DNA from: Cyanobacteria bacterium FACHB-DQ100
GTDB lineage: Bacteria > Cyanobacteriota > Cyanobacteriia > Leptolyngbyales > Leptolyngbyaceae
DNA length: 64,000 bases
Direction: 5' to 3'
Assembly: GCA_014695195.1 (NCBI GenBank)
Contig: JACJNW010000016.1
Coordinates: forward strand, 1-64,000
Below the pieces are notes generated by a model. That model had not been told where the DNA came from and searched no databases. It was given only the letters and a program-made list of their open reading frames with translations. The position numbers and the translations under genes were made by a program. Positions 1-64,000 of the stretch are shown piece after piece (positions within the stretch are counted from its first letter, which is position 1; each line of letters opens with the position of its first letter).

Positions 1-221
1 TGCATCGTAAGACCTTGTGCTACTCGAAGTCAGTGGAGATGCTCAGTCATTCGATTCGCTTGTTACTGCACTACCTCAAATTTCGAGATGTGCCCATTCC
101 AGTCTAATTCATCTTCTCATTCAGCAATGCCGTAATTTTGCAATCAGTGTGTCTGCTCTAGGTTTTTTCTCTAAAAGCAGCAGGCTAAAATGTAGTCAAC
201 TGACGTTAGATTACAACTCCT

Positions 222-987
222 TTGGAACCAGTAGGATATCAAATCGTTCATTCGATCGCTGGACGTATTCGCATTCGAGTGCCCTGGATCGAATCCGATC
301 CACAAGCAAGCAGCGATTATCAACGCTTAATTGAAGAATTGAGCGGAGTTAAAACAGTGCGAATTAGTCCACTAGCGCAGTCGATCATTGTGGAATATAA
401 CGCTAGGGCGATCAGTATTTCTAAAATGGCAGAGTTAATGATTGCCTTGATGCAACAAGTGAAGCTAACTCCTCCTGCTGATGCCTCAACTGTTGAGCAG
501 GAGCCGTCTTCTGAATCTGCTACCCCCGAATCTTACGAAGTCAGTGATCCAGAGCCAACCCCTGAAGGCTCAGTCCCACCAGAATCCACCACAAACCACT
601 CGACCCTAAAGCAACCTTTTGTAGATGTAGATATAGAGCAAAGTTCTGCACCACTGCCCTCTGAACCAAAACCAACCTTCATTCCTGAGATTCCTTCACC
701 GTGGGATGAAGACATTTCAGGATAAAGTGCGACATCAACGCCAGAAGAACCAGAACCGACGATCAACACACCTACACCTGCTCCAAGTTGTTCGACTGCC
801 TCACTTGCTAAACGCTTAAAGTTGACTTCGCAAGCCATCACCCGTCGGTGCACCAAATCAGATTTTGCACAAACCAAATTTTGTAGAATGGACACAGGTA
901 CAAGACCCAGAAGGGATTGCATGGCACTATGACGAACACGGTCGCTCATTTCGTCCAGTCGCATCTACACCCTCACAAATCGAATAG
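222..987 (+). pseudogene. HMA2-like domain protein gene, interrupted by a stop and a frameshift
   Basis: An open frame from TTG 222 to TAA 723-725 gives 167 residues: an HMA2/ferredoxin-like segment (about residues 7-75, with AGRIRIRVPW near the start) and then a Pro/Ser/Glu-rich linker. After the stop the same frame stays open to about 930 and continues the linker (TPEEPEPTINTPTPAPS), then reads SLAKRLKLTSQAITRR. Around 865-885 the plausible reading moves to another frame, giving VEWTQVQDPEGIAWHYDEHG, which ends at TAG 985-987. The three pieces read as one gene of about 255 residues broken by a nonsense codon and an indel near a repeated CCAAAT(C/T) stretch. It could instead be two sequencing errors. 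The family role (perhaps a metal-binding or membrane-associated adaptor) is uncertain. Confidence 0.6.
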
Positions 988-1062
988 CGAAGTTTTAAGC
1001 AGACCACCAGCAAACGTATTTCCAAAGCTACAATCAGTATCTCAGTTTGGATTGAAACTCCT

Positions 1063-1434
1063 ATGTCAACCTTGCTTCCGATCATCAGTATGCCGGGATT
1101 GCCAGAAGCGCGAGTTACTTTGGACAATCAAGGCTGGATTCCGCTTCCACAGTTGCAAACTCGTGACACCACTGTTCATGCGTTTTTGTCGGTGAATCCG
1201 CCCGCGAATGCAGAGGAAACATTCTGGTTGGCAGTGAGAGAGTGTTTAGTCGCTGCCAGTGCAAGTGCAATCATTGCAGGGACGATGACAGGCGGAATTG
1301 CAGCACTCCCCACGTTTATGCGTGTGTTCGGAATGAAGGCAGCAACCAAAGGACTCGAATTAGTTGGAAACCAATTTCAACTCGTCACGAAAACAACATA
1401 CGGCGAGTGGAATGCTTATGTCGGCTTATCTTAA
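1063..1434 (+). CDS. Small hypothetical protein with Gly/Ala-rich hydrophobic stretch
   Basis: 123 residues from ATG 1063, not recognised as a named family. The N-terminal half is polar (GLPEARVTLDNQGWIPLP). The middle, about residues 63-90, is rich in Ala, Gly and Ile (AASASAIIAGTMTGGIAALP) and could be a glycine-zipper-like membrane or helix-packing segment. The tail is mixed. No Shine-Dalgarno sequence is evident before the ATG. The gene lies 75 nt downstream of the broken HMA2-like gene on the same strand and may once have been co-transcribed with it. Coding status is supported by length and composition only. Confidence 0.5.
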   Translation: MSTLLPIISMPGLPEARVTLDNQGWIPLPQLQTRDTTVHAFLSVNPPANAEETFWLAVRECLVAASASAIIAGTMTGGIAALPTFMRVFGMKAATKGLELVGNQFQLVTKTTYGEWNAYVGLS

Positions 1435-1635
1435 GCGAGACTCCAAACCCGCGTGAAACTTCTGTTGCACAACTTTTTGAACTTGATTGCTCCTACTCGC
1501 CTAAAGGGAACGGTATAACCAGGAAATTGGTCGTACCATTTACTGTAGATTCTCTGATCCATGACCGTTCAACTTGATCGTTCTGCTTCACGCCGTGTTT
1601 GCGCTGTCCGACCCACCCTGCTGCCTCTCCGTCCT

Positions 1636-2889
1636 ATGGCTTCGATCGCCCGCAAAAATCTGTTTGAGGACATTCCGCGCTTCCTAGTTGCTCAAGCTGG
1701 CATCGTCTTCGCTGTCAGTCTCGTGACGATTCAGGTTGGAGTGTTGCGCGGATTCGATCGCTCCGTTGCTCGACTGGTGGATCAATCCAACGCCGATCTT
1801 TGGGTCGCTTCCAAAGACATCGTGCATCTAGAACTCTCTTCTCCGATGCCTGCCCAACGAGTCCAAGACGCACAAAAAATTCCAGGGATCGATCGTGCCG
1901 AAGCCTTGATGATCCGAACGAGCATTTGGCGCGACAGTACTGGCAAGATCAACCCGATTCGGATTTTCGGCTTTGACCCAAACAGCCGCATATTTGCGGG
2001 ATGGCAAGTGAACCAAGGAAGCCTCTCAGCCCTGAATCAGCCCTACACGGTCATGGTCGATTCTAAGAGCGTGAAAGCATTAGGACTGAATCAGTTAAAC
2101 GATCGCGCTACGATCGGAGCCTTTAATGCCTTACCTGCACAATTTGTCGGCACCACAGAAGATACGCAGTCGATCGCTTCGAGTTCTTTCATCTACACTT
2201 CTTTAGAAAACGCGAATGCGTATGGTATCGGCGGAGCCGATACCGGAGTGACCTGTACTCGTCAGGCAGCGGGCGAAATTGCCTGTTTGAACCAAAACCC
2301 AGGATTCAATAATCCAGTTGCCAATCCCGCTTCTCCACGTCGCGTCAACGTTCAAGATCCAATCTCTTTCGTTCTCATTCGCGCCAAACCGGGACAAGAT
2401 CTCAACCAGCTAAAACAACGACTCGAAGCTACCCTACCGAATACCCGCGCTTTTACTCAGTCCGAAATTGCTAATCTCACCCGCTCTTATTGGACAACGC
2501 GTACCGGAGTTGGCTTTATCCTCGGACTCGGTGCCACGGTCGGCTTTATTGTCGGGATGGTGATCGTCGGACAGATCCTCTATTCCTCGGTTTCCGACCA
2601 TATGCGCGAGTTTGGAACTCTCAAAGCAATGGGCGCGTCAAACTGGGTAATCTACAGCGTGATTCTAGAACAAGCGCTCTGGATGGCAGTCTTAGGATAC
2701 ATTCCCAGTATTGCCCTCTGTCTTGGATTGGGTGCGTGGACACAAGCGGCGCAAGGCATCATGATTTTGATCACGCCTGCGACGGGAGCCGGAATGTTTG
2801 TATTAACCGTGGTGATGTGCGTTGGATCAGCCTTGTTTGCAGTACAAAAAGTGACCAGGGTTGATCCAGCGATCGTGTTTAAAGCGTGA
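1636..2889 (+). CDS. devC: DevC-type ABC transporter permease (FtsX-like)
   Basis: Inner-membrane permease of the MacB/FtsX type, about 417 residues from ATG 1636; an in-frame ATG at 1561 would add 25 polar residues. One N-terminal membrane segment (FLVAQAGIVFAVSLVTIQVG) is followed by a large periplasmic domain of about 230 residues and then three C-terminal membrane segments (GVGFILGLGATVGFIVGMV onward). FGTLKAMGA between them is a typical FtsX-family cytoplasmic loop. DevC proteins pair with a DevA ATPase and a DevB HlyD-type adaptor to export glycolipids or other envelope molecules through TolC. A DevA-like ATPase gene follows 344 nt downstream; no devB is in the window. Symbol by family only. 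Confidence 0.82.
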   Translation: MASIARKNLFEDIPRFLVAQAGIVFAVSLVTIQVGVLRGFDRSVARLVDQSNADLWVASKDIVHLELSSPMPAQRVQDAQKIPGIDRAEALMIRTSIWRDSTGKINPIRIFGFDPNSRIFAGWQVNQGSLSALNQPYTVMVDSKSVKALGLNQLNDRATIGAFNALPAQFVGTTEDTQSIASSSFIYTSLENANAYGIGGADTGVTCTRQAAGEIACLNQNPGFNNPVANPASPRRVNVQDPISFVLIRAKPGQDLNQLKQRLEATLPNTRAFTQSEIANLTRSYWTTRTGVGFILGLGATVGFIVGMVIVGQILYSSVSDHMREFGTLKAMGASNWVIYSVILEQALWMAVLGYIPSIALCLGLGAWTQAAQGIMILITPATGAGMFVLTVVMCVGSALFAVQKVTRVDPAIVFKA

Positions 2890-3233
2890 AGTGGACGAAT
2901 TTTCCCTGAAACTACGGGGATCAGCGTAAAATCTTCAATAATCTCTTAGATTCTTAACGGGAAGATGGTACTTCTTTTCATGCACTCTCGACATTTGTAC
3001 ACACAACTGTCACATGAATTCATCCGATCGCGAAATTTGAACTTCTAAAATGTATCTAGAGTCTAAGCCTCTAGAGGATGAAATCTTTGCCTCACCCTAA
3101 CTATGGTTGGAGTAGAGATTTTCACTTGCCTCAGGCTTAGTGAATTGCCCTCCCTGTCACAATTAGAACGTTTTCGACACCGCTCCCCACACTTTATTTC
3201 TTCTCAACTGTTTTCCTACCGTCTGTTAAAAGA
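2890..3233. other. 344-nt gap between DevC- and DevA-like genes
   Basis: No convincing gene. An 8-nt inverted repeat, CTAAGCCT at 3063-3070 and AGGCTTAG at 3133-3140, could close a stem about 60 nt long, and CCTCTAGAGG at 3068-3077 is a perfect palindrome. The gap is long for genes of one transporter, so the downstream gene may have its own promoter and leader here. Confidence 0.4.
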
Positions 3234-4031
3234 ATGACTGCAACTTCGATTGATTGGATGTTTCGTACTGAGGAGCGGGCGATCGAATCCCGATCCGGTA
3301 GTTTGGAGCGGGCGGATAGCGCGATCGCTGCCTCTGGGGTCGAAATGGTGTACCAGACGGGCGGGGAGCGCTATCAAGCACTTAAACAAGTAGATTTGTC
3401 GGTACGGTGCGGTGATATTCAGCTTTTGATGGGGCCATCGGGATCAGGCAAAACTACGCTGCTCTCGATTCTAGCGGGGATCTTGACTCCAACTGCGGGA
3501 GCGGTGCGTCTCATGGGTCAGGAGATTACCAAGCTCTCCGGTTCTAAGTTAGCCCAATTCCGCCTGGAGAACATCGGCTTTATTTTCCAGGGGTTCAATC
3601 TATTTCCAGCCCTAAGCGCGATCGAGAATGTTGAAGTTGCGCTCAATCTCAAAGGGATTCGAGGTAAAGCAGCCCACCAACAAGCGATGGAATTGCTTGA
3701 GCAGGTTGGACTCGCCGATCGCGCCAATCGCCAACCGCGAGACCTCTCTGGCGGTCAGAAACAGCGCGTCGCGATTGCGCGTGCTCTTGCAGGCAATCCT
3801 GCTCTAATCATGGCAGATGAGCCAACCGCCGCACTCGATTCTCAAAATGGTCATGCCGTAATCGAACTGCTGCGATCGTTGGCAAAGGAGAAAGGACGAA
3901 CGGTACTCATCGTGACGCACGATCCTCGAATTGCTGATGTTGCTGACCACATTGCTTATCTTGAAGATGGCATTTTGCAAAGTGACGGTCAATCGACCGT
4001 TGATTATTTTCGAGAAAGTTTGAGTCGATGA
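3234..4031 (+). CDS. devA: DevA-type ABC transporter ATP-binding protein
   Basis: 265-residue ABC ATPase. Walker A is GPSGSGKTT (residues 67-75), the Q-loop lies in FIFQGFNLFP, the signature is LSGGQKQR, Walker B is LIMADEPTAALD, and the switch histidine is in VTHDPR. This is the LolD/MacB/DevA subfamily, which drives FtsX-type permeases such as the one encoded just upstream. The first 35 residues before the ABC core are an unconserved-looking extension, so translation may start at an internal Met. The expected role is energising envelope export through a DevBCA-TolC-like machine; the substrate cannot be read from sequence. Symbol by family only. Confidence 0.85.
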   Translation: MTATSIDWMFRTEERAIESRSGSLERADSAIAASGVEMVYQTGGERYQALKQVDLSVRCGDIQLLMGPSGSGKTTLLSILAGILTPTAGAVRLMGQEITKLSGSKLAQFRLENIGFIFQGFNLFPALSAIENVEVALNLKGIRGKAAHQQAMELLEQVGLADRANRQPRDLSGGQKQRVAIARALAGNPALIMADEPTAALDSQNGHAVIELLRSLAKEKGRTVLIVTHDPRIADVADHIAYLEDGILQSDGQSTVDYFRESLSR

Positions 4032-4229
4032 CTCAGCATTTTGGGCGGGGTTTTTCTCTCGCTTTTCCCTTTATTCAATTCGGCAATAACCTATCTTCAG
4101 GTAGATCGATTTCGTAGGTCACACGTTGTAGTTTATTCATGTGAGCGAAATGCAAGAAGACCTCTTCTAAAGCATCAAGATCACAAGCTGTTTCTATAAT
4201 TCCGTCCTATAAGAAAAAGTTGATTTATC

Positions 4230-4299
4230 GAAAAAGCAATTTGCTTTTTCCTAACCCTATCTAAACCATAAGAGCGCTACCCAACGGTGGCGCTCTTAT
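4230..4299. terminator. Two hairpins between convergent genes
   Basis: GAAAAAGC / GCTTTTTC (4230-4250) forms one stem. A longer one at 4268-4299 pairs ATAAGAGCGCTACC with GGTGGCGCTCTTAT (14 bp including one wobble, loop CAAC) and abuts the stop codon of the minus-strand methyltransferase gene. They sit between the convergent DevA-like and methyltransferase genes, so they probably act as a bidirectional terminator. Neither has a long U-tract. Confidence 0.55.
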
Positions 4300-4922
4300 T
4301 ATTTCTGCGCTTGGATGACCTGTAAACTTCCCCCTACATAAAGTTGGTAAAACTGCACGTTGAATCCGATTTCTTGTAACAATTCTTTAAGGTCTAAATT
4401 GATTAATTTCCAGGCAGTTTCTGTCTCAAATAACCAGAAAAATAAAGCCAATCCAGGAACAAAAATTGGGTTCGTTGGTGCATGAAAATCAACCATCGTA
4501 AAGACACCACCCGGTTTTAGAACCCGATGAACTTCCTGTAAAATTTGGCGTAATTGTAACGGCTCCATTTCGTGCATTGCAGCACTGGTATGAACCAGAT
4601 CAAACGAACGATCGACGATCGGCATTTTTTCCGCAAATGCTTCTATGTATTCCGCTTCGGGGACGTTTTGCTGGGCGCGACGAATCGATAACGGTGAGGC
4701 ATCGAGTCCGGTAACTTGGCGCGATCGCTGCACCAAAAACCGCGTCGTTTGACCGCTACCACAGCAGAGATCAAGAATTTTCGTTTCTGGCTTGATCTCA
4801 ATGCCCGTTAATGCCAACTGCCGAAAACGCGCTTCTCCACCCACGCTCAATGCGGCAACTTTTGAAATTCCGTCATACAGCCACTGATACCGATAGCTTA
4901 AATCTCTTAAAATCGTTGCCAT
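4299..4922 (-). CDS. Class I SAM-dependent methyltransferase
   Basis: 207 residues. The SAM-binding motif I is ILDLCCGSGQTTRFL. The motif II Asp is in VTGLDASPLSIRRAQ, and motif IV/post motifs are DLVHTSAAMHEM and LKPGGVFTMVDFH. This matches the Methyltransf_11/UbiE-like group of small-molecule methyltransferases; the substrate is unknown. The ATG (4922-4920) lies one nucleotide after the stop codon of the upstream recombinase gene, so the two are almost certainly one transcription unit. The stop codon falls in a terminator-like hairpin. Confidence 0.83.
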   Translation of the reverse strand: MATILRDLSYRYQWLYDGISKVAALSVGGEARFRQLALTGIEIKPETKILDLCCGSGQTTRFLVQRSRQVTGLDASPLSIRRAQQNVPEAEYIEAFAEKMPIVDRSFDLVHTSAAMHEMEPLQLRQILQEVHRVLKPGGVFTMVDFHAPTNPIFVPGLALFFWLFETETAWKLINLDLKELLQEIGFNVQFYQLYVGGSLQVIQAQK

Positions 4923-4923
4923 T

Positions 4924-6081
4924 TCAATTCCCTTTGCGTCTTCTCAAAGCGTTATCAACCGCTTGCTGCTGATCCCGCTGCGTAATCCACTGATGATACG
5001 TCCGCGTGTGAACGAGTACCGAATGTCCCATCATTTTCGCAGCAACCGTATCGGATAACCCAACGTGAATCGTTCTCACTGCCCAAGCATGACGCAGATC
5101 ATAAGGAGAAAAGGGTACTCCGTAGCGGCGAAACTGAGCTGTTACCCGTTGCCCCACCTGACGCAAAGTGGTTTTACTTAAATCGGTTTCAACCTGCGGC
5201 AATTGAATGTCTCTCAGGTTAAATGCCTCAATCCACTCTGGATAAAATGCCCACACTTGATGGCTTCCGGTTTTCGTCGTCGGCAGCACTTCGATCGAAG
5301 TCTCCCCCCGCTCTAGCCCTTTAAAGTTGCAGTAGAACACCTCATGGTTTCTCAACCCAAACGTCGCCATGATGGCGTACACAAACCGCCAAGCTGGATT
5401 CGGAATTTTTTCCCAAATTGCCAGAATTTCTTCGTCTGAAGGCAATTGACGCGCTTGGGTCTGACCTGCACCATATCGCCCGGAGAGCGTTTTCAGATCA
5501 GTCGGAAGTTTGAGGTTCAGAAATTCAGCAAACGCGCCCAAAGCCGTACAGCAGAGTTGGCGACTGCGCGAATGATTTGCAGTGGAGTGAATCGTTTTAT
5601 AAAGGACTTCCGTTAGCGATAGGGCGGGAGCATCTGCCGCGATCGTCACCAGTTTTTTCAGATAAGGGGCGTATGCACTTGTCCAAGTCGTTTTCGTAGC
5701 AGCGGGATTGAGCGATCGTTGCGGCTGCTCGAAAAAATACTGCTCAAACGCATCAATCTGCTGACTTAGAGATTGCTGACTTAAGCGTTTGCCGTCGGTA
5801 AAACTGAGATATTCCTGCCAGTCGAATTGATTCTGAATGAGCTGGGCAGCAACAATTTTTGCTTCCTGCTCGATTTGCTTGAGTCCGGCTGGAGTTGCCG
5901 GAATTCCTAAGCTGAGTCGCTGTTGGTGTGAACGCAAGCGTGAACTTCCCGGACGCGGTGGCAGCGTTCCCCGCAGCGCCAATCGGATGCCTCGCCTCTC
6001 TACCTGAAATCCCAATTGCGCGGCTTTCAGTCGCTGATTAGTTTGAGAAATTTTTGCATCTAGCGCCTCTAAATCTGCCAT
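4924..6081 (-). CDS. Tyrosine recombinase / site-specific integrase family protein
   Basis: 385 residues. The C-terminal catalytic domain carries the tyrosine-recombinase set: Arg244 (ATFGLRNHEV), Lys270 (TTKTG), Arg330 and following His (SPYDLRHAWAVR), His353 (MMGHS) and nucleophile Tyr362 (HTRTYHQW). The usual first His of the H-x-x-R box is Tyr327 here, a change tolerated in many integrases. The N-terminal region (about residues 60-190) resembles a core-binding domain. No att sites, phage genes or other mobile genes adjoin it, so it may be a resident cyanobacterial recombinase rather than part of an island. It is the first gene of a pair with the methyltransferase. Confidence 0.8.
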   Translation of the reverse strand: MADLEALDAKISQTNQRLKAAQLGFQVERRGIRLALRGTLPPRPGSSRLRSHQQRLSLGIPATPAGLKQIEQEAKIVAAQLIQNQFDWQEYLSFTDGKRLSQQSLSQQIDAFEQYFFEQPQRSLNPAATKTTWTSAYAPYLKKLVTIAADAPALSLTEVLYKTIHSTANHSRSRQLCCTALGAFAEFLNLKLPTDLKTLSGRYGAGQTQARQLPSDEEILAIWEKIPNPAWRFVYAIMATFGLRNHEVFYCNFKGLERGETSIEVLPTTKTGSHQVWAFYPEWIEAFNLRDIQLPQVETDLSKTTLRQVGQRVTAQFRRYGVPFSPYDLRHAWAVRTIHVGLSDTVAAKMMGHSVLVHTRTYHQWITQRDQQQAVDNALRRRKGN

Positions 6082-6301
6082 ACCTGAACTATGCTAAGAA
6101 ATGAGAATCAAAAGAATTTCATGTTAAAGGATTTTCATCTTATGCTGAACCAATCTAATTGTTAATTAAAGTTGACATTTGTATGAATTACTTAGCAGTT
6201 TGAATTTTCCTTTGAGTTTGCTTAGACTTGCTTCAACGGGTAAGGGATTTTATTGTTAAAATCGGTAACAAAGCTGAGAAAAAAAGGGATATAACATAGC
6301 T

Positions 6302-7468
6302 ATGGGTCGCGTAGGAGTCTTACTGCTAAATCTTGGAGGGCCGGACAAGATCGAGGATGTGCGTCCCTTTCTTTACAACTTGTTCGCTGATCCGGAAATT
6401 ATTCGACTACCGTTCCCGTGGCTTCAGAGTCCACTCGCCTGGTTGATTTCGACGCTGCGATCGAAAAAATCCCAACAAAACTATCTCCAAATTGGGGGTG
6501 GCTCTCCGCTGCGCCGCATTACCGAAGAACAGGCGCAAGCGCTTCAAGAGCAACTCCGCCAGCGCGGTCAAGAAGTGAGCGTCTACATCGGAATGCGTTA
6601 CTGGCATCCGTTCACCGAAGAAGCAATTTCCAGAATCAAACGCGACCAAATCGACAAGCTGGTAGTTCTGCCGCTCTATCCTCAGTTTTCGATCAGCACC
6701 AGCGGATCGAGCTTCCGGCTCTTAGAGCAACTTTGGGAAGAAGATCCCGCCCTGCAAAAGATTGACTACACCGTTATTCCCACTTGGTACGATCGTCCCG
6801 GCTACCTGCAAGCAATGGCAGATTTGATCGCTCAAGAACTCGATCGCTTCGAGCATCCAGACGATGTTCACGTTTTCTTCAGCGCTCACGGTGTTCCGGT
6901 GAGCTACGTTGAAGAAGCAGGCGATCCCTATCAGCACGAGATTGAACAGTGTACTGCGCTGATTATGAAGACGCTCGCTCGACCCAACTCCTACACCTTG
7001 GCGTATCAAAGCCGGGTCGGCCCGGTGGAGTGGCTCAAACCCTATACCGAAGATGCGCTCGAAGAACTCGCGGAAGAAGGAGTAAAAGATCTCGCAGTTG
7101 TGCCGATCAGCTTTGTGTCTGAGCATATCGAGACGCTGCAAGAAATTGACATGGAATATCGCGAAGTTGCGGAAGAAGCAGGCATTGAGCGATTTGAGCG
7201 AGTTCCGGCTCTCAATACGCACCCAATCTTTATTGGCGAGTTAGCCACGATGGTTACGGATGCGCTGAATGCGCCGTCTGTCCATTTCTCAGAAGTCGCT
7301 CGCCCTCAGAAGCGAGTGAAGATGTATCCCCAGGAAGGGTGGGAATGGGGCATGACCACCTCCGCTGAGGTCTGGAACGGACGAGTCGCGATGATTGGCT
7401 TGATTGCCTTGATCATTGAGATGATTCTTGGTCGTGGCCCGCTCCACGCTTTTGGACTGCTCGGCTAA
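6302..7468 (+). CDS. hemH: Ferrochelatase with C-terminal CAB/HLIP-like domain
   Basis: Inserts Fe2+ into protoporphyrin IX in the last step of protoheme synthesis. 388 residues from ATG 6302. The HemH core spans about residues 1-320, with LLNLGGP at the start, catalytic His196 in FSAHGVP and the conserved Glu274 in VSEHIETL. A Pro/charged linker leads to a single membrane helix with the chlorophyll-binding motif [11 protein letters not shown] (residues 356-366), the CAB tail known from cyanobacterial and plastid ferrochelatases, which is thought to bind pigment and anchor or regulate the enzyme at the thylakoid. The gene is monocistronic, with a 220-nt upstream gap to the divergent recombinase gene. 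Confidence 0.97.
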
Positions 7469-7507
7469 GTTATAACTTAATTCTTCTTAGGCCATGACTT
7501 AATTTTT

Positions 7508-8809
7508 CTATAGGGGAAGCTTGATCGTAAATTCTGTTCCCACACCCGGAGCAGAATTGCATATCAGGCTTCCCCCGTGTTTTTCCACAATGATCTGATA
7601 GGCGATCGCGAGTCCCAGTCCTGTTCCTTTACCAACGGGCTTAGTGGTAAACGTTGGCTTGAACATTTCCTGCTGCACCGTTTGGGACATCCCAATGCCG
7701 TTATCTCGAATCCGAATGACCACCCGACCCGCCTTTAACTCTGTCACAATCTGAATTTGATGGGGATTCGCGGCGATCTCTGCTGGATCTTTCGCGCGAT
7801 GGGACTCATCGATCGCATCGATCGCATTTGCCAAAAGATTCATAAAAACTTGATTTAACTGTCCTGGATAACACGGTACAGGCGGAATGTCCGCGTAATT
7901 ACGAGTCACCTGAATCGCAGGGCGTTGCGAATTCGCTTTTAGGCGATGCTGAAGTAGTAAAAGGGTACTGTCTATCCCCTCCTGAATTTGCAGAGCAATC
8001 TCGTTTTCGCTATCGTCACGGGAAAAAACTCGAAGCGACTGGCTAATGTGAGCAATGCGATCGGCAGCAACCTGTAGGGTCTTGAGCAGATGGATTAAAT
8101 CGGTTTTGAGATATGGCAGATCGATCGCTTCGGCATCTTGCGCGATCTCAGCTACAGGGTCGGGATAAACCTGGTGATACAGCGCTAGATGATTGAGCAA
8201 ATCCTGGACATATTGCTGGGCATGGGCAAGGTTTCCAGTGATTGAGTTCAAAGGGTTATTAATCTCATGTCCAATCCCCGACACCAGTTGACCGAGCGCG
8301 GACATTTTTTCTTGCTGAATTAGTTGTAGTTGAGCGGCTTGTAATTCATCAAGCGATCGCGAAAGTTGGGCGGTTCTCTCAGTCACACGCTGTTCTAATT
8401 GCTCGTTCAGTTCCTTTAGCTGACGGGTTTGCTGTCTCAGCCTGAGATGAGTTCGCACACGAGCGAGAACTTCGGCTTGCTGAAACGGCTTTGTGATGTA
8501 ATCGACTGCTCCAAGTGTCAGCCCTCTCACTTTATTTTCAGGCTGGGTACAAGCTGTAATAAACATGATCGGAATTTCTTCCGTGGTCTCACTGGATTTG
8601 ATGCGATAGCAGGTCTCAAATCCATCGATTCCCGGCAGCATTACAGCTAACAAGATCAAATCAGGGACAACCTCGCTTAGTTTGGTGATCGCGTCTTCGC
8701 CGCTTCTTGCAGCTAAGGTTTCGTATCCAGCGGTCTCCAAGACCTCCAGCAGAACGCACATATCTGTCGCGTTGCTCTCCACTATTAAAATTAGATTCTG
8801 TTCCGTCAT
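7508..8809 (-). CDS. Receiver-histidine kinase with degenerate receiver
   Basis: 433 residues: an N-terminal receiver-like domain (about 5-122), a coiled-coil linker (about 123-168), a HisKA domain with phospho-accepting His181 (GIGHEINNPLNS) and a HATPase_c domain with N box (MNLLANAIDAI), G1 (DNGIGM) and G2 (GKGTGLGLAI). The receiver keeps Thr85 and Lys107 (DYITKPF). However, the usual phosphoacceptor Asp is Ala55 (LILLAVMLPG, codon GCT) and the acidic pair near the N-terminus is Glu-Ser (VESNATD). It is therefore probably a pseudo-receiver that senses or docks without being phosphorylated. Soluble and orphan: no response regulator gene adjoins it. Confidence 0.9.
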   Translation of the reverse strand: MTEQNLILIVESNATDMCVLLEVLETAGYETLAARSGEDAITKLSEVVPDLILLAVMLPGIDGFETCYRIKSSETTEEIPIMFITACTQPENKVRGLTLGAVDYITKPFQQAEVLARVRTHLRLRQQTRQLKELNEQLEQRVTERTAQLSRSLDELQAAQLQLIQQEKMSALGQLVSGIGHEINNPLNSITGNLAHAQQYVQDLLNHLALYHQVYPDPVAEIAQDAEAIDLPYLKTDLIHLLKTLQVAADRIAHISQSLRVFSRDDSENEIALQIQEGIDSTLLLLQHRLKANSQRPAIQVTRNYADIPPVPCYPGQLNQVFMNLLANAIDAIDESHRAKDPAEIAANPHQIQIVTELKAGRVVIRIRDNGIGMSQTVQQEMFKPTFTTKPVGKGTGLGLAIAYQIIVEKHGGSLICNSAPGVGTEFTIKLPL

Positions 8810-8995
8810 GCTGTTAAAGTAGCCCGATGAAGCTATTTAAATCGTTTGGTTATCGCAAACTTCTGCCCATTGTAGGATTTTTTCTACAGCGGCGAGATCA
8901 GCTAAACTTCCGTATTTTTGTTTAAAGTTCAGAGAAACTGCCGACTTAAACCAGCAAAAATACGTCAATGAGTCCTTTGTCTCAATGAGTTCTTT

Positions 8996-10126
8996 CTACG
9001 ATCTCACTTGATACCGCATTCCAGGAACTTGAGTAACGAGCCCGATTAGCTCTAGCTGTAACAATGAGCTGGATACGGTTGCAGTAGACATTGCTGCGGT
9101 TTGAACAATGAGATCGAATGGAGCCGAAGCGTAGTTAGATTGCTGAGCGATCGTCGAGATGGCTTGTAATACTTGCGATAATTCAGGCGCGAGATCGAGC
9201 AGAGGGGGCTGTGTCGATTCCGGTTCTCTCGTTTGATCGAGCGCTGGAATCGCTCCGATCGCTTCAATCAGTTCTGATTCACCCAAAATGATCTGAGCGC
9301 CCTTGCTCATTAGCGCTAAACAGCCGCCTGATCTGGGATTATCAAGACTTCCTGGAAGCGCATATACCTCTCGACCGTACTCGTTTGCCAGGGTTGCTGT
9401 GATCAGTGCGCCTGATTTGATCGGGGCTTCCATCACTAAGACTGCACGAGATAAGCCCGCAACGATGCGATTGCGCCGGGGGAAGTGAGCGCGATCGGGC
9501 TGGGTTCCAGCAGGATATTCGCTCAGAGCCAGTCCGGTTTCAAGCAGTTGATCATACAGGCGGCGATTTTTGTAGGGGTAAACTACGTCTACGCCTGTTC
9601 CAAGAACGGCGATCGTTTGACCCCCTGCTTCGAGGCAACTGCTATGAGCTTCAGCATCAATGCCGTCGGCTAAGCCCGACATCACAATAAATCCGTGCTG
9701 CGCTAGAGTTTTGCTGAGTTTGCGAGTCCAGCGTCTGCCATAGTCGGAGGGTTGGCGAGTTCCGACGATCGCAACGGCGCTTTGGCGATCGAGGTCTCGA
9801 ATCAAGCTCAAATCACCTCGGTAGTAGAGAACCGGGGGCGGATCGGGAATTTCAGCGAGGAGCTGTGGATAATCTGGATCAGCAGGCGTGAGAAAGTCTT
9901 GAGTTTCCTGGTCTTGCAGGAGGCGATCGACCTGAATTTGATGACGATGAGCGCAGATTGCGATCGCGCTTTGCTTTCCGATACCTTCAACTTCTGCTAA
10001 TTCTTCTGGTGTAACCGTCCAAGCGGTACTCAAACTGCCAAAATGAGTTTGAATTCGCTTTTGCAAAACGGCTCCGACTCCTGAAACCTTTGACCAAGCT
10101 AGCCAAAATGCGCGTTCTTCACTCAA
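8996..10126 (-). CDS. dprA: DNA-processing protein DprA (Smf)
   Basis: 376 residues. Loads RecA onto incoming single-stranded DNA during natural transformation. An N-terminal helix-hairpin-helix/SAM-like region (about 1-75) precedes the Rossmann-like DprA core, with AIVGTRQPSDYG, GLADGIDAEAH, VLGTGVDVVYP and a C-terminal winged-helix DML1-like segment (about 310-376). The apparent start is TTG at 10126, preceded at a good distance by GAGGAT on the minus strand; no better ATG is seen before the core. It stands alone between the kinase gene and the DUF2301 gene. Confidence 0.93.
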   Translation of the reverse strand: MSEERAFWLAWSKVSGVGAVLQKRIQTHFGSLSTAWTVTPEELAEVEGIGKQSAIAICAHRHQIQVDRLLQDQETQDFLTPADPDYPQLLAEIPDPPPVLYYRGDLSLIRDLDRQSAVAIVGTRQPSDYGRRWTRKLSKTLAQHGFIVMSGLADGIDAEAHSSCLEAGGQTIAVLGTGVDVVYPYKNRRLYDQLLETGLALSEYPAGTQPDRAHFPRRNRIVAGLSRAVLVMEAPIKSGALITATLANEYGREVYALPGSLDNPRSGGCLALMSKGAQIILGESELIEAIGAIPALDQTREPESTQPPLLDLAPELSQVLQAISTIAQQSNYASAPFDLIVQTAAMSTATVSSSLLQLELIGLVTQVPGMRYQVRS

Positions 10127-10232
10127 GGAATAATCCTCAAAACCCCAGTTTCAGTATTCCCGTATTCAGAGTGAATAGATTACGAGCTGGGTTGTTCGTC
10201 GAGCGTGGCATTTGTTAATTGCTTTCTCTTTT

Positions 10233-10856
10233 CTAGCTCTGAGTCTTGAGATACTCAAACACACTTTTATCCCCGATATCAGGTGGGATAGATTGAATTG
10301 ATTTCCGAATTGCGAAAACGATGAATAGGACTGCCCAACCTCCTAATAATGCTTGTTCCCACAAGATTGGCAGCCGTCCGGTTAGGTGTCCAAGCAATAG
10401 CAGTGGCACGATCGGCGTGAGGAATTTTGTCTCGAAGCGATTAAAGCAAACTGCCTCTTTGAAAAAAATTCCGGTTAACGCTGCGAACGTGAATCCAACT
10501 CCAAAAATCCAAATGGGATGCTGATACACATACAATCCTAACGGCTCAGAACTCATGAATAAGAGCGCGATCGAAGCAATTCCGCCGATCACCCAGAATG
10601 CCTGAAGTGCTAGATGCAGGGGTTTGAGATAGATATGAATCGTAAATAAACTGACTCCTAATGCTGCCCAAAAGATGAAATAGAGTGGCGTAATCCAAGC
10701 GTAATTTTGGAGAAAAGCGAATCCGGCCGCGATCGCAAAACTCAACGCAGCGATCGCGAGTCCAGTGCGGTAGACAATCACGCCTTGTCGATCGTGATCA
10801 TCGAGCGTGAACGTTCCGAATTGGCCTTGATATACGATCTGTTCTTGAGTTTGCAT
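10233..10856 (-). CDS. DUF2301-type integral membrane protein
   Basis: 207 residues. A short soluble N-terminus (QIVYQGQFGTFTLDDHDRQGV) is followed by about six hydrophobic segments, beginning with TGLAIAALSFAIAAGFAF and including IPPLYFIF-like and FGVGFTFAALTGIFF stretches. It matches the pattern of the DUF2301 inner-membrane family common in cyanobacteria, whose function is not established. The conserved EAVCFNRFETKFLTP stretch around residues 134-148 is typical of the family. It lies downstream of the gas-vesicle operon on the same strand, with only 30 nt between gvpG and its start region, but belongs to a different function class. Confidence 0.75.
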   Translation of the reverse strand: MQTQEQIVYQGQFGTFTLDDHDRQGVIVYRTGLAIAALSFAIAAGFAFLQNYAWITPLYFIFWAALGVSLFTIHIYLKPLHLALQAFWVIGGIASIALLFMSSEPLGLYVYQHPIWIFGVGFTFAALTGIFFKEAVCFNRFETKFLTPIVPLLLLGHLTGRLPILWEQALLGGWAVLFIVFAIRKSIQSIPPDIGDKSVFEYLKTQS

Positions 10857-10886
10857 AAGAGTATCAATGCGACTCTTCTATGCTAC

Positions 10887-11114
10887 TCAAGAGCAATTCT
10901 GATCTTCGAGAGCTTGAATTGCCAGCAACAATTCTTCTTCCTGAACTTCAAATTCTTCCTCCGGAATCTCACCCAGATCAAAGGCAAGCTGTAAAGCCAA
11001 CAACCGCTTATTCAAGTTCTCGGTCTGATCTAGCTCAGCATCAACTCGCTCTTGGATTTGTTCAGCGATCCAACCCAGCCCAGTCACAGGGGCAAATAAC
11101 AAACGTAAAACCAT
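10887..11114 (-). CDS. gvpG: Gas vesicle protein GvpG
   Basis: 75 residues, a small acidic helical protein (start MVLRLLFAPVTGLGWIAEQI, then a Glu-rich helix with EEEFEVQEEELL). The opening motif and length are diagnostic of GvpG, a minor assembly protein that acts with GvpF and other accessory factors on GvpA. It is the last gene of the minus-strand operon and starts 3 nt after the gvpF stop. Confidence 0.93.
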   Translation of the reverse strand: MVLRLLFAPVTGLGWIAEQIQERVDAELDQTENLNKRLLALQLAFDLGEIPEEEFEVQEEELLLAIQALEDQNCS

Positions 11115-11117
11115 GCT

Positions 11118-11855
11118 TCACCCCCGATCGAACTGTGCGAAATTGTAAGGAGCCGTGAAATCGTTGTAGCGAATCTTCAAACGTCCCTCGAACTGTTGAT
11201 CGAGCCATTCCACTTTTTGACTAAATTCCGATTCCAAATCCCACGGAATTAAGTAGGCTGCATTGTAGATCATTGCTTCTGTCAGCAATTCGTTTTCGAC
11301 TGCTTCAAGCGCCATCGAATTAAGCGTGGTTTGAAAGGCAGCGACGATCGATTCGCGTCGATCGTTCATCGCTTGTTCGATCGCTTGCCCAATGTGGACA
11401 ATCTCATCCATACTGAGCGATTTTCCTTCTAAGCTGTCTCGCTTGGTTCTCAGTGCTGCATCTTGCGCCATCAATGCTTTTAGTTCTTCGGCGCTATCCC
11501 AAAATAGTTTGATGCTGACTTCTCGGTGTCCTGACAGCTTTTCAAACAGACGGTGAAGATGATCAGAGTGCGGTGCAGTCAGTTGGTGAGCAACGGTTTC
11601 CCAAGTGTCGATCGTTAGCCCAAACTGGAGCGGTAATAAGGTGCGATATCCTGCTCTCATCGCTTGTTCTAATACTTTTTCGTGTCCAAGCAGATTGCGC
11701 CGACTTGCAAGATAACGGTCTTGTTTTGCTTCGGAGTACAAAAACGCAAATCCGTCTATGATTTCGGTTTGAACAGGCTTTTGGTCTAGTCCTTGAAGTT
11801 CAAGGTTTTGAGGGCCGGGAGCGGGGAAAATGCCGTAGAGATAAAGATTGCTCAT
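11118..11855 (-). CDS. gvpF: Gas vesicle protein GvpF (GvpL/F family)
   Basis: 245 residues. Opens with MSNLYLYGIFPA, the typical GvpF/L start, followed by LLPLQFGLTI, a signature stretch of the N-terminal domain, and an acidic C-terminal domain (ENELLTEAMIYNAAYLIP). GvpF binds monomeric GvpA and acts early in gas-vesicle assembly, possibly as a chaperone or shell component. It sits between gvpK (13-nt gap) and gvpG (3-nt gap). A second GvpL/F homologue lies at 33.1-33.8 kb. Confidence 0.94.
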   Translation of the reverse strand: MSNLYLYGIFPAPGPQNLELQGLDQKPVQTEIIDGFAFLYSEAKQDRYLASRRNLLGHEKVLEQAMRAGYRTLLPLQFGLTIDTWETVAHQLTAPHSDHLHRLFEKLSGHREVSIKLFWDSAEELKALMAQDAALRTKRDSLEGKSLSMDEIVHIGQAIEQAMNDRRESIVAAFQTTLNSMALEAVENELLTEAMIYNAAYLIPWDLESEFSQKVEWLDQQFEGRLKIRYNDFTAPYNFAQFDRG

Positions 11856-11868
11856 CGTGAATCGGGGG

Positions 11869-12312
11869 CTAAAGGGGCTTGGACGTGAGAACCAGTTGGA
11901 GTTTGGCGTGAATTAGATCAATGTCAGCAAGTCCCAAATCGAGATCACCTTGCAGCACTACGCCTGTATTGAGTAATCGATCGAGCAGTTCCAAAATTGT
12001 GGGACTCGCTGATCGTTCACCCGGATAGTAACCTCCAGCTTTTGGTAATAACGTGCCCACTTCGCCCAGATCAATATTCAAATCTGCTGGATCAATCTCA
12101 AAAATTTCGCACATCCGCACGACTTGTGCCTCTAGTTGGCGCAAACTTTCCGCCGCTCGATCGAGGTCGCGATCGCTCAGTTGTCCGTTGTCCATGCGTC
12201 GGATCACTTGTGCTTCCATCAGTTGACGAATCAGTTCAACGACGGTCAACAGCAAGGGTGCGAGTCCTGATTTGTTTGAGGTGGGGGTGAGTTGGCTTGA
12301 TTGGGGGGACAC
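11869..12312 (-). CDS. gvpK: Gas vesicle protein GvpK
   Basis: 147 residues. The core has GLAPLLLTVVELIRQLMEAQ, then ESLRQLEAQVVRMCEIF, DLNIDLGEVGTLLP and a C-terminal GvpA-like segment (ILELLDRLLNTGVVLQGDLDL), which is the normal GvpK layout. GvpK is an essential accessory protein in gas-vesicle formation, with a small part related to the GvpA shell fold. The first 15 residues are Ser/Thr/Gln-rich and variable. Located between the 115-residue unknown gene (25-nt gap) and gvpF. Confidence 0.94.
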   Translation of the reverse strand: MSPQSSQLTPTSNKSGLAPLLLTVVELIRQLMEAQVIRRMDNGQLSDRDLDRAAESLRQLEAQVVRMCEIFEIDPADLNIDLGEVGTLLPKAGGYYPGERSASPTILELLDRLLNTGVVLQGDLDLGLADIDLIHAKLQLVLTSKPL

Positions 12313-12337
12313 GGGGGGCTTTACTCCTTATCGATCG

Positions 12338-12685
12338 CTATCGCAAACTCCGCACAACATAATCGGGGAGCGATTCCGCCTCAGCCGAATCTTTGAATGT
12401 AATTAACTTCAGGTAACTGGTCTCATCGCCCTCACCTTTGCCATTTGCGCGAGAAAACCAAATTGCTGCTCCAAACTTGCGGTTTTCGCCACTGCGACGG
12501 GTGTAGACATGACCACACCACACCACTTTGGTAACACCATGCTCATCCTGACTAATCGGAGTTGCCCCAATCTTTGACCAATCAAAGTCCTTGTAGTTCT
12601 TTAACGGACGTTGCCAATTTGGGGGATTGTTACCTGCCAATACTTTCATGACAAGCAGCAGTTCTTTTAGAGTGTCGTCGTTCAT
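12338..12685 (-). CDS. Unknown 115-residue protein inside the gas-vesicle operon
   Basis: 115 residues, no Gvp signature recognised. It begins with a helix (DTLKELLLVMKVLAG) and continues with a compact, probably beta-rich part: FDWSKIGATPISQDEHGVT, VVWCGHVYTRR and FGAAIWFSRANGK. The layout recalls small OB-fold or single-stranded-DNA-binding-like proteins seen in cyanobacteria, but this is a weak resemblance from memory. It is embedded in the operon, 36 nt after gvpJ and 25 nt before gvpK, so it is co-transcribed with the gas-vesicle genes and may be an accessory or regulatory factor, or a passenger. Confidence 0.8.
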   Translation of the reverse strand: MNDDTLKELLLVMKVLAGNNPPNWQRPLKNYKDFDWSKIGATPISQDEHGVTKVVWCGHVYTRRSGENRKFGAAIWFSRANGKGEGDETSYLKLITFKDSAEAESLPDYVVRSLR

Positions 12686-12721
12686 GGCGATGAGTAGTAA
12701 TTCTGATCTATAGCCATTATG

Positions 12722-13081
12722 CTACAAATCCTCAAGCAGTGATTCTAGAGTGTTCGTCTGCGTCAATTTTTTCGGCGCTGAGCGGAGGGCCGCGAGTTCT
12801 TTTTCCAGCGTGTCAACGCGATCGAGCAGTCGCTGATTCGTTTCGATTAATTCTTTTGGAGGCGAACTGAAGTGGGGATTGTTTTCCCACCAGTTGATCC
12901 CCATTTCTTTGGCTTTATCGACGGAAGCAATTAAAAGCCGAATCCGAATCGTCAGTAGCTCGGTGGTGGCAACGGAAACGGAAATGTCTCCCGCGATCAC
13001 GATTCCTTTGTCTAGAACGCGCTCTAAGACATCGGCTAACGTTGATCCGGTCGCAGTGGGCATGGATTTCTGACTGCTCAT
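12722..13081 (-). CDS. gvpJ: Gas vesicle protein GvpJ
   Basis: 119 residues. A GvpA-like core (LADVLERVLDKGIVIAGDIS, then TTELLTIRIRLLIASVDKAKEMGINWW) occupies residues 14-69 and is followed by a predicted coiled coil (NQRLLDRVDTLEKELAALR) and a polar tail. The Trp-Trp after the core and the extended tail distinguish GvpJ from the shell protein GvpA. GvpJ is a minor shell-like protein thought to form the cone tips or nucleate assembly. Located between gvpN (24-nt gap) and the unknown gene. Confidence 0.93.
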   Translation of the reverse strand: MSSQKSMPTATGSTLADVLERVLDKGIVIAGDISVSVATTELLTIRIRLLIASVDKAKEMGINWWENNPHFSSPPKELIETNQRLLDRVDTLEKELAALRSAPKKLTQTNTLESLLEDL

Positions 13082-13105
13082 TCTCTGACTGCTCTGGGTT
13101 GTGAG

Positions 13106-14254
13106 TTACGCTTCGGATTGGACAGGTGCAACCGCAAAAAAGCGTCGATCGCGATGAATCACAAGTTCTTGAGCCACTAACGATCGCAGCGCTTCTAAAA
13201 GTTCTGTCCGAGCCAGACTAAACTCGCTTTCAAGCTCAGTAAGTCCTGCTCCGTCTAATCGCAGTAGATAGCGATAAATCTGCTGTTCTTGAGTCAAGTG
13301 TTCAGTGGGCTGATGTGGCAATCCATCGAGTAGTTCTGCTACTTGCGAGGTCAGCGATGGCGGCTCCACCGCGCCGATCATTTCATTCAGCAGTTCCCAG
13401 AGTATTTTAGTTGCATCTTCAAGGGGCAGGCTCGCTCGCGACAGCAAGACATCCGAGCAAATATCCCGAAATTCCGAATCTTCAGGCAGAACAGGGATAT
13501 TGTGTTCCTGGCAAACTTTCGCAATCACTAATGCCGATCGCAGTCCTGATGCTTTGTCTGCCTTGGTTTTTTGCCGAAACGATCGGATTAATCGCACGAT
13601 CAGGGCTGCACTGAGCCGCTCAATTTCGGTCTTCTGAATCAGAATCTCTTGCTGGGTGAGTTCATCCGGTTCTGGAATGTTGATCGTCACCAGTCGATCC
13701 ATTAGCGCATCCTGAGTCGAATGCACACCGCAATACTCTTCCGGGTTTGAGGTCAAAATCGCTCGAAACTGGGGATTGACGCGGATATATTCGGTTTGAT
13801 TGCTCGTCGGAGGCAGCACTAAAAGCTTTTCTTCTAGGGCGGATAGCAAGACGTTATTCACTTCGGGGCGCGATCGATTGAATTCGTCGTACACCAGCGT
13901 AAAACCTTCTCGACAAGCCAGAGTCAATCGCGAATCGACCCAAGTATGCTTCATCTCGTCTTCGACTTTGACGACGCTGTGAATGTAGTTATCCACCACT
14001 TTCTTTCGGGTGTATCCTGCTTGTGCCCCGATGAGATCCGAGCTTTTTGAGTCGTCATCTCCATACATCAGCATGATCGGGCGCGATAACAGGTCTGCTA
14101 AATGCAGCGCTAAGGTCGTTTTACCGACTCCGGCACAGCCGCGTAAATGGACAGAAAAACCGGATTGCAAATATCGCAAAGCGCGAGTTGCAATCCGTTC
14201 GATCGCAGGGGTACTGACAAAACGGCGGGGGCTAGCTCTTAATACAGTCGTCAC
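13106..14254 (-). CDS. gvpN: Gas vesicle AAA ATPase GvpN with C-terminal winged-helix-like extension
   Basis: 382 residues. MoxR-type AAA ATPase: Walker [10 protein letters not shown] (39-47), Walker B LVYDEFNR (120-127), sensor-1 [10 protein letters not shown] and arginine-finger region DALMDRL. GvpN promotes growth of gas vesicles from cones to full-width cylinders. After the AAA core, residues 322-378 form a separate domain ([32 protein letters not shown]) that looks like a small winged helix. The same domain ends GvpC, encoded just upstream. gvpN starts 20 nt after the gvpC stop. Confidence 0.95.
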
Positions 14255-14274
14255 GGGGGCAATCCTCTACTGGT

Positions 14275-15165
14275 TTAAACTGGGGTGGAAATCAAATACA
14301 TCCGATCGCGCTGCGTAATCTTGCCTTGCTGAATTAGCGATCGTAGTCCTTCAACCACTTGAATTCGGGTCATACTGAGCGCGGACTCAAGCTCAGTGAG
14401 ACGAACGCTTTGCATGACTTCGATGTATTCGTAAATTTTTTCGTTGATCAGGGTTTTGGGTGAAGTGGGAGAGGTGGGGAGTGGGGAGTGGGGAGTTTCA
14501 CACAGAGCAGGCTGAAGCGCTTGATCGCCCCACATCGTTTGAGCGAGATTGGCGCGGAATTGTTGAAGCTGCGATCGGAACTCTGCTAATTCAGCGAATA
14601 ATTGAGTCATTTCAGCTTTGCGATCGTGCTGGGCTTGTAGGGCTTTTTCTTGCCGCTCCAATGCTGCATCCGTGAGAAATGCGGCTACATCAGAGCGCAG
14701 TTTCTCCACAAAGCAGGTTAAATCGCGAGTGAGTTGAATTCGTTGTTCAATCCGCGCTTGATGTGCGGCTTCTAAATGCGATCGTGTCTCGGTTTGCAAT
14801 CTTTGAAGATCGGCTTGAAGGCTCCGTTGAAGCGAGGTTACAGTCTCGGTAAGCGTTGCTCGGAATTGGTGTAAGTCGTGCCTCAACTGCTGCGAAGCTA
14901 AGTCACGCTCGGCATGAGCGATCGCAAGAAATTCCTGAGTCTGTTGGTGGAGGGATTCACAGTAGTTTTGCAGGGCTTCGCGCCGTACACGGGCATCGTG
15001 CGATAGTGTTTCCCGAAATAAACTCAGATCGCTGCGGAGTTGAGATGCCTGCGCTTGACGCTGCTTCTGCGTATCTTGTAAAAGCAGCGAAACGGCTTGG
15101 CGACGTTGCACGACCTGTTGAAGTCGGTACTGCCGTTGCTGTTGCCAGGAGTCTTTAAAGGCCAT
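14275..15165 (-). CDS. gvpC: Gas vesicle outer protein GvpC with fused winged-helix-like C-domain
   Basis: 296 residues from ATG 15165 (MAFKDSWQQQR, the usual GvpC opening); an upstream in-frame start at 15198 would add 11 residues. Most of the protein is Gln/Arg/Leu-rich amphipathic helix in which the motif L-x-x-D/E-L-x-x-F-x-x-x-L recurs at residues 43, 94, 145 and, less exactly, 189. GvpC lies on the outside of the GvpA ribs and stiffens the vesicle. A Pro/Ser/Thr linker encoded by a GTGGGGA triple repeat joins this rod to a 57-residue C-terminal domain homologous to the end of GvpN. 102 nt separate it from gvpA. Confidence 0.9.
   Translation of the reverse strand: MAFKDSWQQQRQYRLQQVVQRRQAVSLLLQDTQKQRQAQASQLRSDLSLFRETLSHDARVRREALQNYCESLHQQTQEFLAIAHAERDLASQQLRHDLHQFRATLTETVTSLQRSLQADLQRLQTETRSHLEAAHQARIEQRIQLTRDLTCFVEKLRSDVAAFLTDAALERQEKALQAQHDRKAEMTQLFAELAEFRSQLQQFRANLAQTMWGDQALQPALCETPHSPLPTSPTSPKTLINEKIYEYIEVMQSVRLTELESALSMTRIQVVEGLRSLIQQGKITQRDRMYLISTPV
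14474..14494. repeat. Heptanucleotide tandem repeat inside gvpC
   Basis: Three perfect copies of GTGGGGA in a row (plus strand), read from the minus strand as the Pro/Ser/Thr-rich linker of GvpC. Such short tandemly repeated heptamers (STRRs) are known from cyanobacterial genomes but mostly between genes. Confidence 0.8.
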
Positions 15166-15267
15166 TGCGTTTAATATGATGAATCGTGCAGTTTGCAAGC
15201 CTAGAAAACTGGGGAAGCCCGATCGATCCCCCAGTCAACCAGGATCTAGGAGCGATGAATTCGCATC

Positions 15268-15486
15268 CTATGCAGCAGGAACCGCTGCTTGAGCAGTCAA
15301 TCCGACCGCTTCAGCATATTTCAGGTAGGTCTCGACCGAAGCGATTACAACTCGTGCTTCAACCGCCAACAGTTCGATGCCGACGAGTGAAACGCGCACC
15401 CAAGCATCGACCACAATTCCTTTGTCGAGGATACGATCGACCACTTCTGCCAAGCTGGATGAGGAGTTTACTTTTTCAACAGCCAT
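15268..15486 (-). CDS. gvpA: Gas vesicle structural protein GvpA
   Basis: 72 residues. The canonical GvpA core is present: [39 protein letters not shown] and [12 protein letters not shown]. GvpA polymerises into the ribs of the gas-vesicle wall; its hydrophobic inner face excludes water. This is the first gene of the operon gvpA-C-N-J-x-K-F-G and the only gvpA copy in the window. The 392-nt gap upstream, shared with the divergent NanE-GNAT gene, should hold its promoter. Confidence 0.97.
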
Positions 15487-15878
15487 GATGTAGTTCCGTG
15501 TTGAGTAGGGTTGAATGCGGTAGCCCTGTTAATTCAGACATTAATTCAGCGACTTCCATACTTAAGATGCACAGGAAACAACTGTGGACAACTAAGAACA
15601 AATACGGAATCTGCATAATGCAGCGATGCAAGCCTCAGCAGTCATACGGATGAAACAAAGCGCTAAAACGGTATTCGCGCATCGAATCTGCCACTTCTGG
15701 TAACAAACCCTGAGAAAAGGGAATCAGTTTAAAGCTGTGACCCCAAGTTTGAGCAGAAGCATGGAGCTTTAGTCATTTGATCAAAAGCGCGACGCAGTTT
15801 ATATTGATACGCAAGGAATTCTCAGGCTTAAATTTCTTCATCGCAGCAAAATCTATGCGATTAGCACCGATTTAGTTC
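15487..15878. other. 392-nt divergent intergenic region (gvpA / NanE-GNAT)
   Basis: No gene is evident. It must contain the promoters of the gas-vesicle operon (minus) and of the fusion gene (plus). I could not pick out an unambiguous -35/-10 pair or an operator by eye. Confidence 0.5.
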
Positions 15879-17036
15879 ATGACAAACCGCTTTGCCCAAC
15901 TGGTCAAAACAATGGAATACGGGCTAATTGTTTCTTGTCAAGCCCCGCCTAAGTCTCCCCTCCGGCACCCCTCGATTATTGCAGCCCTTGCAGAAGCCGC
16001 GATCGCTGAGAATGCCGTTGCCGTTCGAGTTGATACACCAGAGCATATTACTGCGGTACGTCAGCGCGTTTCTGCTCCTATGATTGGACTGTGGAAGCAG
16101 TCTGTTCCAAACTCTGAAATCTATATTACGCCTCAATTTGCACATGCTTGCGCGATCGCTGAAGCTGGGGCTGATTTGATTGCGATCGATGCGACGCTGC
16201 GCGATCGCCCCGAACCGGTCGCCACTTTAATCGATCGCATCCACACTGAATTAGATAAACCTGTGGTGGCTGACGTGGATACCCTAGAAGCGGCGATCGC
16301 CGCTGCTGAAGCTGGAGCCGATTTCATCGCAACGACGCTCTATGGCTATACCCCAGCCACTCTACAGCAAACACCCCCAGCGCTTAACCTGGTCAGCCAA
16401 CTTGCGGAGAAGTTAGACACCCCTATTTTGTGTGAGGGCGGTATTGCATCTCCTCAGATGGCAAGACAAGCGCTTGATCTCGGAGCTTACGCCGTTGTGG
16501 TTGGCACTGCAATTACTGGCATCGAAGCACAAGTGCAGGCATTCGATCGAGCATTACGGCATAAACCTCCGGCGCTTTTGATTAAGCATGATGAGCGGTA
16601 TCATTTTGCGCTGTTCTCGCAAGAACATCCTTCTTATCGCAGCTATGTGCGATCGAAACTGCGGCAATACAACGCAGAAAGTACAATCCGGGATGGATGT
16701 TTTGAGCAAGGGGCACTGCGGGGAACGCCGATTGAGATTTTTCTGCTTGACGATCGCCAGAAAATTAGAGCTGGAGTAGTTGGGCTAACTCGGTGGAATT
16801 GGTTGCTGATTGAAACGCTTTGGGTCGAGGAGTCGCTGCGTCGTCGGGGATTTGGCAAACAATTAATGCTGATGGCAGAACGAGAAGCAAAGCGGCGCGG
16901 CTGCACAGAAGCGATCTTGGATACCTTTAGCTGTCAAGCGAAGGGATTTTACGAAAACCTAGGCTACGAAATGTTTGCTCAGGTCGATGACTATCCATCC
17001 GGCTATAGCTTCTTTCAGCTTAAGAAGGAACTCTAA
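15879..17036 (+). CDS. NanE-type ManNAc-6-P 2-epimerase fused to a GNAT acetyltransferase
   Basis: 385 residues, two domains. Residues 12-222 are a (beta/alpha)8 NanE-like epimerase: catalytic-type Lys73 in MIGLWKQ, IDATLRDRP, a phosphate-binding CEGGIASP with Glu186, and AVVVGTAITG. NanE converts N-acetylmannosamine-6-phosphate to N-acetylglucosamine-6-phosphate. Residues about 235-385 are a GNAT N-acetyltransferase with the acetyl-CoA loop RRRGFGKQLM (about 321-330) and FYENLGYEM. The true start may be ATG 15912 (MEYGLIVSC). No other sialic-acid or amino-sugar genes adjoin it, so the fused pair may work on cell-wall amino sugars (inference). Confidence 0.88.
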   Translation: MTNRFAQLVKTMEYGLIVSCQAPPKSPLRHPSIIAALAEAAIAENAVAVRVDTPEHITAVRQRVSAPMIGLWKQSVPNSEIYITPQFAHACAIAEAGADLIAIDATLRDRPEPVATLIDRIHTELDKPVVADVDTLEAAIAAAEAGADFIATTLYGYTPATLQQTPPALNLVSQLAEKLDTPILCEGGIASPQMARQALDLGAYAVVVGTAITGIEAQVQAFDRALRHKPPALLIKHDERYHFALFSQEHPSYRSYVRSKLRQYNAESTIRDGCFEQGALRGTPIEIFLLDDRQKIRAGVVGLTRWNWLLIETLWVEESLRRRGFGKQLMLMAEREAKRRGCTEAILDTFSCQAKGFYENLGYEMFAQVDDYPSGYSFFQLKKEL

Positions 17037-17184
17037 CATAGCTCCAAAAGCATAGCCCCAAAAGAGAAATAGCCCCCTTGCGGGAGCCGAGTTATGGTGA
17101 TTTGACTCTAGGACACATCGTAATTTTGACCGGATTCGGGATGAAAATCTGTAGCGATCGTTGCTCAAAAGGGGTGCGATCGTC

Positions 17185-18120
17185 CTAAATTTCTTTCATC
17201 GCTTCGCTAATTTTCTGGGTGACAAACGGCAAAATCGCTTCATTGTTGCTATGAGACTTGCCCTCAGTAAAGATAACGAGCAAAAAAGGCTGTAAGTCGG
17301 GAAGTTCAACATAAGCTGCATCGTGGCGCACTCGGCTCATTAGTCCGGCTTTTGACCAAACTTTTGCCGTTTGGGGAACACCGCCGCCGATAAAGCCGAC
17401 CACTTGGTTTTCGGGATCGGCTTCGAGGTCAGATGGATTGAGCGATCGCTGCATCAGCTCCATCATCGAGCGCGATCGTTCCGGTGTAACGGCAACGCCA
17501 CCGACGATGCTATGCAATAATCTTGCGGTCGCATTGGTTGTGAGCATGTTGCGATTGTCAAAGTTCTCGCCGTAAAACGATCGCTCTCGTCCGTAAGGGC
17601 CATCACACCAAGTTTTTTGATTCACGTTAATCGTAGTGAACTCTGACCAGTTGAGCGACTGAAAATAACGATTGACGATGTTGCGCTGGTATTTCCAGGT
17701 TTCAAACGGGGCGGGAGGCAGTTCAGGCCCTCCGGTTGTGCCGCTTAGGACATCAACGACGAGTCCGGTTGCATCATTGCTGGAATCGACAATCATATCG
17801 CGCATGGCTCGATCGAGTTCGGCAGAGGGTGGAATCATGCCACGTTCTAGCCATTCATGAGCCGCGACGAGGTAAAACAATTTGACCACACTGGCAGGGT
17901 AGATATTTTCAACTCCCCGATAAGCAAAGCCTCTGGGCGATCGTTGCCAAAACTCCTCCGGACGAATTGCGCCGCCAGTATTGACGAACACGGGCGAGTC
18001 ATACACAATCCAGGTCATTGCAATTTGATTTGGAGCGAGTTCCCGAAACTCTGCCCAAGTCGCTTGCAAGACTCGATCGCCCAAAGTTTCTAACCGTTCG
18101 TCTTTGTGGAAAAAAGTCAT
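17185..18120 (-). CDS. Serine hydrolase of the class A beta-lactamase fold
   Basis: 311 residues. The penicillin-recognition motifs are visible: Ser77-Val-Val-Lys80 in YPASVVKLFY, an SxN-like DSSNDATG around 112-119, and a KTG-like KAG in KVWSKAGLMS. This is the beta-lactamase2/PBP-related serine hydrolase family. No signal peptide is evident, so cytoplasmic location or a missed leader is possible. The family contains true beta-lactamases and housekeeping hydrolases; sequence alone does not show resistance activity. The start is 26 nt from the divergent NlpC/P60 gene, also a peptidoglycan-type function. Confidence 0.85.
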   Translation of the reverse strand: MTFFHKDERLETLGDRVLQATWAEFRELAPNQIAMTWIVYDSPVFVNTGGAIRPEEFWQRSPRGFAYRGVENIYPASVVKLFYLVAAHEWLERGMIPPSAELDRAMRDMIVDSSNDATGLVVDVLSGTTGGPELPPAPFETWKYQRNIVNRYFQSLNWSEFTTINVNQKTWCDGPYGRERSFYGENFDNRNMLTTNATARLLHSIVGGVAVTPERSRSMMELMQRSLNPSDLEADPENQVVGFIGGGVPQTAKVWSKAGLMSRVRHDAAYVELPDLQPFLLVIFTEGKSHSNNEAILPFVTQKISEAMKEI

Positions 18121-18146
18121 ACCCGTCTGAGTGAAATTTCTGTCTT

Positions 18147-18791
18147 ATGCACTATCGCACGATCGCGAATCTCAATCTCTACGATTCACCGGATTTAACC
18201 CGATTGGCAACGCAAGCCGCGATCGGTCGTTATCTCAAAATTTTGTCAGATTCGCCGCTTCAGGTGATGACTTGTGAGGATGATTATCCGGGATGGCTTG
18301 ATCCGCAGGATTTGAAGTTTTTGGAAGAAGCAGAAACTCCGTATCAATCGCCTGTATGGACGGCTCAGGAGGTTCGCGATCGTATTCCTGAAGTTATTGC
18401 CTTTACTCAAGCTGCAATGTCTGTTCCAAATGAATATCTATGGGGCGGAACGGTTGCACCGAACTATGATTGTTCTGGATTGATGCAGGCAGCATTTGCT
18501 TCGGTTGGGATTCGCTTACCAAGAGATGCTTATCAACAAGAAGCCTTTTTGCAGCCTGTAGAGGAGTTAATTCCAGGGGATTTCGTATTTTTTGGTACAC
18601 CTGAGAAAGCCACTCATGTTGGGCTTTATTTGGGGGACGATCGCTACATTCACAGTTCTGGCAAAGACAAAGGACGCAATGGAATCGGAATTGATCTGCT
18701 TTCGGAAGAGGGCGATGCTGTGAGTCGCTATTACTATTCGGTGTATCGAGGAGCAGGAAGAGTGATCTCTAGCTATATTCCCCAGCATTAA
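18147..18791 (+). CDS. NlpC/P60 family cysteine peptidase (C40)
   Basis: 214 residues. An N-terminal SH3b-like part (about 1-75: TIANLNLYDSPD, LKILSDSPLQVM) precedes an NlpC/P60 domain with catalytic Cys109 (PNYDCSGLM), His157 (ATHVGLYLG) and His169 (RYIHSSG). The layout matches the cyanobacterial gamma-D-glutamyl-L-diamino-acid endopeptidases used in cell-wall recycling. No signal peptide is evident. The stop is 1 nt from the start of the next gene, so the two are likely co-transcribed. Confidence 0.92.
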   Translation: MHYRTIANLNLYDSPDLTRLATQAAIGRYLKILSDSPLQVMTCEDDYPGWLDPQDLKFLEEAETPYQSPVWTAQEVRDRIPEVIAFTQAAMSVPNEYLWGGTVAPNYDCSGLMQAAFASVGIRLPRDAYQQEAFLQPVEELIPGDFVFFGTPEKATHVGLYLGDDRYIHSSGKDKGRNGIGIDLLSEEGDAVSRYYYSVYRGAGRVISSYIPQH

Positions 18792-18792
18792 G

Positions 18793-19932
18793 ATGAGTGT
18801 TCTGATTCTGATTTTCTGTTTCGTTAGCTTTTTTATTTCACTTTGGATTGTCATTCCGGCTCCGATTTTTTCGCTGTTGCCGTTGAGTGTGGGCGCACCA
18901 GAGATTAGTCATTGGCTGGTATTGACGAATACGATCGCCGCTTTGCTTGCCTTATTTCGCCTCAAATCTCTATCAATTTTCATTGGAATGCTGCTTGCTC
19001 TGAGTTTGAGTCTGCTTCCTGCTGTACAGCTTCCCGCAACAGTACAAAAAGCGACAGCCGCGATCAAAGCCAGTTTAGGGGAAATTCGCGTTCTACCTAA
19101 CTTTCGCTCTGCGCCTTTTGTTGTATTCGATGCGGTTCGCGGAATTCCTCAATCTGAGATTCGCCGGACTCTGAATATTGCGGTTGCAACCCCGGATAAT
19201 GTGCCGCTCAGGATGAATGTTTATCGTCCGATGCAGTCTGGGAAAAATCCAGCGATCGTCATGATCTACGGTGGCGCTTGGAGAACCGGATCGCCAAATG
19301 CAAATGAACAATTTAGTCAATATATGGCAGCGCAAGGATACACAGTTTTAACAATCGATTACCGACACGCACCCCAATACAAATTTCCAACTCAGATTGA
19401 GGATATTAAAACCGGATTGAAATTCATTCAGCAACACGCAGATGAATACGAAGTCGATCTCGATCGTATGGCAATCATGGGACGATCGGCAGGCGGGCAT
19501 CTAGCGATGTTAACGGCTTACGCGATTGATGCCTTTCCCTTTCGAGCCGTAGTCAACTACTACAGCCCAGTTGATCTCATTGAAGGCTATAACAATCCAC
19601 CTTTTCCTGACCCGATTGATAGTCGAGGAGTGTTACGCGCCTTTCTGGGTGGAACTCCAGTAGAGCTTTGCGATCTCTATCGCAAAGCTTCACCGTATCA
19701 ACAGGTACGATCGAACCTTCCCCCCACATTACTCATCTATGGTGGACATGATCATGTGGTGCGATCGAGTTTTGGTCGTAGCCTGTATGAGAAATTGAAG
19801 CAAAATGGCAATACTGCAATATTCATTGAAATTCCGTGGTCGGATCATGCTTTTGATGCAGTCTTTAATGGAAGTAGTAATCAATTATCGCTCTACTATA
19901 CTGAACGGTTTTTAGCAACAATGCTTAAATAG
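18793..19932 (+). CDS. Membrane-anchored alpha/beta hydrolase (esterase/BD-FAE-like)
   Basis: 379 residues. Three hydrophobic segments in the first 80 residues (LILIFCFVSFFISLWIVIP and following) are followed by an alpha/beta-hydrolase domain. The oxyanion motif is IYGGAWRTG (about 159-166), the nucleophile Ser232 is in GRSAGGHLA, the acid is Asp320 (GGHDHVV) and the His is 352 (SDHAFD). The family comprises esterases and lipases of the HSL/BD-FAE type; the substrate is unknown. It follows the NlpC/P60 gene with a 1-nt gap and overlaps the convergent Uma2 gene by 8 nt. Confidence 0.88.
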   Translation: MSVLILIFCFVSFFISLWIVIPAPIFSLLPLSVGAPEISHWLVLTNTIAALLALFRLKSLSIFIGMLLALSLSLLPAVQLPATVQKATAAIKASLGEIRVLPNFRSAPFVVFDAVRGIPQSEIRRTLNIAVATPDNVPLRMNVYRPMQSGKNPAIVMIYGGAWRTGSPNANEQFSQYMAAQGYTVLTIDYRHAPQYKFPTQIEDIKTGLKFIQQHADEYEVDLDRMAIMGRSAGGHLAMLTAYAIDAFPFRAVVNYYSPVDLIEGYNNPPFPDPIDSRGVLRAFLGGTPVELCDLYRKASPYQQVRSNLPPTLLIYGGHDHVVRSSFGRSLYEKLKQNGNTAIFIEIPWSDHAFDAVFNGSSNQLSLYYTERFLATMLK

Positions 19933-20509
19933 TAAATTCAATGTTCTCGTACAAATCAGCGGTTTTGATTTGAATGTTGAAGACATTAAAAGATATAACA
20001 GCATTTAAATCGCTGTATAGAGTGAGTAACCATTGGTGAGCACCCGTTTTAACGTAATGCTCAACCTGAACTTTGTACTGATCAATCAAAAGGTACTCGC
20101 GAAAAGATTCGATCGTGCGATATGACACACACTTCTCTCCGCGATCGTAGTCTTGGGTTGATTTCGACAGCACTTCCGCGACAAAACAAGGATTCATAAC
20201 CGTATCGGTGCGTCCTAGCTGAAGCTGAATTGGCTTTTCCAAAACCATCACATCCGGATAAGTGTACAAAGACGAATCAGGAATCCAAAGCCGTTGATCG
20301 GTGGCAAAGACGCGATAGGGTTGTCTTCGTAATTCAGATCTTAAAGATGCGGCAAGCGCGATCGCTAATTCATTGTGATCCGGTGTTCCGCCCGTGATCA
20401 GAACAATGTCCCCGTTAATATAAGCGTGTCGCTCACGCGAGTTCAGTTCAAACTCTAGATATTCTTCGGGTGTTTTTTCCCAGTTTGAGCAATCACGATC
20501 GCATGACTC
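19925..20509 (-). CDS. Uma2 family endonuclease, start codon apparently lost (possible pseudogene)
   Basis: A frame of 194 codons runs from just after the stop at 20512-20510 down to 19925. It reads as a full Uma2 protein: KTPEEYLEFELNSRERHAYI, DIVLITGGTPDHNELA, RLWIPDSSLYTYPDVMVLE and PCFVAEVLSKSTQDYDRG, with the PD-(D/E)XK-like acidic residues. No ATG, GTG or TTG occurs in this frame before the conserved N-terminus. The nearest ATG (20504) is in another frame and meets a stop after three codons. The first standard alternative, TTG 20269, would remove about 80 conserved residues. An indel after the original ATG is the simplest reading. Confidence 0.7.
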   Translation of the reverse strand, partial: ESCDRDCSNWEKTPEEYLEFELNSRERHAYINGDIVLITGGTPDHNELAIALAASLRSELRRQPYRVFATDQRLWIPDSSLYTYPDVMVLEKPIQLQLGRTDTVMNPCFVAEVLSKSTQDYDRGEKCVSYRTIESFREYLLIDQYKVQVEHYVKTGAHQWLLTLYSDLNAVISFNVFNIQIKTADLYENIEFTI

Positions 20510-20525
20510 CTAAACCCTTTGATTG

Positions 20526-21476
20526 CTAATTTACAGGCTGCATCGCGAAAAAGGTCTCAGAAAGCTTGATGCCAACTTCGTTCGTGCGGCGCTGTAAATT
20601 GTCGAGAAATTCATGCAGCCCGGATTCCATTACATCTGAAATCGTAAGGTAATCTAAGTCCGATCGCAGCTTTCCTAAGTACCGCTCAATTTCGGTATTC
20701 CAGGTTCCTTCAGGCGTTCCCGTGATTTGATGCAGTGATCGTTCGGCTTGGCGAATACAATAGCGAATCGATCGGGGAAACTCGCGATCGAGAACTAAAA
20801 ATTCTGCAACGGAAGTCGGCGTAATCCGGTGTAAGCCGCGTTTGCGGTACATTTCGTAGGCGCTTGCCGATCGTAGTAACGCGATCCACTGCAACTGATC
20901 TAACGTTGTGCCGACATCCTTCACCGAAGGCAGAAGAATAAAATACTTCACATCAACAATTCGACTGGTTTTATCTGCCCGCTCTAACAAGCGACCCATT
21001 AATCCAAAGTGCCACCCGTCGTTGTGGGTCATCGTGGCGCTGGCGACTCCAGCAAACAAATGGCTAGCTAACTTAACTTCGCTGAAAAAGGTTTGAAAGT
21101 TGAGCGTTTCTTCGTTTGCAGCATCGTTGACAAAGTGATAGAAGGCATTAATTTGCTGCCACATTTCGGATGAGATAATTTCACGAACCGATCGCGCATT
21201 CTCCCGCGCTGCATTCAGACAGGAAATAATCGAATTCGGATACGCTCGATCAAACGTCAGAAATCGAATTACGTTCTCTGCGCTCGCTTCTCCGTATCGT
21301 TCTTCAAAAATAGGCAAATCGCCTGTGGTCAGCACTAACGGCTTCCATTGTTGTGAAGTTCCGATCGGTGAATCTAGTAATAACGTCAAATTCACATCCA
21401 CGAATCGCGCAATGTTCTCTGCACGTTCTACATATCGATTCATCCAGTAGATCGAATCTGCTACCCGACTTAACAT
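20526..21476 (-). CDS. Alpha-E domain-containing protein
   Basis: 316 residues, all-helical alpha-E family. It opens with MLSRVADSIYWMNRYVERAENIARF and contains FLVLDREFPRSIRYCIRQAE. These proteins are almost always encoded beside a circularly permuted ATP-grasp protein, as here (12-nt gap). The pair is proposed to take part in a peptide-like modification or ligation pathway often linked to a transglutaminase-like protease; the biochemistry is unproven. GAGGGATTAG on the minus strand provides a ribosome-binding site. Confidence 0.92.
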   Translation of the reverse strand: MLSRVADSIYWMNRYVERAENIARFVDVNLTLLLDSPIGTSQQWKPLVLTTGDLPIFEERYGEASAENVIRFLTFDRAYPNSIISCLNAARENARSVREIISSEMWQQINAFYHFVNDAANEETLNFQTFFSEVKLASHLFAGVASATMTHNDGWHFGLMGRLLERADKTSRIVDVKYFILLPSVKDVGTTLDQLQWIALLRSASAYEMYRKRGLHRITPTSVAEFLVLDREFPRSIRYCIRQAERSLHQITGTPEGTWNTEIERYLGKLRSDLDYLTISDVMESGLHEFLDNLQRRTNEVGIKLSETFFAMQPVN

Positions 21477-21488
21477 CTTTCTAATCCC

Positions 21489-22925
21489 TCAACTCACAAC
21501 CCAAGTATCCTTATAGCCGCCACCCTGCGATGAATTCACCACAAGCGACCCTTTCTTCAGCGCCACACGGGTCAATCCTCCCGGAGTCACATAAATATCC
21601 TCACCGTAGAGAATGTAGGGGCGCAAATCTACATGACAGCCCTCAAACTCATCCCCCATCAACGCGGGAACTCGCGATAAAGATAAGGTCGGCTGAGCAA
21701 TATAGTTGCGTGGAGCCGCTTTAATTTTTGCTGCAAACGCTTCTCGCTCTGCTTGGGTTGACTGCGTTCCGATTAGCATTCCGTACCCGCCCGATTCACT
21801 TGCAGATTTGACCACTAACTGATCCAAATTTGCTAAAACATGATCTAACTGCGATCGCTCCCAGCATAGATACGTGGGCACATTCGAGAGAATCGCATCT
21901 TCGCCCAGATAATACTGAATCATCTGCGGCACATAAGCGTAAATCACCTTGTCGTCTGCGACTCCGGTTCCGAGCGCATTTGCCAGCCCCAAGCGCCCCG
22001 ATCGATACACCTCCATCAATCCTGGAACACCCAACAACGAATCTGGACGAAACGCCAACGGATCAATAAATTCATCATCAATCCGCCGATAAATCACATC
22101 CACGCGCTTCAAGCCTTTTGTGGTTCGCATCTGAAGATAGCCATCGGACACCACGAGATCGCGCCCTTCCACCAGTTCCACGCCCATCTGCTGCGCCAGA
22201 TAAGAATGCTCAAAATAAGCAGAGTTATAAATTCCAGGTGTGAGTAAGACAACGGTTGGATTATCAATGTAATCGGGTGCAAGATTCAGCAAAGTTTCGA
22301 GCAGGTGGCTCGGATACTCTTCGACGGGCTGAATTTGCATTCGGTTAAATACAAGCGGCAGCGTACTTTTCATAATCCGCCGCCCTTCTAGCACATAAGA
22401 CACCCCAGACGGGCAGCGCAAATTGTCTTCGAGAATGTACCACTCTCCAGTGCGATCGCGCACCAAATCCACGCCGCTAATGTGCGACCAGATGCCTTTG
22501 GGGGGCTTGAGATCCATGCACTGCTTGAGAAAACCTTGCGACGAATACACCACATCTGCCGGAATCACACCATCACGGACAATTTTCTGATCGCCGTAAA
22601 CATCCGCGAGAAACTGATTCAGGGCATAAATTCGCTGCTTCAGTCCTTTTTCTAGGACTTGCCACTCTGAAGCCGCGATCGTCCGGGGCAAAATATCAAA
22701 CGGAAAGATCTTCTCTGTCCCCTGATTGTCGCGGTACACATTGAAAGTCACACCCATTTTGAACAGCGCAATCTGAGCCGCCTGCTGCCGATGCTGAATT
22801 TCTTCAAGCGACAGTGAATTGATGCGATCGACGAGTGGAATCGCTTCCGGGCGAGGCGAACCCGGCGCATGGAATAATTCATCGTAAAAATGCCCCGGAT
22901 CATAATTTGCTAGCTTCACAGTCAA
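21489..22925 (-). CDS. Circularly permuted ATP-grasp type 2 protein
   Basis: 478 residues. The family pattern is clear: YDELFHAPGSPRPEA near the start, VYRDNQGTEKIFPFDILPR, DGVIPADVVYSSQGFL, YILEDNLRCPSGVSYVLEGR (ATP-grasp ligand region), VKSASESGGYGMLIG and the C-terminal DLRPYILYGEDIYVTPGGL. Probable ATP-dependent carboxylate-amine ligase working with the alpha-E protein encoded downstream. The start used is TTG 22925; no ATG lies before the conserved N-terminus. Confidence 0.93.
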   Translation of the reverse strand: MTVKLANYDPGHFYDELFHAPGSPRPEAIPLVDRINSLSLEEIQHRQQAAQIALFKMGVTFNVYRDNQGTEKIFPFDILPRTIAASEWQVLEKGLKQRIYALNQFLADVYGDQKIVRDGVIPADVVYSSQGFLKQCMDLKPPKGIWSHISGVDLVRDRTGEWYILEDNLRCPSGVSYVLEGRRIMKSTLPLVFNRMQIQPVEEYPSHLLETLLNLAPDYIDNPTVVLLTPGIYNSAYFEHSYLAQQMGVELVEGRDLVVSDGYLQMRTTKGLKRVDVIYRRIDDEFIDPLAFRPDSLLGVPGLMEVYRSGRLGLANALGTGVADDKVIYAYVPQMIQYYLGEDAILSNVPTYLCWERSQLDHVLANLDQLVVKSASESGGYGMLIGTQSTQAEREAFAAKIKAAPRNYIAQPTLSLSRVPALMGDEFEGCHVDLRPYILYGEDIYVTPGGLTRVALKKGSLVVNSSQGGGYKDTWVVS

Positions 22926-23076
22926 TCACCCAAACAAGCTACTTGATTAATAGGATTGTCTGAACTTTCTAAGCTGTAAAGCTGAATACGAAAATAGTCG
23001 TGCCAAAATCAAGAAATATGACAGAATTGCTCGATCGAAGGGTGAACGGTGCAAGGTGAAGGAGTGGAATTCTGCC

Positions 23077-23610
23077 ATGATTGCGATGACTTATGTAGCA
23101 GATTTAGGACAAGGACAAACTTTAGCGATCGAGAATGCGAGGACTCAAACTGTGATTACTTGGGAAACCAAGAGCGCAGGACAGCAGCAAAGTCAGCAAA
23201 TGAGTTTGTCGCTAGGTCAGTGGTCAGCCTCTCCGATCGTGTTTAGAATGTCCTTCGGTTTTATTCTGCAAATTGAGTCGAACCAACGTGCTTATTACAT
23301 CCGTCTGCAAGCAAATAGCATTAGCTTATTGAGTGAAGTACCCTTGATGCTGGGAGCGCAGGAGATTCCGTTGCGGAATGTTGCAGCTTCTAGCATGAAA
23401 GTGTCAGAGATAAAGCCCTTAGAACCGCTCCGAATGGGCAATATGTCGATGCAGATGGAGCCGATGCAGATGAGCATGGGCGAAATGAAGATGAGTATGG
23501 CGACTTCTAGCAGTAGTAGTAGTGCGATCGCTCGCTACTGTCGCAACTGTGGCAGAGAGGTAGGAGATCGCGATCGGTTTTGTTCTCAGTGTGGTGCGAA
23601 GCTGAGTTAG
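23077..23610 (+). CDS. Met-rich protein with C-terminal zinc ribbon
   Basis: 177 residues from ATG 23077 (a GTG at 23056 would add 7). Residues 1-105 look like a beta-rich domain (TLAIENARTQTVITWETK, IVFRMSFGFILQIES). A methionine-rich stretch (MGNMSMQMEPMQMSMGEMKM and on) leads to a poly-Ser linker and a double-CxxC zinc ribbon (YCRNCG ... FCSQCG). The Met spacing resembles copper-binding Met motifs of envelope proteins, but no signal peptide is seen and no function is recognised. It stands alone between divergent and convergent neighbours. Confidence 0.75.
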   Translation: MIAMTYVADLGQGQTLAIENARTQTVITWETKSAGQQQSQQMSLSLGQWSASPIVFRMSFGFILQIESNQRAYYIRLQANSISLLSEVPLMLGAQEIPLRNVAASSMKVSEIKPLEPLRMGNMSMQMEPMQMSMGEMKMSMATSSSSSSAIARYCRNCGREVGDRDRFCSQCGAKLS

Positions 23611-23646
23611 GGGTTCTAAGTCCATTGGAAATGGGCTTTCGTCGAT

Positions 23647-23683
23647 AAAAAAAGCAGTGTCTTTGGCTAGCCGAAGACACTGC
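23647..23683 (-). terminator. Intrinsic terminator of the holin-like gene
   Basis: A stem of at least 10 bp (GCAGTGTCTT / AAGACACTGC, extendable inward) at 23654-23683 is followed on the minus strand by seven T residues (A-tract at 23647-23653). It lies 42 nt past the stop of the minus-strand gene ending at 23725. Confidence 0.9.
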
Positions 23684-23724
23684 ACCCTTGTAGAAATAGA
23701 ACCATTCAAGTCAATTGAAATCTG

Positions 23725-24096
23725 TTACTGCTTAGCAGGCAACGCACCCATCCCTTTCTCCACAAAGTATCGATCGAGGAATGTGGTAGCAAAAGACAGA
23801 ACCACAGGTGCCAGAATGAATGCAAGGAACCCGTGAACCGCAAAGCCAGGAACAAACAGTGAAGCCAGCCAGAAACACATCCCGTTAACAACGAGCGAAA
23901 ACAATCCAAGCGTCAAGATGTTAATCGGCAAAGACAACAAAGAAAGCACAGGCTTAACGAAACTATTGACCAATCCAACCGAGACGGCAGCAATCAACGC
24001 AGCAGGGAAGCTTGCGATCGTCACACCCGGAATCACCAGATCTACAACGAGTAAGCCGAGCGCAGTGGTCAACATCGTGAGCAAAAAGGTAAGCAT
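23725..24096 (-). CDS. Phage-holin-family-4 / YvlD-like membrane protein
   Basis: 123 residues from ATG 24096, preceded by AGGAGAA on the minus strand; a longer frame to 24240 lacks a ribosome-binding site. Four hydrophobic segments (LTFLLTMLTTALGLLVVDLV; ALIAAVSVGLVNSFV; LPINILTLGLFSLVVNGMCFWLA; GFLAFILAPVVLSFATTFL) with the LVNSFVKPVLSLLSLPI motif typical of the phage_holin_4_2/YvlD family. Despite the name, chromosomal members are not linked to lysis; the role is probably in the membrane or stress response. First of several short membrane genes on this strand. Confidence 0.87.
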   Translation of the reverse strand: MLTFLLTMLTTALGLLVVDLVIPGVTIASFPAALIAAVSVGLVNSFVKPVLSLLSLPINILTLGLFSLVVNGMCFWLASLFVPGFAVHGFLAFILAPVVLSFATTFLDRYFVEKGMGALPAKQ

Positions 24097-24139
24097 AGGA
24101 AGTTCTCCTGGGTAGATAGTTAAACAGAGTGAATCAATG

Positions 24140-24331
24140 CTAGACAGAGCCTGTAGGCTGATTGAGTTTTGCATCTGCCTTAGAAATTGCCCACAGTGCA
24201 TGAATAATCCCAGGCACCCAGCCGAATAGTGTGAGTGCAATGCTGATCAATAGCGTAAAGCTAAAACCATAGGTAAGAAACACTGCAACAGGGGGCAGAA
24301 GAATGGCGAGGAGTAGTCGGAACAGTTGCAT
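24140..24331 (-). CDS. Pmp3/YqaE family small membrane protein
   Basis: 63 residues, two membrane helices: LFRLLLAILLPPVAVFLTYG and LLISIALTLFGWVPGIIHALW, ending in a short polar tail. This is the UPF0057/Pmp3 family, small hydrophobic proteins often induced by salt, cold or osmotic stress. It lies immediately upstream of the holin-like gene on the same strand. Confidence 0.9.
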   Translation of the reverse strand: MQLFRLLLAILLPPVAVFLTYGFSFTLLISIALTLFGWVPGIIHALWAISKADAKLNQPTGSV

Positions 24332-24385
24332 AAAATTGTCCTCATCGTGAATGACAAAAATGGGTAAGACTCCAACCTTGATGAC

Positions 24386-24943
24386 TTAGGTTCTATCCGA
24401 CTGCTGCACTGTACGAATGGCTGCACTCAGACGTTGCTTAATCTGCTGCCGAATCTGCTGTTCTTTGCGAGCCACCAAAGTACCTTGGTCTGCAACCTTA
24501 AGCTCGATTTCAGCTTGTTTCTGCTGCAGTGGAGCGGTCTGGATTGTTGCTGCGTTGGCTCTAGACTTGGCGTACCAGATTCGGAACTGTTCTAAACGCT
24601 GTTGAATAGTTGCATATTGATTACGCAGCTGTGCATGATAAGCATCACCATAGCGATCGGTTAGCTTGGCATCTAACTTAAGCAGCAAGCTTTTGATCTG
24701 CTTAGCAATTTGGGTTTGAGTAGCCGTTGTCCGGAAAGGCGCTTTGGCTGTCTTTGATGCAGCGTTTTGGCTGGCAGTTGAAGTCGTTTGTGAGTGTGTA
24801 GAGCTTTCATCTGTGCCTGCTTTTAGCTCTGTGATCACAGCCGCAGTCGCACTTTGAATGATTTGGAAAATTCTAGCGGTGCGAGTTTCGCTTTCTGCTT
24901 TGATTTCTTGCGAGTTAAGGCGATCGTTCGGTTCAGTCATCAT
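24386..24943 (-). CDS. Hypothetical Gln/Thr-rich helical protein
   Basis: 185 residues, no family recognised. The N-terminal 75 residues are Ser/Thr/Ala-rich and probably disordered. The C-terminal half is helical, with coiled-coil character (LLLKLDAKLTDRYGDAYHAQ, YATIQQRLEQFRIWYAKSRA, EQQIRQQIKQRLSAAIRTV). The protein is hydrophilic, with no signal peptide. Lies in a run of minus-strand stress-type genes between the Pmp3 and YkvA-like genes, 35 nt after the latter. Confidence 0.75.
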   Translation of the reverse strand: MMTEPNDRLNSQEIKAESETRTARIFQIIQSATAAVITELKAGTDESSTHSQTTSTASQNAASKTAKAPFRTTATQTQIAKQIKSLLLKLDAKLTDRYGDAYHAQLRNQYATIQQRLEQFRIWYAKSRANAATIQTAPLQQKQAEIELKVADQGTLVARKEQQIRQQIKQRLSAAIRTVQQSDRT

Positions 24944-24978
24944 TCACCTTCCACCTAAATAAAGGATTGCTAATTGAT

Positions 24979-25245
24979 TCAGTTAGCTGCGATCGAGTCG
25001 AGATTGCTCGCTTTAGCTTTGCGGTTTTTGAGTTGCTCAACCAGAATCTGAGAGACTTCGGCTGCTAATACACTCACCACAATGCCATCATCAATCCAAC
25101 CAAGAACTGGAATTACATCAGTTGCAAAATCAATTGGGCTAACCAAATAAAGCAAGCTTCCGGCAATCACAATCCAACGATATTTAGAGTTGCGGAGAAG
25201 TGCGCGGTACCAGTTGTACAGGGGCTGGGCGATGACTTTTTTCAC
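24979..25245 (-). CDS. YkvA/DUF1232 family membrane protein
   Basis: 88 residues. The DUF1232 core WIVIAGSLLYLVSPIDFATDVIPVLGWIDDGIVV is intact, including the SPID and D-x-(I/L)-P motifs. Single hydrophobic hairpin, function unknown; often found near stress or membrane-homeostasis genes, as here. The gene begins the run of small minus-strand genes ending with the holin-like gene. Confidence 0.9.
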   Translation of the reverse strand: MKKVIAQPLYNWYRALLRNSKYRWIVIAGSLLYLVSPIDFATDVIPVLGWIDDGIVVSVLAAEVSQILVEQLKNRKAKASNLDSIAAN

Positions 25246-25379
25246 TGAAGGACTCTTTCGACCGACAAGACTATCTTGACAGATCTAGAAGCAGCAGTCT
25301 GGTGTGGAAAACCCTTGAAGTTGGTGTATTCTTACGACCTACTGGCATTCCTGACAGCGCAGGAATTGAGACCAAAATA

Positions 25380-25406
25380 GGGTTGCTACGATCGTCGTAG
25401 CAACCC
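25380..25406 (-). terminator. Hairpin after the 137-residue hypothetical gene
   Basis: A perfect 12-bp stem, GGGTTGCTACGA / TCGTAGCAACCC, with loop TCG, lies 35 nt beyond the minus-strand stop at 25441. On the minus strand it is followed by TATTTTGG, a short T-run, consistent with a weak intrinsic terminator. Confidence 0.65.
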
Positions 25407-25440
25407 CGCGAACACTAAGAATTTAAGCGCAAAAAATAGC

Positions 25441-25854
25441 TTAACTCACAGGTGAAATCTTTAATACCTCATCTAATAGTTGTCTTGCTGCCTGTGCTTT
25501 TTCCAATGCTGCTTGATGATCGCTATGAGCGCGAACTAAGCGCATTAAACCTCCAACTCCAGTTTTAAGCTGGTCTAACTCTTCTCCACTGACCAATTCC
25601 CCATCCAGCATTCTCAGCAGCAGGGGTTTGATGTCGCCTACTTCCTGCCGCACCTTTTGCAGCTTTTCAACGGTACTGAGCAGGGTTTTTAATGAGTTGA
25701 GAATTTCGTCAATATCTTGAGGGGCTTCTGCCGCATCGGGTGAGGTTTCGGCTGTCTCGATCGATCTCTCCACATCTTGCTCTTCTACATCTTGCTCCTC
25801 TAAATCGATCGACGACTCCAGCTTCTCAGCTTTTTGCGTGTTCGTGCGTGGCAT
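25441..25854 (-). CDS. Hypothetical acidic protein with helical C-terminus
   Basis: 137 residues, not recognised. The N-terminal 48 residues are Glu-rich with a small repeat (EEQDVEEQDVERS) and are probably disordered. Residues about 49-135 are amphipathic helix (DEILNSLKTLLSTVEKLQKV, DQLKTGVGGLMRLVRAH, KAQAARQLLDEVLKI), which may form a helical bundle. Cytoplasmic, no cysteines. A terminator-like hairpin follows the stop, so it is probably transcribed separately from the genes downstream. Confidence 0.75.
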   Translation of the reverse strand: MPRTNTQKAEKLESSIDLEEQDVEEQDVERSIETAETSPDAAEAPQDIDEILNSLKTLLSTVEKLQKVRQEVGDIKPLLLRMLDGELVSGEELDQLKTGVGGLMRLVRAHSDHQAALEKAQAARQLLDEVLKISPVS

Positions 25855-25975
25855 ATCGTGGTTCCTTCGGATAAGGCTGAATTTAACTTGCTCAACCCAC
25901 TTATTAAAGCATTGATTTGACGAGGTACAAGCTTAGAAGTAGTACGATCAATGTTCTTAGGTCTGCTGTAGACAA

Positions 25976-26533
25976 TCAGGTCGCAAGGGTTGGATCATCG
26001 CCCTCTAGAATTGTGCCCGTGAGCGTCGTATCTCTCAGATTCGCGCCGCTTAAATTTGCGTCTTCTAGTTCTGCATCGGCGAGATTTGCGTGATCGAGTT
26101 CAGCATTAGCAAGGTCAGCTTCACTCAAATCAGCAGATTCCAAGTCTGCACCACTCAGGGTTGCCTGGCTGAGGTCTGCTTGCGTTAAAGTTGCTTGAGC
26201 TAAATTTGCGACTTCGAGATCTGCATAGCTCAAATCTGCTCGATCGAGCAGTGCACTTTCTAAAATTGTGCCTTCTAACATTGCATCGCTTAAGTTTGCC
26301 CCAGTGAGAGTCGCTTGGCTAAGGTCTGCTCCACTCAAGTCAGCGCTACTCAAGTCTGCATCAGTCAGATTCGCGTTTCGCAAAATCGCTCCTTCTAAGT
26401 TTGCGCCTGCAAACACTACAGCGCTTAAATTCATGCCTTCTAAGTTCGCTTCAGCGAGATCTACGTTGCTGAAGTCCCGTTCTCCAGCCTCGTAGCGTTG
26501 CTGTAATTCTTGAATGTCGATCGGTTGTGTCAT
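25976..26533 (-). CDS. Pentapeptide-repeat protein
   Basis: 185 residues. After about 20 leading residues, nearly the whole protein is A(D/N)LXX pentapeptides (ANLEG, ADLSG, ADLSQ, ATLTG ...), about 28 copies, predicted to fold into a right-handed quadrilateral beta-helix. Cytoplasmic, no signal peptide. Functions of cyanobacterial pentapeptide proteins are mostly unknown; DNA-mimic roles as in gyrase protectors are possible but not shown here. Confidence 0.92.
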   Translation of the reverse strand: MTQPIDIQELQQRYEAGERDFSNVDLAEANLEGMNLSAVVFAGANLEGAILRNANLTDADLSSADLSGADLSQATLTGANLSDAMLEGTILESALLDRADLSYADLEVANLAQATLTQADLSQATLSGADLESADLSEADLANAELDHANLADAELEDANLSGANLRDTTLTGTILEGDDPTLAT

Positions 26534-26614
26534 AACAGTTCTTTTGTTGTTAAAGAGTCAACATCACTGCATGTTGTAAAAGATACGTGCGTTCGACGCA
26601 TCGACTCGCTACGT

Positions 26615-26805
26615 TACTCATCCGCCCCGGAATAGAATTCCGAGCTAACCGTGCGAAGTCCTGTGAACAGGACTAAGAGCAGATTTCAGGGCTACAGTCC
26701 CCCTCAGTAGACTTTGTTCCATTGAACCCAAAATAGAATTTGGGGCGGGACAGAATCGGAGTGAGAGGCTCTGTCGAACTAACGTTAATCCAAGAAATGA
26801 GTTTT
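26615..26805. repeat. Cluster of hairpins upstream of the GTG-start gene
   Basis: Four hairpins lie within about 170 nt: CGGAAT/ATTCCG around 26630-26644, AGTCCTGT/ACAGGACT around 26658-26675, CCCAAA/TTTGGG around 26728-26745 and GACAGA/TCTGTC around 26750-26780. Two of them share an ATAGAATT core. The pattern suggests a dispersed repeat element or a structured RNA leader. Confidence 0.55.
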
Positions 26806-26865
26806 TAAGCAAAATTGCCAATTCGCGCTAAAGTGATACAGTCAATCTCTTTGAAGCGCTCGATC

Positions 26866-27201
26866 GTGGATTACGAAACTGCTCGTCGTTTACTCATCGA
26901 TCACACGAATGTTAACGCTGCTGATACCTTCCTCGGACGGCTAAGGCAGGGTCAACCCCCTTTGCCGGGACAAGTCACTTCGATCTTGCTGGCATTGAAG
27001 GTTGTATTTGACGCGCTGAAAGATCAAATGGTAATCGATCGACAGCTAGCGACTGCATTATTTCTTGTTTCGAGTGAAGCAAGACAGTTATTTAACGGCG
27101 GACTGGCAAAAAGCTTAGAGTGTCCGCCGTTGCTAAATGAGGATTTAGGAAGAATTACGATCGCGGTAAAAAGCATTTTCTCAGGCACTTGGCAGGCTTA
27201 A
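26866..27201 (+). CDS. Conserved small cyanobacterial protein of unknown function
   Basis: 111 residues from GTG 26866 (VDYETARRLLIDH); an in-frame TTG at 26815 would add 17 residues. I recall similar all-helical cyanobacterial proteins beginning MDYxTA and containing LQQGQPPVPGQVTSLLLALK-like sequence, here RLRQGQPPLPGQVTSILLAL, some of them labelled dethiobiotin synthetase without evidence. There is no P-loop here, so that name should not be used. Lies downstream of a hairpin cluster that may form its leader. Confidence 0.78.
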   Translation: MDYETARRLLIDHTNVNAADTFLGRLRQGQPPLPGQVTSILLALKVVFDALKDQMVIDRQLATALFLVSSEARQLFNGGLAKSLECPPLLNEDLGRITIAVKSIFSGTWQA

Positions 27202-27222
27202 TTCCGCGATCGCTGCTATTCG

Positions 27223-28098
27223 CTACGCTTTTTCCCACAGTTCCCGAACCTTATCGGGCAAGAACTGTGCAACTTCTTGAATGCGCTCTTGTGAAAGCTC
27301 ATCTTTGGTGGCTGAAAAGACTGCCGAAACGACTTGTTCAGGCGTAGTGTTCGGTTGTAAGCCAGCTTCTTGTTTGACTCGGAACAAGAATGTATCTGCT
27401 TTAATTTTCAGAGGCGGACGAATGTGGCTGAGGAAATGCACGATCGGGTTTGTATCTTCCCACAAGTCAGAGACTTGGGTTGCAAGGGGTGTTGCCGTGT
27501 AGAGGGTGCGATCGGGGTTGCCTTCATCAAGCGGCACATGCAGCTCTTCGGAGACATGTTCGACGGCTTCATTGGTCATCATGTCGCGCATGGTACGGAA
27601 GACCACTTCGGTAATGTCGCGAGCATCATACAGGTCAGAAATTCCGCCTTTGAGGGCGACTTTTTCGAGGAAGGGCGTGTCTTTGGTCGCGATCGGAACC
27701 GTTTGCCCCTTTTGCATGGTTTTCGGCGGATTGACTTCCATATCTCGGAGCATATCCCGCCCCCGCTGAGTCAGTTCCGCCTTTTTGAACTCAATTAAAT
27801 GCGGCAATGGGCCATCAGGCGCACCATAGGTATTGGCAACTCTAAAGCCAAACTCTTCTTCATTCACAGCATTCGGCACGTCGTCTTGATTGCCGTAAGC
27901 GTTTCCGGAGAATTCAGCGTTAATGTACTGTCTTTGGTTGAGATAGTCTAAGTGACCGAGAAACTCAGCAGGAGTCATGGGAATGCCAGTAAAGTCGGTT
28001 TCAGTAAACTTTACTGGATCAGGGCCAGGGCCTTGATCGCTCTCATCAATCTTTTTCAGCATGATGTAAACCACGTCGTCGCGGATCGTGATCGTCAT
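27223..28098 (-). CDS. DUF2267-containing protein
   Basis: 291 residues from ATG 28098, which has AGGAGAA at a good distance; the longer frame to 28158 lacks one. The first 200 residues are unrecognised, with an acidic N-terminus (TITIRDDVVYIMLKKIDES) and repeated mentions of helix-forming charged sequence. Residues about 225-291 match DUF2267 (LKIKADTFLFRVKQEAGL, EQVVSAVFSATKDELSQERI, VAQFLPDKVRELW). DUF2267 proteins are common in stress-related clusters and usually act in the cytoplasm; their function is unknown. Confidence 0.82.
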   Translation of the reverse strand: MTITIRDDVVYIMLKKIDESDQGPGPDPVKFTETDFTGIPMTPAEFLGHLDYLNQRQYINAEFSGNAYGNQDDVPNAVNEEEFGFRVANTYGAPDGPLPHLIEFKKAELTQRGRDMLRDMEVNPPKTMQKGQTVPIATKDTPFLEKVALKGGISDLYDARDITEVVFRTMRDMMTNEAVEHVSEELHVPLDEGNPDRTLYTATPLATQVSDLWEDTNPIVHFLSHIRPPLKIKADTFLFRVKQEAGLQPNTTPEQVVSAVFSATKDELSQERIQEVAQFLPDKVRELWEKA

Positions 28099-28341
28099 AA
28101 TTCTTCTCCTATAAATTGGGACTCCCCAACTATTCCGCGATCGGGCAGAATCCATCATCCATCATGTGAGACATTCGTAACTTTGATCTGCGTCTACCAA
28201 AAGTAGGAAGACAAACCGATCGTTGCTCCGCACTTTTATAGTAAAAATGAAGAAATCCCCAAGGCGGAGGTAAACTAGGGGCAGATAGCGCTACCGTAGA
28301 CACAACTGTAGACACAACTGCGGATTTTTACGAGCGACTGT

Positions 28342-28830
28342 ATGACGAACTATCAACAAACTTTGGAAACTTCTGGCGCAAACACAGCCGCGCTGGGCAG
28401 TGAAGCGATCGCTAGCGTTGACCTGATTCAAGTGATCGAAACGGTGATCAGCAGCTTAGACCAGACCGATAGCGCAATGGTTAGCCACACTGAAGGTGAA
28501 GGTGGTTATGTTTGGAAGTTCAAATATGGCAGCGTAGAAACCTTCGTGCAGTTGACTGGTACAACTGATGAAGATACGTTGACTGCGTGGGCGAGTGTTC
28601 TAAAGCTACCTGTGCAGAATGAGGCGCAATTAACGCGCAAATTGCTGGAGATGAATTGGTTAACGACGCTGGAGGCGCACTTTGCGATCTTTAACGATCA
28701 AATCGCAGTGGTTTCTTCGCGCACGGTTGCAGACTTATCACCGGGTGAGATTTCTCGATTAATTACGCTTGTGGCGACGATCGCAGACGAAAAGGACGAT
28801 GCTTTACGAGCAGAGTTTGGCAGCGCTTAA
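28342..28830 (+). CDS. YbjN-like / type III chaperone-fold protein
   Basis: 162 residues. Sequence after residue 25 follows the YbjN pattern: VIETVISSLDQTDSAMV, GYVWKFKYGSVETFVQL, LTAWASVLKLP, LTRKLLEMNWLTTLEAHFAIFNDQIAVVSSR and LSPGEISRLITLVATIADEKD. The fold resembles type III secretion chaperones, but in cyanobacteria the proteins are soluble and of unknown function. Lies divergent from the DUF2267 gene; direct repeats and a hairpin follow its stop. Confidence 0.75.
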   Translation: MTNYQQTLETSGANTAALGSEAIASVDLIQVIETVISSLDQTDSAMVSHTEGEGGYVWKFKYGSVETFVQLTGTTDEDTLTAWASVLKLPVQNEAQLTRKLLEMNWLTTLEAHFAIFNDQIAVVSSRTVADLSPGEISRLITLVATIADEKDDALRAEFGSA

Positions 28831-28842
28831 CTCAGACAAAAG

Positions 28843-28881
28843 TTCAAGTCCAAAGCTTCAAGTCTAAAAGCTTCAAGTTCA
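28843..28881. repeat. Three short direct repeats after the YbjN-like gene
   Basis: TTCAAGTCCAAAGC, TTCAAGTCTAAAAGC and TTCAAGTTCAAAAA follow one another with little change, just past the stop at 28830. They are probably replication slippage in a non-coding 3' region. Confidence 0.6.
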
Positions 28882-28882
28882 A

Positions 28883-28913
28883 AAACTCCAAGAGTTCTAA
28901 ACCCTTGGAGTTT
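28883..28913. terminator. Hairpin between convergent genes
   Basis: AAACTCCAAG (28883-28892) pairs perfectly with CTTGGAGTTT (28904-28913), giving a 10-bp stem with an 11-nt loop between the convergent YbjN-like and carotenoid-protein genes. Flanking A-rich (5') and TTTCAC (3') sequence fits a weak bidirectional terminator. Confidence 0.6.
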
Positions 28914-28928
28914 CACAGCATCTAAAAA

Positions 28929-29402
28929 TTATGCTTTCGATGTTGTACCCATGCGTTGTACTCCGGCTTGCATGAATCCAACTCGTTCTTCAAAGCTCAG
29001 CCCAGAAATAAAATCGCTAAATTCATGGGTTTGTTGTGGCAGTTTGTAGTCTGAAGGAACGTTAATGATCTCGCCGCTTTCCATGCCCTGTCCTAAAAGC
29101 AGCCAGACTTCAATTCGCGCACTGTTGCTCATTGCACTATAAGTCTTTCCAAATTCGCTGTCTGCGCCGCTGAGAATATCGCGTTGTGCTTGCAGTTGCT
29201 GTTCTTGGGGAAGAGCCTTGATTTCACCATAAAGGATATGAGCAAGATTATCCGCAGTTGCAGGGGGAGCAGGTGTTAGCTCATCTTTGATGTCTAGATA
29301 GCCATACCACAGTAATGCAAGCTGAGTGTCGATGTCGTAGCGTTGAAACATTGATAACGCGCGCTTAGTATTTTCGCTTTGAGAATCAATTGCGTAAGAC
29401 AT
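28929..29402 (-). CDS. Helical carotenoid protein (OCP N-terminal-domain homologue)
   Basis: 157 residues, an all-helical homologue of the carotenoid-binding N-domain of orange carotenoid protein. Trp32 and Tyr35 (LALLWYGYLDI) and Trp100 (ARIEVWLLLG) match the carotenoid-contacting residues of OCP (Trp41, Tyr44, Trp110). The Arg of OCP that salt-bridges to the C-domain (Arg155) appears to be Gln145 here, as expected for a solo protein. Helical carotenoid proteins bind keto-carotenoids and act in phycobilisome quenching or singlet-oxygen removal depending on clade; the clade cannot be fixed by eye. No C-terminal-domain homologue is nearby. Confidence 0.92.
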   Translation of the reverse strand: MSYAIDSQSENTKRALSMFQRYDIDTQLALLWYGYLDIKDELTPAPPATADNLAHILYGEIKALPQEQQLQAQRDILSGADSEFGKTYSAMSNSARIEVWLLLGQGMESGEIINVPSDYKLPQQTHEFSDFISGLSFEERVGFMQAGVQRMGTTSKA

Positions 29403-29785
29403 AAAGCTCCTAGAAAATATGTGTGAATGTCTTCACGGTAGTTGTCGGACTCGATCTCTTAACCTTGCAAAAGATAGATACGATACAGTTGCCTTTTAAC
29501 AGATGTTGGTTCTTATACCGAATTGATCTTTAATCGCTACAGATCTTGCAAGCCCCCTAAATCCCCCACAAGTGGGGGACTTCAAGCCAAAGAAGGATTG
29601 AATTCTCAAAGTCCCCATTCTGGGGGATTTAGGGGGCGGAGGATCTGTAGCATTAACAAATTGATTGGGTATTAAAGCTGCGATCAGACGGATTGAGCCT
29701 ATTTTCTCTACAAGCTTTTATCATTGCTACACTTTTATCACTGCTACAATAGAAAAAGAAGAAGCTTGAAACTGAGCTTGATTAG
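29403..29785. other. 383-nt gap containing a MITE-like element
   Basis: No gene. Most of the middle is the inverted-repeat element at 29515-29672; the flanks must hold the promoters of the divergent carotenoid-protein and lipoate-ligase genes. Confidence 0.6.
29515..29672. mobile_element. MITE-like inverted-repeat element, copy 1
   Basis: About 158 bp with long imperfect terminal inverted repeats: the left end ATACCGAATTGATC...GCTACAGATC mirrors the right end GATCTGTAGC...TTGATTGGGTAT. Inside, GCCCCCTAAATCCCCC and GGGGGATTTAGGGGGC also pair, so the whole element can fold into one hairpin. TA dinucleotides at the ends suggest target duplication by an IS630/Tc1-type transposase (inference). 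A shorter relative lies at 62069-62172. No coding capacity. Confidence 0.8.
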
Positions 29786-30493
29786 ATGAATGAGTGGCGG
29801 TTGATTCCCATAATTCAAGCTCCTGGACAATTGCAAATGGCGATCGATACCTGGTTGCTAGAGCAGCATCGATCTGGCTCACATCCACCCACTTTGCGCT
29901 TTTATACTTGGTCGCCCACCGCCATCTCACTCGGCTATCATCAGCGCCATTATCCTGATGCTTGGCAGTCTTTGGCTTGGAATGGAGGTGCGATCGACCT
30001 TGTGCGCCGTCCAAGCGGAGGTCGAGCCGTGTTGCATCAGGGTGATTTGACTTACGCTGTGATTATGTCTGGCTTGGGGCAGAAGCGAATGCAGGCATAT
30101 CAAGCGATTTGTGAGTTTCTCATTCAGGGATGGAAGCGGTTAGGCATTCAGCTACAGTACGGGGACGCAGGACGGGGATATATTCATAATCCCAACTGTT
30201 TTGGGACTGCGACAGGGGCAGATTTGATCACACTTGACGGGATTAAATTGATTGGAAGTGCTCAGTTGCGGCGAGAGGATGCGATTTTGCAGCATGGCTC
30301 AATGCAGATTCAAACAGACGTGGAATTGTTTGAGCAAGTGTTTGGTCAACCATTAACGTTATTGGAGTTAACAGTTTCGATCGAGACGATCGTAGAGACG
30401 CTAATTGATGCTGCAAGGGATTGTTTTGGAATTGATTTTACAATTCAGCCTTTAACAGAATTGGAATGGAATCAGATTACTGAACTTCTTTGA
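29786..30493 (+). CDS. Lipoate/biotin protein ligase family protein (LplA-like)
   Basis: 235 residues. Matches the BPL/LplA/LipB fold: WRLIPIIQAPGQLQMAIDTWLL, LRFYTWSPTAISLGYHQ, VRRPSGGRAVLHQGDLTYAVI (the conserved RR-SGGRAV-H ligand-binding motif) and DGIKLIGSAQLRRED with its lysine. It attaches or transfers lipoyl (or octanoyl) groups to 2-oxoacid-dehydrogenase E2 subunits or GcvH. Which reaction it performs cannot be told by eye. The 3' end overlaps the convergent mobA gene by 17 nt. Confidence 0.9.
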   Translation: MNEWRLIPIIQAPGQLQMAIDTWLLEQHRSGSHPPTLRFYTWSPTAISLGYHQRHYPDAWQSLAWNGGAIDLVRRPSGGRAVLHQGDLTYAVIMSGLGQKRMQAYQAICEFLIQGWKRLGIQLQYGDAGRGYIHNPNCFGTATGADLITLDGIKLIGSAQLRREDAILQHGSMQIQTDVELFEQVFGQPLTLLELTVSIETIVETLIDAARDCFGIDFTIQPLTELEWNQITELL

Positions 30494-31037
30494 GATCATC
30501 CGGAGTATTACAGTTTAAGAGCATTTGCCGATCTCGAAGCTGTAATTCCTGCACCGTTTCAGAATCAAGCCACTCCTGAAACGATCGCTTTCCTCCCGCA
30601 ATGTAGCTTTGCAAGCTGGAGAGTCGATCGCGGCGATAAAATCCACACAAAGGCTCCCATCCTTCCTGGCTTCTCGCGACCACAATAGGCACGTCGGAAA
30701 GTTGTGTCGTGCATTCTTTAAGTGCTTCACCTTCTAATCGAGGTAAATCACAAGCCAGCAGTAACACCCAGTCCGTTGAAACTTGCGTTAGAGCTTCAGA
30801 AAAGGCAATCAGGGGCGATCGTGGGCTTGTTTCTTGAATCCACTGCACCCCTGAAACAATTGATTGATAGCGATCGCACCAAGAAGTCACGATATAAATC
30901 AAATCAGTACAGTGCCTTGCTGCATCACAAGTTCGTTTTAGCAATGGAACGCCATCTACCTCAATCAACGCTTTATCGCGTCCCATGCGGGAACTTTTGC
31001 CGCCTGCAAGAACGATCGCACTTAGAGAATGATTCAT
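30477..31037 (-). CDS. mobA: Molybdenum cofactor guanylyltransferase MobA
   Basis: 186 residues from ATG 31037. The nucleotidyltransferase motif LAGGKSSRMGRDKALI is intact, followed by the metal-binding LLLACDLPRLE and PLCGFYRRD. MobA transfers GMP to molybdopterin to form the MGD cofactor of enzymes such as nitrate reductase. Its ATG overlaps the TGA of the upstream TIGR02588 gene by one base (TGATG), so translation is probably coupled. Confidence 0.93.
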   Translation of the reverse strand: MNHSLSAIVLAGGKSSRMGRDKALIEVDGVPLLKRTCDAARHCTDLIYIVTSWCDRYQSIVSGVQWIQETSPRSPLIAFSEALTQVSTDWVLLLACDLPRLEGEALKECTTQLSDVPIVVARSQEGWEPLCGFYRRDRLSSLQSYIAGGKRSFQEWLDSETVQELQLRDRQMLLNCNTPDDLKEVQ

Positions 31038-31429
31038 CACGGAATTTTATAGCTTGCGACTCGGACAACTAATTGACCCTGACGCGGATCGCGCTGAAAC
31101 ACAAATGCACCTTCTTCCTTCTCACCCCTCGATAAGAAATCAATCTGCTGGTCACCCGATTCTAAAACGCGATCGCCCGCCTTTAATTCTGCAACCACTT
31201 GCACTGATTCTACAGTTTCACCGCCTGTATTCGTCACTTCAAAGGGGACATAAAATTTCCCATTCGTATTACGAATCTCACGCTGTTCGATTGAAATGGC
31301 GGCAGGTTCATAGCGCTCGCTAACCCACACATAAATCACCAAGCCAGCGATCGTGCCCAAAATGCTGCTCGCAATTCCAAACGTGATCCATTCAGCAGGC
31401 GATCGAGTTTCTCGTTTTGCTTGTGGCAT
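31037..31429 (-). CDS. TIGR02588 family protein
   Basis: 130 residues. One N-terminal membrane anchor (WITFGIASSILGTIAGLVIYVWV) and a periplasmic beta-sandwich-like domain (KFYVPFEVTNTGGETVESVQVVAEL). This family is regularly encoded next to a TIGR02587 membrane protein, as it is here (9-nt gap), and the two probably form a complex; function is unknown. mobA follows with overlapping stop/start. Confidence 0.9.
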   Translation of the reverse strand: MPQAKRETRSPAEWITFGIASSILGTIAGLVIYVWVSERYEPAAISIEQREIRNTNGKFYVPFEVTNTGGETVESVQVVAELKAGDRVLESGDQQIDFLSRGEKEEGAFVFQRDPRQGQLVVRVASYKIP

Positions 31430-31438
31430 CCTTTTCTC

Positions 31439-32293
31439 CTAAGCTGCTAATCGTCCTGCTGCACCCCCAACCGCCGCAGGCAATCCGAGTAAAACCGTGT
31501 ATCTTAGCCACAACTGCCACGGATCATCGAAGTGCAGCTTTTGAAAGAACACTAACATCAGCATTGCAGCAAACAATGAGACTAAATAGGCTGCGATCGT
31601 TTCACCCCAAGGACGCTGAAACACACCCTTATGCTGATAGCGCTGGGATTGATTTGTGAATCCTGCCGCAAACACAATGCAGTACGACACCAACAAGGAT
31701 GCTGCAATCATCGCAAGCAACCATCCACCTGTTACCGCTGATGCCAACATAGGAATCTCATCAGTGGGGGCAATGTTAAATGCAATCACAAGCGCACCGA
31801 TTAAAGTCGCTGAAATATCCGATAACGTTGCATTACCTTGACGTGCAGGTGGATCATCACCCGATCGCGATTCATCTTTCCCTAAAAACTGATTCGCCAA
31901 CGCCACACCGAATGTAAAGGGGACGCTTTCGTAAATCAATTTACCCAGCACTTCAATTAACGGCGCATCGAATCTGATTTCTCGCAGTAATACTAAGGTT
32001 GCACCACTACACACTAAACCGATCGCTAAAGCTTTAATCGTATCTTTCACAGCATTGATCGTTCTGATATCGTTGCCGTGACGAAATCCCGAAGCCTGGT
32101 TTAATAGCAATACAATTAAGAATGTCAATACTAAAGCAAATAGCATTCTGAATGGACTGACATAGGAACCAATCCACCAAACCTCCATCGTATAAAGCAA
32201 TGGAATCCCGAGCAAAAAACCACCCGATGCGCCCCGAACTAAATCTGTTAGCTCAGTTTTCCACTGCTTGCTAAGATGAGTCAACATAAGCAA
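31439..32293 (-). CDS. TIGR02587 family integral membrane protein
   Basis: 284 residues with about seven or eight hydrophobic segments, for example LLGIPLLYTMEVWWIGSYVSP-like and FRMLFALVLTFLIVLLLN. The DMEVWW-like region MEVWWIG at about residue 41 is characteristic. It is partner of the TIGR02588 protein encoded directly downstream. Likely starts at the first or third Met (MLMLTHL). No substrate or reaction is known for the family. Confidence 0.9.
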   Translation of the reverse strand: MLMLTHLSKQWKTELTDLVRGASGGFLLGIPLLYTMEVWWIGSYVSPFRMLFALVLTFLIVLLLNQASGFRHGNDIRTINAVKDTIKALAIGLVCSGATLVLLREIRFDAPLIEVLGKLIYESVPFTFGVALANQFLGKDESRSGDDPPARQGNATLSDISATLIGALVIAFNIAPTDEIPMLASAVTGGWLLAMIAASLLVSYCIVFAAGFTNQSQRYQHKGVFQRPWGETIAAYLVSLFAAMLMLVFFQKLHFDDPWQLWLRYTVLLGLPAAVGGAAGRLAA

Positions 32294-32362
32294 TGCCCGA
32301 AGCGTTAGACTCTAAACTAATGAGTTTGCGATCGTGGTGTCATTCCTCTACAGATAGAAAGT

Positions 32363-32680
32363 ATGGTTATCGAATGGCTGAAAGTTAAAGTTCCGCTAGA
32401 ACTTCGGGAAACTTATATTCAAAAAGATGCTGAGATTTGGACAGAAACTTTGTCAAAATATCCAGGCTATGTCGGTAAGGAAATTTGGTTCAATCCCAAA
32501 GATGACACCGACTTGATTATGGTGATTTACTGGCAAACCAAAGACGCTTGGAAAGGCATTCCCGCCTCGGTTCTCGAAGAGACTGACCGACGATTCACAG
32601 CAGCAATGGGACAATCCTTCCCATTTGCCGAAGAAGGCGAATATCAAGTCCGCAAATTTAGCGAACCCTCTGTGAAGTAA
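32363..32680 (+). CDS. TIGR03792 family (dimeric alpha-beta barrel) protein
   Basis: 105 residues: MVIEWLKVKVPLELRETYIQ, KYPGYVGKEIWFNPKD and LIMVIYWQTKDAWKGIP. It resembles small antibiotic-biosynthesis-monooxygenase-like (ABM) dimeric barrels, in which TIGR03792 is a cyanobacterial subgroup of unknown function. Soluble. Lies divergent from the TIGR02587 gene with a 69-nt gap. Confidence 0.85.
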   Translation: MVIEWLKVKVPLELRETYIQKDAEIWTETLSKYPGYVGKEIWFNPKDDTDLIMVIYWQTKDAWKGIPASVLEETDRRFTAAMGQSFPFAEEGEYQVRKFSEPSVK

Positions 32681-32736
32681 AGCTACGCACTCTATGATTA
32701 GCTACGCACTCTATAGTTAGCTACGACTCTATGATT
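32681..32736. repeat. Three tandem 19-nt repeats spanning the zinc-ribbon gene start
   Basis: AGCTACGCACTCTATGATT at 32681-32699, AGCTACGCACTCTATAGTT at 32700-32718 and AGCTACGACTCTATGATT (18 nt) at 32719-32736. The third copy contains the ATG of the next gene (32731). The first copy contains the same ATGATT, which is followed by a stop after eight codons. Confidence 0.9.
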
Positions 32737-33081
32737 AACTGTCCTCGCTGCGGTCAATCCGTTCGATCCGATGCGATCGCTTGTCCTCGCTGTCGCACCT
32801 CACTCAAAGCTCATGGTCATCCCGGCATCGTACTTCATCGCGCTACCGGAACCGAGCCCCTCTGCAAAACCTGTATCTATGATGCAGATGATACCTGCAA
32901 CTATCCCCAACGCCCTGATGCTTGGGAATGCACGATGTATCACAATGCCACAGTGCCGATCGTTAGCAATCCATCCCGGTATGAAATGACTCCGGCTGCT
33001 TGGGCACGACGAAACGCGGGATGGATTGCTTTAGTGATTCTACTTGTATTCAGCTTCGGCTTAGCCTTATCGCGCCGCTAG
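32731..33081 (+). CDS. Zinc-ribbon protein with C-terminal membrane anchor
   Basis: 116 residues. The N-terminal zinc ribbon CPRCGQSVRSDAIACPRC is followed by a second Cys-rich stretch (EPLCKTCIYDADDTCNYP ... WECTMYH), then a polar segment and a C-terminal helix (AGWIALVILLVFSFGLALSRR), giving a tail-anchored layout. Not recognised as a named family. The start is inside a triplicated 19-nt repeat. The stop lies 2 nt from the convergent GvpL/F-like gene. Confidence 0.82.
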   Translation: MINCPRCGQSVRSDAIACPRCRTSLKAHGHPGIVLHRATGTEPLCKTCIYDADDTCNYPQRPDAWECTMYHNATVPIVSNPSRYEMTPAAWARRNAGWIALVILLVFSFGLALSRR

Positions 33082-33083
33082 TA

Positions 33084-33761
33084 TTACACAAAATGATACG
33101 GCGGTAATGCTTCTCCTAATCCTAATTCCCATTGTGGATATTGATTTTGCCATTTACTCAGATGTTGATAAAGCGACATCTCATCCTGTTTATTAATCAA
33201 TAAATACAGCTTCTCAACCCCATCTGAACCTGCTTTGAGTTTGGCATCCGGATAGACCTGTTCAATTTCTGCCAAAATCTGCTGAAATTCCTGCTGTTGC
33301 TGGTCTTTTTGGTCGAGATGCGCTTGATACTGCTGCTTTTTTGCCTGAAAGTAATCCCGTCCTTTCGTGCTGCCATTCATTTCTGGATTGCTTGGTAACT
33401 CAAGCTCGATCGGGGTTAGCTTCAGCCGATATTCTGCCTTTCCTTCTAGCTGATTCAGCTTGCCTAAATACTTGTCGCGATTTTCGTTCAGATGAGCAAT
33501 CAGATGATCGCGAGACAAAAACTGTGTTCCAAACCGAAGCGGCAAAATCGTCACTTGCCAAAACAAATCACAAATCACGCGATCGTGCGCGAGCACGGCT
33601 TGCACCAATCGGTCATCATCGTTCTGCACCGCTTCAAACTCTAACTCTGGTTCCACCAAAGCTGCTAAAGCACCCGTTTCAATGACTTCTAAATCCCCGT
33701 CAATTCCTGCACTCAGCTGTAGCGGTGTAGTTGGCGTTTTGAAGAAAGCGTAGGTATACAT
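33084..33761 (-). CDS. Second gas-vesicle GvpL/GvpF family protein (GvpW-like)
   Basis: 225 residues from ATG 33761 (MYTYAFFKTP), which matches the usual GvpF/L start; a longer frame to 33851 would overlap lpxB. The N-domain runs from there through VTILPLRFGTQF, the signature also present in the operon's GvpF as LLPLQFGLTI. A coiled-coil insert (AKKQQYQAHLDQKDQQQQEF) precedes a C-domain (GVEKLYLLINKQDEMSLYQH). It probably acts in gas-vesicle assembly, like the additional GvpF/L paralogue (GvpW) of other cyanobacteria. Separated from the gvp operon by 18 kb and located 58 nt after lpxB. Confidence 0.88.
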   Translation of the reverse strand: MYTYAFFKTPTTPLQLSAGIDGDLEVIETGALAALVEPELEFEAVQNDDDRLVQAVLAHDRVICDLFWQVTILPLRFGTQFLSRDHLIAHLNENRDKYLGKLNQLEGKAEYRLKLTPIELELPSNPEMNGSTKGRDYFQAKKQQYQAHLDQKDQQQQEFQQILAEIEQVYPDAKLKAGSDGVEKLYLLINKQDEMSLYQHLSKWQNQYPQWELGLGEALPPYHFV

Positions 33762-33819
33762 GGCTCGAACGATGCTCCATTCTGAGTCTATGCGATCGTG
33801 CAGGTTTTCCTGGTGAACT

Positions 33820-35013
33820 TCATACGAAAGTTTGGAATTCTGGAGCCTCACAAAATCCTAACCGCGCCAAAATCGATCGCGCGACGCGATCGCAAGCTCC
33901 TTCTCCACCTAAAGCCTCTCGCATCTCTTGATAGTCCGCAATCGTTTTCGCTCGATGTTCAGGATTGAGCAACTCTAGTGCCGACTGCGTTAAATTTTCA
34001 GACGTGGCAGCATCTTGGATAAATTCGGGCACGATCGCTTTCATGTTGACCAAGTTTGGCGGTGACGCAAACGGTAACTTGAGTTTGAGGATATGCTTTG
34101 CCACCCAATACGTAAACGGAGATAAGCGATACATCACGACTTGCGGCACATCAAGCAAGGCAATTTCAAGATTGACTGTGCCAGATTTTGTAATCGCCAG
34201 ATCTGCTGCTGCAATCGCATTTAACGGTGAACCTTCGACAATTTGAGCTTGCAGTTGGTATTTCTCAATTCCTTGAACAATCTGCGATCGGTATTTTTCT
34301 AGCGATAGTGGAACCAGAAACCGTACACCAGGAATCTTTGCTTGAATCTGCTGCGCTGCTTTGAAAATTACAGGCATCATATATTTGATTTCCTGTTGGC
34401 GCGATGCCGGAAGCAGCACGATCGCGGTCTGATTCGGTGCAATTCCTAATTTCGATCGAGCCGTTGATCGATCGGGTGCGTTGCTCATGCGATCGATCAA
34501 GGGATGTCCGACAAACGTAGCGTTCGCGCCGTTTGATTTGTAATAGGCTGCCTCAGACGGAAAAATTGAATAGATGCAATCACTAATTTGCACAATCCAC
34601 TGCGTTTTTTTCTCGTTAATTCGCAAAACCCATTCTTGCGGTGCAATAAAGTAAGCCGTTGGCACATCAGGCAAGTATTTGCGAATGTGTAGCCCAATAC
34701 TGATATTAGGATCACTGTAATCAATCATTACCGCAAAATCGGGTGGATTCTCGCGGAGATACTGCTTAGCGCGACGTTGAACGCTCAAGGTCGGCAACAA
34801 ATACGGTAATCCTTCGATAATTCCAATCGAACCGATTTCCGTTGTATTGCCGAGCAATTTCGCGCCTGCGGCTTCCATCCGAACCCCGCCCAGCGCTAGC
34901 ACCTCAATTTCTGCTCCCAGTTGCTCCGCTTGGGAATACAGCGCTCTCACCAGCATTGCCCCTTGCAAATCGCCGGACACTTCACCCGTACTGATAAAAA
35001 TCCGCTTCTTCAT
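33820..35013 (-). CDS. lpxB: Lipid-A-disaccharide synthase
   Basis: 397 residues. Condenses UDP-2,3-diacylglucosamine with lipid X to the lipid A disaccharide on the inner membrane. Diagnostic segments: ISTGEVSGDLQGAMLV, GGVRMEAAG, FIAPQEWVLR, FVGHPLIDRM, LLPASRQQEI and AITKSGTVNLEIAL. Its ATG overlaps the lpxA stop by 4 nt. Last of the lipid A genes in this block; the GvpL/F-like gene follows. Confidence 0.96.
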   Translation of the reverse strand: MKKRIFISTGEVSGDLQGAMLVRALYSQAEQLGAEIEVLALGGVRMEAAGAKLLGNTTEIGSIGIIEGLPYLLPTLSVQRRAKQYLRENPPDFAVMIDYSDPNISIGLHIRKYLPDVPTAYFIAPQEWVLRINEKKTQWIVQISDCIYSIFPSEAAYYKSNGANATFVGHPLIDRMSNAPDRSTARSKLGIAPNQTAIVLLPASRQQEIKYMMPVIFKAAQQIQAKIPGVRFLVPLSLEKYRSQIVQGIEKYQLQAQIVEGSPLNAIAAADLAITKSGTVNLEIALLDVPQVVMYRLSPFTYWVAKHILKLKLPFASPPNLVNMKAIVPEFIQDAATSENLTQSALELLNPEHRAKTIADYQEMREALGGEGACDRVARSILARLGFCEAPEFQTFV

Positions 35014-35819
35014 GAGCTTCTTACCGCTGCGCTCGGTGTCAGTCCTCTACGCCCGGGCGACAAAGAGAGTTGAATAAACTGCTGCAAATGTTGAATATGC
35101 TCGTTTTCAGGCAGCAGATCTAATTGCTCTAGCCCCTGATTCATCGGCAAACCAGACCGAAACACGGTTCGATAGGCTTTTTTCAGCAAATTAATCTCTT
35201 CTGCCGAAAAGCCCGATCGCTGCAATCCGATCTGATGAAACGCCCGAATCCGTGAAGGATTGCCCTCGACAATCACAAACGGCGGCACATCGCGATCGAT
35301 CCGACTCATCCCTCCGATCATCGCGTGTCGTCCAATCCAGACAAACTGATGAATCCCTAAGACCCCACTTAATCTTGCTTTTGATTCGATATGGACATGA
35401 CCCGCCATCTGTACCGAATTGGCGATAATCACCTGATCTTCGATCACGCACTCATGCCCGACATGCACATATGCCATCAGCAAATTGCCGTTGCCAATCA
35501 GCGTAATGCGATCGGCAAAAGTCGGGCGATGAATCGTGACAAACTCACGAATCTGATTGCCATTGCCAATCCGCACCAAACCGAGTGAGCCATCGTATTT
35601 CAGATCCTGCGGCTCAAGCCCGATCGCCGCTCCCGGAAAAATCTGATTGCGCTCTCCCATTTCCGTCCAACCCTCGATCACCACATGATGCCCGACAACC
35701 GATCCCGCGCCGATTTTGACATGCTCTCCAATCACCGCATATGCACCAACTTGGACGGTTGGATGAAGTTGAGCATTCGGGTGAATCACAGCAGTCGGGT
35801 GAATCAAGGTAGTGGTCAT
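35010..35819 (-). CDS. lpxA: UDP-N-acetylglucosamine acyltransferase
   Basis: 269 residues from ATG 35819 (MTTTLIHPTAVIHP); an upstream frame to 35876 would overlap fabZ and is less likely. Left-handed parallel beta-helix of hexapeptide repeats with the LpxA landmarks: IGLEPQDLKYDG, NQIREFVTIHRPT, MAYVHVGHECVIED and the catalytic-His region in HVGHECV, then ALSGVLGIHQFVWIG-like sequence and IGLQRSGFS. First committed acylation of lipid A synthesis. Between fabZ (53-nt gap) and lpxB (4-nt overlap). Confidence 0.96.
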   Translation of the reverse strand: MTTTLIHPTAVIHPNAQLHPTVQVGAYAVIGEHVKIGAGSVVGHHVVIEGWTEMGERNQIFPGAAIGLEPQDLKYDGSLGLVRIGNGNQIREFVTIHRPTFADRITLIGNGNLLMAYVHVGHECVIEDQVIIANSVQMAGHVHIESKARLSGVLGIHQFVWIGRHAMIGGMSRIDRDVPPFVIVEGNPSRIRAFHQIGLQRSGFSAEEINLLKKAYRTVFRSGLPMNQGLEQLDLLPENEHIQHLQQFIQLSLSPGRRGLTPSAAVRSS

Positions 35820-35872
35820 AGATAGAGGGTAGAGGAACAAAGAGAAGGGGAAATCAGCGCATGGGGCTGTCT

Positions 35873-36376
35873 TCAATCGACGAGCGCAAACATTAAATCA
35901 CCTTCACAGGCAAGCTGTCCGTCAACTTCGGCACGACCGCGCATCTTCCCAAAACGACGTGCTTTCACCGAGAGCAGTTCCACCGTCATGACCAGTTGAT
36001 CGCCTGGCACAACCGGACGACGGAATCTGACTCCATCGATCCCAGCAAACATGAAGAGACCGCCTTGCACATCTGCCATTTGAGTAAGGACAACGCCGCC
36101 GACCTGTGCCATTGCTTCAACAATCAGCACTCCCGGCATAATCGGACGACCCGGAAAATGTCCTTGAAACTGCGGCTCATTGAACGAGACGTTTTTAATC
36201 CCGGTTGCCATTTTGCCAGGAACGTAATCGATGATGCGATCGACGAGCGCAAACGGATAGCGATGCGGCAGCAGTTGATGAATTTCTTCGACGGTGAACG
36301 TCGTTTTGATGGCAGTTTCAGCCGGAGCGTCTAGATTCTCGTTCGGGGCAGTGTGGGTTTCAATCAAGGTTGACAT
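35873..36376 (-). CDS. fabZ: (3R)-hydroxyacyl-ACP dehydratase FabZ
   Basis: 167 residues. After a polar 25-residue lead, the hot-dog fold reads [18 protein letters not shown] (catalytic His) and [27 protein letters not shown] (catalytic Glu in the second helix). FabZ dehydrates hydroxyacyl-ACP in fatty acid elongation and competes with LpxA for the same hydroxyacyl-ACP pool, which explains its place in the lpx block. 35 nt after lpxC. Confidence 0.96.
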
Positions 36377-36411
36377 GGGCGTTCCAGTTAAAGAGCTAGA
36401 AAGGGGCAGAC

Positions 36412-37266
36412 TTAATGAGATGAGAGATTCGACAGTTGACGCACCAGTTGAGTATGTAACCCATGGCTCGCCTTGTATGCCAAGAAGTGAGCGGTTGGAA
36501 ACGTCCCCAGTAAACTGAGATCTCCTATTAAGTCTAGAAGTTTATGGCGTGCTGGTTCATTTGAAAACCGCAATGGTGGATTAATCCATCCCTCAGCGCT
36601 ACACACTAAGGCATTTTCAAGCGAACCGCCTTTTATTAAACCATTTGCTCGTAACTGTTCGATCTGATGAGCAAATCCAAACGTCCGCGCTGGCGCAATT
36701 TCCTCGGCAAACGTGGTGGGATCAAATCGCCAACTGTGCCACTGATTGCCGATCGCGCTCAGTTCAAAGTCAATCCCGTAAGAAAATCGCAGTTCCAGAG
36801 CGGGGAGTGCTGCCACAAACGCATCCCCTTGCCGCACGAAGACAGGCTCGGTGAGGGAGATCGGTGAAGTCTGTGCCGTTTGCCCGATCGTTCCCGCCTG
36901 GAGAATGGCTTCCGTCCACGATCGAGCCGATCCATCAAGGAGCGGCACTTCTGCTCCATCAACTTCGATTCGCACATCATTGATCCCCAGCCCTGCAAGC
37001 GCGGCTAGTAGATGCTCAACAGTGCGAACTTTTGCTGCTCCATTCACAAGTTCCGTCGAAAGCATGGTTTCTCGAACTGATTCAATCCGAGCCGGAATCT
37101 CCGGAGCATCAGGTAAATCGGTTCTAACGAAATATCGCCCTCGTCCGGGTTCTGCGGGCAAAACTCGCGCCGTTGTCAGGTCTCCAGTATGCAGCCCGAT
37201 TCCAGAGCAAGAAAAGGGTTGAGCAAGCGATCGCGCCTGTGTGATGCAGCCCTGTGTGTTGACCAT
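36412..37266 (-). CDS. lpxC: UDP-3-O-acyl-N-acetylglucosamine deacetylase
   Basis: 284 residues. Zinc-dependent deacetylase, the committed step of lipid A synthesis. Landmarks: [55 protein letters not shown] (zinc-ligand His in VEHLLAAL), [11 protein letters not shown], and [17 protein letters not shown] with the remaining HK/LD motif. The ATG abuts the stop of the Omp85 gene directly upstream, implying co-transcription. Confidence 0.96.
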
Positions 37267-39720
37267 TTAGAAGCGTTCTCCAAAGCCAAAGCGAATGTTG
37301 CTTCCGCCGCGATCGTTAAAGCCAAAGTCAATCCGAATCGGGCCTAGCGGGCCTGCTTGCACTCGGACTCCGACCCCGTAGCCGAATCCACTTCCGGGCT
37401 TACCCCGCGTTCCGGCGGGATCGCCCGGAACCGATCGACCCGATCCTAAATCTGTTGCCGCATCCACAAACAGCGCTCCTGAAATAATCGAGAAGACCGG
37501 GAATCGATACTCTGCGGTAGCTTGCAAGAAGCTGCGACCGCTGCCCAAATCGCCTTCATCGTAGCCGCGCACCGAGTTCGTTCCCCCCAGCGGAAACGCT
37601 TCATACGGTGGCAAATCTCCCACGACCGTTCCGGCTTGGACATTAAACGCAAAAGCTTGGGCGCATCGTCCCTGCGGGGTTTGCTGTTGATCTAATCGAC
37701 GCGGATCGCGATCGCGGCACTCTTGCGTGAATTTAGTCAGGCGCGTCGGAATGTAGAAGCTGTAGCTTCCTCGCAGTCGATTGAACAGAATGCTACCGGA
37801 ACCAATCGGCACCGATTGCTCGGTACTCAGTTGCAGCACTGATCCACGAGTCGGGCGGAGGAAATCATCGCGTCGATCGCGTCTGACTGAAAGCTGTCCA
37901 GTCAACAAGTCATCCTTACCCGATGGGTCAAACGTCAATGGTTTTCCTCGTTCGTCCACGGTGCGACGAATCCCTTCCGCATCGCTTGCGGTGACGCGCT
38001 GATACTGCAAACCAAGCGAGGCTGTCCATTCTGCCCGTTCAAACACATTTCTCGATAACGGACGAGCGAAGCTGATGCCGCCTCCGGTGCGATTAATTCG
38101 GGGAAGGTCGCGATCGACGTTCGGCAATCGCACTTCTGGGTCGCCCCCGTCGAAAATCAGCGAAATCGTTCTGCGGCGAAACACACTCAAGGTGTAGGAG
38201 GTTCGGAACGGATCGCCACCAATCCACGGGTCAGTAAAGCTCAATTCGTACTGCTGATCTCGCTGACCAATCTGCACCTCAGCGCTGAGCTTTTGATTAT
38301 TGCCGCCCACGTTTTGCTGTCCATAGCTGACGCTGCCGAATAGACCACTCGCAGAACTAAAGCCGCCCGCAAGTCCGATGTTTCCGGTATTGCGCTCAAC
38401 CGCATTCACTACCAGAACCACTTTGCGCCGATCTTCACCGACATCAAGAGAGGGACGTAAATCTTCAAACAGCCCCAATCCGAATAATCGCTGGAAGTCT
38501 CGCTCTAAAACAGTGCGGTTAAAGACTGATCCTGGCTTCAGTTCAAGCTCGCGAGTGATGATATATTCGCGGGTTCTGCCTCGAATCGGATTACCTTTTG
38601 CATCCTGAGCGTTGCCTTCTTTGTTGATAAATCGCACCTGAATCCGCTCGATTTCTCCTTCTGCAACCTGTAAAATGACGGTTCCATCCGGATTGACCTG
38701 GGGCTGCTGCGCGTTAATCACCTGTGCCAGCACAAAACCACGGTCTTGGTAAAACTTCGTAAGTTCTTGAATTCCAGTTTGCAATTCCCGGAAATTCGTG
38801 ATTTTGCCGTACTGCGGGCTGAAAATTCGGTTTACCTCTTCCGGCGGTACGACTTTACTGCCTTCAAGCTGCACCGATCGTAGGACTGGATTCGCCGCCA
38901 CTTCAAACGTCACCCGGACTCCAAGCGGGGTATCTGCTGGAGTCGCTCTCACGGTCGAAAAGAATCCGGTTGCAAAAACTGCGTTGATGTCGTTCTGAAG
39001 CTGAGTGCGCGTGGTTGTCCGTCCTGCCTGAGTTTGAATCACTCGGTAAACTTCCTGCTGGAGTTCAGGACTTACCCCTGTAACGACGACTTCAGAAACT
39101 AGTACTCTAGGTTCATCTGGAGCAGGTTGAGCAGGCTGTGGCGGTTCAGTTGGCTGAGCAGGCTGCTGCGGCTGAGCCGGTTGACCGGGTTGCTGCGGTT
39201 GCACCTCAACGGGCGGAGTTTGTTGCCCTTCGGTCGGAGGGGTTGTTGTCCCAGGCGGAGTTTGTTGTCCTTCAGTCGGAGGAGTTGTCGTTGAACCTGG
39301 CGGAACACTCGGCGAACTCGGCTGATTGGGAATGGTTGGAATATTTGGAGCCGAGGGCGCGGGGGCAGCAGGCGAGGTATTGATTTGAATGCGATCGGGC
39401 GTTTCTTGCTCGATCGAGCTACCCGCTTGAGCTACTTTCTTGAGCGGAGTGAGCGATTGAGTTCCCGCCGAATTTTGCATCACCGGAATCGCTTCGACCA
39501 CGACATCGGTTCCCACAGGCTTCACGGTTGCGGGGACGCTCTTTACGGTCGATGCCTTTAGCACAGGGGAACCTGCTCGCGTCGTCGATTTTGCCTGCGG
39601 TTGGGCTGGCTGATTGGGCGATTTTGCTAGGGCAGAACGAGATAAGCCAAGCGTCGCCGTTAACGCAAACGCAGCCATCACAACAGGAGATAAGCGCATA
39701 GTATTCACAGGTTTTCGCAC
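37267..39720 (-). CDS. Omp85/BamA family outer-membrane assembly protein
   Basis: 817 residues. A signal peptide (SPVVMAAFALTATLGLSRSALA) precedes a long Pro/Gln/Thr-rich region to about residue 205, then POTRA-type domains (RVLVSEVVVTGVSPELQQEV ..., VRSVQLEGSKVVPPEEVNRIF-like, IERIQVRFI). The C-terminal barrel carries the substrate-loop motif GGTNSVRGYDEGDLGSGRSF and ends in Phe. Inserts and folds outer-membrane proteins. Its place upstream of lpxC-fabZ-lpxA-lpxB fits a coordinated outer-membrane biogenesis operon. Confidence 0.95.
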   Translation of the reverse strand: MRKPVNTMRLSPVVMAAFALTATLGLSRSALAKSPNQPAQPQAKSTTRAGSPVLKASTVKSVPATVKPVGTDVVVEAIPVMQNSAGTQSLTPLKKVAQAGSSIEQETPDRIQINTSPAAPAPSAPNIPTIPNQPSSPSVPPGSTTTPPTEGQQTPPGTTTPPTEGQQTPPVEVQPQQPGQPAQPQQPAQPTEPPQPAQPAPDEPRVLVSEVVVTGVSPELQQEVYRVIQTQAGRTTTRTQLQNDINAVFATGFFSTVRATPADTPLGVRVTFEVAANPVLRSVQLEGSKVVPPEEVNRIFSPQYGKITNFRELQTGIQELTKFYQDRGFVLAQVINAQQPQVNPDGTVILQVAEGEIERIQVRFINKEGNAQDAKGNPIRGRTREYIITRELELKPGSVFNRTVLERDFQRLFGLGLFEDLRPSLDVGEDRRKVVLVVNAVERNTGNIGLAGGFSSASGLFGSVSYGQQNVGGNNQKLSAEVQIGQRDQQYELSFTDPWIGGDPFRTSYTLSVFRRRTISLIFDGGDPEVRLPNVDRDLPRINRTGGGISFARPLSRNVFERAEWTASLGLQYQRVTASDAEGIRRTVDERGKPLTFDPSGKDDLLTGQLSVRRDRRDDFLRPTRGSVLQLSTEQSVPIGSGSILFNRLRGSYSFYIPTRLTKFTQECRDRDPRRLDQQQTPQGRCAQAFAFNVQAGTVVGDLPPYEAFPLGGTNSVRGYDEGDLGSGRSFLQATAEYRFPVFSIISGALFVDAATDLGSGRSVPGDPAGTRGKPGSGFGYGVGVRVQAGPLGPIRIDFGFNDRGGSNIRFGFGERF

Positions 39721-39854
39721 GTCCTCACACTTTTTCTGCTCAATGCAGACACAACATCAAATAGATTCCGATTAAACGGCAAAATTGTACCGCACCCTGA
39801 GTATCGTTACTCATTCCGGGTAGGACTGATTTTAAACTGGTCGATGCAGAAGCA

Positions 39855-40583
39855 TCATACAGTTTGGTTGAGTACCCGTTGCATGACTTGCCGATACGCA
39901 TCTTCAACGTTGCCAAGGTCGCGGCGGAATCGATCTTTGTCCAGGACTCGTCGATCGGGGTCAGTTTCTGCCTGATTCCAGAGCCGACAAGTATCCGGGC
40001 TGATTTCATCAGCAAGTAGAAGTTGACCTTGAGCATCGGTGCCAAACTCTAATTTGAAGTCAACGAGCGTAATCCCACATTGCTCAAAAAAGGCTTGTAG
40101 CACCGTGTTAATTTGCGTTGCCATGCTCTTAAGCTGATCGACTTTGGCGGCTGATGCTGGATCAACCACTTGTAAGCGATCGAGCGTGAGCAGTGGATCA
40201 CCCAGCGCATCGTCTTTGAGATAAAACTCGACAAGCGGCGGATTGAGTGGGGTGCCAAGTTCCAGTCCGGTTTGTTGACAGAGACTCCCGGCAGCAATGT
40301 TCCTGACCACGACTTCTAATGGAATGATGGTGACGGCGCGAACGAGCATTTCGTTCCCGGAGGTGCGATCGATAAAATGCGTCGGGATGCCGTTTTTCTC
40401 CATCAGTTTGAAGAGGTGCGATGCGATCGCGCAGTTGATTTCGCCTTTGCCCTGAATGCTGCCGCGCTTTTGAGCATTGAATGCCGTTGCATCGTCCTTA
40501 AAATAGGTCAGCAGCACGTTTGGATCGTCGGTGCTATAGAGAATTTTGGCTTTGCCTTCGTAGAGTTTTTGACCAACAGTCAT
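39855..40583 (-). CDS. purC: SAICAR synthetase
   Basis: 242 residues. Adds aspartate to CAIR in de novo purine synthesis. Landmarks: LYEGKAKILYSTDDP, YFKDDATAFNAQKRG, KGEINCAIASHLFKLMEKNGIPTHFI, EVVVRNIAAGSLCQQ and LLADEISPDTCRLW. The C-terminus is complete (VEDAYRQVMQRVL). Upstream of the Omp85 gene on the same strand with a 134-nt gap. purK lies 2 kb away. Confidence 0.97.
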   Translation of the reverse strand: MTVGQKLYEGKAKILYSTDDPNVLLTYFKDDATAFNAQKRGSIQGKGEINCAIASHLFKLMEKNGIPTHFIDRTSGNEMLVRAVTIIPLEVVVRNIAAGSLCQQTGLELGTPLNPPLVEFYLKDDALGDPLLTLDRLQVVDPASAAKVDQLKSMATQINTVLQAFFEQCGITLVDFKLEFGTDAQGQLLLADEISPDTCRLWNQAETDPDRRVLDKDRFRRDLGNVEDAYRQVMQRVLNQTV

Positions 40584-40810
40584 GGTGGATGGGCTGAATT
40601 TTAAGCTTCATCATTCTACCGCCCTCGTAGCAGGGTAATTAATTCAAGCGCTCAAACTCCAGTAGCTCCCAAATCGTTCTACTCGTTGCCTCACTGCAAT
40701 GTAAATTTCTCATACAACCTCTCCGGCGAAGGATGAGAAACAGTATCATAAGCTACAAAATTATGTTGCGTCTGAGATTCGGCGCACTTTTCGCCTCAGA
40801 GAGCTGGATT

Positions 40811-41065
40811 ATGTCACTTGAATCAGAATTTGCTGCGATTAGCAGTTCTATCGCCACATGGGAAAATTTTCATGGATCGATTCCCTGTGCTCCCCGCTTC
40901 ACGCCGTCGATGTGGGTGCAATTGCTCAAGCCACCGACCGCTTACAGTTTTGATCAAGCCTGGCTGCTGTGCCAATGTGCAGAAGATCAGTGGCTTGCCT
41001 GGGTGCCAGACTATGGTGAAGTGTGGCTGACAACCGACGAGTTTTGCAGCCTGACAGAGGATTAG
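40811..41065 (+). CDS. Small hypothetical cyanobacterial protein
   Basis: 84 residues from ATG 40811 (MSLESEFAAISSSIATWENF); an ATG at 40733 would add 26 residues. Trp- and Cys-rich tail: FDQAWLLCQCAEDQWLAWVPDYGEVWL, which may form a small beta domain. No family recognised. Soluble. Between the divergent purC gene and the downstream substrate-binding protein gene. Confidence 0.7.
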   Translation: MSLESEFAAISSSIATWENFHGSIPCAPRFTPSMWVQLLKPPTAYSFDQAWLLCQCAEDQWLAWVPDYGEVWLTTDEFCSLTED

Positions 41066-41270
41066 CGGCGCTGCTCCACCTTGGGAAATATAGACAGGAT
41101 TGTAACTTTAGTCTCTAGCGGAACAAAGTAGGTTTGGTTTCGCTTCTGATTACTGAAGTTCGTAATATTCTCGTCCTACAATTAATTGTCAACGTCAGTC
41201 TGAGCAGCGTTAATTTGAGTCGATGCTCGTTGGACTGATGGGGTTTTGTATTTCCCAAGGATTCCTGAAA

Positions 41271-42242
41271 ATGTTTAAGCGTCGGTTTGTTAGCCTGCTC
41301 GTATTTGCGATCGCTCTATTTTGGACAGTTGCCTGCTCCACTCAAGAACCTCAACCCTTAGCGGTTTCCACCAATCCTTGGTCTGGCTATTCCGGGCATC
41401 ATGTTGCGCTTAAACAGCAGTTTTATCGGGAAGCAGGACTGCAAATTCAAGACTTGCTGTTTCAGTCCAATACCGAGCAAATCGATGCGTTTTTGGCAGG
41501 TAAAACCGATTTGGCTTGGATGACCGCAGGCGATGTGATCCAGATGATTGAAAAATCGCCGGATTTAAGAATTATCTTTCTTTGCGACTACTCAAACGGC
41601 GCAGATGGCATCCTGGGACGGGGCATCAAAACAGCAGCCGATCTAAAAGGCAAAACGTTGGCGCGTGAAGATGTGCTGTTTGAGAAAGTGTTTCTCCGGG
41701 CATTTCTTGAGAGAAACGGACTAACCGAGAAGGATATTAAAATCAAAGATATACCTGCTCCGGCGGCTGCAACTGCATTTAGCACCCAACAAGTCGATGC
41801 CGCCGTAACTTATGAACCCTTTCTAACCAAAGCAGTCAAAGAAGGCGGCGGAGAAATTATCTTTAGCTCCAAAGGCACTAATTTGATTGCTGATGTCCTG
41901 GTGACGCACAAAGATTTGATTGCAAACCGTAGAGAAGATTTGATCAAATTTCTCAAAGCCGCCGACAAAGGGATCAAGCTGCTGAAAGCGAGAAATGAAG
42001 AAGCAATTTTTGTCGCCTCTAACCGGTTGGGCATTCAACCTGAAGAACTGCGAGAACAACTGAAGGGAATTACACTATTTGATATTGAGGGCAACAAGGC
42101 GATCGCGTTCAATCTGAGTCACCCAAACAATGCAATTAAGAGCTTTGAACTTGTAGCGAAAGCGGCTTATGACTTCAAAGTGGTGCCACAGCCCCTTGAT
42201 GTTCAGTCACTGTACGATGACTCTCTTGTGAAAGCGCTTTAG
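41271..42242 (+). CDS. NMT1/THI5-like substrate-binding lipoprotein
   Basis: 323 residues from ATG 41271; an upstream ATG at 41223 would add 16. A lipoprotein signal (LVFAIALFWTVACSTQE, lipobox TVAC) is followed by a periplasmic binding protein of the NrtA/SsuA/ThiY class: NPWSGYSGHHVALKQQFYREAGL, KTDLAWMTAGDVIQM, LKGKTLARED and VDAAVTYEPFLTKA. These bind taurine, nitrate, thiamine precursors or similar ligands for an ABC importer. No permease or ATPase gene adjoins, so it is an orphan receptor; ligand unknown. Confidence 0.88.
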   Translation: MFKRRFVSLLVFAIALFWTVACSTQEPQPLAVSTNPWSGYSGHHVALKQQFYREAGLQIQDLLFQSNTEQIDAFLAGKTDLAWMTAGDVIQMIEKSPDLRIIFLCDYSNGADGILGRGIKTAADLKGKTLAREDVLFEKVFLRAFLERNGLTEKDIKIKDIPAPAAATAFSTQQVDAAVTYEPFLTKAVKEGGGEIIFSSKGTNLIADVLVTHKDLIANRREDLIKFLKAADKGIKLLKARNEEAIFVASNRLGIQPEELREQLKGITLFDIEGNKAIAFNLSHPNNAIKSFELVAKAAYDFKVVPQPLDVQSLYDDSLVKAL

Positions 42243-42319
42243 AAATTGTTAGATCTTCAGGTGCTTCTCTTACTGCTTCAGCAACATCAGTAGACAAGCT
42301 CAATTCAATATAAAACTGC

Positions 42320-42421
42320 TAGATCCGCCCTCACCCCAACCCTCTTCTGCGGGAGAGGGAGCCAGAAGTCCAGTTCCCCTTCTTCCTTGAGAAGAAGGGG
42401 CGAGGGGATGAGGGGCTTCAG
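42320..42421. repeat. Nested inverted repeat in the gap before purK
   Basis: CCCCTTCTTC / GAAGAAGGGG (10-bp perfect stem) sits inside a larger GC-rich inverted repeat whose outer arms are CCCTCACCCC and GGGGATGAGGGG. Also CCCTCT/AGAGGG. Sequences of this CCTCACCCCAACCC type recur as dispersed repeats in many cyanobacterial genomes (recalled, not checked). Probably non-coding and possibly acting as a transcript end between the convergent genes. Confidence 0.65.
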
Positions 42422-42422
42422 T

Positions 42423-43538
42423 CTACTGAGAAGAGGGATACCAGAGTGATTCGATCGCACTTGCCACGTCTAAAGCAGATTTCCGCAGATTCACAGCTGA
42501 ATTTAGTAAAACTGTGACGTGTCCTAGCTTACGACCAGGGCGGGATTCTGACTTGCCATACCAATGAATAAACGAGTTGGGCAGTTGCGCGATCGCCGCT
42601 CTTTTGTCTAAATAATCACTTTCTGCCCGCTCAAATCCCAGCAAATTCACCATCACTGCTCCAGGACAAATCAGCGCTGCGTTCCCCAAAGGTAAACCAC
42701 TGACAGCACGAAGCTGCTGTTCAAACTGTGAGGTTTCACAAGCCTCGATTGTATAGTGTCCCGAATTGTGAGTTCGCGGTGCAATTTCATTCACCAAAAC
42801 GCGATCGTCTTTGGTTAAAAAGAGTTCAATTCCGTAGATTCCGACCACTTCTAGCTGATCGAGCAAGGTATGAGCGATCGCCGAAATCTCCTTTGCAACG
42901 GATTCCGAAATTTCAGCCGGAGCAATCACGCGACGACAGACTTGGTTCTCTTGCTGAGTCTCGACAACTGGATAAACAACAATCTCGCCCGTGATCGATC
43001 GCGCTGCCATCACTGCCAACTCACGCTCAAACGGAACGAACTCTTCTAGCACGATCGGCACCGCATCGAGTTTTGTCATTGCCAGATCCCAAGCCGCTTG
43101 ATCTCGAATAATCCAGGTTCCCTGACCGTCATATCCTAAGCGGCGAGTCTTCACAACGATGGGAAATGAAACAGGTTGCTCTCCAGGTTGCCAGAACTTT
43201 GGAGTGGGTAAACCATTCGCTTTGAGAAAACAGCGCTGATCATACTTATCTAAAAGCGACTTTAAAGCAGACAGGCTAGGACGAAAGCAAGCCGATCGGA
43301 TCTGAGACAGAGCAGCGAGATCTACGAATTCGTTTTCAAACGTGATCACATCCACCCGATCGCTTAACTTTGTCGTCGCGGCTGCATCGTTGACGAGCGC
43401 AAAGAGGGTATCTTGGGCGATCGCCACTGCCGGATCATCTGAGCTTGGGGTTTGAATCACCAATTCTAGGTTCAATTTTTTAGCGGCATCTGCCATCATC
43501 CAGGCTAACTGTCCGCCGCCAATTACTCCAATTCGCAT
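42423..43538 (-). CDS. purK: N5-carboxyaminoimidazole ribonucleotide synthase
   Basis: 371 residues. ATP-grasp enzyme converting AIR, bicarbonate and ATP to N5-CAIR. Starts with the nucleotide-binding IGVIGGGQLAWMMADAAKKL; later VVKTRRLGYDGQGTWII, VLEEFVPFERELAVMA, VGIYGIELFLTKDDRVLVNEIAPRTHNSGHYTIEACETSQFEQ. Complete. 9 nt separate it from the pentapeptide gene on the same strand. Confidence 0.97.
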   Translation of the reverse strand: MRIGVIGGGQLAWMMADAAKKLNLELVIQTPSSDDPAVAIAQDTLFALVNDAAATTKLSDRVDVITFENEFVDLAALSQIRSACFRPSLSALKSLLDKYDQRCFLKANGLPTPKFWQPGEQPVSFPIVVKTRRLGYDGQGTWIIRDQAAWDLAMTKLDAVPIVLEEFVPFERELAVMAARSITGEIVVYPVVETQQENQVCRRVIAPAEISESVAKEISAIAHTLLDQLEVVGIYGIELFLTKDDRVLVNEIAPRTHNSGHYTIEACETSQFEQQLRAVSGLPLGNAALICPGAVMVNLLGFERAESDYLDKRAAIAQLPNSFIHWYGKSESRPGRKLGHVTVLLNSAVNLRKSALDVASAIESLWYPSSQ

Positions 43539-43547
43539 ACTCGCCTC

Positions 43548-44072
43548 CTAAGATGGACAGCCGAGCGATTCCCGCGTGTCTGCTCCAGTTTTAGAATTCG
43601 TCCCCTGCGCCACTTTGCACAACTCGCGAATCTGAGCGCGATCGAGAATCGCTCCGGTAAAATCTGCCCCCGTGATATTAACATCGAGAAATGCACTCCG
43701 TAGCAGCATCGCATCGGTCAGATTCGCATCGCTCAAATCGACGCGCACCATCGGCACTTGATCAACCATCGCCTGCTGCAAATTCGCGCCGTGTAAATTC
43801 GTTTCCGTCATATTCGAGGCACTCATTGCTGCACCAGCCAGATCAGCACTCGAAAAATTTGCATCGGTCAAGTTGGCGTTGGTAAATTCGGCAAATCGCA
43901 GCGTCTGTCCGGAAAAATCTTGTCCCCTGACATCGGCATTACTGTAGGACAACGGCGGGCGATACTGCTGATCGTAGCGTTTCCCCTGAATGGGATCAGC
44001 GATCGCGCTCATCATCCAAACGCTACAGATCAAAATCGTGAGTAGACCGATCGCAAATCGCTGCATCCTCAT
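43548..44072 (-). CDS. Secreted pentapeptide-repeat protein
   Basis: 174 residues. A signal peptide (FAIGLLTILICSVWMMSAIADP) targets it to the periplasm or thylakoid lumen. Residues about 48-150 are A(N/D)LXX-type repeats (ANLTD, ADLAG, ANLHG, ANLTD, ADFTG). A Cys-containing C-terminal tail follows (LCKVAQGTNSKTG ... LGCPS). Lumenal pentapeptide proteins are known in cyanobacteria and chloroplasts; function is unknown. Its first 50 nt overlap the 3' end of the CbiG-like gene, on the same strand. Confidence 0.9.
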   Translation of the reverse strand: MRMQRFAIGLLTILICSVWMMSAIADPIQGKRYDQQYRPPLSYSNADVRGQDFSGQTLRFAEFTNANLTDANFSSADLAGAAMSASNMTETNLHGANLQQAMVDQVPMVRVDLSDANLTDAMLLRSAFLDVNITGADFTGAILDRAQIRELCKVAQGTNSKTGADTRESLGCPS

Positions 44073-44466
44073 GTCCTACCGCCAAATCAACACTTTTCAG
44101 CTTACCTGGAATTTCCGCGATCGCAAGGGTTACAGCTTTACCGATCGCTTGCTTGGGCACTCGCAAAAACCCCGATCCGGCGGCGCACAGCGCTGCCGCT
44201 TCTGCGACACTCCGTGTTCCAATTCGGTCGATCGAGGGATTTGGCACCGGAATCGCCTGAAGCTGCTCGGCTGAAAAAAAAGACAGCGAGAAATTGTAGT
44301 CTTGGCAATATTCTAAAAGTCCGGCTTCATCGAATTTGCGCTCGACCGTAGCAATTCCGATAATTTCACACTCGGATAGCTGATACTGCTTTAGAACTAG
44401 GGCGATTGCGTCGGCGATCGTTGCTTTTGAAACTCCACGCCGACAGCCGATTCCAATCCAGAGCAT
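44023..44466 (-). CDS. CbiG C-terminal-domain protein (cobalamin biosynthesis)
   Basis: 147 residues from ATG 44466 (MLWIGIGCRRG). It corresponds to the C-terminal domain of CbiG/CobE-type proteins: IGIGCRRGVSKATIADAI, IGIATVERKFDEAGLLEYC and AEAAALCAAGSG, a compact domain that acts in cobalt-precorrin processing. The N-terminal CbiG domains are absent, so it is a single-domain form. The 3' end overlaps the pentapeptide-protein gene by 50 nt. No other cobalamin genes are in the window. Confidence 0.85.
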   Translation of the reverse strand: MLWIGIGCRRGVSKATIADAIALVLKQYQLSECEIIGIATVERKFDEAGLLEYCQDYNFSLSFFSAEQLQAIPVPNPSIDRIGTRSVAEAAALCAAGSGFLRVPKQAIGKAVTLAIAEIPGKLKSVDLAVGHEDAAICDRSTHDFDL

Positions 44467-44643
44467 CAGTAAAACCCACAAAGACAAAATGAAATTTTCA
44501 CGAAACCATGATAGAACTTAAAAGTTCGTACAGAGCTACCAGGCTCTATTTTGCATTTCATCTCTCTTAATGCAGAATAAGACGGATCAGGGTGCGATAG
44601 ATACAGGATTACGACTTGTCACTAACCTATCGAGGCACCAGCA

Positions 44644-45612
44644 ATGCAAGTTTCTAAACGCTCAGTTTTTCCTTTGCTTCTGACCTTAACGGCTGCGGCA
44701 TTGACCACCGGATGCGACGATGCTTCCGATGCAGTTCGCGCTTCTACCCCACAACTGAAGACCGATCTGGCGCTAGGCGATCCGGCATATTACGTAAACT
44801 TGGGTCACGAACTTCAGCAAAGCCGCAAGTACGACGAGGCGATCGCCGTCTATCGTAAAGCAATCGTCCTTGATATGGAAAACGCTGATGCCTATAACGG
44901 CTTAGGTGAAGTGTTAACGACTCAGCGCCGTACCGAAGAAGCACTCGCTGCCTACCGCCGCTCGATCGACATCAATCCCAAAAATGCTGCCGCTTATAGC
45001 GGGTTGGGAAATGCCCTCGCCGATCGCAAACGACTCGAAGAAGCGATCGCTGCCTACCGTCGCTCCATTGATGCCAACCCGCAGCAGATGAATGCTTATA
45101 CGGGACTCGGTAATGTCTTGACGCAACAAAAGAAAATTTCGGAAGCGATCGCGTCCTATCAACAAGCCCTAAATGCCCCAGAGAAAACGGAAACAGCGCA
45201 AGCGATCGCATTTGTCGGCTTGGGTCGGGCACTACAAACGCAAGGCAGAGTTGACGAAGCCCTCAACCTGTTCTATAAAGCAACAGAAATTGCGCCAGAG
45301 TACACGTGGGCGCACGTTTTTCTGGGTCATACGCTGGCGAACCAAGAGCAATTCGATCAGGCGACCGCCGCTTACCAAGCAGTCTTGAGACAGCCGAACG
45401 AACGCAAAAGCAACCTCGGCAGCAGTCACGCGATCGCGCACAACGGGCTAGGCGCAGTGCTGCAACGGCAAGGGAAAATGAAAGACGCGATCGCTCAGTT
45501 TGAGAAAGCAGTAGAAACGGATTTGAATTACGAGGCTGCACACGCCAATCTGCAACGAGCAAAGCAGCTATCCGCTCAGATCCCGTCGCTGACCGTGAAA
45601 AATTCGATCTAA
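44644..45612 (+). CDS. TPR-repeat lipoprotein
   Basis: 322 residues. A lipoprotein signal (FPLLLTLTAAALTTGCDDA) is followed by about seven TPR units, for example PAYYVNLGHELQQSRKYDEA, ADAYNGLGEVLTTQRRTEEA, AAAYSGLGNALADRKRLEEA and AHNGLGAVLQRQGKMKDA. TPR lipoproteins form protein-binding scaffolds at the outer or inner membrane. The partner is unknown. The stop overlaps the convergent FHA gene by 4 nt. Confidence 0.9.
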   Translation: MQVSKRSVFPLLLTLTAAALTTGCDDASDAVRASTPQLKTDLALGDPAYYVNLGHELQQSRKYDEAIAVYRKAIVLDMENADAYNGLGEVLTTQRRTEEALAAYRRSIDINPKNAAAYSGLGNALADRKRLEEAIAAYRRSIDANPQQMNAYTGLGNVLTQQKKISEAIASYQQALNAPEKTETAQAIAFVGLGRALQTQGRVDEALNLFYKATEIAPEYTWAHVFLGHTLANQEQFDQATAAYQAVLRQPNERKSNLGSSHAIAHNGLGAVLQRQGKMKDAIAQFEKAVETDLNYEAAHANLQRAKQLSAQIPSLTVKNSI

Positions 45613-46163
45613 GATTTTTCCGAAGCGCGAGTGGGTTCGTTCCACCCGTCAAACACCTCTTTCGTGCTGACCACAAAAAACTCGATTAGCAGATGACTCA
45701 GCGAGATCGAATCGCCATCTAGGAGCGATCGCCGCTCTAATGCAGGCAAGCGTTGATGGTTGAGAAAGGTGCCGTTGCTGCTTCCCACATCCATTAGATA
45801 GAATCCTTCATCCACACTGTGACCGATGACCGCATGACAGCGTGAAACCGAAGGATCTGGAACCACAATCGCGCACTTGCGGCTCCGACCAATCACCCAA
45901 GTAGAAGCAATCGCACTGGGTTGAGAGTGATTTGGATTCGACAGATTTGTGGCGAGAAAAGCAGTTCGTCCGGTCGTGACTGCCTGAATGTAATAGGACG
46001 TAGCGCAACGCTTTGGAGCATCAAGAATAGGCTCAACCAGGGTCGAAATTTTATCGATGTCATGTCCGCAATCGACTAGAAGCGATCGCGAAATCGCCGG
46101 ATAAGTTTGCAAGAACTGGAGCGCACGATCGCCACTATTGTTTGGTTGCGGCAAATTTAACAT
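45609..46163 (-). CDS. FHA domain-containing protein
   Basis: 184 residues. The C-terminal part (about 85-160) is an FHA phosphothreonine-binding domain: WVIGRSRKCAIVVPDPSVSRCHAVI, DVGSSNGTFLNHQRL. The N-terminal 80 residues are helical and not recognised. Such proteins in cyanobacteria act in Ser/Thr kinase signalling; no kinase gene adjoins. Convergent with the TPR lipoprotein gene. Confidence 0.92.
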   Translation of the reverse strand: MLNLPQPNNSGDRALQFLQTYPAISRSLLVDCGHDIDKISTLVEPILDAPKRCATSYYIQAVTTGRTAFLATNLSNPNHSQPSAIASTWVIGRSRKCAIVVPDPSVSRCHAVIGHSVDEGFYLMDVGSSNGTFLNHQRLPALERRSLLDGDSISLSHLLIEFFVVSTKEVFDGWNEPTRASEKS

Positions 46164-46604
46164 AGCTGGTGTCCGAGCGTTAAGCGTTGAATAAGGTAAA
46201 ACATTCTGTTGGACGACGACCCGGTTTTGAATTTAGCGACAACCCACGAAGCTGCAAGATTCCTTAAATATCGACATGAACATCTATAGAACAGAAGTTA
46301 TAAAAATAATAAATCGCCTGCTTGCGAAAGGTGGGCTAGGTAGAATAAATCCTACCTTTTGATAGGGTGCAAGCATTTGAGGCAGTTTTTCTTACAAGCT
46401 TCATACGGAAGCGATTACGGAGAACGTTGTTTAAATTTTTATCAAGTCTAAGTAATCTAGCCACCAGAGTATAACGCTTCTATGAACGCGCTTTACTAAA
46501 ATTCCAGTGACAAAGTAAATTCAGCGCTCTGTTGATGAGCACGGCTCAAATCGCTGCGGAAATGACTGATTAAGCTAAAACAAACCATACTTCCTGAGAT
46601 CTTC
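46164..46604. other. 441-nt divergent gap (FHA / M28 peptidase genes)
   Basis: No gene. Apart from promoters it contains a folded element with a T-tract at 46316-46388. The rest is moderately AT-rich and unremarkable. Confidence 0.5.
46316..46388 (+). ncRNA. Nested hairpin with 3' T-tract; possible small RNA end or attenuator
   Basis: GCCT (46316) pairs with AGGC (46380-46383) and GCTTGC (46320-46325) with GCAAGC (46369-46374), enclosing an inner AGGTAG / CTACCT stem. GTTTTT follows directly. This is a branched intrinsic-terminator-like fold in the plus orientation, but no plus-strand gene precedes it. It may end an unannotated small RNA starting upstream or be a leader of the M28 gene. Confidence 0.45.
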
Positions 46605-47825
46605 ATGTTCTATTGGTTACATCGAACGCGACGTGTAGTGCGAGCATGGCATACTTGGCTTGGGGGAGCGATCGCGCTCTGTTTGATTGCGACTCATGCG
46701 CTAGTTGCAGCGGATTTGCTGTATGCCGATGTGCAGGCGCTGGTGAAGATAGGGGCGCGGGCGGCAGGATCTTCTAGGGCAGAGCAGGCAAGCGAGTATT
46801 TGATTACTGAATATCGCAAGGCGGGGTATCAGGTTGAAATCCAGACCTTTACCTATCCGAAGTTTGCAGATGCGGGGTCGAGTTTGATCGCCGATGGCAA
46901 AACGATCGGAGCTTGGGCACTGGTTCGCTCTGTTGCGGGGAATGTGACAGGTCAGTTAGTCGCTGTGCCGAATTTTGGGCGAGCTGAAGACTTTAAAGCG
47001 GTGAATGTACGAAATCGAATTGCGATCGTTCAGCGCGGCGGCAATCTTCAGTTTGCGGAAAAAATCGAGAACGCAGCAGCGGCAGGGGCGCTCGGGATTT
47101 TGATTGTGAATAATCAGCCTGGAAATACTCGCGGAATGTTGCTCAAGGCTTCTGCAATCCCCGCAGCATCGCTTTCTCAGGAAGTAGGAACCTCTCTGCT
47201 GCAACAAGCTCAAGGTACAAGCATTTTTGCAACCTTGAGGGTTAAAGCACAGCCCAACGCGCTCGGGCGAAATGTGATTGCCCATTTGCCGGATATCAAA
47301 CAGCCTCAGTTAATCATCGGCGGACATTACGATTCGGTCGAATACTCTCCGGGCGCGAATGATAACGCATCGGGAACCGCAGTTGTTTTAGAGTTGGCGC
47401 GATCGCTCTCAAAATCGCCACAAGCTCGTCAGATTTGGTTTGTGTCGTTTGATGGAGAGGAAGATGGGCTAAAAGGATCGGAGGCGTTTGTCGATCGAGC
47501 AACTTCGCAGTTTCTGGCTAGACTCAAAGCAATGCTGAATTTTGATATGGTCGGGATTAACGATCGATTGTTGCTGGAAGGTTCGGGTGCAATGAGCGCG
47601 ATCACATCCTCAATCAATGGGACTGTCAGTTCCAATCAGCTTGGCGGGAGTGATCATCTGTCTTTTAAAGCGAAAAATGTACCCACTTTGTTTTTCTTCC
47701 GGGGTAAAGACCCAAACTATCATTCACCAGGAGATACCCTTGTTGAGCCTCGTTTGCTGAGAGAAACCCAAGCAACAGCACTAAAGATCATCTCCACTAT
47801 TCTCAATCAAGCATCACCAAGATAA
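46605..47825 (+). CDS. M28 family metallopeptidase with PA domain
   Basis: 406 residues. A hydrophobic segment (AWHTWLGGAIALCLIATHALVAADL) gives a signal peptide or anchor. A PA domain (NVRNRIAIVQRGG ... AAAGALGILIVNNQPG) is inserted before the catalytic domain, whose zinc ligands are in GGHYDSVEYSPGANDNASG (His, Asp), SFDGEEDGLKGS (Glu-Glu), NFDMVG (Asp) and GSDHLSF (His). Secreted aminopeptidase-type enzyme acting on peptides in the periplasm or outside. Confidence 0.92.
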   Translation: MFYWLHRTRRVVRAWHTWLGGAIALCLIATHALVAADLLYADVQALVKIGARAAGSSRAEQASEYLITEYRKAGYQVEIQTFTYPKFADAGSSLIADGKTIGAWALVRSVAGNVTGQLVAVPNFGRAEDFKAVNVRNRIAIVQRGGNLQFAEKIENAAAAGALGILIVNNQPGNTRGMLLKASAIPAASLSQEVGTSLLQQAQGTSIFATLRVKAQPNALGRNVIAHLPDIKQPQLIIGGHYDSVEYSPGANDNASGTAVVLELARSLSKSPQARQIWFVSFDGEEDGLKGSEAFVDRATSQFLARLKAMLNFDMVGINDRLLLEGSGAMSAITSSINGTVSSNQLGGSDHLSFKAKNVPTLFFFRGKDPNYHSPGDTLVEPRLLRETQATALKIISTILNQASPR

Positions 47826-47945
47826 AGCGATTCTAAATCAGTTGTGAAGTGGGGCGTGGGGTATCATTCCCTTTCCCGCCCCGTACTCCCTACTTCTTTT
47901 AGCGTTTACAACTCAAGCAGGATCGCTATCGATCTCATTCGCACA

Positions 47946-49997
47946 CTAATCAGCAAAAGTTAGCAGAATCACTGAATTACTGGGCACAACAATGCCATTT
48001 TTGAGGTTTGACCAGTTGACTGTTTTCTGGCTGTATCCAGAAGCTGACATTGTGTGAGTAGCGACGGATGATTGACGAGGACTCCATCCGGTGAAGCTCG
48101 ATTGCACCTGTTGTGAATTATTAGATTGATTGATAATCAGAAAGGATTTGTAACCTTGAGCGGTGTTACTCACAGCAAAAGTTGTAATTGCATTTTCGTT
48201 GCTCGTTGTGGTCGAGATTCGATCGCCAATCATATAGCGATTTAACAACTGCAAAAATTCCCCACCGGGGCGCAGATTTCCCTGGTCGTCCATCTTGCCA
48301 TAAATGCCATCTTTTTCATTCCAGGCAAGCGTCCCAGCCGCGCCATTTGTGAGCGCTTGAGCAATACTTAACGCATCAAATACTACCCCTTTGTAGTTAG
48401 CCATGCGTGGATCGCGGCTTTCCCACGTCCAGCTAATGTTATATTCACCCAACATGGCCGGAATCGTTCGGTTTGGACTTGCAGCTTTTAACGCTGCAAC
48501 AATGGTTTTAGTGTAGCCACCGATAAATCGAGTTGCATTAAAGATGTCCTGGTCTGCGGTAGAAGCATTACCACTGGCGTAATAGTGATAGGTAAAAAAG
48601 TCTAGATGATCGATCGTTCCCTTGATGAATGGAACATAGAACGGCTGAAGATCTGGACGCGCGACCGCAGGCCCGCCAATTTTGATCGTCGGATCAGCTT
48701 GCTTCATTGCAACCGCCGCTTTGTTATAAATCGTGATCAGTTCATTTAAACGATCGGGCTTGCTCGAATCTTTCAATCCACCCCAGCCACTATTGTCCCG
48801 GAACTGCACAAAGTAGTCATTGTCTTTTTCATTCGTCACTTCCCAATACTTCACCTTGAGCCGAGCATCCTGGTTGACGATCTTGACTAAATCGGCACAG
48901 AGCCGAGCAAAATTATCAAACTGATTGCGATCGAGGAAGCCATCGCGATCGGCATCCATCCAATCGGGCCAAGTCGGAATGTTGATCATGCGCTCCGGTT
49001 GATTCTGCCCAAACGCCGCGAATGAAGCAGACAGCGCCGATTTCGCTTTGTTGGCATCCCAAGTTTGACGAGCCGTATCAATGAGACCATCTGAAGTGCT
49101 GGAATCCTGCATCGTACTGCCATTGTGAAACCGAATCATACCCGGACTCATGGTTGCCATGTTGCTTTTGTAAGCTGCGCTATCAAACGTTCCCGTCCGG
49201 AAGCCTTGATAAGCATTCACGCCATAACCGAAGGCTGTATTTCCTCCCTTGCCGCTATTCCAATCGACGGTAGTCGTGATGCTGTCTTTGCTCATGGCGC
49301 TAATAGATGCTGTGGAATCTAAGACAATAGGTTGATTGTCTGAGCCAGCTTGAGGTTGAATGATCGGAGCGACAATAGTATCAAGAGTGACCGGAATCAT
49401 TGGACTAGTTTGATCGGGTGCAGAAGATATCAGAGCGGGGGCAGCGATCGCATCAAGCTGGCTCTGTGGAATCACTTCTTTAGCCTGACTTGGGCTTGAC
49501 CACAACAGCTCAATCACAGCATCTCCGCCGTTTTCATAGTATTCTAGCTTGATGTCGTGGGGTTGCCCAGCAGCAAGGGCAATGCTTCCCTGATCCTCAG
49601 TTACAGAGTGATCTGTCCAATGATCAATCACAATCTTTCCGTCCACCCACAGTCTCACACCATCGTCAGAGCGCGTATAGAACGTATAGTTTTCAGAATG
49701 CTTTGACCAAATTTGTCCCGTCCATCGCACTGAAAAATCGTCCGATTGCAGCGAAGCATCGGGTGCGTCTCTTTTCCAGTCAAAATTCACAGTTGCATCT
49801 GTGCGGGTGTGCTTGAGATTGCTGAAGCCTTTTCCCTGGTAATACTGTGCCTGTAGACCATTGCCAGCACTGCTGCGGGTAAGCGGTGAAGTGCTGGTCA
49901 GATTGTTTTCAAGCGCGATCGCTCCCGATTGGGGGATAGATTCGATCGCGCTAAGGCTACGGCTTTCTGATGAAAAGCCGGGATCTAAAATTGTCAT
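47946..49997 (-). CDS. PA14-domain glycoside hydrolase (clan A)
   Basis: 683 residues. Residues about 46-182 are a PA14 domain (GLQAQYYQGKGFSNLK, YTFYTRSDDGVRLWVDGKIV), a carbohydrate-binding module. A linker leads to a TIM-barrel glycosidase (about 240-600) with acid/base Glu390 (YWEVTNEKD) and nucleophile-type Glu518 (AMLGEYNISW), spacing as in clan GH-A enzymes such as GH39/GH5 relatives. A beta-sandwich-like tail (about 604-683) resembles the C-domain of such enzymes. No signal peptide is evident. It lies divergent from the polysaccharide export gene, so it may cleave the local exopolymer (inference). Confidence 0.85.
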   Translation of the reverse strand: MTILDPGFSSESRSLSAIESIPQSGAIALENNLTSTSPLTRSSAGNGLQAQYYQGKGFSNLKHTRTDATVNFDWKRDAPDASLQSDDFSVRWTGQIWSKHSENYTFYTRSDDGVRLWVDGKIVIDHWTDHSVTEDQGSIALAAGQPHDIKLEYYENGGDAVIELLWSSPSQAKEVIPQSQLDAIAAPALISSAPDQTSPMIPVTLDTIVAPIIQPQAGSDNQPIVLDSTASISAMSKDSITTTVDWNSGKGGNTAFGYGVNAYQGFRTGTFDSAAYKSNMATMSPGMIRFHNGSTMQDSSTSDGLIDTARQTWDANKAKSALSASFAAFGQNQPERMINIPTWPDWMDADRDGFLDRNQFDNFARLCADLVKIVNQDARLKVKYWEVTNEKDNDYFVQFRDNSGWGGLKDSSKPDRLNELITIYNKAAVAMKQADPTIKIGGPAVARPDLQPFYVPFIKGTIDHLDFFTYHYYASGNASTADQDIFNATRFIGGYTKTIVAALKAASPNRTIPAMLGEYNISWTWESRDPRMANYKGVVFDALSIAQALTNGAAGTLAWNEKDGIYGKMDDQGNLRPGGEFLQLLNRYMIGDRISTTTSNENAITTFAVSNTAQGYKSFLIINQSNNSQQVQSSFTGWSPRQSSVATHTMSASGYSQKTVNWSNLKNGIVVPSNSVILLTFAD

Positions 49998-50664
49998 TGT
50001 TTCTTTCCAGGTAGTAATTGCGAGACTAGATTGAACAAGCCAGAACTAAACAAGTCAAACTCGCTCACTTGATACTTTTGCAGCATCAAGTAATGTAAAC
50101 AGATCGATTTGCGAAAAACTTAGAGTGCAACGAACTAGAGCAAAACCCCTAGGACGAGCAAGCTTGATTCAAGATTTACAAACGCTTCACCAGCTCCCTA
50201 ATTTTCTTTCATGGCGAACATAAATGTGTTCGTGTAAATTACAACAAGGTTGAGTAATCGTGGTAGATGCTGGAACTGAGTATCAGCAATGAATCTGCCG
50301 ACTGAACTGAAAACTCAGTAGTTTAGTCTTGGACATTCTATACCAACTCGGAAAAACCAACTGCAAAAGTTTGCTTTGTCCATATGTTGTCAGCAGGGAA
50401 ATTGCAACACTTGAGCCGGATCGCTTTGCTTGTAATATACCCTCGCTATCTCGCGATAGCTATACCGATCGATATTGACACATCTCGTAACATCTATCTT
50501 ATTGAAGATGTTGAGCAATAATTCTTTATCTAACATTATCTCCGAAGTTGTTATTTCTTTAACGATAGATATAACCCATGGCAGTAAGCTTCTGGATCAT
50601 GGGATACACTTAACCGGACAATGCAATAAAGACCTCATGGCTTTTCATTTTCATTAAAAAATTT
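49998..50664. other. 667-nt divergent gap upstream of the polysaccharide cluster
   Basis: No gene is supported. Visible structure: a CGAACA/TGTTCG hairpin near 50215-50235, a GCTATC-TCGC-GATAGC hairpin near 50447-50462 and TTGACA at 50475-50480 that could be the -35 of a promoter for the ABC exporter gene (the -10 is weak). The gap probably holds regulatory sites for both divergent genes. Confidence 0.4.
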
Positions 50665-52452
50665 ATGTTGAAAACATTGGAGCCAATTCGAGGACTGCTG
50701 CCATTTTTGGAGCTCTATCCTTGGGCAATTCCTACGATCGTGGTGCTGGGAATTTTGTCATCACTGTCTGAAGGGCTGGGGATTAGCTTGTTTATCCCCT
50801 TGTTTCAAAGTCTTCAGCAGCCGGATTCTCAAGGCACCAGCAATTCTTTTCTGCGCTTCCTGACCCAGATTTTGGGAGATGTTTCGCCGAATCAGCGCTT
50901 TTTTCTAATTGCTTTATTTATCTTTGGCTGCATTTTGATCAAGTCTTGCCTGACTTATGGCAATGCAATTCTGTTTTCTTGGCTTGACTCCCGCATTGGT
51001 CATCAGCTGCGATCGAAGATCCATCAGCAGTTGATGAGGGTGAGCTATAGCTTTATTGAAAGCAGCGAGTCGGGTAGGTTCATGAATACTTTAGGCACAG
51101 AGACCTGGCAAACCAGCCAAGCGCTGAAAGTGTTTGTGAACTTAATTATTGATACTTGCACTGTTTTGGTGTTTGTTGGTTTTTTGCTGTTGATTTCCTG
51201 GCAATTGACTTTGATTGTCAGTGCTGCGATCGGGCTAATTTCACTCAGTATTCAAACGATTACCCGTCGCGTGAAGCCTTACAGCTATGAGGCTGTAGAA
51301 GCCAACAAACGCCTTGCTGGGCGAATGTGGGAAAGCTTAGGCGGAATGCGGGTGATTCGGTCATTTGGACGCGAAAGCTATGAGCAAGCTCGATTTGATG
51401 CCGCCTCAGGGCAAGTCCGCGACATGTTTTTCAAATTAGCAGTGCTGAGTGGTATTGTCCCCCCCCTGTCGGAACTGCTATCCGCGACTCTCGTATTGTT
51501 TATTTTGGTCGTTGCGGTCAATCAAGCCCAAGCGACTTTGCCAACCTTGCTGACCTTTGTGTTTATCCTCTATCGACTACAACCGAAGGTCAAACAAATT
51601 GATAGCGCTTGCGTGTCTTTGCTTAGCCTGACTAGCTCGATCGCTGAAGTGAGTACTTTGCTCGATCGCTCTGATAAGCCTTATCTCCAGTCAGGAGCAC
51701 TGCCGTTTCCAGGTTTGCAGCAGTCGATCGCGTTTCGCAATGTTGGATTTCGCTACCCTGCGCAGCCAAAGCCTGCGGTAGAGGACATTTCAATTTGGAT
51801 TCCACCGGGTAAGACGACGGCACTCGTTGGCCCCTCTGGAGCAGGAAAATCGACGCTGCTCCATCTGCTCTGCCGCTTCTGCGATCCGAGCGAAGGAGAA
51901 ATCTATGTTAACGGCACTCCTCTGCGGAAATTCAATCTCAATGCTTGGCGCGATCGCTTAGCGATTGTCAGCCAGGATGTGTTTATGTTCAGCACCACTA
52001 TTCGCGAAAACATTGCTTACGGACGGCTCGATGCTACAGATGATGAAATTATTGCCGCAGCCCAATTGGCAAATGCTCATGACTTTATTTTGCAACTGCC
52101 CTACGGCTATGAAACTGAAATGGGCGATCGCGGTATGCGGTTATCAGGTGGACAACGTCAGCGTATTGCTCTGGCACGGGCGATCGTTCGCGATCCTGAC
52201 ATCCTGATTCTAGATGAAGCCACTAATGCCCTAGATAGCATTTCCGAAGACTTAATCCAGCAGGCGCTGGCAACACTCAGCCAAAACCGTACCGTGATCG
52301 TGATAGCACATCGACTCTCGACGATCGAGCAAGCCGATCAAATCATTGTGATGGATCACGGACGAGTGGTGGAGCAAGGAGACCTTCAGCATCTCCTTCA
52401 ACTGAACGGACTATTCACCAAGATGTACCAGTTGCAATACCGCAGTGCCTAA
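50665..52452 (+). CDS. MsbA-like ABC exporter (fused permease-ATPase)
   Basis: 595 residues. Six membrane helices in the N-terminal 320 residues (first: AIPTIVVLGILSSLSEGLGI). The ATPase is complete: Walker A LVGPSGAGKSTLL, Q-loop IVSQDVFMFS, signature LSGGQRQRIALARA, Walker B ILILDEATNAL, switch IAHRLST. It belongs to the half-transporter class that flips lipids or polysaccharide-linked lipids. First gene of the plus-strand run that continues with the glycosyltransferases (104-nt gap), so it probably exports or flips a product of that cluster. Confidence 0.92.
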   Translation: MLKTLEPIRGLLPFLELYPWAIPTIVVLGILSSLSEGLGISLFIPLFQSLQQPDSQGTSNSFLRFLTQILGDVSPNQRFFLIALFIFGCILIKSCLTYGNAILFSWLDSRIGHQLRSKIHQQLMRVSYSFIESSESGRFMNTLGTETWQTSQALKVFVNLIIDTCTVLVFVGFLLLISWQLTLIVSAAIGLISLSIQTITRRVKPYSYEAVEANKRLAGRMWESLGGMRVIRSFGRESYEQARFDAASGQVRDMFFKLAVLSGIVPPLSELLSATLVLFILVVAVNQAQATLPTLLTFVFILYRLQPKVKQIDSACVSLLSLTSSIAEVSTLLDRSDKPYLQSGALPFPGLQQSIAFRNVGFRYPAQPKPAVEDISIWIPPGKTTALVGPSGAGKSTLLHLLCRFCDPSEGEIYVNGTPLRKFNLNAWRDRLAIVSQDVFMFSTTIRENIAYGRLDATDDEIIAAAQLANAHDFILQLPYGYETEMGDRGMRLSGGQRQRIALARAIVRDPDILILDEATNALDSISEDLIQQALATLSQNRTVIVIAHRLSTIEQADQIIVMDHGRVVEQGDLQHLLQLNGLFTKMYQLQYRSA

Positions 52453-52556
52453 GACCAATTTTGGATTGAAAAAGCCTTGAGTTACGAGGTTTAAGGTGTT
52501 CATCTATCGCTGAATTTTAGAGATTTAGTATAAGTTCAACCCAGAGGAAATCCGAA

Positions 52557-53771
52557 GTGCCTTACTTATTGCATGAAATTGAAATTACCCAACCTCTACC
52601 CACCTTAACGCTATCGGAGGCACAGACGGGCATTGGTTTAATCGTTCGTCGCCGCGATCGTGCCATTGGTTTTTTAATGCAGTCGCTTGCCCCAAATAGT
52701 GTGATTCTGCCAGACACGATCGCCGAGTGGATTGCGGCAGAAGTGGGTGAGAAGATTCTGCAAGAGAGCATTGGGGATGAGTTGTCTCTAGATACGAAGC
52801 CAGAAACCCTGCCTACGCTCACCGTTGTCATTTGCACTAAAGATCGCCCAGAAGATTTAGCACGGTGCTTGCAGCATTTACTGGCCCTACAGGGTGATCC
52901 CGCCGCTTTTGAACTGCTTGTGGTAGACAACGCGCCTTCAGATCAGCGAACTGAAACGCTGGTCGCATCGCTGCCTACAGTGCACTACGTGCAAGAGCCT
53001 AAACCGGGTCTTGACTTTGCCCGCAATCGCGCTTTACAGACGGTTCAGACCGAGATGCTGGCGTTTATTGATGATGATGTTGCGGTTGATCGCGGCTGGC
53101 TTGCAGGCCTCCGGAGCGCGATCGCACAGTACCCAGAGGCTGCGGCGTTTACAGGCCTGGTGCTACCCTATGAACTAGCAACCGATGCCCAGGTCTTGTT
53201 TGAGCAAGCGGGCGGCTTTCGGCGCGGATTTGACAGAATTTACTATGGACAATCGGAGCCAGATAATCCCTTTTATCCCTGCGGGTCGGGAATTTTTGGA
53301 GCAGGCTGCAATATGGCATTTCGCCGCGATGCCTTGCTACAACTGGGTGGATTTGATGATGCGTTAGATACGGGGGCACCGCTTCCAGGAGGGGGCGATT
53401 TAGATATCTTTTATCGCGTGGTCAGAGCGGGCTATCCGTTAGTGTATGAGCCGCGCTATCTTGTATTTCATCGCCATCGTCGCGAATATGAAAAGCTACG
53501 GCGACAGTATTGGAGTTGGGGATTAGGATTTATGGCGTTTGTGGTGAAGTCCTGCCAAACCGATCCAGCACTGCGCCCAAGATTTTATAGCCTGATTCGC
53601 TGGTGGTTCAAAGACCAATTCAGGCAACTTCGTAAGAGCTTTAGTCACGATCGCCGGGTTTTACCGCCTGCAATGGTGGTAGCTCAGTTATGGGGTGGCA
53701 TTGAGGGGCTGATGGGTGGATATGGTCGATCTCGCAATCGCATTCAACAAATTCGGAGGCAATTTTCGTGA
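52557..53771 (+). CDS. Family 2 glycosyltransferase with unusual N-terminal domain (paralogue 1)
   Basis: 404 residues from GTG 52557. The GT-A domain starts near residue 87: LTVVICTKDRPEDLARCL, LLVVDNAPS and the metal-binding IDDDV (172-174). The first 80 residues are a separate, conserved-looking domain (LTLSEAQTGIGLIVRRRDRA), also hinted at in the next gene. The C-terminus is helical. Overlaps the next gene by 4 nt. Transfers an unknown sugar to a growing glycan. Confidence 0.9.
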   Translation: MPYLLHEIEITQPLPTLTLSEAQTGIGLIVRRRDRAIGFLMQSLAPNSVILPDTIAEWIAAEVGEKILQESIGDELSLDTKPETLPTLTVVICTKDRPEDLARCLQHLLALQGDPAAFELLVVDNAPSDQRTETLVASLPTVHYVQEPKPGLDFARNRALQTVQTEMLAFIDDDVAVDRGWLAGLRSAIAQYPEAAAFTGLVLPYELATDAQVLFEQAGGFRRGFDRIYYGQSEPDNPFYPCGSGIFGAGCNMAFRRDALLQLGGFDDALDTGAPLPGGGDLDIFYRVVRAGYPLVYEPRYLVFHRHRREYEKLRRQYWSWGLGFMAFVVKSCQTDPALRPRFYSLIRWWFKDQFRQLRKSFSHDRRVLPPAMVVAQLWGGIEGLMGGYGRSRNRIQQIRRQFS

Positions 53772-55120
53772 ACTCTATGGTTCCCTGTCAAATTCTACAC
53801 TTAGATCTGAGCGCAGGCTTTCCAGCAGTGCACTTAGAGCCGGGCTATCAAGGGTTATATGTTGTGTTTTGGTGGCGCAACATTCCGCTTGGTCATCGAA
53901 AGATTCCAGAGTCACTGTTGCCTCTGTCAGAAGCACAACTCACCGATCTTGCTCTGCAAACGATTACCCCAACGATCGGGAGTTATTTGCTCGATCATGG
54001 CTTCAATCCCCCCTTACCAAAAGGTTGCAGAAATGTAATTCCAGCTCCGCCACCTGATTTTGCTACGCTGCAATCGCTCGATCGCCCGTTAGCCTTGCTC
54101 GATCAGATTGCAACAGATCGACGAGTGCCAGATGAAACCATTTCGGTCGTGATTTGCACCCGCGATCGACCTGAACAACTTGAACAATGTCTACGATCGC
54201 TGCAAAGCCTCACTGTTGCGCCAACCGAAATTTTAGTCGTAGACAGCGCTCCTCGTTCAGATGCCACACGCAAGCTGATGGCGCAGTTTCCCCAAGTTCG
54301 ATATGTATTAGAGTCGCAACCGGGCTTAAGTCGAGCGCGAAATACTGGCATTGCTCACAGTTGTGGTGATTTGATTGCGTTTACCGATGATGACGTTGTC
54401 GTACATCCCGATTGGATCTGGCGACTCATGCAAGGCTTTCACAATCCGAACGTGATGGTCGTGCTGGGGTTGGCGATCGCCGCAGAGCTTGAAACTGAGT
54501 CGCAATGGATTTTTGAATCACGTCATAGCTTTAATCGGGGCTATCGCACTCGCGTGTTTGATGCTCAGTTTTTCGAGGGCATGAGATATTGCGGCGCTCC
54601 GGTTTGGGAGCTTGGAGCTGGGGCAAATATGGCAATCCGACGCAAAGCGATCGAGCAAGTCGGTGAGTTTGATCCGCGACTCGGCGCTGGAGCCTCTGGG
54701 TGTAGCGAAGATTCGGAGTTTTGGTATCGGGTTTTAGCCGCAGGCTGGCTATGTTTATATCATCCGACTGCTGTGGTTTACCATTACCATCGGCAAGACA
54801 TGGAGAGCTTGCAGCAACAGATGTATGCCTATATGCGCGGAAATAGTGCTGCATTACTGGTTCAGTTTGAGAAGTATCGACATTGGGGAAATCTGCGGCG
54901 TTTGCTGGCTACATTCAAGGAGCGCACGCTGAGCTTGCTCAAAGGACTGTTTAAGAACCCCACCGCAGAGCAAAGAGCAGAGCGAAGAACAGTGGAGATT
55001 GAGCTTTTGGGCTATCTGGCTGGGGTTGGGTTTTATCTGCGAAACTCTGCACGAAACTCTGCAATTGCGCTCAGCGATGGCAAATCCCAAGCTGAACGTT
55101 CCCTACATCGCTATTCTTGA
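53768..55120 (+). CDS. Family 2 glycosyltransferase (tandem paralogue 2)
   Basis: 450 residues from GTG 53768; the first Met-like ATG is 9 nt later. After about 125 residues of unique N-terminal sequence (DLSAGFPAVHLEPGYQGLYVV) comes a GT2 core: ISVVICTRDRPEQLEQCL, ILVVDSAPRSDAT and FTDDDVVV (207-209). Acceptor-loop segment GAGANMAIRRKAIEQVGEFD. Clear paralogue of the preceding gene in the GT core. Starts inside that gene's stop (GTGA overlap), so translation is coupled. Confidence 0.9.
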   Translation: MNSMVPCQILHLDLSAGFPAVHLEPGYQGLYVVFWWRNIPLGHRKIPESLLPLSEAQLTDLALQTITPTIGSYLLDHGFNPPLPKGCRNVIPAPPPDFATLQSLDRPLALLDQIATDRRVPDETISVVICTRDRPEQLEQCLRSLQSLTVAPTEILVVDSAPRSDATRKLMAQFPQVRYVLESQPGLSRARNTGIAHSCGDLIAFTDDDVVVHPDWIWRLMQGFHNPNVMVVLGLAIAAELETESQWIFESRHSFNRGYRTRVFDAQFFEGMRYCGAPVWELGAGANMAIRRKAIEQVGEFDPRLGAGASGCSEDSEFWYRVLAAGWLCLYHPTAVVYHYHRQDMESLQQQMYAYMRGNSAALLVQFEKYRHWGNLRRLLATFKERTLSLLKGLFKNPTAEQRAERRTVEIELLGYLAGVGFYLRNSARNSAIALSDGKSQAERSLHRYS

Positions 55121-55380
55121 TAATTCGCAGTCGCTTATGCAGACCTATTTACGCTTTATCAAGATATTCGGGCACCTGATCGATGTGCAATGGTATGCCG
55201 CAGAAATAAGTAGCGATCCGAAGAATTGGTCACTGAGATCAGTGTTGTCTGCCTTACCTGCTCTAACCCTGAGTATCCTGCAAAGAAGGCTACCTCACAC
55301 AACTCAGTAATCTGCTGCGTTTCCTAGTCGCATTCGGTAGATTCATACTTTTTGAGTAACTTTACTGCCCCAATTTTCCT

Positions 55381-56136
55381 ATGTCTTCTATGAAAACAAT
55401 GCACAAAGTACCATTACCGCAGTTCTTGTCCCGTAATCCCTTTCCGCATCCGTTGACTCAAGGCTTTTTTTACCGTGAGAAGATGCGGGCAATTTATCAC
55501 ATTGCACCGGATCGATCGCTCCAGTCCATTCTTGAAGTGGGCGGTGGCTCTAGCGGTCTCACTGCGATGCTTTACCCGAATGCTCAGATTACCAATCTTG
55601 ATCTGGACCCTGAGCATGAACACTCGTCCTGTAATCAACAAGCGCGGGTGCGGTTTGTCTGTGGTGATGCAACTGCACTGCCGTTTGCAGACCATAGCTT
55701 TGATGCAGTGACAATGTTTGATGTGCTAGAACATATCCCCGACCACAAAACTGCCATCCTAGAAGCACAGCGTGTTCTCAAGCCAGGTGGATTTTTGCTA
55801 ATTAGCACTCCAAATGAAAACTGGCGATTTCCTTACTACCGCTTCATGAAACCCATCTGCCCGGAAGACAAAGAAGTGATGGCAGATTGGGGGCATGTGC
55901 GGCGCGGCTACACGATCGAGCAGCTACAAGACTTAATCGCACTTCCTTGTCAAAAGACTGCGACGTTTATTAATCCTCTCACGATCGTCGGGCATGATAT
56001 TGCTTTTTCACGCTTATCACGCTACACCCGTCAGGCACTCTGTACGCTGCTTAGTCCATTAATGTGGATAGGCCATTGGCTGCATCGACCTGAATCCAAG
56101 GGAACAGAAACAGCTTCGATGTGGCAAAAAATCTAA
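55381..56136 (+). CDS. SAM-dependent methyltransferase in the polysaccharide cluster
   Basis: 251 residues. Motif I ILEVGGGSSGLTAML, motif II ITNLDLDPEH, motif post-I FVCGDATALPFADHSFDAV, then VLKPGGFLLISTPNENWRFP. This is a Methyltransf_11-type enzyme that could methylate a sugar or lipid carrier. Followed by the GT4 gene after 10 nt; 260 nt separate it from the preceding GT2 gene. Confidence 0.88.
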   Translation: MSSMKTMHKVPLPQFLSRNPFPHPLTQGFFYREKMRAIYHIAPDRSLQSILEVGGGSSGLTAMLYPNAQITNLDLDPEHEHSSCNQQARVRFVCGDATALPFADHSFDAVTMFDVLEHIPDHKTAILEAQRVLKPGGFLLISTPNENWRFPYYRFMKPICPEDKEVMADWGHVRRGYTIEQLQDLIALPCQKTATFINPLTIVGHDIAFSRLSRYTRQALCTLLSPLMWIGHWLHRPESKGTETASMWQKI

Positions 56137-56146
56137 GGAGCAGCAC

Positions 56147-57544
56147 ATGACAGCAAGCTCTCCAACTCAAAATTCTCCAACTCAAAACTCCCTAACTCAA
56201 CCAACGATCGCACTGTTGCCTTGGGGAGATCTGATTGAAGACTTTCTCAACAGCATTGGGGTTTCTTTGGATTCATTTTGTACGCAAATGACGGGAGGTT
56301 GGCTGTTTGGCTATGTTGAAGCGCTTAAACGAGTGGGTGTGCGAACCGTGGTTTTTTGCATCTCAAACCAGGTCACACAGCCAGAACGACGAATTCACCA
56401 GCCGACCGGAGCAACGCTTTGCTTCTTGCCTGCCTCAAAGCTCCACAGTGTCGCACGTCGTCCCATGCGTCATCCTTATGGCTGGACGATCGAGGAAACT
56501 TTCGGCAAGCAACCTCGGTCGCGTCGTCCAGCATTAAAACTGCTGAAAGATATTGCGCCGTATCTGGCAACGCCTCTTTTGTCTTTAGCAGAGGAGTTAA
56601 GGCGTGAACAGTGTCAAGCGATTCTTTGCCAGGAATACGAATATGCTCGATTTGATCTAAGTGTGCTGCTGGGACAATGGTTGCGGTTGCCTGTATTTGC
56701 AACCTTTCAGGGTGGTGATTTTCAGTTGAGCCGCTTAGAACGGTTTGTCCGTCCGTCTTCTCTTCATCACTCTGCTGGACTGATTGTGGCAACTCAAACG
56801 GAAATTCAAAGGTTGCAGCAACGCTACCGCATGCCAGGGGCAAAAATTGCACAAATTTTCAATCCAATGGACGTGCAGGAGTGGCGATCCAGCGATCGCC
56901 ACTCCTGCCGCGCTGCGCTCGGTCTCCCCATCGAAGCGGATGTCGTCATCAGTCACGGGCGGATTGATTTGCACCGCAAAGGATTAGACATTTTGATCGC
57001 AGCTTGGGAGCAGTTATGTCAGAAATACCCGCACCGGGATTTGCGGCTTGTGCTAGTGGGCACGGGGAGCGATGCACAAGCATTAAGTGACTTAATCGCC
57101 GCGAAGCAACTGCGCGGAGTTTTGTGGATCAACGAATACGTGCGCGATCGCGGCTTAATTCAGCAGTATCTTTCGGCGGCGGATCTTTACACACTGGCAT
57201 CGCGTCACGAAGGGTTTCCAGTTGCACCGATCGAGGCAATGGCATTAGGCTTGCCGATTGTTGCCACCGATGCACCCGGCATTCCGGACATTCTCATCGA
57301 GCAGGAAAACTCTGGTGGGCTGATCGTGCCGCGTGAAGATGCCTCTGCACTGATGCAGGGCCTTGATCGTGTCTTAAACGAGCCAGAGTTGAGGACTCAA
57401 CTAGGAGCGCGATCGCGTCAGCGAGCAGAACAAGCCTTCTCACTCGAAGCGATCGGTCAACAATTGAAACAAGTTCTGTTTCCGCACCGATTGCTTGATC
57501 AAACGGATGAGAGTTACGAAGGCTCAAGAAGGTTAGGAGAATAG
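56147..57544 (+). CDS. Family 4 glycosyltransferase
   Basis: 465 residues. GT-B fold. The C-terminal donor-binding domain has ISHGRIDLHRKGLDILI, VLVGTGSDAQAL, LYTLASRHEGFPVAPIEAMALGLPIVATDAPGIPDI (the E-x7-E region of GT4) and REDASALMQGLDR. The N-terminal acceptor domain starts LLPWGDLIEDFLNSIGVSL. A Gln/Ser/Thr repeat (SPTQNSPTQNSLTQ) opens the protein. Transfers a sugar from a nucleotide donor to the local glycan. Confidence 0.92.
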   Translation: MTASSPTQNSPTQNSLTQPTIALLPWGDLIEDFLNSIGVSLDSFCTQMTGGWLFGYVEALKRVGVRTVVFCISNQVTQPERRIHQPTGATLCFLPASKLHSVARRPMRHPYGWTIEETFGKQPRSRRPALKLLKDIAPYLATPLLSLAEELRREQCQAILCQEYEYARFDLSVLLGQWLRLPVFATFQGGDFQLSRLERFVRPSSLHHSAGLIVATQTEIQRLQQRYRMPGAKIAQIFNPMDVQEWRSSDRHSCRAALGLPIEADVVISHGRIDLHRKGLDILIAAWEQLCQKYPHRDLRLVLVGTGSDAQALSDLIAAKQLRGVLWINEYVRDRGLIQQYLSAADLYTLASRHEGFPVAPIEAMALGLPIVATDAPGIPDILIEQENSGGLIVPREDASALMQGLDRVLNEPELRTQLGARSRQRAEQAFSLEAIGQQLKQVLFPHRLLDQTDESYEGSRRLGE

Positions 57545-57551
57545 TCTGGCA

Positions 57552-57910
57552 TCAAACAAAAGCTAGCTTGCGTCGTCGTGTCGCCTTGTAGTGGTGCACA
57601 AAATGTAGTGATACACAAAATTCCAAATGGCTGAAATGTGGTTGCCTAACTTTTTCGAGAACGACAAGCACTTTCTGACCAACCGGGACACCCGTTATAA
57701 CTGTCAACCCACCGTCTTTACCGACACTGCGATGTCGTTTCCTGGGTAGCACTGCACCATAAGCGCTCCAATGGTCAGTGTAAATCACCGCGCATTGCCG
57801 GTATACAGGCGGCATCGAGTCCCACAACGCTTGAGCCGATACCGCACTCCGATCTCCCAACTGGGTCCCAACGATCTCTCGCGTTTGAGCATTGTCGTCG
57901 TGAGTGACTT
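57552..57910 (-). pseudogene. IS1-family transposase remnant
   Basis: A truncated, rearranged piece of an IS1-type DDE transposase. Recognisable segments are DNAQTREIVGTQLGDRS and SMPPVYRQCAVIYTDHWSAYGAVLPRKRHRSVGKDGGLT in one frame, then RVSRLVRKCLSFSKKLGNHISAIWNF in another. The piece between them (YIERxNNTLRQ in intact transposases) is missing. The N-terminal DNA-binding part (about 100 residues) is absent too, so the element is dead. It separates the GT4 gene from the autokinase gene. Confidence 0.85.
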
Positions 57911-57989
57911 CCACTCAAAACCTCTTTGATGCCACGCCCTATTCTATCCTGCCCTGAAGGGCACTACCTCATTGAGATGCTTGCGTAGG

Positions 57990-60050
57990 TCACGAATAAC
58001 TTGCTAAGGACGAGTTCGATCGATACGCATAAGGGCTTCCCTGAGCTTCTACGCCATTGAGTACCAAGCCAAGTAATCTCGCTTGATGCTGCGTTAACTG
58101 CTCTAGACTATCATTCACGGCATTCCGGGCACTAAAACCTGGACGAACCACAAATAGCACGTAAGGCACGATCGCAGCCATCAGCGCAGTTTCGCTAGTT
58201 GAGCTAACAGGCGCACTATCGACTAAAACATAGTCATAATCGTTCTGTGCTTCTGCTGCTGCTAAGTAGCGCTCAAACCGTCCTCGCGTTACCAGATCGA
58301 CAATCTTCCCTTGATGTGGCATTGTTGGCACAAAGTCCAGATTCGGCTGCAACGACACCACGTGACCACTCAGAGCACGATCGTTCTGGAAGTTGCCTAA
58401 AGCATTGTGCGGATATCCAAGTTGATGGCTTAACTCGGCTTTACGGAAATCTCCATCGACAAGCAATACTCTAAACCCTAAATCGGTTAAAGCATAAGCA
58501 AGCTGGAGAGTGATTGTTGTTTTTCCCTCATCCGCCATCCCACTGGTAATTAACAGACGCGGACTCCTGAGCGGTTGCAAACTCACGGCTGATGCCAAGC
58601 GCTGAAACTCAATCTCGCTTTCAGTGCCTAGATTCGGGTCGATCGACAATCGCTTGAACATCGGAATCCGAGCCACTAAAGCAAATTTCATCGACTGCAA
58701 ATCTTTCGGGCTGAGCAGCGGGTTACGAGCCTCCAGAAGTAACAGCAGCGCTATACTACCGATGATTGAAGCCAGGATCGCATTGATCAACATGATCGAC
58801 CTTTTCGGGCTAGTTGGCTTCGGATCAACTACAGGTGCATTTAATTCCTGAATATTGGGATAAGCATTAAAAGCATCTAGATTCGACTGCTGCACCTGAG
58901 CCACTAGCCCTTTGTACAACCCTTCCGTCGCATCTGCTTGTCGCTGCAATGCGGCTAACTTAGCTTGATTCGCAGGAAGCGCGGACAACGATCGTCGTCG
59001 TTGTGCGATCTGTCGCCGCAGTTGTTCAGCGCGTTGCTGTTGTCCATTCGCATCGCTTTCTGATAACACCAACTGCTGAATTAATTCAGCGCGTCCTTCT
59101 GCTCCGGTTGTGAAGTTGGTATTAGCGTTAATCCGTCCTGCTGCCTGCCCAACATACTGCTGGAGTTGAGACCGGAGACTATTGCGCTCAGCCAGTGCTC
59201 TTTGAACTTGAGGAGTACGATCGGTAAAGGTCGCTCTCAATCTACCTAGCGTCGTTTCTACTTCGGTAAGCTTACTGCGAATTTGCTTGTAATCTTCGTT
59301 TTGATCCAACCCCAACGCTTGAACTGCGGCAGCGGAAGATAAATTTAATCGGGCTGCTAGCGTATTAGCACGATATCGGTTTGCTCTTGCTTCGGCTTCG
59401 GCTTGAGCTTGTTCAGTCTCTAACGTATTGATGGCTGTAACCAGCCCTTTGGTTTGCTCTTCATCATTGACCAAACCCGTAGCCTGCTTAAATCGCGCTA
59501 ACTCAGTCTGTGCTTTCAGCAGTCTTTGTCGGGCTTGTTCAAGCTGTCTTTGCGTCGTCGCATCACGTGCAGTGCTGTTTGCCTGCCGCAGTTCGCCAAG
59601 GCGCTGCTTGTAAGCATTAAGAATCGCGATCGTTCGTTGTTTCGCAACTTCTGGACTCGATCCAGTCACTGCTAGCTCCATAATGCTCGTCTGATCTAAG
59701 GTCGTCACGCTGAAGTACTGCCCATAGTGGCGCGGTTTGTCTGACCCAGTACGCTCTGGATCAGCCTTCCAGGCTTTTTCGAGTAAAGCATCACTCGACA
59801 ACACCGCTTGCTGAATCTTGAGCGGGTTAATTTGAGATGAAAAGCTTGGATCACTCTCTCGATAAGAGCCAAGTGTGCCTAGGTTAGCATCCAGGTTCCC
59901 GCCATTTGTTAGGGGTAGAATGAGTTGAGCCGTTGCTGTCCAGCTTTTAGGAGTGGTTGTGATCGCAGCGATTGCTGCGGCTGCGACAAGTGCATTAAGG
60001 CCGAGCAGCGCTTTCCAATGCCTAGAAGCAATCGATACTACTTTTTTCAT
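57990..60050 (-). CDS. Polysaccharide co-polymerase / bacterial tyrosine autokinase (Wzc-like)
   Basis: 686 residues. A Wzz-type domain with a membrane helix near the N-terminus (ALLGLNALVAAAAIAAI) and one near residue 420 flanks a long periplasmic coiled coil. The cytoplasmic C-terminal half is a BY-kinase: Walker A GMADEGKTT (504-512), Walker A' VLLVDGD (527-533) and Walker B VLVDSAP. The tyrosine cluster at the end is short (SPYAYRSNSSLASYS). It regulates chain length and export of surface polysaccharide. Divergent from the polymerase gene. Confidence 0.92.
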   Translation of the reverse strand: MKKVVSIASRHWKALLGLNALVAAAAIAAITTTPKSWTATAQLILPLTNGGNLDANLGTLGSYRESDPSFSSQINPLKIQQAVLSSDALLEKAWKADPERTGSDKPRHYGQYFSVTTLDQTSIMELAVTGSSPEVAKQRTIAILNAYKQRLGELRQANSTARDATTQRQLEQARQRLLKAQTELARFKQATGLVNDEEQTKGLVTAINTLETEQAQAEAEARANRYRANTLAARLNLSSAAAVQALGLDQNEDYKQIRSKLTEVETTLGRLRATFTDRTPQVQRALAERNSLRSQLQQYVGQAAGRINANTNFTTGAEGRAELIQQLVLSESDANGQQQRAEQLRRQIAQRRRSLSALPANQAKLAALQRQADATEGLYKGLVAQVQQSNLDAFNAYPNIQELNAPVVDPKPTSPKRSIMLINAILASIIGSIALLLLLEARNPLLSPKDLQSMKFALVARIPMFKRLSIDPNLGTESEIEFQRLASAVSLQPLRSPRLLITSGMADEGKTTITLQLAYALTDLGFRVLLVDGDFRKAELSHQLGYPHNALGNFQNDRALSGHVVSLQPNLDFVPTMPHQGKIVDLVTRGRFERYLAAAEAQNDYDYVLVDSAPVSSTSETALMAAIVPYVLFVVRPGFSARNAVNDSLEQLTQHQARLLGLVLNGVEAQGSPYAYRSNSSLASYS

Positions 60051-60254
60051 GCGATCGCTCCTAGAAGATTCTCAGGTATCCAAATATAGCAAATCATAGT
60101 CAAGCAACAACAATTCCAAGTAATTTGTTAGCTCACTGAGTTAGGAAGAGGGTTGCGCTTTTCAAACAATTTTTCAAACAAATTGTTCCACGAGTGTTCT
60201 TTACAGATATTTCTTACAGGTGAATGTCTCTCATTCCCCTACTTCCGCAGATGA

Positions 60255-60283
60255 TTGACAAGTCTAGAGTTGCTTTATATTTT
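60255..60283 (+). promoter_or_regulatory. Sigma-70-type promoter candidate
   Basis: TTGACA at 60255-60260, a 17-nt spacer and TATTTT at 60278-60283 (or TATATT after 15 nt). It would drive transcription toward the terminator-like hairpin at 60392-60424 and the polymerase gene. Confidence 0.5.
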
Positions 60284-60391
60284 ATGAAGAATGTTACTGT
60301 TTTCAATATGCAAATAGATAGAAATTTTTTGTTCCAGTAAGACCAACCTTTGTCAGCAGTAGCCAAATAACCTGAGTTTGGGAGTCACTCA

Positions 60392-60424
60392 AGCCCGATC
60401 AATGTATCGATCGGCTGATTTTTT
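60392..60424 (+). terminator. Terminator-like hairpin upstream of the polymerase gene
   Basis: AGCCCGATC pairs with GATCGGCT (one bulge) and is followed by GATTTTTT. It is in the plus orientation where no complete plus-strand gene precedes it, so it is a candidate attenuator or the end of a small RNA. Confidence 0.6.
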
Positions 60425-60563
60425 CAATTTAGTTTAAAGCTACCCTTTCCAGACCAGTAGAACTGCTTTGCCTTGGTATGAGGTCTTCCTGATCGCGCTC
60501 GTTCTCTATCTAAAGTAATAGAGTAATCCTTTAATCACTAACCGGAATTTTTTTAAAACCCGT

Positions 60564-61895
60564 ATGTTCGATCTGCCTTCGATCAAACCGAAGTTTATCA
60601 CTCAAGGAATGAGTCCTTTGTCGCGCTCTGAGCGCGTAATCTACTGGACAATCATTCTCACACCGCTTTGGTGGTTACTGGGAATTCAGCCCCTTTTCTA
60701 TCCTGCTCTTGTCATTGGCTTGTTAGCCGTTCACTTTAGCCTTGATCACTTGATTCAAAAGTCATTACCCAACTATGTGTGGGCTTGGTTAGCGATGTCG
60801 ATCGCAATGCTTTGGACGGCAGCACTGGGGATCAACGACATGGGGTTTGATTTGATGGTCGCAGCGGCAGCAGTAGTGACATTTGCAAAAAGCTACTTTC
60901 TCATTTTTGCTTGTCTTGCTTTGCCGTTTTTCAATCGGTTACGAGTCGAGATTGTGACGCGAGCGATCGCCTGGATGTCAGCAGGCTATTTGGTGACGAT
61001 CAGCATTCAAGTTGCCATGCTGATTCTCAACATTGGCGGCGATGGTTACACACCACCATTGGCGCGGTTGCTTCCGGGGGATAAGGGTAGCTTGCGGGTA
61101 ATGTTTGCAGATTTAGCGCCGTTTTTTGGGGTGCCATTGCCCAGAACGGTTCTCTACACACCTGATCCCCCAATTTTAGGACTGTGTTCGCTTTTGTGTT
61201 TTTTGATTTGTTTAGGAGAGCGCGATCAACAACTCCGACGTTTCGCCCTACTTGGTGCAGTTGCCGGATTGACCGTGAGCGCAAGTCGGAGTGCCTGGAT
61301 TTGTTTGCCGATTGCTTTGTTGGTTGGTGCTTGTCTTGAAAGTGGATTGTTTCGCCAGCTTTCGCTGTGGAGTATGACAGCGACCCTGATGGGATGCAGC
61401 ATCTTTGGTTTGACGATCGAGGAACTCTTGCGTAAGCCTGCCGAGGGTTTTACACAGGTGCGTGCATCTTCTTCGCAGGAACGTGCGATCGTGGTGCGCG
61501 AAACGCTTGAGGCTTGGCAGCAGTCTCCTTGGATTGGCTGGGGTGTAATCCGAGGGAAAGCGCACCTCTACGAAGATGTCTACATTACGCTGGGTTCATT
61601 CTCGACCTATGCGGCTGTTCTATATTTGAATGGCATCGTAGGATTTATCGCTTTGATCGCTGCAATGCTTCTGACTCTTTTTGCAGCTTATGCGACTGCC
61701 ATTCGAGGTAGCGCGAATTGTAAATGGGCATTCGCGGGGCTAATTGCACTCTATATTGCTTGTAATGCCACTCCGCTTAGCTGGATGGCAGTCAATCTGT
61801 GGTTTTTCTTTGTCTGGTTAGGAGCGGTACTGTGTGAAGCAGAATGTCAGCACGTTCGCTTCACAAGCTGGGATCAGCTATCTGGACAAGGTTAA
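60564..61895 (+). CDS. O-antigen ligase/polymerase family membrane protein
   Basis: 443 residues with about 10-11 membrane segments. The Wzy_C/O-antigen-ligase-like region lies near residues 300-370 (ERAIVVRETLEAWQQSPWIGWGVIRGK ... YITLGSFSTYAAVLYLNGIVG), with the SRSAW-type motif at TVSASRSAWICLP. It polymerises or ligates polysaccharide repeat units at the periplasmic face. The gene is divergent from the autokinase gene, which usually controls such polymerases. Confidence 0.85.
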   Translation: MFDLPSIKPKFITQGMSPLSRSERVIYWTIILTPLWWLLGIQPLFYPALVIGLLAVHFSLDHLIQKSLPNYVWAWLAMSIAMLWTAALGINDMGFDLMVAAAAVVTFAKSYFLIFACLALPFFNRLRVEIVTRAIAWMSAGYLVTISIQVAMLILNIGGDGYTPPLARLLPGDKGSLRVMFADLAPFFGVPLPRTVLYTPDPPILGLCSLLCFLICLGERDQQLRRFALLGAVAGLTVSASRSAWICLPIALLVGACLESGLFRQLSLWSMTATLMGCSIFGLTIEELLRKPAEGFTQVRASSSQERAIVVRETLEAWQQSPWIGWGVIRGKAHLYEDVYITLGSFSTYAAVLYLNGIVGFIALIAAMLLTLFAAYATAIRGSANCKWAFAGLIALYIACNATPLSWMAVNLWFFFVWLGAVLCEAECQHVRFTSWDQLSGQG

Positions 61896-61963
61896 TTCGG
61901 ACTCACTCACGCTCATCTACCCAGGTTGCTCCCTCAATTCCTACAGACTCGCTACAAATTCGG

Positions 61964-62019
61964 GTAAAGACACGAACACCGTAGATGCAGTAAAGCACCT
62001 ACGGTGTTCGTGTCTTTAC
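61964..62019. terminator. Long perfect hairpin between convergent genes
   Basis: A 21-nt arm (61964-61984) is exactly complementary to 61999-62019; three more pairs (TGC/GCA) extend the stem past one mismatch to a 6-nt loop. It lies 69 nt past the polymerase stop. It has no U-tract, so it may end transcripts by blocking or processing, or protect the mRNA 3' end. Confidence 0.6.
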
Positions 62020-62068
62020 GAGAGATTCGCGCCCTTATGGGGTACACGAAGCATCAGTGTGGTGCGTC

Positions 62069-62172
62069 ATACCGAATTAAACATAGAATGCGACAGATCA
62101 TACTCAAAGTCTTCCCCATTCTGGGGGATTTAGGGGGCGAGAATCTGTCGCATCCACAAATCAATCTGGTAT
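62069..62172. mobile_element. MITE-like inverted-repeat element, copy 2 (internally deleted)
   Basis: About 104 bp. Left end ATACCGAATTAAACAT...GCGACAGATC mirrors right end GAATCTGTCGC...TCAATCTGGTAT. It shares CCCCATTCTGGGGG and GATTTAGGGGGCG with copy 1 (29515-29672) but lacks about 50 bp of its left interior. TA dinucleotides bound both copies. Confidence 0.8.
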
Positions 62173-62188
62173 CACTTAGGATCGCTCT

Positions 62189-63109
62189 TTATCCAGAGAT
62201 GGCGTCAGCATCAACCAGTCGATTTTCAGCGGACTTCAACTCTGCTCTAATCGACTCAACTCCTGTGTTAGAAAGCTTTTTAGAGCGGCTAAGCGGCTCC
62301 ATAAGCTGCACCCTCAGCGAAAACGAATACGCTTTCGCTAAGGCAATATGGAGCAGAAATGCAGGATTGCCTAGTAAATAGCGAGTTGCTAGGCGCTTTG
62401 GCTCACGAAACAATCGATACACCCACTCTAATCCCAAATCAGAAAGCAGGGGTGGACAGTCTGGAACGATGCCTGCCAAGCGATCGATCACTGCGCCCCC
62501 CATCATGATCACATTGACATCCAACTGATCTCGATTGAGGCGAATCCAGTCCTCCTGAATGGGCATTCCCATACCAACCACCAAAATCTGCGGCTTGACT
62601 TGATTAATTTGTTGCACGACCTGTCCGTTTGCATCAGGATTGTGAATGTCAAAGTAGCCATGATGTCCACTAACTTGCACATTCGGGTACTGCTGCCGAA
62701 CTTGTGCGATCGCGGCATCGACACATTCTGGCTTTGCGCCTAGCAGAAAAATCGAAAAATTCTGCTGGTTACAGTGCGACAACAATTTAGGCATCAAAAG
62801 GCTGTAGGAAGCACGATACTGCAAGGGTAGCTTCAGACCCATGAATCCGATCGCTTTGAGAATACCGACGCTATCACAGTGAGCGATCTCGGCGCTTTGA
62901 AGAAAGTTATGAAACCACGGAAGCTGCATTGACAAATTGAAGCCGTGAACATTGTAATGTGCCACCGTGAGCTTTGTACCCTCAGTGCAAGCCGTATGAA
63001 TGGCATCGACAATCGCGGCAACCGTCATACAAGTAATCCGCCGCCCTAGCAAATAGACACTCAAACTGGGTGAATCTTTTAATTGGTGCAATTTTGTTTG
63101 TCCGATCAT
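62189..63109 (-). CDS. WecG/TagA/CpsF family glycosyltransferase
   Basis: 306 residues. Family pattern: VAHYNVHGFNLSMQLPWFHNFLQSAEIAHCDSVGILKA (with the catalytic-type Asp in HCDSVG), FLLGAKPECVDAA, VSGHHGYFD, QILVVGMGMPIQEDWI and AVIDRLAGIVPDCPPLLSDLGLEWVYRLFREPKRLATRYL. These enzymes add N-acetylmannosaminuronate or N-acetylmannosamine to a lipid-linked sugar. It closes the polysaccharide region on the minus strand, convergent with the polymerase gene. Confidence 0.93.
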   Translation of the reverse strand: MIGQTKLHQLKDSPSLSVYLLGRRITCMTVAAIVDAIHTACTEGTKLTVAHYNVHGFNLSMQLPWFHNFLQSAEIAHCDSVGILKAIGFMGLKLPLQYRASYSLLMPKLLSHCNQQNFSIFLLGAKPECVDAAIAQVRQQYPNVQVSGHHGYFDIHNPDANGQVVQQINQVKPQILVVGMGMPIQEDWIRLNRDQLDVNVIMMGGAVIDRLAGIVPDCPPLLSDLGLEWVYRLFREPKRLATRYLLGNPAFLLHIALAKAYSFSLRVQLMEPLSRSKKLSNTGVESIRAELKSAENRLVDADAISG

Positions 63110-64000
63110 AGCTGCTTGGATGGCTTTATCTAGCGATCGTTAGGGTGAGTTCAGCTAAAGAGTGACTTTAGTTCAAAGCATTCAGGATGCAATTATCGGT
63201 AGAAGCACAGCTTAGAGCGCACTCTCCTCCCGAAGCTCTAAGTGATCAACATTGATAAATGATAGCAATTAGCACTCTTATAACCTCTGCCCCAACAGTC
63301 AGAACCCGGAAACTACAGAACCATTAAACTGGTTCAGACTGAGTCAAGCTGAGAAGCGAAAGCCGTCTGCGCTGTGTGCAGGAAAGCTTCATACTACACA
63401 GTTTATTTTCTCGAATCTCGGAGAGATGGCCTTAATGAAAAACAGGCTCTTTTCCGAAGCACGACTAATTCCTGTGCCTAAGCGTAACAGCCCGAATCAT
63501 AAGAAGCCGCAAATCACAGGAACATCTCCCAAAAGAGGTATGCAGTGAATAAAAACTAGCTTGAATTTAACGCGCGAGTTGCAGAAGCTGTGACTGTGAG
63601 CAGGATTGGTCGAATTTAGCTGCTATTTTTCATCCAGCTTTACTTCATTAATTCTTGAAAAATTAATTGAACCTCCTCAAAGCGCAACAGGCATATTTAT
63701 CAAGGCTTTACAGGAATTTCATAAATCTAGTACGTTATTTATAGTTTTCATGAAGAATTACGGGCTTACACCTTTAGAGGGAGAAGATTCACCCTATTTT
63801 TTCCGTATACACGTAGAACGTAACAATTTTTAATCTAGAAATCTTCATTGCATCTTTACAAAAACTGCCTTGTCCCTTTCGTGCTTGCCGCTATGATCTA
63901 CATTAATACTCAGCATTGCTTTTGATATTCGCTTTTACATCAATATTTTGTTGACACCACAGTGCCTTGTTGACACCACAAGTTTGCTGGAACTATTACT
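63110..64000. other. Right-end region without a convincing gene
   Basis: Nearly 900 nt with no gene I can support; short frames such as the one at 63606-63833 have unlikely composition and no ribosome-binding site. AT-rich, with the promoter of the WecG-like gene presumably near 63110. A direct repeat lies at 63948-63980. Confidence 0.5.
63948..63980. repeat. Direct repeat TTGTTGACACCACA
   Basis: Two perfect 14-nt copies at 63948-63961 and 63967-63980, start-to-start distance 19 nt. They may be tandem binding sites for a regulator of a gene beyond the window, or slippage. Confidence 0.55.

Follow-up and report, generated by a model that had tools for sequence, protein, structure and literature searches.

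A predicted winged-helix domain shared by the C-termini of GvpN and GvpC in many cyanobacteria as a candidate docking module

Why would the AAA+ ATPase and the outer stiffening protein of a gas vesicle end in the same domain? The question is raised by a gas-vesicle cluster in the window, that is, the whole 64,000-nucleotide stretch of Cyanobacteria bacterium FACHB-DQ100 analysed here, where a first-pass annotation had noticed that gvpN and gvpC encode similar C-termini (Table 1). GvpC is described as a spiral around the vesicle cylinder (PMC10185304), and vesicles without GvpN are described as failing to elongate (PMC11445434). The answer bears on how GvpN drives elongation and on how GvpC joins the growing shell.

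Table 1. Gas-vesicle genes of the window and the parts of GvpN and GvpC.
Feature	Coordinates	Strand	Basis
Gas-vesicle cluster, order gvpA, gvpC, gvpN, gvpJ, DdrB-like gene, gvpK, gvpF, gvpG		-	
gvpN, 382 aa, AAA+ ATPase and predicted C-terminal winged helix	13106..14254	-	NCBIfam TIGR02640 gas_vesic_GvpN E 2.4e-116, residues 12-273; AAA_5 E 8.6e-18
GvpN residues 12-273, span of GvpN family model	13436..14221	-	TIGR02640 match
GvpN residues 274-321, end of core and linker to winged helix	13292..13435	-	Position between matched parts
GvpN residues 322-378, predicted C-terminal winged-helix domain	13121..13291	-	Pairwise and profile alignment, AlphaFold2 model
gvpC, 296 aa, helical rod, linker and predicted C-terminal winged helix	14275..15165	-	Place between gvpA and gvpN; rod homology
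GvpC residues 1-213, rod with MWG at its end	14527..15165	-	Sequence; rod homology
GvpC residues 214-239, Pro/Ser/Thr-rich linker	14449..14526	-	Sequence
GvpC residues 240-296, predicted C-terminal winged-helix domain	14278..14448	-	Pairwise and profile alignment, AlphaFold2 model
gvpA, upstream gene of the cluster	15268..15486	-	GvpA subfamily model E 1.6e-40
gvpG, gvpF, gvpK, DdrB-like gene and gvpJ, downstream	10887..13081	-	

The GvpN of the window passes the cut-off of TIGR02640 (387.8 against 266.8 bits), and its nearest named relative found is that of Phormidium tanganyikae FI6-MK23, with 84% identity in the best segment, which makes a filamentous cyanobacterium the probable host of the cluster. 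Since the family model ends at residue 273, the shared domain lies outside the recognised part of GvpN. Regarding the upstream gene, whose reading frame was taken from the ATG at 15165, neither Pfam, searched up to E 1, nor NCBIfam, searched up to E 0.01, gave a match to a GvpC family, and there was none to the 33-residue repeat profile PF01304 up to E 1; the relative L018 reaches 20.3 bits with this profile, for a cut-off of 21. We called the gene gvpC not from a Pfam model but because of its place between gvpA and gvpN, the homology of its rod, which matches 85 of the 99 domain-bearing GvpC frames described below at E < 1e-5, and its score against the Anabaena 33-residue repeat consensus (131, with a maximum of 93 in 500 rod shuffles, although the biased composition of rods can inflate such matches). 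The score against the Calothrix consensus was not significant (97, shuffle maximum 109). The final motif of the rod, MWG here, is VWG in many relatives. Classical cyanobacterial GvpC, with 33-residue repeats (PF01304), is likewise a helical rod gene beside gvpA and gvpN, but it ends without a winged helix; an example, L139, fits PF01304 at E 1.3e-75, whereas the window GvpC does not.

The first-pass annotation had aligned residues 322-378 of GvpN with 240-296 of GvpC, 57 residues without a gap, and counted 22 identities by hand; our recount gave exactly 22. The motifs LTELES, LRSL, RDR and the final PV are indeed common to both domains, while EALRSL, named in the pattern given there, belongs to GvpN only, the GvpC copy reading EGLRSL. 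The ungapped BLOSUM62 score was 107, whereas 20,000 shuffles averaged -39.9 (sd 15.7) and never exceeded 25, and the local score of full-length GvpN against GvpC was 118, with a maximum of 62 in 1,000 shuffles. BLASTP between the two proteins gave 27/68 identities at E 2e-11. We then compared profiles built from separate alignments of 30 GvpN and 29 GvpC domains, and obtained a probability of 99.9 and an E-value of 8.5e-33 over 63 columns, which together with the BLASTP value bears out the claim of one homologous domain in both proteins. Chance or convergence of two short (57-aa) helical tails has next to no probability: it is ruled out by BLASTP, by the profile E-value and by the same fold being predicted from independent alignments. 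The DNA of both stretches is identical at 86 of 171 bases and is therefore not a recent copy. When searched against its own genome (E <= 10), the GvpN domain gave four matches, namely GvpN itself, GvpC (3.6e-9) and two weak ones (E 0.018 and 0.82), the former of these in a frame with WD40 repeats as its best Pfam matches. A domain search across the phylum placed the GvpN copy at 13121-13306 (E 8.8e-24) and the GvpC copy at 14278-14460 (E 4.4e-27).

To what fold does this domain belong? A small winged helix had been proposed from the sequence, and the proposal is supported by separate AlphaFold models, fold searches and Pfam TrmB matches. One AlphaFold2 model was made per alignment, with the GvpN and GvpC sets run separately. 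The GvpN domain (67 aa, pLDDT 88.1) was predicted with helices at 7-18, 23-30 and 34-46 and strands at 50-53 and 56-59; the GvpC domain (63 aa, pLDDT 93.3) with helices at 3-18, 23-30 and 34-46 and strands at the same positions. Both predicted models thus have the compact packing and the H1-H2-H3-strand-strand (wing) order of a winged helix-turn-helix. Foldseek gave no match at E <= 0.001 for either model (best E 2.2e-2 for GvpN and 1.5e-3 for GvpC), and its top rows were mostly winged-helix proteins; a second look at these matches with VIA-align gave Z-scores of up to 10.1 (GvpN) and 12.0 (GvpC) against winged-helix chains. The structural neighbours comprise DNA binders (MarR, IclR, Z-alpha) and protein binders (cullin WHB, RPA32C, ESCRT-II), and many of them are DNA-binding proteins. 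The Pfam TrmB family was matched at E <= 0.05 by 41 of 55 domains (best E 9.1e-8), and MarR, IclR and others by fewer. Taken alone, the window GvpN domain reaches 20.8 bits, short of the Pfam cut-off of 25.6, and the GvpC protein of the window matched no winged-helix family in Pfam except, weakly, DDRGK (E 0.0075). That the C-terminal domain of GvpN and GvpC is a winged helix is well supported by prediction.

TrmB, MarR and IclR domains are the DNA-binding parts of regulators. In fold and profile, the GvpN/GvpC domain resembles these winged helices (PF01978, PF01047, PF09339). Unlike them, it is the C-terminal module of a structural protein and of an AAA+ ATPase, and its mean net charge is negative (-0.8 in GvpC and -1.5 in GvpN).

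We then asked how far the shared domain extends. Among 58 relatives, the window genome included, 42 have GvpN, and in the 30 loci fetched from them (with that of the window) the domain is found in GvpN in 30/30 and in the upstream GvpC in 29/30. Of 388 genomes searched across the class, 174 gave a GvpN match at E <= 1e-30; 147 of the 174 were examined, and 27 were left out (G510, G473 and G525, and others lacking coordinates). With G008, G050 and one genome with two loci, these make 150 gvpN loci from 149 genomes and 22 families. The domain recurs in other cyanobacterial GvpN and GvpC: both proteins carry it in 87 loci, GvpN alone in 13 and GvpC alone in 12, while 38 loci have it in neither protein. 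Directly upstream of gvpN lie 97 of the 99 domain-bearing GvpC frames, and the other two are several kb downstream. No locus of the 150 holds the domain beyond GvpN and at most one other frame, and within the loci searched the domain is specific to gas-vesicle genes. By genus (73), the counts are 43 with both copies, 13 with neither, nine with GvpC only, six with GvpN only and two mixed.

A similar picture was given by the best 80 of 114 named loci, many of them from genomes already among the 150, which makes this count dependent on the first: both copies in 44 (one being Arthrospira PCC 9108, whose GvpC copy is broken), neither in 23, GvpN only in seven and GvpC only in six. Within these 80, both copies are found in Leptolyngbya PCC 6406, Oculatella, Nodosilinea, Halomicronema, Kamptonema, Roseofilum and several Nostoc, and neither in Microcystis, Dolichospermum, Anabaenopsis, Nodularia, two Calothrix, Pseudanabaena and others. 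Planktothrix rubescens PCC 7821, Sphaerospermopsis, Richelia sinica, some Nostoc and one uncultured cyanobacterium have the GvpN copy only. In a plasmid collection, 24 of 25 GvpN records, mostly from Halobacterium, match the window GvpN no further than residue 315; the one that extends beyond is from Nostoc sphaeroides, and only in that record was the GvpC-type domain found. The GvpN of Halobacterium matches the window GvpN over residues 12-275 only.

The age of the duplication can be judged from the divergence of the copies. Mean identity between families is 0.489 for GvpC-GvpC, 0.315 for GvpN-GvpN and 0.360 for GvpN-GvpC (3,537 pairs), and the two copies of the same genome are 0.370 identical (87 pairs). 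As same-genome copies are no more alike than cross-family ones, the duplication is old. The earlier suggestion of a domain duplicated between neighbouring genes thus stands as regards the duplication, but we saw no sign that the neighbours are still homogenising. Recent gene conversion between neighbours is ruled out by the same comparison and by 12 distant gvpC genes: in 12 of the best 80 of 114 named loci, all Nostoc and close kin, gvpC lies 5.0-5.6 kb from gvpN and both carry the domain. With its higher cross-family identity (0.489 against 0.315), the GvpC copy is more constrained than the GvpN copy. In a tree of 105 of 199 domain rows (one per genus and type, 63 columns), the N/C label changes seven times compared with about 35 in shuffles, and the two types do not form two clean clades; supported branches force at least two label changes, and the AU test did not reject a single GvpC clade (p 0.157 on these 63 columns). 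The rows L024_N, L037_N, L028_C and L033_C were left out of A3.

At least some of the absences are losses, since remnants of the domain were seen. By eye, remnants persist in two GvpN tails without a hit in the domain search: DKEVYNH, the start of helix 1, closes the tail of L159, and EKEVSDYVSQQ in that of L158 gives way to unlike sequence. The GvpC rod frame of Arthrospira PCC 9108 lacks the domain, the first part of which, broken off in helix 3, lies in a second, overlapping frame. The shared domain is an old feature of the lineage.

Do the two copies come and go together? Among 146 loci, 87 have both, 10 GvpN only, 12 GvpC only and 37 neither (Fisher p 2.5e-15, ignoring phylogeny); L133, L140 and L141, at contig ends, and L170, where no GvpC was seen, were set aside here and in the phylogeny-aware test. 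Eleven of the 12 GvpC-only loci belong to one family. Once phylogeny was allowed for, on a quick GvpN-core tree, joint presence in GvpN and GvpC was not significant, there being too few changes. For the three supported independent pairs in which GvpC changes, GvpN on average changes likewise in 1.1, in the opposite direction in 0.2 and not at all in 1.7, and for the six pairs in which GvpN changes, GvpC is mostly unchanged (5.6). Parsimony on the same tree gives 15 presence changes in GvpN and six in GvpC, with gains and losses not told apart. Either copy can persist alone, because 12 loci have it in GvpC only and 10 in GvpN only with GvpC in view.

What, then, could the domain be doing? Its layout is that of a docking module, with a rod end and linker in GvpC and a linker of variable length in GvpN: the domain-bearing GvpN frames of the 150 loci range from 363 to 770 aa, and thus have linkers of very different length. 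The conserved polar residues of the GvpC copy (R34 99/99, Q36 90/99, R42 90/99, Q52 83/99, D54 94/99, R55 95/99 and Y57 99/99) fall on the third helix and the wing. At position 39, in the middle of the third, would-be recognition helix, D or E is found in 94/99 GvpC, and N, D or E in 92/100 GvpN. Docking would be favoured over DNA binding because of the slightly negative charge, this acidic mid-helix residue and the variable linkers, and a protein-docking role is plausible. Our preferred reading, to which we give even chances, is that GvpN and GvpC of many cyanobacteria share a tethered C-terminal winged helix that would act as a protein-docking module coupling both proteins. As GvpC rods spiral round the GvpA shell, their winged helices would project outward from the ends of the rods. 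GvpN, the AAA+ motor on which the elongation of young vesicles depends, bears the same module; the modules might bind one another (GvpN-GvpC and GvpC-GvpC), or both might share one partner. In either case GvpN would stay at the GvpC cage, and further GvpC would be added where GvpA is inserted. Protein docking, an interface common to GvpN and GvpC and a role in shell growth are all three what we infer. A homotypic handshake, in which the stiffener GvpC and the growth motor GvpN recognise each other through their duplicated copies, is unlikely; if true, stiffening would be mechanically licensed by growth, and lineages without the domain would have uncoupled growth from reinforcement. Against a tight coupling of GvpN and GvpC count the 22 loci that keep just one copy with both genes in view. 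The DdrB-like gene was rejected as the common partner, as it was not found in any of the 120 widely flanked loci (the other 30 of the 150 have short flanks), in a search that caught gvpF and gvpG in only about half of the loci.

One could argue that the fold speaks for nucleic-acid binding, for instance by a gvp autoregulator or a tie between vesicle and chromosome. The models match MarR, IclR, TrmB and Z-alpha domains, the wing of GvpC is rich in R and Q, and a DdrB-like gene lies in the cluster of the window. But protein-binding winged helices (cullin WHB, RPA32C, ESCRT-II) match too, one copy sits on a shell protein, no DdrB-like gene is found in the 120 widely flanked loci, and the negative mean net charge and the residues at position 39 also argue against it, so that we hold this reading to be very unlikely. 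The domain could instead be an inessential by-product of an old gene fusion, tolerated at both C-termini and lost at random. This would be in accordance with the several presence changes in each protein given by parsimony, with the decayed remnants in L158, L159 and L216 and with the loose conservation of the GvpN copies between families; yet the GvpC copies keep their higher identity and near-invariant polar residues, and both proteins retain the domain in 43 of 73 genera, which makes such a by-product quite unlikely.

A positional tether is a further reading: the GvpC winged helix would attach the vesicle to the pole, septum, thylakoid or chromosome, and the GvpN copy would put assembly there. 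The GvpC copy is absent in Microcystis, Dolichospermum, Anabaenopsis and Nodularia, which are planktonic, and in Planktothrix rubescens PCC 7821, that is, in well-known planktonic genera. In Pseudanabaena, the C-terminus of GvpC is a different conserved domain, as though an end module were needed in this genus as well; compared as a possible diverged winged helix, it gave an hhalign probability of 58.8 against the GvpC set and 19.7 against the GvpN set. Besides, GvpC is located on the outside of the vesicle (PMC10185304), where a module pointing outward would be exposed to the cytoplasm, and benthic Planktothrix retain a long GvpC (PMC5259702). We regard a tether as unlikely.

The finding is not wholly new, since Pancrace et al. 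2017 (PMC5259702) saw the match between GvpC and GvpN. In GvpC40 of benthic Planktothrix, 28 residues of the C-terminal stretch are reported as 64% identical to GvpN, and about 60 residues of it are in common with the GvpC of Geitlerinema PCC 7407; in planktic strains GvpC is shorter (PMC5259702). The region is N-terminal in a figure legend of that paper and C-terminal in its text. GvpC40 has a GvpN-like C-terminal stretch as in the window, described in the paper's account of GvpC40 without a fold or a wider distribution. We found no winged helix named in GvpC or GvpN in the open-licence literature. Our analysis adds to this where the domain is bounded, which fold is predicted for it, how widely it occurs, how old the duplication is and in what pattern both copies are present or lost. 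In Halobacterium, the C-terminal part of GvpC is reported to interact with GvpN and GvpO and also with itself, and a zinc-finger motif is described for it (Jost and Pfeifer 2022, PMC9372576). Haloarchaeal GvpC likewise has a globular module at the rod end, there binding GvpN, GvpO and GvpC; it differs in its zinc-finger motif, and no copy in GvpN is reported in that paper's description of the module (PMC9372576).

Several much-studied systems are without the module: Halobacterium GvpN, with a match to the core only, and both proteins of Dolichospermum/Anabaena and Microcystis. If the module couples GvpN and GvpC, clusters of the Leptolyngbya, Nodosilinea or Nostoc type would offer a direct handle on this coupling, as a domain of about 60 residues could be removed, exchanged or employed as bait. 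For engineered vesicles, the domain could also provide GvpC with a natural attachment site at its C-terminus.

Finally, the search of the phylum at E <= 0.01 gave domain matches in 87 genomes, 60 of them outside the class of the window (best E 4.4e-8). These weak matches were set aside as lying outside gas-vesicle genes. Four of the frames from outside the class (L063 and L065-L067) are 136-146 aa long, and L063, the one among them whose sequence was inspected, resembles by eye a DtxR/MntR-type regulator, as expected for a winged helix-turn-helix.

GvpC and GvpN do not always share the C-terminal winged-helix domain. In the family f24 gvp loci (L071, L073-L076, L079, L084, L088, L090, L093 and L099), GvpC retains the domain, while the tail that GvpN keeps past its AAA core lacks the winged helix. 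In the Arthrospira gvpC (L216), the rod frame stops ahead of the domain, and a cut-off remnant of the domain sits in a second frame overlapping the rod frame. The GvpC of locus L134 is a short form of 33-residue repeats without the domain. Genome G304 carries two gvpN loci (L112 and L172) that differ in this respect, one with a domain-bearing GvpC and the other with the short repeat form. Regarding plasmids, the 35.8-kb p4 of Nostoc sphaeroides (L268, NZ_CP031945.1) bears a gvp cluster, and its GvpN matched the winged-helix domain, while L134, whose GvpC lacks it, is a contig equal in length to this plasmid.

The C-terminus of GvpC is formed by another conserved domain, around 60 residues long, in genomes of the Pseudanabaena type (family f23) and in a single f5 genome. 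This domain contains the sequence ..NDRDTVRDLLAQGANTLKVDPSDILNTLLQM.. and is possibly a replacement module. A Pfam search of three of these GvpC proteins gave no match within that domain, and the GvpN of the same genomes has no tail of this kind.

Features in the gvp loci of relatives (L-numbers) and in the window
Feature	Location	Strand	Pfam match
gvpC, Arthrospira sp. PCC 9108	L216 6894-7878	+	
GvpC with alternative C-terminal domain	L169 8325-9380	-	
GvpC with alternative C-terminal domain	L187 8471-9508	-	
GvpC with alternative C-terminal domain	L174 9240-10502	-	
GvpC with alternative C-terminal domain	L181, L186 and others		
DdrB-like gene	window 12338-12685	-	PF12747, E 3.9e-17
gvpK	window 11869-12312	-	GvpA family PF00741 (product also matches), E 5.1e-14

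In the window's cluster, the DdrB-like gene is flanked by gvpJ and gvpK. We found it in none of 120 widely flanked gvp loci, a search that recovered gvpF and gvpG in only about half of them. The PF00741 match covers residues 105-143 of GvpK, which from its sequence looks like a GvpK bearing a GvpA-like tail.
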